Shown: positions 1 through 20,403 of the stretch, piece after piece
Layout of the letters: the number at the start of each line of letters is the position of its first letter
How positions within the stretch are numbered: position 1 is the stretch's first letter
Assembly: GCA_029555925.1 (NCBI GenBank)
Contig: JAKPQU010000131.1
Coordinates: forward strand, 1-20,403
Reading direction: 5' to 3'
DNA length: 20,403 nucleotides
DNA from: Bacillota bacterium
GTDB lineage: Bacteria > Eremiobacterota > SpSt-956 > JAKJGF01
Position numbers and translations under genes: made by a program
Notes under the pieces: model-generated
Database searches by the model: none
What the model was told of the DNA's origin: nothing
Seen by the model: the letters and a program-made list of their open reading frames with translations, nothing else

Positions 1-287
1 TCGTTTTCTTTATTCAAGAGCGATAACAGGTCATCTCCTTCAGATGCCTGAGAGAGAAGTGATTTTTTTAACTCTTCCTGCCCTTCGTTTTCTTTATTCA
101 AGAGCGATAACAGGTCATCTCCTTCAGATGCCTGAGAGAGAAGTGATTTTTTTAGCTCTTCCTGCCCTTCGTTTTCTTTATTCAAGAGCGATAACAGGTC
201 ATCTCCTTCAGATGCCTGAGAGAGAAGTGATTTTTTTAACTCTTCCTGCCCTTCGTTTTCTTTATTCAAGAGCGATAACAGGTCATC
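1..287 (-). repeat. 84-bp in-frame tandem repeat, three full copies plus a partial
   Basis: Copies start at 1, 85, 169 and 253 (the last only about 34 bp). The period is exactly 84 bp, or 28 codons in the minus-strand frame. Complete copies differ by a single base (aactc versus agctc near 155), which is synonymous (TTA/CTA Leu). The array may continue beyond position 1. Near-identity points to recent slippage or homogenisation. Confidence 0.95.
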
Positions 288-1580
288 CTGATTTTCTGTT
301 CCTGTTGTGTTTAGAAATGGCAAAAAATCTTTATCTATTTCTGAAAAAAGTATGGTTGCCTTTAATTGTTCTTTATCATATTTATCTTCCTGATGAAGCA
401 GATCGATGAGTGTATCTTTATCTTCGACAGGTATACCTTTTACCTCTTCTTTCTCCATAAGTTTTATTAATCCATTTTTATAAAGACAGTACATATTTTC
501 TACAAGTCTGTATAAAGGTATATCCATCTGTTCTGATAAATCATTCAATGTTCTCTTACCGTCAATATTCATCATAATAGCTAGGTCTTTTTTGCTGAAA
601 GCAAAATCTTCTTCATCGCCATGGGCATCACTGTCTTCATTTAAAGTAAATATTGCATCGGAATGTTTAAATTCTCCGGCGATTTCCATCAGTTTTATTA
701 TTTTTTCGGAAGGGCCTGATATAATTTCTTCGCATGTTATAGTTATCAATGTGTCAGGCTTATCCTGCCTTGTGAATTTGTAGAACGAGCAGTTTCCTGT
801 TTGTTGTGACATAGCTTCTGCTATGGCCAGATCGCCCGGCCAGAAAAGACTTTTCGCATCCATTATTATTTGATTTTCTATATAGATATCCGCCCTGTTC
901 CCGTTTGAAATTATATTTAAATTCCCTGTTACATTTGCGTCAATAATTAAATGAAATATATCTTTTAGCTTAAACCTGGATAAATCTACATTAAGTCCCG
1001 GAACATCTTTTAATGTCTGTAATAAAGTCATATCTGTAAGATATGTGATATAACCGTTTTTATGCAGATCTAACAAAATTTTTCCTGTTTTTAGGCCACC
1101 AAGGCCTGTGTTGCTGACGAGATCTTCATAGATAGGATATTTGTTTATATGGCTTATTATCATCCATTCTTCTCTGGAAAATGTAACAGGTTCTTGATTG
1201 TTTCTCTCTTTAAAAGGAACAATGGAAAAAGATGAATCATATAACGGAATAATCTCACTGAGTTCCTGTATATCCATCCATTCTCCGAAGGCTTCCTTTA
1301 AAATTTTATCTCCTTTACCTTCCGGAAATGTAACCTCTTCAAAACTAATACCTTCAATAAATTGGAAATTACCTGTCATGGCTAAAATTACTTTGAGAGC
1401 TTCTTCGCCTTTGTTCTGATCGTATATTGCATGAGTAATCTTTCCATCTTTCAGTATGATTTCTCCTTTTAACGCATGACCTGACAAAGTGATTTTTCCG
1501 CTTTTTTTCAAAGAATTTAAGAATTTCAGTATGAAAATTAATGAAAAACATTTCGTATTCCCCGATAGAGTTATATCCAT
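1..1580 (-). CDS. PATAN/DUF4388 double-module protein with C-terminal 28-residue repeats (partial)
   Basis: The reading frame opens at ATG 1580 and stays open to the window edge, giving 526 complete codons with the C-terminus missing. An AGGAGG sits 8 nt before the ATG and overlaps the stop of the upstream kinase gene, so the two are one operon. I see two copies of a PATAN-like (DUF4388) domain followed by a winged-helix-like segment: PATAN about 1-100, winged helix about 133-182, PATAN about 200-300, winged helix about 328-375. Typical PATAN features are the 'SGKITLSG' and 'GEIILKDGKITHA' strands. From about residue 430 the protein enters 28-residue repeats rich in Leu, Glu and Lys (DDLLSLLNKENE, then GQEELKKSLLSQAS). 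No membrane segment or signal peptide is visible. PATAN proteins are usually signalling adaptors; the partner is unknown, but the preceding kinase carries the same module. Domain calls are from pattern recognition, moderately sure. Confidence 0.8.
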   Translation of the reverse strand, partial: MDITLSGNTKCFSLIFILKFLNSLKKSGKITLSGHALKGEIILKDGKITHAIYDQNKGEEALKVILAMTGNFQFIEGISFEEVTFPEGKGDKILKEAFGEWMDIQELSEIIPLYDSSFSIVPFKERNNQEPVTFSREEWMIISHINKYPIYEDLVSNTGLGGLKTGKILLDLHKNGYITYLTDMTLLQTLKDVPGLNVDLSRFKLKDIFHLIIDANVTGNLNIISNGNRADIYIENQIIMDAKSLFWPGDLAIAEAMSQQTGNCSFYKFTRQDKPDTLITITCEEIISGPSEKIIKLMEIAGEFKHSDAIFTLNEDSDAHGDEEDFAFSKKDLAIMMNIDGKRTLNDLSEQMDIPLYRLVENMYCLYKNGLIKLMEKEEVKGIPVEDKDTLIDLLHQEDKYDKEQLKATILFSEIDKDFLPFLNTTGTENQDDLLSLLNKENEGQEELKKSLLSQASEGDDLLSLLNKENEGQEELKKSLLSQASEGDDLLSLLNKENEGQEELKKSLLSQASEGDDLLSLLNKEN

Positions 1581-1592
1581 TATTACATCCTC

Positions 1593-3251
1593 CTAATTTG
1601 TTTGTTTATTCAAATGCAGAAACCCTGATTTAACCAGATAATAAATTGCCTCTGCCACTTTTAATTGAGAAGAATTCAAACTGCAACAGAGTTTATTGAT
1701 AGTATTGGTACCTCTGGAAATCATGCTCAGTATTTTCATGTGATATTTCGTAAGTTTAATATCCTTCTCTCCTTTTAGAAAGTCAGTATTAACCTTCATA
1801 GTCATATCGGGAGACAGCAATGTAATAACATCATCCAGATAGAGGAGGTTATCCAGCCTGTTTTCTGCAAAATCTTCTATTAAATCCATCGGGACAGCAT
1901 TTGAATTAATGTTTTCGTCTGTATACGGATAAAAATCGAAAGTGCCTTCTGATAGTCTTAAAAATTTTATCAGTGCAGGTTCTCCTTCCCATCCGTTACA
2001 TGTCACATAAACCATCTTTTCTTTTTTTACCGTTATTTTCCCTTTTATTTTCGTAGAATTATAAGATATAGTACCTGTCAGATGTGATGATAATACAAAT
2101 TTAATCAATCTGAGAGGGCTATAGGAGGAAAAACTTCCGGGAAATGGATTGTGTTTTATAAGTTCATTTATTTTATCTTCAAGATTACGACATTCCTCCT
2201 GACTTTTTTTCAGCTCTTTCTTTAATATTTTATTTTCTTCCAGATACAATCGATTTATTTTCAATTCGTGACGTAATCTTTCGTTTTCCTCTGAGAGGTG
2301 CATATAATTTGTATGGGAGTTTAACGATGATTCCTGTTTTCCGAGTAAAGCCCCTTTCATTTCTTTGGCTGTATGAAATCTTTTTTCTGCTTCCAGTTCT
2401 AAAGAACGGGAAATAACCATGTCCAGATATGCCGGAATCGAAGGGATAGTTTCTTTTATGGGCTTATACGTAAATGGAACCGGCATAAGACCTGTAAGAA
2501 GGTGATATAAAGTTGCTCCAAGAGAATATAAGTCACTAGCAATAACAGGTTTACCCATATATTGTTCGGGGGCAATATAACCCATAGTGCCAATCATAGT
2601 TCTGGGAGCCCCCTGCTGTTCAATGGCACAGGCTATACCGAAATCTATTAAAAATAATTTTTTGTCATCAGATCTTATCATAATATTGGCAGGTTTGAGA
2701 TCCCTGTAAATTACAGGTGGATTACAACTGTGAAGATATTCCAGTATATTGCATATCTCTATTCCCCAGTTTATTACATCTTCATAGGGCAGCCCGGACT
2801 TACCTTTCTTTAATAAAGTATTGTCCAGATCCTCTCCGTCTATAAAGTCCATTACGAGATAATGCTGATTGTTATAACTGAAATAATCGCTGACTCGCGG
2901 AAGATTTTCATGGTGAAGCTCTGACAATAACTTTGCTTCACTTTTGAACCTCATAACCATATACTCCTCTTCCTGTTTTGATTTACTCCTGTGTGCCAGC
3001 AGTTCTTTAACGGCACAGATTTTAGAAAGATGTCTGTCTTCCGCCATGTAGATGGCTGCCATTCCACCGGATTTGATAAGGTTTTTTATAGTATAACGTC
3101 CAAGTAAAATGTCTCCTTCAGGCAATGGGCCATTACGCTCATTACTTCCGGGCATTAAAAGAGATTTTCCACAATCACAGCAAAATTTTGCTGTGTCTCC
3201 ATGTTCAGTACTGCAATTAGGACATGTTTTACCCGCTATACAGGTAGACAT
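1593..3251 (-). CDS. Zinc-ribbon Hanks-type Ser/Thr kinase fused to PATAN/winged-helix module
   Basis: This is a 552-residue cytoplasmic protein kinase. An N-terminal zinc ribbon is formed by C10/C13 and C24/C27. The kinase domain spans about 45-305: a Gly-rich loop reduced to KSGGMAAIY (60-68), ATP-anchoring Lys82 in AVKEL, helix-C Glu105, catalytic YRDLKPANI with Asp184 and Asn189, DFG at 203-205 and APE at 228-230. All catalytic residues are present, so it should be active. A Glu/Lys-rich coiled coil (about 318-366) leads to a PATAN/DUF4388 domain (370-470) and a winged-helix-like tail (495-545), the same pair of domains found twice in the next protein. The start is supported by AAGGAG 7 nt before ATG 3251. 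No membrane segment or PASTA repeats are seen. Its output and substrates are unknown; the neighbouring PATAN protein is the obvious candidate partner. Confidence 0.9.
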   Translation of the reverse strand: MSTCIAGKTCPNCSTEHGDTAKFCCDCGKSLLMPGSNERNGPLPEGDILLGRYTIKNLIKSGGMAAIYMAEDRHLSKICAVKELLAHRSKSKQEEEYMVMRFKSEAKLLSELHHENLPRVSDYFSYNNQHYLVMDFIDGEDLDNTLLKKGKSGLPYEDVINWGIEICNILEYLHSCNPPVIYRDLKPANIMIRSDDKKLFLIDFGIACAIEQQGAPRTMIGTMGYIAPEQYMGKPVIASDLYSLGATLYHLLTGLMPVPFTYKPIKETIPSIPAYLDMVISRSLELEAEKRFHTAKEMKGALLGKQESSLNSHTNYMHLSEENERLRHELKINRLYLEENKILKKELKKSQEECRNLEDKINELIKHNPFPGSFSSYSPLRLIKFVLSSHLTGTISYNSTKIKGKITVKKEKMVYVTCNGWEGEPALIKFLRLSEGTFDFYPYTDENINSNAVPMDLIEDFAENRLDNLLYLDDVITLLSPDMTMKVNTDFLKGEKDIKLTKYHMKILSMISRGTNTINKLCCSLNSSQLKVAEAIYYLVKSGFLHLNKQTN

Positions 3252-3271
3252 TCTTTTACTCCTTTTTTCTG

Positions 3272-3300
3272 TATCTAGAGCCTATACGAAAAGCCGTCAA
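3272..3300 (-). promoter_or_regulatory. Candidate sigma-70 promoter for the kinase operon
   Basis: On the minus strand TTGACG (3295-3300) is followed after 17 nt by TAGATA (3272-3277). The -35 is good (5/6) but the -10 is poor, and the implied leader is only about 14 nt, so this is tentative. Confidence 0.3.
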
Positions 3301-3451
3301 ATCCATTTCAGAGGTGACGCTTTTACTGAAACTCTATAATCCTGATGCAAAATAATCTGTTCTTACCTGCTACTACAATCTTACATTTATTTAATTTAGA
3401 AATCACTCTTAATACAGTATATATTTTGTCTTTCGACGATTTCGTAGTTCC

Positions 3452-3501
3452 AGAGTCTAGCTGAAAGTGGAAAAATGAATATTATTTTTCGGATAGACTC
3501 T
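3452..3501. repeat. Two-tier inverted repeat (stem-loop)
   Basis: Outer arms agagtcta (3452-3459) and tagactct (3494-3501) are perfect inverted copies. Within them gaaaaat (3470-3476) pairs with atttttc (3484-3490) around a 7-nt loop. No T-run follows, so it is not a clear terminator. Confidence 0.5.
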
Positions 3502-4122
3502 TAAAGTCTCTTATTGATTTCTTCATTTTTCTTCGTTATTTTAACAATGGAACCTGTAAAAAATAAATTTTTCCTTATTAAAAGGCTTTTTTAGATGATA
3601 ATCCATCCTGGAGCATATTTTTGATATAGTTAGACATAATTTTATGTACGGTTAATAATTAATGTCGGCTATCAGTATGTTCCTATCATTCATAATCATA
3701 CTTGCCAGATAATATAAATAATCTTCTGCCATATGTCTTTTATCATATATTTATATATATAGTAAGGTCGCTTCAAACCTCACTGATTTTTATAATTACC
3801 CTTGATAAAACATGATGCAAATCTATGGAATGGAACTGCAAACTTATTTACACCTGCCTTTCTGTTTAAAATAACTGTATAATTTTTTATTTATCAAATA
3901 TGTTCTTTACTACTTTTACAGAATCTTATAAAAGCCTTATCTGTAGAGAACAGGAATTGTTTGTTCACTACGAGGTAAATGAATGGCTTTATAAAAAAGT
4001 GCAAAAGTATACTCTTTATATAATGCAAAATGTCTGCCAAAGGTTATTTTCTTTTTTCATATTGCAATAATTCGCAACAGTCATCTGCGTACATGGAATC
4101 ATTAAATATATATTTTTTTATG

Positions 4123-4230
4123 AAAGTGTACCATTTGTGAGTAACATTATTTTAAAAATGTAAGATGGTACAGTAAGATGAGGTTTTCTGTTATAAACAG
4201 GAGTGCTGTGTTATAATAAAAGTGTACCAT
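4123..4230. repeat. Three copies of an aagtgtaccat motif, one inverted
   Basis: aaagtgtaccat occurs at 4123-4134 and again at 4219-4230; between them gatggtacagt (4164-4174) is a near-inverted copy. They lie 130-180 bp beyond the stop of the NtrC-type gene. Repeated GTGTACCA motifs remind me of transposase-binding repeats at ends of some IS21-like elements, but no transposase is present; operator sites are the alternative. Confidence 0.4.
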
Positions 4231-4306
4231 CGGGAAAGTTATAGTTTTTTTTGCATGAAACATTTCATAACTATTTATCTGTGCAAAGCAGTATGGCCCA
4301 GCTAAA

Positions 4307-5998
4307 TCAGTCGTCTCTGGAAATATTATATTCTTTAATTTTTCGATAGATGGTATTACGGCTCAATCCCAGAATTTCAGCGGCAGTTGCCTTTTTCCAG
4401 TTGCTTTTTTTTAGGGCATCTCTGATTACTGTTTCATTGAGTTCTTTTTTGTTATTCCTGGAAGACAGGGAAAAATTCTTTAAATCCTTCGGAAGATTTT
4501 CCAGGGTAATTATGGGATTATTGGAAAGGATAAAAGCATGCTCAATTACATGTTCAAGTTCTCTTATATTACCAGGCCAGGTATACTGTAGAAAAAGTTT
4601 GTGAGTATCTTTTGATATACCTTTGATATTCATATTGAATTTCATGTTGAACTTCTTAATAAAATATTCTACCAGGATTGGAATATCATCCCATCTTTCC
4701 CTGAGGGGAGGCAAGTTTATTTCTACTACCTTTAACCTGTAATAAAGATCTTCACGAAATTCACCTGCTTTAATCTTTTTCTCTATGTTCTGATTTGTAG
4801 CGGCTACGATACGAACATCAACTTTTACCGGTTTATGATCCCCTACTCTTTCAAATTCCATTTCCTGAAGAACTCTGAGGAGGCGTACCTGTAAAGCAGG
4901 TGATGTATCTCCGATTTCATCTAAAAATACAGTTCCTCCGTCTGCTATTTCAAAACGGCCCGCTTTATCTCTTATGGCTCCTGTAAAAGCTCCCTTTACA
5001 TGGCCGAAAAGTTCACTTTCAAGTAAACTCTCAGGTAAAGCGGAGCAATTTACTTTGACAAGGGGTTTGTTTCGTCTTGGACCGTTATAATGCAGGGCTT
5101 CTGCTATTAATTCTTTTCCTGTTCCGCTCTCTCCGGTAATAAGAACAGTGGTTGGAATATCTGAAAGTTTTTCTACCAGGCCATAAATTTCCTGCATCTT
5201 TTCATTTTTGCCTATTATATTATGGAACTTGTGTCTTTCTTTCAGTTCTCTCTCCAATTCATATAATTTTGTCTCATCTCTTATTACCACAACTGCTCCG
5301 CAAAAATCACCGCCAATATCTATTAAAGGAGTAATATTTAGAGTGACAAATTGTCTGGAACGATATTTATGATGACATTCGATACGGTATAATTCGAAAG
5401 ATTGTCTTTCTTTAATGGTTTTATTAATCGTTTCGGAACATTCTCTGTTGCAATGTATCGTTTCATCATTAAAATTATTGCCTGTACAATGGTCGGATAA
5501 ACCGCATATATGTCTTGCAGAATCATTGAGTCCTGTAATATTCAACTCTTTATCGATGGTAATAATCCCATCTTTTACACTCTGGAAAATTGCCTGAAGA
5601 TGTTTACTGTATCTTTCTTTCTCATTTACTATTTCTCTAAATTCCAGAGCTTTTCTTGTAATATGCAGGAGCGTTTCTTTTTCAACAGGTTTCGTTATAT
5701 AGTCAAATGCGCCGAGGCGAACAGATTCAGATGCGGTATTGACTGCGGGATAGCCTGTGATAATTATAACAGGACAGGTTATATTCTTATTTTTTAATGT
5801 TCTTAAAAAATCGAGACCTGTCTTTTTTCCCAGGAGAATATCTGCAAAGATTACATCGAAATTCCTCTGAGAAACTTTCTCTAAAGCCTCTTCGTAATTG
5901 TAGGCGACCTCTACACTGTATCCTGCTTCCGTAAGAAAACATTCGAATGTATAACATAGAGATTGCTCGTCATCAACTATTAATACATACGGGTTCAT
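4307..5998 (-). CDS. NtrC-family sigma-54-dependent response regulator with PAS domain
   Basis: This is a transcription activator that works with RNA polymerase holding sigma-54. Residues are numbered from a TTG one codon upstream (6001). A receiver domain (1-122) has the acidic pocket D10/D11, phospho-acceptor Asp54, Thr82 and Lys104. A PAS domain (about 133-245) contains several cysteines (C166, C172, C184, C188, C209). The AAA+ domain (about 260-490) has Walker A GESGTGKE (290-297), the sigma-54-contacting GAFTGA (337-342), Walker [10 protein letters not shown] (355-363) and [10 protein letters not shown] (475-484). A Fis-type helix-turn-helix (about 523-560) ends it. I prefer ATG 5998 because GGGGG lies 8 nt upstream, a better spacing than for the TTG. 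The start lies inside the 3' end of the histidine kinase gene, indicating translational coupling and a cognate pair. A PAS between receiver and AAA+ is not standard for NtrC. I saw no clear sigma-54 promoter in the window, so targets are unknown. Confidence 0.94.
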
Positions 5999-8900
5999 CA
6001 ATCATTCCCCCTGACGGTAAATAAATTATAACCTTTGTAAATTCCCCTTCGACACTATCAATCAATATCTTGCCTCCATGATCATTTATAATACCGTAGC
6101 TTATGCTTAAACCGAGTCCTGGCCCTTCTCCTAAGGGTTTGGTTGTAAAAAAAGGATTAAATACTTTATTTATTATATCGGCAGATATACCGGGACCATT
6201 ATCAAAAAAAGTGAGTCGAGCATAAGACTTATTATTTATAACCTTCTCTTCTGCGTAGAATTTAATTGTTTTCTCATCGTCTTTATTGTATTTTTTATTC
6301 AGTACATACTGTGAGTTTGTTAAAATATTCAGAAATACCTGCTGAAGCAGTGTTGGTCTGGCAAGTATGGGAGGGAAATTATCCGGAATATCTACTATCA
6401 GGTTAATATCATTTTTTGTTAGGTTTGCCTGAATAAGAGAGATTGTAGCAGAAAATAAGGTGTTGATAGAAACAGGAATCTTTTCCCCTCCGGCAGGCCT
6501 TGAAAAAACTAACAAATTCTTCACTATAACCGCAATACGTCGGCTCTGATCCTTGATGATCTGGGCAAACTTGTATTCTCTAGTATCTATATCAATTCTG
6601 TCTGTAAGTAACTGGGCACAGTTTATAATACTGTTCAGAGGATTGTTAATTTCATGAGCTACTCCTGCAGCAAGTTCTCCTATTGATGCCAGATGATATG
6701 TTCTGACAGCATCTTTTTGTAAAATCATTTTCTCTGTTACATTACTGGCTATAAGGAGTAATTGATTTACATGTCCGTCATCGTCTTTTATAGGATTAAC
6801 TTTTATGTCGAAATATTTATTGTCAGGTGTTATAATCTGGCTCTTCTGTGTCTGGCCGGTAACAAAGGTACTTAATACAGGGCAATTGTCACAGGTAAAA
6901 CACTTGAAAAAATCATGACATTTCTCACCGGCAGAATTACAATACGATTTTGCTATAGAATTTGCCCATAAAATAGTCAGTTCAGGGGATACTACCATTA
7001 CAAGATCCTGTATGGCCTCAAGGAAAGTCTGATATTCCTGAGAAAGTTTTCTGAAATTACTCTCGCTGGCCATCAAAACCTCAGATGTTTTCTTATGCAT
7101 TATGGCATTTACAAAAACATTTCCAACCATTTTAATAAGTTCTATATCTTCCTTTACCAATGATTTTTTATTCTGTAACCGTTCGAAGCCGAGTAATCCT
7201 ATAAGAGATTTATTATATACAAGAGGTAAAATGAGAATAGATTTAATATCTGTGAAGGACGATGGTTTTTGCTCCATCTCTGTATCATGAAAAATCCGGG
7301 CTGTGTCAGGAATATCAATAATCTGAAACTTCTGGAGCTTTTCAATAACCCATGGCATATCTTCAATCGGAATATAGGCTGCTTCTTCAATATTTACTTC
7401 CTTATTATTATACCAATGATACACATTTTTGATTATCTTATTCCCATCCATAAAATGAATATAACTTCTGTCTATGCCTATAAATCCACCTATCAATTCC
7501 AGTGTATTTTCTATTTCTCTGTCAATATTGTCCGGTTCGATATTAATGAATTTCGTAGATATGGAACCAAAAAATTTTTCTACTTTAAAACGATAAAGTA
7601 ATGCATCCCTGGCTTTTTTACTTTTTGTTATATCTATATAGGTACCTACGATTCTTTTTATGTTTCCTCCGTCATATCTTTCCACTACTTTGCCTTTTGA
7701 AGCAATCCATTTCCATTTTCCTGATTTTGTTTTTAGCCTGTATTCGGAATAATATCTATTTTTATTACCTGTTAAATAATAAAGGAATTTTTTTTCTACT
7801 TTACGTCTGTCATCAGGATGAACCAGGTCAAGCATAGTTTTATAATTCCATATAAATTCATAAGGTCTGTAGCCAAGAATAGTAAAGCACCTGGGACTGT
7901 AGTAAATATTAGCCTGTGCTATGGCTTCAGGTAACATAACATCAGGTGCAATTTTTATATCCCACAGTCCGTCACTTGTTCCTTCCAGGGCAAACCTGAG
8001 TCTTTCTTCACTTTTACTCAGTGCTTCCTCTGCCTGCAGTCTTTCTTTAATCTGCATATTCAACTGTTTGTTTATGTCCAGGAGTTCCATTGTTCTTTCT
8101 TTTATACGCTGTTCTAGGTCTTCGTTTAATTGCTGAATCTCCTGTTCTATTTTTTTTCTCTCAATTATTTCTACTTTGAGTTTTTCCAAGGCAGCTGTAA
8201 CTTCAATTGTACGTTGTTTTACTATATCTTCAAGACGTTCGCGATGCTTTTGCAATTCTTCCTCAACCTGTTTCCTTGCTGTTATATCACGGACTATTGA
8301 AAGGAGATTGTCCTGTCCACATGTCACTATACGGGCTTCATAGAAACGGTTCTGACCTTCCCGGGAAAGTGAATATTCCAGTAACTGCATCTGCCCTGTT
8401 TCCCTGGCTTCATTAAATAAAATTTGAAGCTTCTCTGTCATGTCCGGCGGGAATATTTCGCTCATATTCTTATGCAGAAATTGTTCCGGAGGTAAATATA
8501 AATTCTCCCGATTCTGTGAACTGTAATCCAGAAAAATCCCGTCTTTACTCTGAATAAACATCATATCAGGTATGGCATTAAGAAGAGCTAGGTTTCTTGC
8601 TTCACTTGTTCTCAGGGCTTCCTCAGTTTTTTTTCTTTCTGTAATATCTCTGGAACAGCCTACTATGCCGGCAAAGGCATTATTATTATCATAAACCGGA
8701 GTTTTAATAACTTCTATGGAGATAAAGTCATTGTCAACAAATCCTTCTTCTATAAATGTACATGTTTTGCCTGCATTCATGGTCTCTATATCACTTTTAT
8801 TGCATTCTCTGCCGAAATCCTGTCTGTACCCTTTTTTCTGCATCAGTTCTGCCAGTTCTATGTCTGTTTTACCCACACACTCTTCCTGGGAACATTTCAA

Positions 8901-9824
8901 TATTTTCTCACAGTTAGCTTTACAACTGAATATATACCTGAAATCTTTATCTTTATAGTATACCATATCACTTAATTGTTCTGTCATAATTTCCAGTATA
9001 GTACTGTTGTGTTCCAGTTGTTTATAGATTTTTTTTACTGCTTCCTCCGAGTTTTTTCTTTCTGTAATGTCTCTATATATGCTGCAAATACCTGCCGGAT
9101 TACATCCGTTATCTTCATAAATAAAATAAGCATTTATGGACATATATATATAAGAACCATTCTTTTTTCTCAATGCCACTTCATAGTCATTTATAAAACC
9201 GCAGTCTTTTAGTTTTTTCTGTAAAATATCATATGCTTCCGGATTAACATAAATGTTTGATATGGGATAACCGAGCAATTCGTCCTGTGTATATCCCAGA
9301 TTCTGTTCCACAGATGGCGTAATGAGGGTAATATTACCGTTTATATCTGTATGGCAGTAAATATCCTGAAAAGATTCGAATATTTTACGATATCTTTTTT
9401 CACTTTCTTTAAGTTGAAAATTTTTATTCCACCCTTTTATAAGTGAGTTCGTAAGGCAGTAAAGATGTTCCCTGTCAAATGGTTTTCTTATGTAATATAT
9501 ATCCTGTTGTAAATTTTTCATTATATTTTTAAAAGCTATATCAGAATATCCGGTAATAATAATAATGATAATATCAGGATCTATATTTCTCATTTCTCTG
9601 GCGGCGGTAAGACCGTCCATTTCAGGCATGTGCATATCCAGAATACATAGTGGTATCCTTCCGGCATTCATATAAACGTTTTTTAGATATTCCAGCAGAT
9701 TTATTCCATTATTAAAGGTTTCTATATTGAAATAATTATCTAAAAATCTCGTTTTAAATATAGATTCATATAATTTTAAAGTGGCAGGTTCGTCATCTGC
9801 TATCAGTATTGTATTGTAATACAT
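5973..9824 (-). CDS. Receiver-PAS-GAF multi-sensor histidine kinase
   Basis: This is a 1283-residue soluble sensor kinase with no membrane segments. It starts with a receiver (about 1-130): D10/D11, phospho-acceptor Asp63 in ILDMHMPEMDG, Thr91, Lys114. Sensor domains follow: PAS (about 143-255), PAS (276-395, with C301, C305, C311, C316), PAS (408-518), a long coiled coil (519-605), PAS (605-735), GAF (745-910) and a cysteine-rich PAS (925-1030, with C962, C969, C975, C978, C981, ending FTCDNCPVL). The kinase core has the H-box ELAAGVAHEINNP with His1057, N-box N1166/N1170, DNGPGIS (1208-1214), FNPFFTTK and GEGPGLGLS (1232-1240). The receiver is at the front rather than the end, so it probably accepts input from another kinase. 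ATG 9824 has only a weak upstream GGGA; the strong AAGGAGG further up instead serves a 25-codon leader frame. The gene overlaps the NtrC-type regulator downstream. Confidence 0.95.
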   Translation of the reverse strand: MYYNTILIADDEPATLKLYESIFKTRFLDNYFNIETFNNGINLLEYLKNVYMNAGRIPLCILDMHMPEMDGLTAAREMRNIDPDIIIIIITGYSDIAFKNIMKNLQQDIYYIRKPFDREHLYCLTNSLIKGWNKNFQLKESEKRYRKIFESFQDIYCHTDINGNITLITPSVEQNLGYTQDELLGYPISNIYVNPEAYDILQKKLKDCGFINDYEVALRKKNGSYIYMSINAYFIYEDNGCNPAGICSIYRDITERKNSEEAVKKIYKQLEHNSTILEIMTEQLSDMVYYKDKDFRYIFSCKANCEKILKCSQEECVGKTDIELAELMQKKGYRQDFGRECNKSDIETMNAGKTCTFIEEGFVDNDFISIEVIKTPVYDNNNAFAGIVGCSRDITERKKTEEALRTSEARNLALLNAIPDMMFIQSKDGIFLDYSSQNRENLYLPPEQFLHKNMSEIFPPDMTEKLQILFNEARETGQMQLLEYSLSREGQNRFYEARIVTCGQDNLLSIVRDITARKQVEEELQKHRERLEDIVKQRTIEVTAALEKLKVEIIERKKIEQEIQQLNEDLEQRIKERTMELLDINKQLNMQIKERLQAEEALSKSEERLRFALEGTSDGLWDIKIAPDVMLPEAIAQANIYYSPRCFTILGYRPYEFIWNYKTMLDLVHPDDRRKVEKKFLYYLTGNKNRYYSEYRLKTKSGKWKWIASKGKVVERYDGGNIKRIVGTYIDITKSKKARDALLYRFKVEKFFGSISTKFINIEPDNIDREIENTLELIGGFIGIDRSYIHFMDGNKIIKNVYHWYNNKEVNIEEAAYIPIEDMPWVIEKLQKFQIIDIPDTARIFHDTEMEQKPSSFTDIKSILILPLVYNKSLIGLLGFERLQNKKSLVKEDIELIKMVGNVFVNAIMHKKTSEVLMASESNFRKLSQEYQTFLEAIQDLVMVVSPELTILWANSIAKSYCNSAGEKCHDFFKCFTCDNCPVLSTFVTGQTQKSQIITPDNKYFDIKVNPIKDDDGHVNQLLLIASNVTEKMILQKDAVRTYHLASIGELAAGVAHEINNPLNSIINCAQLLTDRIDIDTREYKFAQIIKDQSRRIAVIVKNLLVFSRPAGGEKIPVSINTLFSATISLIQANLTKNDINLIVDIPDNFPPILARPTLLQQVFLNILTNSQYVLNKKYNKDDEKTIKFYAEEKVINNKSYARLTFFDNGPGISADIINKVFNPFFTTKPLGEGPGLGLSISYGIINDHGGKILIDSVEGEFTKVIIYLPSGGMIDEPVCINS

Positions 9825-9870
9825 ATTGTTTATAATCCCGGAGAATCTTACGCAAGGCAGGTTCTCCCAT
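9793..9870 (-). CDS. Possible 25-codon leader peptide overlapping the histidine kinase start
   Basis: ATG 9870 is preceded by AAGGAGG with 5-nt spacing, the best ribosome binding site nearby. The frame reads MGEPALRKILRDYKQ and ends at TGA 9793-9795, overlapping the first 32 bases of the kinase gene in another frame. It may load ribosomes for the poorly served kinase start, or a frameshift could join the two. The peptide resembles nothing I know. An untranslated chance frame remains possible. Confidence 0.45.
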   Translation of the reverse strand: MGEPALRKILRDYKQYVLQYNTDSR

Positions 9871-9972
9871 AACGTCCTCCTTATCTATGTGTTGCAATTT
9901 TCATGTATCCATTGATTACAGAAAATTGACAGCCGGAGCATTGAACTGTTGAAATGCAACGAAGCCTATGAA

Positions 9973-9999
9973 CCCGGCAGGTCTGGCCTGAGAACCGGG
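9973..9999. repeat. GC-rich hairpin upstream of the histidine kinase
   Basis: cccgg (9973-9977) pairs with ccggg (9995-9999); inside, cagg (9978-9981) pairs with cctg (9987-9990) around a 5-nt loop, leaving agaa unpaired. The surrounding stretch (about 9960-10005) is far more GC-rich than the genome around it. It lies 6 nt past the pseudokinase stop, in the 5' leader of the kinase message. No T-run follows on the minus strand, so it is not a typical intrinsic terminator. Confidence 0.55.
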
Positions 10000-10004
10000 A
10001 CCTA

Positions 10005-11105
10005 TCACGACTTTACTGCAGGTTGCTCTCGGAGATGTAGTAAAGATTTTAATTTCATCCACAGAATAATAATTTTACTTTTTATCATACTGTAGCTGTC
10101 CTGTCTGATTTCTGTTTTTTTACTGCTGCTCTCTGAAGTTGAACTTTCGTCAGGCAGGAGAATTACATTATGTTTAACCGTAGATAGATCTTCTTCCTCT
10201 TCTTTTTTTAACCACTGTTCCGGAATGAAAGCTTTATCTGTATCAACCTGTATTGATGCCAGGGCATGTTTCATTTCTATGATGTTATTGTATCTTTTCC
10301 TGGCATCTATCTCCATGGCTTTACATATTATATTTCCCAGTTCGGCAGAGATTTTTGGATTTAATTCTTTGCAGGGAGGTACATTCGTTGCCTGAAAGAG
10401 CCTGTCCACAGAATCTGGAGGAGGTGTTTTTGTAGTAAGGAAATAAAGTGTAGCGCCAAGAGAATAGATGTCACTTTTTTCATCCGTCTGTGCTACATAT
10501 TGCTCCATAGGCGAATAATGCATCTTTGCAGTCTTCGCTATGGCAAGTGTTCTGGATTTTGGATCAAACAGTTTCGAAATGCCGAAGTCTATCAGTTTTA
10601 GACGGCCTTGTTCAGATAATATTATATTTTCAGGGCAGAGACCTCTGAATATAATAGGGTGCGGTTTCCTCGTATGCAAATATTCAATTACTTCACAGAG
10701 TTCCAGAGCCCATTTGATAATAATCGCTTCGTCCAGATATTCTTCAATGGCACTGACAATACCTGATAATTTTTTCCCCTTTATATACTCCATGACAAGA
10801 TATTTTTTTTCATCTACATCAAAGGCATCTTCAATATCGGGGAGATTTACATGTTTCAGTCTCAGAAGCAGTCCTGCTTCAAATTGAAATTGTTCAATAA
10901 TCTGTTGTTTTTCTACAATATTCAAATTATCAGACAGGAGTTCTTTAATGATAATATCTTTTTGGCTCTGTATGTTTTTGCCTCTGTATATTCTGCTTAC
11001 ATGACTGGTAGTAACAAGTTTGTTAATAAAATAAATACTTTTAAGAATGGTTCCTTTTTCCATTATCGCACTTTTTGAACCATCCTGTTCATTCAGAGGA
11101 TACAT
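10005..11105 (-). CDS. Predicted Hanks-type pseudokinase
   Basis: This 366-residue protein has the overall Ser/Thr kinase fold but a damaged active site. Lys54 (IIIKEL), helix-C Glu76, Asn160 and DFG (173-175) remain. The Gly-rich loop is degenerate (VTTSHVSRIY, no GxGxxG), and the catalytic loop reads IIFRGLCPENI: the HRD aspartate is Gly155 and the conserved lysine is Cys157. It therefore probably binds nucleotide at best and acts as a scaffold or allosteric partner. The C-terminal 75 residues (about 292-366) are acidic then Ser-rich, with a hydrophobic stretch IIILWMKLKSLL (345-356) that could touch the membrane. ATG 11105 lacks a clear ribosome binding site; ATG at codon 15 is an alternative. 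The histidine kinase gene follows after 180 bp, probably in the same transcript. The intact kinase at 1593-3251 is related but not closely. Confidence 0.88.
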   Translation of the reverse strand: MYPLNEQDGSKSAIMEKGTILKSIYFINKLVTTSHVSRIYRGKNIQSQKDIIIKELLSDNLNIVEKQQIIEQFQFEAGLLLRLKHVNLPDIEDAFDVDEKKYLVMEYIKGKKLSGIVSAIEEYLDEAIIIKWALELCEVIEYLHTRKPHPIIFRGLCPENIILSEQGRLKLIDFGISKLFDPKSRTLAIAKTAKMHYSPMEQYVAQTDEKSDIYSLGATLYFLTTKTPPPDSVDRLFQATNVPPCKELNPKISAELGNIICKAMEIDARKRYNNIIEMKHALASIQVDTDKAFIPEQWLKKEEEEDLSTVKHNVILLPDESSTSESSSKKTEIRQDSYSMIKSKIIILWMKLKSLLHLREQPAVKS

Positions 11106-11156
11106 AATATATAGGTTTGCAGGTATTTATTCCATAGTAGCACTCTTATCTCATAT

Positions 11157-11186
11157 ATTATATCATATTTTCCTCATTCATAGCAA
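11157..11186 (-). promoter_or_regulatory. Sigma-70-type promoter of the pseudokinase/histidine kinase operon
   Basis: On the minus strand TTGCTA (11181-11186) and a perfect TATAAT (11157-11162) are separated by 18 nt. The implied start near 11150 gives a leader of about 45 nt before ATG 11105. Confidence 0.6.
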
Positions 11187-11264
11187 TCATTTTTTATTTT
11201 TTAGTGCCGTAGATTGTGTTCAAACATGACAGATGTTTTTATACTATTTCGTTTTATGTTAGCC

Positions 11265-11338
11265 ACATGTCATACCTGCGAAAGCAGATATCCATAAATA
11301 ATGTCTCTGGATTATCCGCTTTACGGATAATGACATGT
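11265..11338. repeat. 74-bp palindromic REP/MITE-like element
   Basis: The ends acatgtcat (11265-11273) and atgacatgt (11330-11338) are perfect inverted copies. Inside, cctgcgaaagcag and ccgctttacgg form the inner arms. The layout GTCAT-CCTGCGAAAGCAG-...-TGGAT-CCGCTTT-...-ATGAC resembles the widespread 'gtcattcccgcgaaagcggg' class of miniature palindromes. It sits in the 323-bp gap (11106-11428) between hydG and the pseudokinase promoter, where I see no gene. Confidence 0.6.
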
Positions 11339-11428
11339 AATATTACTATTTATCCATATTTTATAAGGCATCTAAAAACGCTACCTTATACCGTATTTTC
11401 TTTTGAGAGCTACCTGAGTCATGTCCGG

Positions 11429-12829
11429 TTATACGTAAATATCTCTCTGTCCTTTTTTTATAGTCTCAAGCATATTCCTGACTTTTGCCCTCGTTCCTTC
11501 CTGCTCTATATCTTTTTCTATCATATTGTTTATGAGATTGAATCCGTCTTCTTTCAGAGACGGGTCGGCAAAATCATAGAGATATTCGGCGAAGGTTACT
11601 ATGGCATTGGGCAGGCAGTGTAATTTTATAAGCCCCGGTTTTGCAAGGTCCATAAAATCTTTCCCCACTCTTCCGAGTCTGTAACAGGCGGTGCAAAAAG
11701 ACGGTATGTAACCATGTTTTACCATATCTCTGATAACTTCTGCCATAGGTCTTGTATCCCCCAGGGCAAACTGTTCTTCTTCCGTATCTTTTGCACCGTA
11801 TTCGCCATGTTTATACCCGCCGGGGTTTGTCCTTGAACCGGCAGATATTTGAGATATACCCAGTTCAAAAGCATCTCTTCTCATAGCGGAATTCTCTCTT
11901 GTGCTCAGTATAATACCTGTATAGGGTACAGCAATTCTGAGGACTGCTATTATTTTCTTGAAATCTTCATCTGAAACTGCATATGGAGGATGGTAACTCA
12001 GCTCAGAGCCGAGAGCAGGTTCGATTCTGGGAATAGATATTGTATGAGGGCCGAGACCGAATTTTGCCTCCAGATGTTTTATATGGCTGAGAAGTGCCAG
12101 TATTTCATATCTCCAGTCATAAAGACCGAACAGAACACCTATTCCCACATCGTTAAATCCTGCTTCGAAGGCTCTGTCCATAGCTTCAAGCCTGTAACGA
12201 TAATTTGCCTTGGGCCCTCTTATATGAAGTTTTTTGTACGTTTCCTCATGATATGTTTCCTGGAATAACTGATATGTTCCTATATTACATTTATTTAATT
12301 CCCTGAATTCTTCTACTGACAGAGGTGCTATATTTACATTAATTCTTCTTATATTGCCCCTGTCGCTTTTTACTGAATAAATTGTTTCTATTGATTTGAA
12401 GATATAAGACAATCCTTCCTGTGTATAGGATTCTCCTGCTACGAGAAGAACTCTTTTATGTCCCTGGGAAAGAAGAATTTCTACTTCTTCTCTGATTTCA
12501 TCCTGATTAAGAGCTTTTCTTGTGAGATGAGCATTTGCCTTTCTGAATGCACAGTAAAGACATTCGTTATTACACAGATTTGATATGTAAAGAGGTGCAA
12601 AAAGAACGAGTCTGTTCCCGTAGATTTCTTTTTTTATCATTACTGCCGTTTTATAGATCTGCTCCAGTAGCTCCCTGTCCGTCACTTTTAAAAGGGTAAG
12701 TACATCATTATAACCTATTCCTTTTAATTCTCTGGCTCTGGCAAGAATCCCGGAAATTTTACCGGGTGAAATATCAATTTCTTTTTCAATTTCTTCAAAG
12801 ATTTTTTTATCGTCTATTATTTTATCCAT
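11429..12829 (-). CDS. hydG: [FeFe]-hydrogenase maturase HydG
   Basis: HydG is a radical SAM tyrosine lyase that releases CO and cyanide from tyrosine to build the Fe(CO)2CN units of the hydrogenase H-cluster. The 466-residue length is usual. The radical SAM cluster cysteines are C86, C90 and C93 (CNNECLYC, CX3CX2C). The HydG-specific C-terminal cluster motif CX2CX22C is present as C379, C382 and C405, and separates it from ThiH. ISAGSRTNPGGY and RLGRVGKDFMDLAKPG are also family-like. ATG 12829 has AAGGAA upstream. hydE lies 74 bp upstream on the same strand. hydF and the hydrogenase structural genes are not in the window. Confidence 0.96.
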   Translation of the reverse strand: MDKIIDDKKIFEEIEKEIDISPGKISGILARARELKGIGYNDVLTLLKVTDRELLEQIYKTAVMIKKEIYGNRLVLFAPLYISNLCNNECLYCAFRKANAHLTRKALNQDEIREEVEILLSQGHKRVLLVAGESYTQEGLSYIFKSIETIYSVKSDRGNIRRINVNIAPLSVEEFRELNKCNIGTYQLFQETYHEETYKKLHIRGPKANYRYRLEAMDRAFEAGFNDVGIGVLFGLYDWRYEILALLSHIKHLEAKFGLGPHTISIPRIEPALGSELSYHPPYAVSDEDFKKIIAVLRIAVPYTGIILSTRENSAMRRDAFELGISQISAGSRTNPGGYKHGEYGAKDTEEEQFALGDTRPMAEVIRDMVKHGYIPSFCTACYRLGRVGKDFMDLAKPGLIKLHCLPNAIVTFAEYLYDFADPSLKEDGFNLINNMIEKDIEQEGTRAKVRNMLETIKKGQRDIYV

Positions 12830-12868
12830 TAAATTTCCTTCTTTCTTAATTAGTAAAAGTGAAATGTG

Positions 12869-12915
12869 AAAAGTGAAAAGTAGTTAATGCCTTACTTTAT
12901 TCACTACTCACTTTT
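12869..12915. repeat. Dyad repeat between hydE and hydG
   Basis: aaaagtgaaaagtag (12869-12883) and ctactcactttt (12904-12915) form an imperfect inverted repeat with a 20-nt loop, the left arm extended by tandem gtgaaa units from 12860. The right arm covers the last codons and stop of hydE, so the repeat defines the end of that gene. It could form a hairpin in the hydE-hydG transcript. Confidence 0.6.
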
Positions 12916-13956
12916 TATACGCTTTTTAAAATGAACGGAATCGCCAGAGTCGTCAAAAGCTATTTCATCACCTGCACTTCTTACTCTCTTTTCTATGCAG
13001 GCTTTGCACTCACCTGCCATTTCTTCAAGGCATGGTTTATTATCATAGAGTTGATAGCTCTTTCTGTATTTTACCGGTGTAATATTGGGCATAATTACAT
13101 TGGCACCGCATTTAAGTCCCATTTCTCTTCCAAGAGGGTTTATTGCCTGAAGGGCAGTTGTTGAAGCAATATTTACATCCTGAAGATATATTCTGGTGAG
13201 GGCTATCATTTTCAGTGACAGTTGAAATCTCCTGTTTATTTCTTCATCTGTATTTAATGCGATAAGGGGGGCATCTTTATGAGGAAGATATGGCCCCATA
13301 CCTATCATATCAATATTCATATCTTTAAAGAACTGTATGTCTTCCATGAGATCTTCTTCCGTCTGTCCCGGAAGTCCTATCATTACTCCCGTACCTGCCT
13401 GATAGCCTGCTTTTTGTAAATTCCTGAGACATTCTGTTCTTTCTTTAAGGCTGTAACCTTCAGGATGAATCTCTCTGTAAATTTTTTCGCTCGTTGTTTC
13501 TATTCTGAGCAAATATCTGTTTGCTCCTGCGTCAAACCACCTTTTGTAGGTCTCATAAGTCTGTTCGCCTGCACAGAGGACAATTCTTAATTTCCCTTCA
13601 GTTTCTTTATTTATCCTTTTTACAACAGTACTGACAAAATCGATAAATTCACTGTCATTTCTTTCCCCTGATTGAAGCACGACAGAACCGTATTTGTTTT
13701 TCCATGCCCAGAGAGCACATTCTGTTATCTCTTCCTCTGTCATCATATATCTGTCCGGTTTACTATCCCGTCTTATACCGCAATAGTAACAGTTTCTGGC
13801 ACAGATATTACTGAATTCTATGAGGCCTCTCAAAAAAACCCTGTTCCCCGTATGTTTTAATTTTACTTCATAGGCCATCTTATAGAGTTTTTCCAGCTCT
13901 TTTTCATCTTTAACCTTAAGCCAGTAAAGTAAATCTTCTTTTTCAAATGTGTTCAT
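12904..13956 (-). CDS. hydE: [FeFe]-hydrogenase maturase HydE
   Basis: HydE is a radical SAM enzyme acting in synthesis of the dithiomethylamine bridge of the H-cluster, together with HydG and HydF. Counting from ATG 13956 the protein has 350 residues. The radical SAM cysteines are C52, C56 and C59 (CARNCYYC). A second C-terminal set, C309, C317 and C320 (CX7CX2C), matches the auxiliary cluster seen in some HydE proteins. The GERND, RIETTSEKIYREIHP and GTGVMIGLPGQTEEDL segments are typical. The frame extends to GTG 13971, but ATG 13956 has AAGGGA 6 nt upstream and is preferred. It is transcribed towards hydG and diverges from the membrane protein gene at 14136. Confidence 0.95.
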   Translation of the reverse strand: MNTFEKEDLLYWLKVKDEKELEKLYKMAYEVKLKHTGNRVFLRGLIEFSNICARNCYYCGIRRDSKPDRYMMTEEEITECALWAWKNKYGSVVLQSGERNDSEFIDFVSTVVKRINKETEGKLRIVLCAGEQTYETYKRWFDAGANRYLLRIETTSEKIYREIHPEGYSLKERTECLRNLQKAGYQAGTGVMIGLPGQTEEDLMEDIQFFKDMNIDMIGMGPYLPHKDAPLIALNTDEEINRRFQLSLKMIALTRIYLQDVNIASTTALQAINPLGREMGLKCGANVIMPNITPVKYRKSYQLYDNKPCLEEMAGECKACIEKRVRSAGDEIAFDDSGDSVHFKKRIKSE

Positions 13957-14067
13957 AAAATGTCCCTTCACCCTTCACACATCACTCTTCACCATGTAAA
14001 TATTCTTACGTTATCTCCCGTTACCTTCTAATTACCACAGATTTTTTATAATATGCGATATTTCATA

Positions 14068-14096
14068 TTGACATTTTATCTATTAAATCATATATT
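14068..14096 (+). promoter_or_regulatory. Sigma-70-type promoter of the AI-2E-family gene
   Basis: A perfect TTGACA (14068-14073), 17-nt spacer and TATATT (14091-14096, 5/6) point rightward, about 40 nt before ATG 14136. It lies in the 179-bp divergent region shared with hydE. Confidence 0.7.
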
Positions 14097-14135
14097 AAAA
14101 CAAGCTTATTATAGAGATAGAGAGGCCTTTTAGAT

Positions 14136-15275
14136 ATGAGTTCACGAAGACTGAATATTATGGCCAATATATTAATTTTTATTCTTATAGCGGTCCTTCT
14201 TATCTGGCTTCTTTCTTACGTAAAACGTGTGGTCTTTATGATAATCGCCTCTATATTCCTGGCCTATCTTCTGAAACCTCCCGTGGATTTTCTCTGTCTT
14301 TACGGTTTAAATATCAAAAAATGGGGCAAAAAATGTGAAACTAAAGGATTACCCAGAACTGTTGCAATACTTATAATTTATATGATTTTAATATTTATAA
14401 TAATATTCTTTTTATCTTTTGCTCTTCCTAAAATAAATTATGAAGCGATAAAATTTATCAACAACTTCCCCGGTATAATTGCATCTCTTCAGAAGAATAT
14501 AGAAGCACTGAATAGATGGATGAAGCCCAGAGTCTCAGAGGGTATGCAGGATTATATCAATCAGAGTCTTTTGAAAAGTCTTGAAGAAGTTGCAAATTCT
14601 CTGATGAATCTTGCCAAACAGAGTTTTTCTTTCATAGGAGCAATATTCTCTACTCTTGCCACTATATTGATAGTGCCTCTCCTTGCATTTTTATTTTTAA
14701 AGGATGCAGATGTTTATAAAGACTGGTTTTTATCCATATTTCCTCTGGCCTGGAGAAAAGAATTACAGGAAATTTTAAATAAAATAGATGACGGACTGGG
14801 TGGATTTATAAGAGGGCAAATACTTGTATGTATATGTACGGGACTATCTATCATTATAGCTCTTTATGCATGGCGAATAGATTATGCTCTTTTAATAGGA
14901 ACCGTAGCGGGAATACTTAATATCATACCTTTTGCGGGGCCAATTCTCGGCTCTGTTCCTGCTATGCTTCTGGCTCTTGCCAAATCTCCTCTCACTGCTC
15001 TCGGCGTTCTTATAACATTTCTTGCAATTCATGAAATAGAAAAACAACTCATATCTCCTACCCTGGTAGGGCACAGTGTAGGCCTTCCTACACTGATTGT
15101 ACTTATTTCAATTCTGGCAGGACTGGAGCTTCTCGGGGTAATAGGAGTGCTTGTTGCTGTACCTTCTGCCATAGCTCTGAAGGTAATACTCTCTCATATT
15201 CATCAGAAATGGACAACCACTTGGCCTGAAAATAATCCAAATAACAGTGATGGAACCGGACATGTGGAGATATAA
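14136..15275 (+). CDS. AI-2E family membrane transporter/permease (PF01594)
   Basis: This is a 379-residue polytopic inner-membrane protein of the YdiK/PerM/TqsA family. Hydrophobic segments lie at about 9-28, 31-47, 74-97, 164-188, 226-246, 250-283, 285-299 and 316-351, with a soluble stretch (about 98-160) after the third. Family hallmarks are GGFIRGQ (222-228), NIIPFAGPILG (262-272), a Pro-Thr and GLP pair around 308-318 and GVLVAVP (337-343). Members have been linked to autoinducer-2 export or Na+/H+ antiport; the substrate here cannot be told. The start has GAGAGG 10 nt upstream. It is the only plus-strand gene and converges on the SppA-type gene. Confidence 0.93.
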   Translation: MSSRRLNIMANILIFILIAVLLIWLLSYVKRVVFMIIASIFLAYLLKPPVDFLCLYGLNIKKWGKKCETKGLPRTVAILIIYMILIFIIIFFLSFALPKINYEAIKFINNFPGIIASLQKNIEALNRWMKPRVSEGMQDYINQSLLKSLEEVANSLMNLAKQSFSFIGAIFSTLATILIVPLLAFLFLKDADVYKDWFLSIFPLAWRKELQEILNKIDDGLGGFIRGQILVCICTGLSIIIALYAWRIDYALLIGTVAGILNIIPFAGPILGSVPAMLLALAKSPLTALGVLITFLAIHEIEKQLISPTLVGHSVGLPTLIVLISILAGLELLGVIGVLVAVPSAIALKVILSHIHQKWTTTWPENNPNNSDGTGHVEI

Positions 15276-15277
15276 TA

Positions 15278-15357
15278 AGCAGTGACCGGTGACCAGTTAT
15301 CAGTTATCAGTTACAACAAATTCAGGATTAATCGTTCACCGGTCACTGGTCACTGCT
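15278..15357. terminator. Large dyad between convergent genes, probable bidirectional terminator
   Basis: The left arm agcagtgaccggtgaccag (from 15278) pairs imperfectly with caccggtcactggtcactgct (15337-15357). The left arm is followed by tandem 8-bp units (cagttatcagttatcagtta). It fills the gap between convergent genes, starting 3 nt past one stop and ending 15 nt from the other. There is no T-run, so a terminator role is inferred from position. Confidence 0.55.
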
Positions 15358-15372
15358 TAATGCTCACTGAAA

Positions 15373-16485
15373 TCACTCTCTCCATATATACATTAATCTC
15401 GGACTTGTCGGTACAAGTGTTTTAATCTGCTCGTCAATTTTACTCTGAGGATTTAAGTTTTCAACTGTTTCAGAAAGTAAATCGAAAAAAGTAATATTCT
15501 GCTTTATTTTCACCAGTTTTGCGTCTTTAATGCCTGCAAGGTCTCTTGCTGCATTGAATGCGTCATCGAGATAGCCTATTTCGTCTATAAGGCCTATATC
15601 CTTTGCCTGCTGTGATGTAAATATGCGGGCATCGGATATTATTTTAAACTGTTCATCTGTTATGTTCTTACGTCCGTCTCTTACAACTTTAAAGAATCTC
15701 TGACTCATTTCCCTGACCATTTTATTAAGCAATTCATTTTCCTCTTTTGTCATATCTCTTGTGGGAGATGCAATATCTTTAAGTTTCCCTGATTTAATAG
15801 TTACACTTTCCAGACCTATTTTGGTAAAAAGGCCTTCAATATTTGTAAATTCCATGATTACTCCAATGCTTCCCGTAAGGGTTGTAGGCTGGGCAAATAT
15901 CTTCTGCGCTGGAGCAGATATGTAATATCCTCCGGAAGCTGCAAGATCCTGCATTGAAACTACTATGGGAATTTGTTTCTTTCCTTTAAACTTCATTATT
16001 TCATGATGTATTTCATCACATTCCGTAATGCCTCCGCCGGGGCTGTTTACTGATAAAACGATTCCTTTAATATTACTGTCTTCTTCTGCTCTGGCGAGAT
16101 CGTCTTTTATGGTTTCCAGGATACCTTTTTTGTTGTAAAAAGGTGAAGCCTCTGACTGTTCTAAAATAACTCCATTTACTGATATGAGGAGTATTTTGTT
16201 TTTTGAATTTTTATCTCCCTGGACAAATTTTTCATTTCCTACAGGTGCTATTGTTCCTTGAGATGTATCCAGCATGTTTGCAGTGACTACGATACTTAGC
16301 ACTACATTTACACCTACACTCAACAATAAAAGAGCACCGAATACAATAGTCAACCAGAAAGTAATGGATTTTTTCTGTGATTTATGTTCTTCTTTTTTGG
16401 GTTCAAACTGAGGTTCAGGTTTGAACTGACGTTCAGGTTCAGACTGAGGTTCAGGAATATTTCCCGGTATATTAGTTTCATCCAT
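15373..16485 (-). CDS. sppA: Signal peptide peptidase SppA-type, S49 family serine protease
   Basis: This is a 370-residue membrane-anchored protease of the short SppA form, predicted to degrade leftover signal peptides. The cytoplasmic N-terminus (1-40) is Pro/Glu/Gln-rich with repeated PEPQ-like units; a single membrane helix spans about 41-68 and the protease domain lies outside. Catalytic Ser184 is in DLAASGGYY and the general-base Lys236 in KSGKLKDIAS, a Ser-Lys dyad like that of Bacillus SppA. NSPGGG (147-152) and TLTGSIGV (202-209) are family motifs. ATG 16485 has AAGGA 8 nt upstream. Confidence 0.94.
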   Translation of the reverse strand: MDETNIPGNIPEPQSEPERQFKPEPQFEPKKEEHKSQKKSITFWLTIVFGALLLLSVGVNVVLSIVVTANMLDTSQGTIAPVGNEKFVQGDKNSKNKILLISVNGVILEQSEASPFYNKKGILETIKDDLARAEEDSNIKGIVLSVNSPGGGITECDEIHHEIMKFKGKKQIPIVVSMQDLAASGGYYISAPAQKIFAQPTTLTGSIGVIMEFTNIEGLFTKIGLESVTIKSGKLKDIASPTRDMTKEENELLNKMVREMSQRFFKVVRDGRKNITDEQFKIISDARIFTSQQAKDIGLIDEIGYLDDAFNAARDLAGIKDAKLVKIKQNITFFDLLSETVENLNPQSKIDEQIKTLVPTSPRLMYIWRE

Positions 16486-16553
16486 AATGCAGGTCCTTCT
16501 TTCTAAAAAGCCTTTAATGGCCGGATAGTCAGTGAAAATTATAACGAACCTTT

Positions 16554-16582
16554 ATTATAACAGAAGCATAAGTAATATTCAA
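16554..16582 (-). promoter_or_regulatory. Sigma-70-type promoter of the SppA-type gene
   Basis: On the minus strand TTGAAT (16577-16582), 17 nt, then a perfect TATAAT (16554-16559). A second TATAAT lies at 16538-16543. The leader would be about 60 nt. Confidence 0.65.
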
Positions 16583-16673
16583 TAAAGGATAGATTTAAAA
16601 ATGACAGGATTCTCTTAACTTTTTGCGTAAGTCCTGGTTTACCATCTGATACTATTTAGCTTTAGACATAGTA

Positions 16674-16941
16674 GTCTGCCTGCCTGGTGTTCCGGAGAAA
16701 AAAATATCACGGCAGCACAGGTATATTTTATTGAATTATAGTTAGTTTCATAACTATCCATAAATAATGAGCTCGTAATGCGTAAAGCGTAATGCGCAGG
16801 GATTAAACCCGTCACGCGTCACGCGTTACCCGTCACGAAGACTTAAATTCTAATAAGTTATGAAATACACTATATAATGTAAAGTAGCATGATACAAGCT
16901 GTAACTGTTATAAACGTTCCAGTTTAGATTTTTTTCGGAGG
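16674..16941 (+). mobile_element. Miniature element A, copy 1, split by element B
   Basis: The left part (16674-16738) begins gtctgcctgcctg and the right part (16873-16941) ends tttttttcggagg. The right part matches 20326-20392 in inverted orientation with about one mismatch in 67 bp, and the left end matches the gtctgcctgcctg end of that second copy. The two copies together show a palindromic element of about 150 bp with ends of the form gtctgcctgcctg. The right terminus of this copy is lost after 16941. No coding capacity. Confidence 0.7.
16739..16872 (+). mobile_element. Miniature element B (MITE), 134 bp, inserted at TA
   Basis: The ends are tagttagtttcataact (left) and the inverse of tagtgtatttcataact (right), 14 of 17 positions matching. 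TA flanks both sides (16737-16738 and 16873-16874), as expected for mariner/IS630-type target duplication. The unoccupied target, gaattataatg, is visible in element A copy 2 (20388-20398, inverted). The interior has dyad gcgtaa/cgtcacg repeats around gggattaaaccc. It encodes no protein, so it would need a transposase from elsewhere. Confidence 0.75.
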
Positions 16942-17018
16942 CCGGTGGATTTTATAACGTTGATAGCATTTTGTATTACTTATGGTGGAAAAAGAATTTT
17001 ATCACAGAATATTGAGAG

Positions 17019-17070
17019 TGAAAAGTGAAAAGTGAGAAAAAATAGGATTTTACTTACTTTTCACTTTTCA
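17019..17070. terminator. Perfect 15-bp inverted repeat after the Ntn-hydrolase operon
   Basis: tgaaaagtgaaaagt (17019-17033) and acttttcacttttca (17056-17070) are exact inverted copies with a 22-nt loop. It begins 5 nt past the stop at 17076 on the transcribed side. A transcription stop is likely from position, though there is no clean T-run. Confidence 0.55.
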
Positions 17071-17075
17071 ACAAA

Positions 17076-18155
17076 TTATCTCAGGATAGGTAGTAGCCGT
17101 GCTTCTTCGGAAGCCCAGACATCTGCCGGATAGCCTCTTAAAAATCTGTGAAGAGCCTTTTTGTTTTCTACATGAGTCCATATTAAATCTGATGCCCAGT
17201 CAAGATCTTTACCTTCATAAAGAAGCCCTTCTACCATTTCTTTAATGATATTTTCTTTAATAAACCCGTATCTGCAGGCATGGATCATTTCAGAACAGAA
17301 TCTGGAACGATGATCGTTTATTTCTATAAGTCTTTCCTTTGCAGGTTTTTTACCATCAAAAAGAAATATATTGAAATATCCTCCAACACCTATATTATTT
17401 AACGATGCTTCATTGACGGCATCTATGGCCGCAATGGTTCCTTCTGTTCTGTCTATGGTATTCTTTCTTTCTTCCAGAGTGAGATGATTGAAAAATCTGC
17501 TGAAAGAAACATTCGCCATATCAGAGCCGGAACCCTGTGCAACAAAGCCTGAAGGAACCGGTTCATAAAAGGAATGACGCATGGAAAAAAGATATATCTG
17601 AAAACCTCCTGAAGGGTCATAACCTGCTATTATGCCGGCATTGCCAAACACTGCTCCTGCCTGATCTGTGCCGGAAGAGCCTGCTATTTCTTTCATGGCT
17701 TTTTCTATTATTTCTTTTGACTTTATTTTATATTCTCTGCCATCTTTTTTATATTCACCCTGAATAAAATCATCTGTAGTGAAACCGACCATGTTTTTAA
17801 GAGATTCATTTATATGGTCATGTTTTACCTCTGTTATCAGGTTGAATGTCAATTCTGCAATATCCGGTATGGTAAGAAATTTTTCCGGCGGTCCTCCTTC
17901 CAGTTCGACTTGTTTTTTATAAACCTCAAGAATCTTTTCTCTTATTTTGAAGCGTAATTCATCACCTATACTTGACGTTCCTGTATTCCCGTAGGCAGCC
18001 ACTATGCCGTATCTTTCTATTATTTCCTCCGGCACTACAGGGCGAATTTTATCTGCACCGAATATTTTCATTCTGTCATCATTCCAGTGACGCTGTTCAT
18101 CACATATCATAATACCTGAATAATCGTTAAAACGAATAGCATTTATCGAAGTCAT
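17076..18155 (-). CDS. HslV/proteasome-beta-like Ntn hydrolase, predicted catalytic subunit
   Basis: I read this 359-residue protein as an N-terminal nucleophile hydrolase related to HslV and proteasome beta subunits. It begins Met-Thr-Ser-Ile; removing Met exposes Thr2, as in HslV. SGIMICDEQR (13-22) matches the strand and turn holding Asp17 of proteasomes (here Asp19), and DKIRPV (35-40) supplies the equivalent of Lys33 (Lys36). IVAAYGNTGT (51-60) matches the GxAG region, AGYDPSGGFQIY (177-188) the 'agyD..gp.lY' strand and FVAQGSGSDMA (204-214) the GSG loop with Ser209. It is longer than the usual 180-230 residues because of an insertion (about 80-160, including GFTTDDF) and an alpha-rich extension after about 285. 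ATG 18155 overlaps the upstream paralogue by ATGA and has AAGGAG 11 nt upstream. No ATPase gene is adjacent. Family membership is inferred from motifs, not from a search. Confidence 0.75.
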   Translation of the reverse strand: MTSINAIRFNDYSGIMICDEQRHWNDDRMKIFGADKIRPVVPEEIIERYGIVAAYGNTGTSSIGDELRFKIREKILEVYKKQVELEGGPPEKFLTIPDIAELTFNLITEVKHDHINESLKNMVGFTTDDFIQGEYKKDGREYKIKSKEIIEKAMKEIAGSSGTDQAGAVFGNAGIIAGYDPSGGFQIYLFSMRHSFYEPVPSGFVAQGSGSDMANVSFSRFFNHLTLEERKNTIDRTEGTIAAIDAVNEASLNNIGVGGYFNIFLFDGKKPAKERLIEINDHRSRFCSEMIHACRYGFIKENIIKEMVEGLLYEGKDLDWASDLIWTHVENKKALHRFLRGYPADVWASEEARLLPILR

Positions 18156-19210
18156 ACGATAGAGTTCTCCTTTTTAAAAATATCATGGCTGCTGATGGTT
18201 ATTTTTTCCCTGTCCATTTTATAATTTCTCAAACATTTGTCCAGTTCAGACAGGTCAGAAGCTTTTTCGAAGAGCAGTTCTTCTGCTTTCTGCCATGGCA
18301 TTTGTTCAAATATAACAGACGTAATTATTTTTACAGTATCTTCTTTAGTAAGTAAATCCTCTCTGAAGGCTCTTACTGTTTCAATACATATGTGAGAAGA
18401 GCTGTCTGAAATTTCCTTCATATGTTCTCCTTCAGAGGAAAGAAGGACAAGCCGAATATTTCCTCCTATCTGGCTGTAATGTTCCCACGATTCGATTACT
18501 GCATTGAATACCGTTAATATTCCTTCTTCTTTGCCGAGGCCTTTTCTTCTTTTATCTACACTATATCTGTTAATAGTGTTTGCAAATTCACTTCCTCCTG
18601 CATATTTGCCTGCGCCAAGGCAGTCAAAACCGCAGGAATAAAAGGAGAGAACTCCATCCTGTTCCTTTATACAGTAGGCATGGAACCCGTCTGATGCAAC
18701 ACCGGCAATACAGGCTTCATTGGGTGGTATTACAAGAGTGGTATCCTGAGATTTTTCCTTCATATCTATGATATTTTCCACTCTTTTCCTGATTTTTTCC
18801 TGTTTTATCTGATAAACAGAACCGTTTTTTCTGTAAGATTCTGCCGTAAAATCATCTCTGTTAAAACCGAAAAGGAATTTGAGTCTGTTATTGATTCTGC
18901 GGCCATGAACCTCATGAAAAGCTTTAAGCACAATTCTTGCAAGCTCTTCTACCTTCAGCACTCCGTAATTGCCTGAAGAGAGATATTGTTCCATATATTT
19001 TTTAGTAATAAGATATACTTCATAATGAAAGGGAGGATAACCGGTACCTCCTGTGAATAATTCCACTCCTGACTTCCTGACCTCTTCCGGAACACATGAA
19101 TAAAGACTGTCTGAAAAGAAACTTTTACGATTCCGCAAAAACCAGCTCTCCTTATCAACACATATACAGCCGGAATTCTGGTTAAAGCGCATAACACTGA
19201 CTGTGGCCAA
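18152..19210 (-). CDS. HslV/proteasome-like paralogue, predicted non-catalytic subunit
   Basis: This 352-residue protein is a diverged paralogue of the next gene, colinear throughout: RFN at 8-10 in both, Asp19 in both, VPEE at 40-43, GGTG (54-57) in place of GNTG, ACIAGVASDGFHAYCI (166-181), CLGAGKYAGGSEFAN (197-211) and the shared insertion with FGFNRDDF (114-121) and a C-terminal helical part. It lacks two key residues: position 2 is Ala (Thr is at 3, so not terminal once Met is removed), and the lysine matching Lys36 is absent (SDSLYSC). It is thus probably an inactive structural subunit. The start is TTG 19210, with AAGGAGG 7 nt upstream across a T-run; the next in-frame ATG (19192) would remove the first strand. 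It is the first gene of a two-gene operon. Confidence 0.7.
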   Translation of the reverse strand: MATVSVMRFNQNSGCICVDKESWFLRNRKSFFSDSLYSCVPEEVRKSGVELFTGGTGYPPFHYEVYLITKKYMEQYLSSGNYGVLKVEELARIVLKAFHEVHGRRINNRLKFLFGFNRDDFTAESYRKNGSVYQIKQEKIRKRVENIIDMKEKSQDTTLVIPPNEACIAGVASDGFHAYCIKEQDGVLSFYSCGFDCLGAGKYAGGSEFANTINRYSVDKRRKGLGKEEGILTVFNAVIESWEHYSQIGGNIRLVLLSSEGEHMKEISDSSSHICIETVRAFREDLLTKEDTVKIITSVIFEQMPWQKAEELLFEKASDLSELDKCLRNYKMDREKITISSHDIFKKENSIV

Positions 19211-19253
19211 AAAAAACCCTCCTTAATTTTATAATTTATATTGAGATTGCAAT

Positions 19254-19299
19254 GCGTAATGTGTTACGCGAGTATTATACAAAAATTCTCATCATTATA
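19254..19299 (-). promoter_or_regulatory. Candidate promoter boxes and leader hairpin of the Ntn-hydrolase operon
   Basis: Two TATAAT boxes on the minus strand (19294-19299 and 19274-19279) lack a good -35. A perfect hairpin, gcgtaa/ttacgc with a 4-nt loop (19254-19269), lies right after the second box and would open the leader RNA, about 45 nt before the TTG start. Confidence 0.4.
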
Positions 19300-19422
19300 G
19301 CCATTACTGTAGTGAACATAAAGAATACATATTCGCTCCAGTGACGCATAATAATGCGGGGCACGGGAGGAAGATTTTTATTACATAAGATGTTAATGAA
19401 TAATTTTGTATTATTCACTACA

Positions 19423-19492
19423 AGTGAATAGTGAGCAGTGATGGTTTAAGTTCACTACTCACTATTCACTACTCACTATTCACTACTCATTA
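19423..19492. repeat. 14-bp tandem repeats with inverted partner
   Basis: ttcactactcacta is repeated at 19451, 19465 and, imperfectly, 19479. The stretch 19423-19441 (agtgaatagtgagcagtga) is the inverse of 19452-19470 with one mismatch. The array ends right at the stop of the TPR gene (19493), so it would fold into a hairpin at the end of that message. Confidence 0.75.
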
Positions 19493-20128
19493 TTAATATC
19501 TTTTTCTTCCGAAAAAATCTATAGATCTGTCTTTCTTTATTTTTGCTACCTGTTGTTCCCCTATTTTTCTGTCGCAGTAGCCTTTATAAACGAACCATAC
19601 AATAAATAATATTATGAAAGAAACTATTACAAAAACCCATAACTTAATATCTTCTGCCATGGTTCTGACAGGTATTTCTGCTGTGAATTTATATTTTCTT
19701 GATAATTCCTCTATATCCTTTATATAAGGAGATTTATTATCAAGCTTTATCGATTGACTGAAAGCTTCCTGTGCTTCTTTGATTTTATCTGCCTGTAAAT
19801 AGGCAAATCCGAGAGCAAAAAGCATTACAGGTTTGTTTTTGTTATAAAACATCATTCTATCGGTTTTGTCTTTATAAAAGGCAATACATTGATCCATTTC
19901 TACAGGTGTCTTTTTACTTAAATATGTACAGCTTTTAACATATATCTTATGGGCTTCCAGCAGGTTTGCATCCTGTTTAATTATTTCAAAAGCCTCCTGT
20001 TTTGCTTTTGTATATCTTTTATTATCATAATCATCCTGGGCCTTTCTCATGAGCTGACCGACAGTATCGGCGCAGGCAACGGCATATACTATTACCAGAA
20101 AAAGCAGCAAGATTTTCATCTTATTCAT
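19493..20128 (-). CDS. TPR protein with N-terminal signal and C-terminal membrane helix
   Basis: This is a 211-residue protein of unknown role, numbered from ATG 20128. The N-terminus MNKMKILLLFLVIVYAVACADT is a signal-peptide-like segment; a Cys after AVA could be a lipobox, though Ala at -3 is not typical. TPR-like helical repeats lie at about 25-60 and 100-133 (ALGFAYLQADKIKEAQEAF is the clearest). A membrane helix follows at about 161-182, then a short basic tail ending FFGRKRY. This suggests an exported TPR domain held at the inner membrane with a cytoplasmic tail. An earlier TTG (20143) is in frame, but GGAG 9 nt before ATG 20128 favours the latter. It precedes the Ntn-hydrolase pair by about 280 bp on the same strand. 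Confidence 0.78.
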   Translation of the reverse strand: MNKMKILLLFLVIVYAVACADTVGQLMRKAQDDYDNKRYTKAKQEAFEIIKQDANLLEAHKIYVKSCTYLSKKTPVEMDQCIAFYKDKTDRMMFYNKNKPVMLFALGFAYLQADKIKEAQEAFSQSIKLDNKSPYIKDIEELSRKYKFTAEIPVRTMAEDIKLWVFVIVSFIILFIVWFVYKGYCDRKIGEQQVAKIKKDRSIDFFGRKRY

Positions 20129-20157
20129 AAAAATCATCTCCAATTCTATTTATTATA

Positions 20158-20257
20158 TAGTTAGTTTCATAACTATCCATAAATAATGACCTCGTAATGC
20201 GTAAAGCGTAATGTGTGATGCGCAGGGATTAAACCCGTCACGCATCACGAAGACTTA
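20158..20257 (+). mobile_element. Miniature element B, copy 2, right end missing
   Basis: It starts tagttagtttcataact next to TA and matches copy 1 (16739 onward) nearly base for base through gcgtaaagcgtaatg, the gggattaaaccc core and cgaagactta. The right inverted end seen in copy 1 is absent. It begins 30 bp upstream of the TPR gene start; a TATAAT box on the minus strand (20152-20157) abuts its end. Confidence 0.7.
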
Positions 20258-20307
20258 TATCAAATTGCTTTAATTAAACTGAACAATTTGAATAACAGGT
20301 AAATACT

Positions 20308-20403
20308 GTCTGCCTGCCTGATGCTCCTCCGAAAAAAATCTAAACTGGAACGTTTATAACAGTTACAGCTTATATCATGCTACTTTACATTATAATTCAA
20401 TAA
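20308..20403 (-). mobile_element. Miniature element A, copy 2, uninterrupted (runs off window)
   Basis: It is inverted relative to copy 1 and starts gtctgcctgcctg at 20308. The stretch 20326-20392 matches 16875-16941 with about one change, and 20393-20403 continues into the sequence left of the element B insertion in copy 1. It therefore shows the empty site. The far end is outside the window. Confidence 0.7.

What the first reader, a model, noticed from the sequence alone, without database searches (positions are those of the whole stretch)
17076..19210. Two-gene proteasome/HslV-like system with an unusual domain plan
Seen: two colinear paralogues overlapping by ATGA, both with an HslV-like N-terminal strand, the conserved Asp19, a GSG-like loop in one and a glycine-rich loop in the other, and lengths of 352-359 residues. 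Known: HslV and proteasome beta subunits are about 180-230 residues and use Thr1, Asp17 and Lys33. Inference: this is a distinct, larger bacterial proteasome-like family working as a heteromer. It is not the usual HslV (no hslU here), Anbu, or the actinobacterial 20S pair as far as I can judge.
Basis: partly seen in the sequence, partly recalled or inferred. Interest (0 to 1): 0.8.

Follow-up and report, generated by a model that had tools for sequence, protein, structure and literature searches.

The report
Paired active/inactive proteasome-like bacterial genes
Two overlapping genes from an uncultured bacterium encode distant cousins of the proteasome's core subunits, one that kept the protein-cutting site and one that lost it, and relatives of the two usually sit side by side, which suggests that bacteria built a two-part proteasome-like enzyme a second time.

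Summary
A keeps Thr1, Asp17, Lys33 and a Ser129-like residue (92 of 92 rows each); B lacks Thr1 and Lys33 (0 of 37). A and B separate on one branch (support 100). In nine genomes 25 of 28 A genes have B directly upstream, in up to four pairs per genome. A and B distances correlate (Mantel r 0.77). Both share a folded segment of about 50 residues at the pore-loop site and C-terminal helices.
Best reading: an uncharacterised two-subunit proteasome-like hydrolase, A catalytic, B structural or regulatory, split separately from 20S alpha/beta. A physical complex and protease activity are not shown. Whether A falls inside the published PMI-4 cluster (Fuchs 2021) could not be tested; that paper reports no suggestive gene context.

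The parts
17076..18155 (-). Gene A: catalytic proteasome-like subunit, 359 aa
18152..19210 (-). Gene B: non-catalytic proteasome-like paralogue, 352 aa, TTG start
18152..18155 (-). ATGA overlap of B stop and A start
   Evidence: the same -4 spacing in 11 of 21 pairs
18150..18152 (-). Codon of A Thr2 (= Thr1 after Met removal)
   Evidence: T in 92 of 92 A rows, 0 of 37 B rows; nearly invariant (90% or more) in the 121-row A1
18099..18101 (-). Codon of A Asp19 (= Asp17)
   Evidence: D in 92 of 92 A and 37 of 37 B rows
18048..18050 (-). Codon of A Lys36 (= Lys33)
   Evidence: K in 92 of 92 A rows, 0 of 37 B rows; invariant in A1, 121 rows
17529..17531 (-). Codon of A Ser209 (GSG loop, Ser129-like; equivalence recalled)
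   Evidence: S in 92 of 92 A rows, 4 of 37 B rows
17640..17786 (-). A residues 124-172: segment between H2 and the next core strand (pore-loop site), with two helices and a beta hairpin
   Evidence: Secondary structure of the model; the same elements in B residues 115-164
18719..18868 (-). B residues 115-164: the equivalent segment in B
   Evidence: A and B profiles align through it
17079..17312 (-). A residues 282-359: C-terminal helices with conserved LRGY motif
   Evidence: (R340 invariant; L339, G341, Y342 nearly so); the aligned range ends by residue 299 in 33 of the 50 rows listed
19218..19224 (-). Shine-Dalgarno-like AAGGAGG before B
   Evidence: Sequence
18167..18172 (-). Shine-Dalgarno-like AAGGAG before A, inside B
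   Evidence: Sequence
19493..20143 (-). Upstream TPR protein, possible operon member in this lineage
   Evidence: 40% identical over 202 aa to the gene just upstream of B in L001; TPR_2 E 1.7e-5, just below cut-off; gap to B is 282 bp here, 12 bp in L001

Best explanation
A and B are the two subunits of a proteasome-like N-terminal-nucleophile hydrolase. Shown by sequence and predicted structure: both have the proteasome beta fold; A keeps the catalytic residues; B has lost them but keeps the fold and looks constrained; the two genes form an old, co-inherited pair. Inferred: methionine aminopeptidase removes Met1 of A (no propeptide), exposing Thr1, which Lys33/Asp17 activate to attack peptide (or other amide) bonds. 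B co-assembles with A and sets ring geometry, gating or docking, much as inactive alpha subunits serve beta subunits in the 20S proteasome. The shared pore-loop segment and C-terminal helices would control access or docking. The duplication that gave A and B is separate from the one that gave 20S alpha and beta. Split of confidence: fold 0.98; A catalytic and B not 0.9; physical hetero-complex 0.7; peptide-bond hydrolysis as the main activity 0.6.
For: Fold: A; B. Active-site split. Pairing: B directly upstream of A on the same strand for 25 of 28 A matches in nine genomes; a B-profile search of the same nine found no B away from an A, except a fragment cut by a contig end. Also in the window and in L001 and L002 (these lie in two of the nine genomes). 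ATGA-type overlap in 11 of 21 pairs; A and B distances correlate, Mantel r 0.77, 0 of 20000 permutations (some pairs are orthologues). One branch, support 100, parts 92 A from 37 B rows. A and B align end to end (E 1.8e-70), while against one 20S beta/alpha tandem (G154) A gives E 0.0022 and 0.058 and B 0.17 and 0.36, and HslV nothing significant. Similar dN/dS for both. Some pairs adjoin peptidase genes: M29 after A in L055, M23 overlapping B in L063 and L065, M20 before B in L056, L067 and L069.
Against: No complex, assembly state or activity was measured or modelled. Two of 28 A genes stand alone and one is a second tandem A, so B may not be essential (in one of the two a transposase-domain gene, PF05598, lies upstream). 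No AAA+ unfoldase was seen to recur beside the pairs, but not all neighbours were scanned; one MoxR-like AAA gene lies about 4 kb from A in L056. Sequence searches find far fewer B than A (10 and 15, which was capped, against 195): fast evolution or real absence. The 20S comparison rests on single sequences from one genome. Of the characterised relatives, YbAnbu showed no peptidase or amidase activity although it has the triad (PMC6376114, passage), and connectase is a ligase (PMC8665760). The pore-loop segment could block ring closure, as Fuchs et al. [quoted passage not shown]
Confidence: 0.7

Rival explanations
1. A works alone (homo-oligomer, as HslV, BPH or Anbu do) and B is a dedicated assembly chaperone, inhibitor or substrate adaptor that shares the fold but is not part of the mature particle.
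For: Solitary A genes exist (G001:C281:4981, G013:C42:39166); B diverges somewhat faster than A (median distance ratio 1.21).
Against: The B model keeps H1-H4, the pore-loop segment and the C-terminal helices, and dN/dS is about the same as for A.
Confidence: 0.15
2. The pair is not a general protease but an amide-bond enzyme of a peptide or tagging pathway (cleaving, or ligating as connectase does), partnered by ATP-grasp peptide ligases, as proposed for the Anbu operon.
For: ATP-grasp-like genes lie within 7 kb of 4 of 28 A genes, 0.49 expected, Poisson P 0.0016; in G154 (L067) and G155 (L069) the order M20 peptidase - B - A - ATP-grasp is compact. The Anbu operon has an ATP-grasp gene (PMC5666114, PMC6376114, passages).
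Against: No ATP-grasp in the window; of the 28 A genes, 24 have none within 7 kb (many contigs are short); the four cases include orthologues, so about two independent ones; 41 such matches exist in 8 of 9 genomes and only a few lie near pairs. The Pfam ATP-grasp match is below the curated cut-off for L067, L069:7065-8465 and L062, above it for L069:15059-16426, a 35% identical relative.
Confidence: 0.15
3. A is simply a member of an already described proteasome-like cluster (PMI-4, less likely PMI-3 or PHI), with B an inactive copy that was overlooked.
For: Those clusters have insertions after H1/H2, and PMI-3/PMI-4 also between H3 and H4 (PMC8665760, text); A has the first and a short extra helix at the second. 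PMI-4 is large and widespread (Table 1).
Against: PMI-4 is listed in phages; no A relative was found by tblastn in 50,697 phage or 72,556 plasmid records, nor in IMG/VR contigs by pattern scan. The text reports no contexts or co-occurrence suggestive of a function, and does not contain words beginning operon, paralog or heteromer. None of this excludes membership.
Confidence: 0.35

Closest known systems
20S proteasome beta and alpha subunits
   Same: Beta fold with the Thr1/Asp17/Lys33 site in one subunit and an inactive paralogue as partner; best structural matches.
   Different: A has no propeptide; B has no N-terminal helical extension (it starts level with Thr1); both carry the pore-loop segment and C-terminal helices; sequence similarity barely detectable; A and B are far closer to each other.
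HslV
   Same: Bacterial, starts at a Thr, triad and GSG loop.
   Different: A is about twice as long, with the pore-loop segment and extension; no HslU gene among the window genes scanned; profile similarity not significant; genomes with the pair can also have HslV (G001, G002, G013, G156, named by recalled motif).
Anbu
   Same: No propeptide, a C-terminal helix, ATP-grasp neighbours in some genomes; B's Foldseek list includes Y. bercovieri Anbu chains (5nyw, E 5.5e-8).
   Different: No ATP-grasp, alpha-E or transglutaminase among the window genes scanned; Anbu is not among the homologues said to have a longer pore-loop insertion (PMC8665760 text); sequence not compared directly.
PMI-4 / PMI-3 / PHI clusters (Fuchs, Alva and Lupas 2021)
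   Same: Insertion after H1/H2, and for PMI-3/4 one between H3 and H4.
   Different: No paired inactive subunit is mentioned in the text read; sequences could not be compared.
ClpP/ClpR of cyanobacteria and plastids (recalled)
   Same: Barrel protease with active and inactive paralogues.
   Different: Unrelated fold (serine protease).

Membership tests
Proteasome-like family in the broad sense (Ntn, Fuchs 2021) | Proteasome beta core fold | tested here: met
   A and B models:
Proteasome-like family in the broad sense (Ntn, Fuchs 2021) | Thr1/Ser1, Asp17, Lys33 | tested here: met
   Met by A (92 of 92 rows each); not met by B, which keeps only Asp17 (Ser at position 1 in 6 of 37, Lys33 in 0 of 37)
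20S proteasome | Alpha subunit with N-terminal helical extension | tested here: not met
   B begins level with A's Met-Thr; the model starts with a strand
20S proteasome | A nearer to 20S beta and B nearer to 20S alpha than A and B are to each other | tested here: not met
   A-B E 1.8e-70 over 345 columns; A-beta 0.0022, A-alpha 0.058, B-beta 0.17, B-alpha 0.36, with one 20S tandem only; no rooted tree was built
20S proteasome | Four stacked heptameric rings | not testable with these tools
   No complex prediction available
HslV | Sequence similarity to HslV | tested here: not met
   PF00227 below cut-off; hhalign with 18 HslV sequences E 0.26 (A) and 0.11 (B). Against this: phrog_1040, an HslV-type model, hits A at E 0.00094
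HslV | Adjacent hslU | tested here: not met
   No HslU among the window genes scanned
Anbu | Operon with ATP-grasp, alpha-E and transglutaminase | tested here: not met
   Window genes scanned: none; some relatives have ATP-grasp-like neighbours
Anbu | Sequence similarity to Anbu | not tested
   No Anbu profile was built; Anbu chains appear only as structural matches of B
PMI-4 / PMI-3 | Insertion after H1/H2 (pore-loop site) | tested here: met
   A residues 124-172, B 115-164
PMI-4 / PMI-3 | Insertion between H3 and H4 | tested here: inconclusive
   Only a short extra helix (A 227-232) in a 12-residue linker
PMI-4 / PMI-3 | Sequence clusters with HDY66466.1 or OGZ26396.1 | not testable with these tools
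   No tool here fetches these records; supplement look-ups were capped at 0; figures are not held

The most novel reading that the evidence does not exclude
Bacteria invented the two-part proteasome twice: A/B is a second catalytic plus inactive proteasome-type heteromer, born from its own gene duplication, amplified into several co-evolving pairs per genome in uncultured phyla, with a folded pore-loop segment that gives it its own gate or substrate docking.
Probability: 0.5. Interest if true: 0.85.

Novelty: new variant of a known kind. Interest (0 to 1): 0.62.

Why it matters
How an inactive proteasome subunit arises and becomes an obligate partner is known from the 20S lineage. If A/B is a separate case, that step can be studied as a repeat of evolution, in a system of just two genes with up to four pairs per genome. 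It also points to a family that the public libraries hardly see: Pfam and PHROGs give only weak proteasome/HslV hits to A (E about 0.001) and none to B, NCBIfam and PADLOC none of that kind, although 195 homologues of A were found in a database clustered at 90% identity. Two-gene operons suit simple co-expression and cryo-EM.

Tried and rejected
Serine/threonine kinases as partners: kinases lie near pairs in G001 (L052, L053), G013 (L058) and G002 (L002), but these genomes hold 147, 71 and 74 kinase matches, so no enrichment is claimed. A defence role: no PADLOC match at E<=0.01 for six proteins. Phage or plasmid origin: no match. phrog_1040 as a proxy for PMI-4: it rings ordinary HslV (130 of 147 genomes of G001's phylum and 9 of 14 controls), so useless for that test. 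A phage HslV search for PMI-4 members gave 13 records, all HslV-like. Peptidase neighbours (M20, M23, M29, SppA): no baseline was computed, so only suggestive. SppA in the window starts 590 bp downstream of A, not evidently one operon. Rows dropped: one truncated B (L069:19030-19500) from the tree and site counts; 53 of the 120 listed A proteins were left out of the tree and site table to thin it (67 of 120, plus 25 from the window and loci, = 92; 5 of 129 rows duplicate others). The G153:C355 fragment was left out of the 28. BFVD gave 26 viral matches at E<=0.001, weaker than the PDB's. The 50 VIA rows shown for A list no HslV, BPH, Anbu or connectase; that excludes nothing. Rfam found nothing in the window.

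Full report
What is there. The window (35.6% G+C) has two overlapping minus-strand genes, B (18152-19210) then A (17076-18155) in transcription order. The overlap is ATGA. A and B are paralogues along their whole length (27%, E 3e-31; profiles E 1.8e-70 over 345 columns). By sequence they are nearly invisible as proteasome relatives: PF00227 hits A at E 0.001, below its cut-off, and B not at all; 4 of 121 A members reach E 0.01; phrog_1040 (HslV family) hits A at E 0.00094. Profile searches of the PDB sequences give proteasome subunits as best matches, but at E 0.049 (A; all 15 rows are proteasome) and 0.011 (B; 11 of 18 rows).

Division of labour. In 92 A rows and 37 B rows: position Thr1 is T in 92/92 A and 0/37 B (Ala 27, Ser 6, Gly 4); Asp17 is D in all of both; Lys33 is K in 92/92 A and 0/37 B; the GSG serine is S in 92/92 A and 4/37 B. 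The larger A alignment has D19 and K36 invariant in 121 rows and T2 in 90% or more. So A looks catalytic and B does not. B does not look like a decaying gene: dN/dS is 0.116 for B and 0.121 for A against L001 (synonymous sites near saturation; a second comparison was saturated).

A conserved pair. L001 has TPR-B-A, as the window does, and L002, a distant MAG, has B-A. In nine genomes, 28 A matches were counted; 25 have B directly upstream on the same strand. The exceptions are two solitary A genes and one second tandem A. A search with the B profile found no B elsewhere in these nine, apart from a contig-end fragment in G153. Genomes carry one to four pairs. Four of the ten B proteins share their longest-contig length with an A protein (5530, 37771, 5398, 70918), which suggests the same contigs, and one such couple bears neighbouring locus tags (PL110_15800/15805, Candidatus Eremiobacteraeota). 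The tree separates A from B by one branch, support 100, and several A and B subclades mirror each other; over 21 pairs the Mantel r is 0.77 with 0 of 20000 permutations reaching it (several pairs are orthologues, so not independent). Against a 20S beta/alpha tandem from G154 the E-values are A 0.0022 and 0.058, B 0.17 and 0.36, and HslV is not significant. A and B also share the pore-loop segment and C-terminal helices. This points to a duplication separate from 20S alpha/beta; single 20S sequences were used and no full rooted tree was made.

Distribution. 7 of 8 genomes searched in G002's phylum and 2 of 149 in G001's phylum have the family. Names given by sources include Eremiobacteraeota, Planctomycetota, Schekmanbacteria and CSSED10-310. 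No phage, plasmid or viral-contig match. Five of nine genomes also have PF00227 proteins (one HslV-like in four, a beta/alpha tandem in G154); in the other four none was found at E<=0.01, though these are draft genomes. So the pair neither requires nor excludes HslV.

Neighbourhood. Some pairs lie beside peptidases: M20 before B in L056, L067 and L069; M23 overlapping B in L063 and L065; M29 after A in L055, with TldD-like genes further upstream; SppA downstream in the window. No baseline was computed. ATP-grasp-like genes lie within 7 kb of 4 of 28 A genes against 0.49 expected; about two of the four are independent. One compact order is M20-B-A-ATP-grasp (L067 and L069). The Anbu operon also has an ATP-grasp gene (PMC5666114 and PMC6376114, passages). 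Kinases occur near some pairs but are frequent everywhere. No AAA+ partner was seen to recur, but only part of the neighbours was scanned.

What it compares with. Fuchs, Alva and Lupas 2021 (PMC8665760; parts 1 to 5 of 6 of the held text read, figures and supplement not) describe 22 further proteasome-like clusters; [quoted passage not shown] They report no contexts or co-occurrence suggestive of function. Searches for related work listed, by title and opening of abstract, nothing on a paired inactive bacterial subunit; for PMC13022661 and the BPH paper PMC5777263 only passages were seen.

Verdict. The fold and the active/inactive split are solid; the hetero-complex is likely; the biochemical role is inferred. 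It is a new variant of a known kind. The main threat to novelty is that A may belong to PMI-4; the paired, apparently independently evolved inactive subunit is the part worth testing.

Noticed in passing
window 3-1580: DUF4388 protein with a near-perfect 84-bp tandem repeat at its 3' end (3.4 copies, 99% match, window 1-287), next to a serine/threonine kinase (1593-3251).
   Followed up: no
window 11429-13971: HydG and HydE, the [FeFe]-hydrogenase maturases, side by side (TIGR03955, TIGR03956 above cut-off).
   Followed up: no
L067 7029-11878 and L069 7062-11938: Compact order M20 peptidase - B - A - ATP-grasp in two genomes, with a second ATP-grasp-like fragment beyond M20 in L067; reminiscent of the Anbu/ATP-grasp link.
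   Followed up: partly
L061, L064, L066, L068, L091: One pair type is followed by a polyprenyl synthetase gene in these five loci (PF00348 in L061 and L068, the others 50-71% identical to the L061 protein).
   Followed up: partly
L086: G154 carries a 20S-type beta/alpha tandem; the other genomes of that phylum searched for PF00227 (six of them) showed no such tandem.
   Followed up: partly
L056 3492-4442: MoxR-like AAA gene (PF07726) about 4 kb downstream of an A gene, with genes on the other strand between.
   Followed up: no
window 16801-17070 and 19430-19500: Short direct repeats in the intergenic DNA flanking the pair (cacgcgt-like and TTCACTACTCACTA).
   Followed up: no
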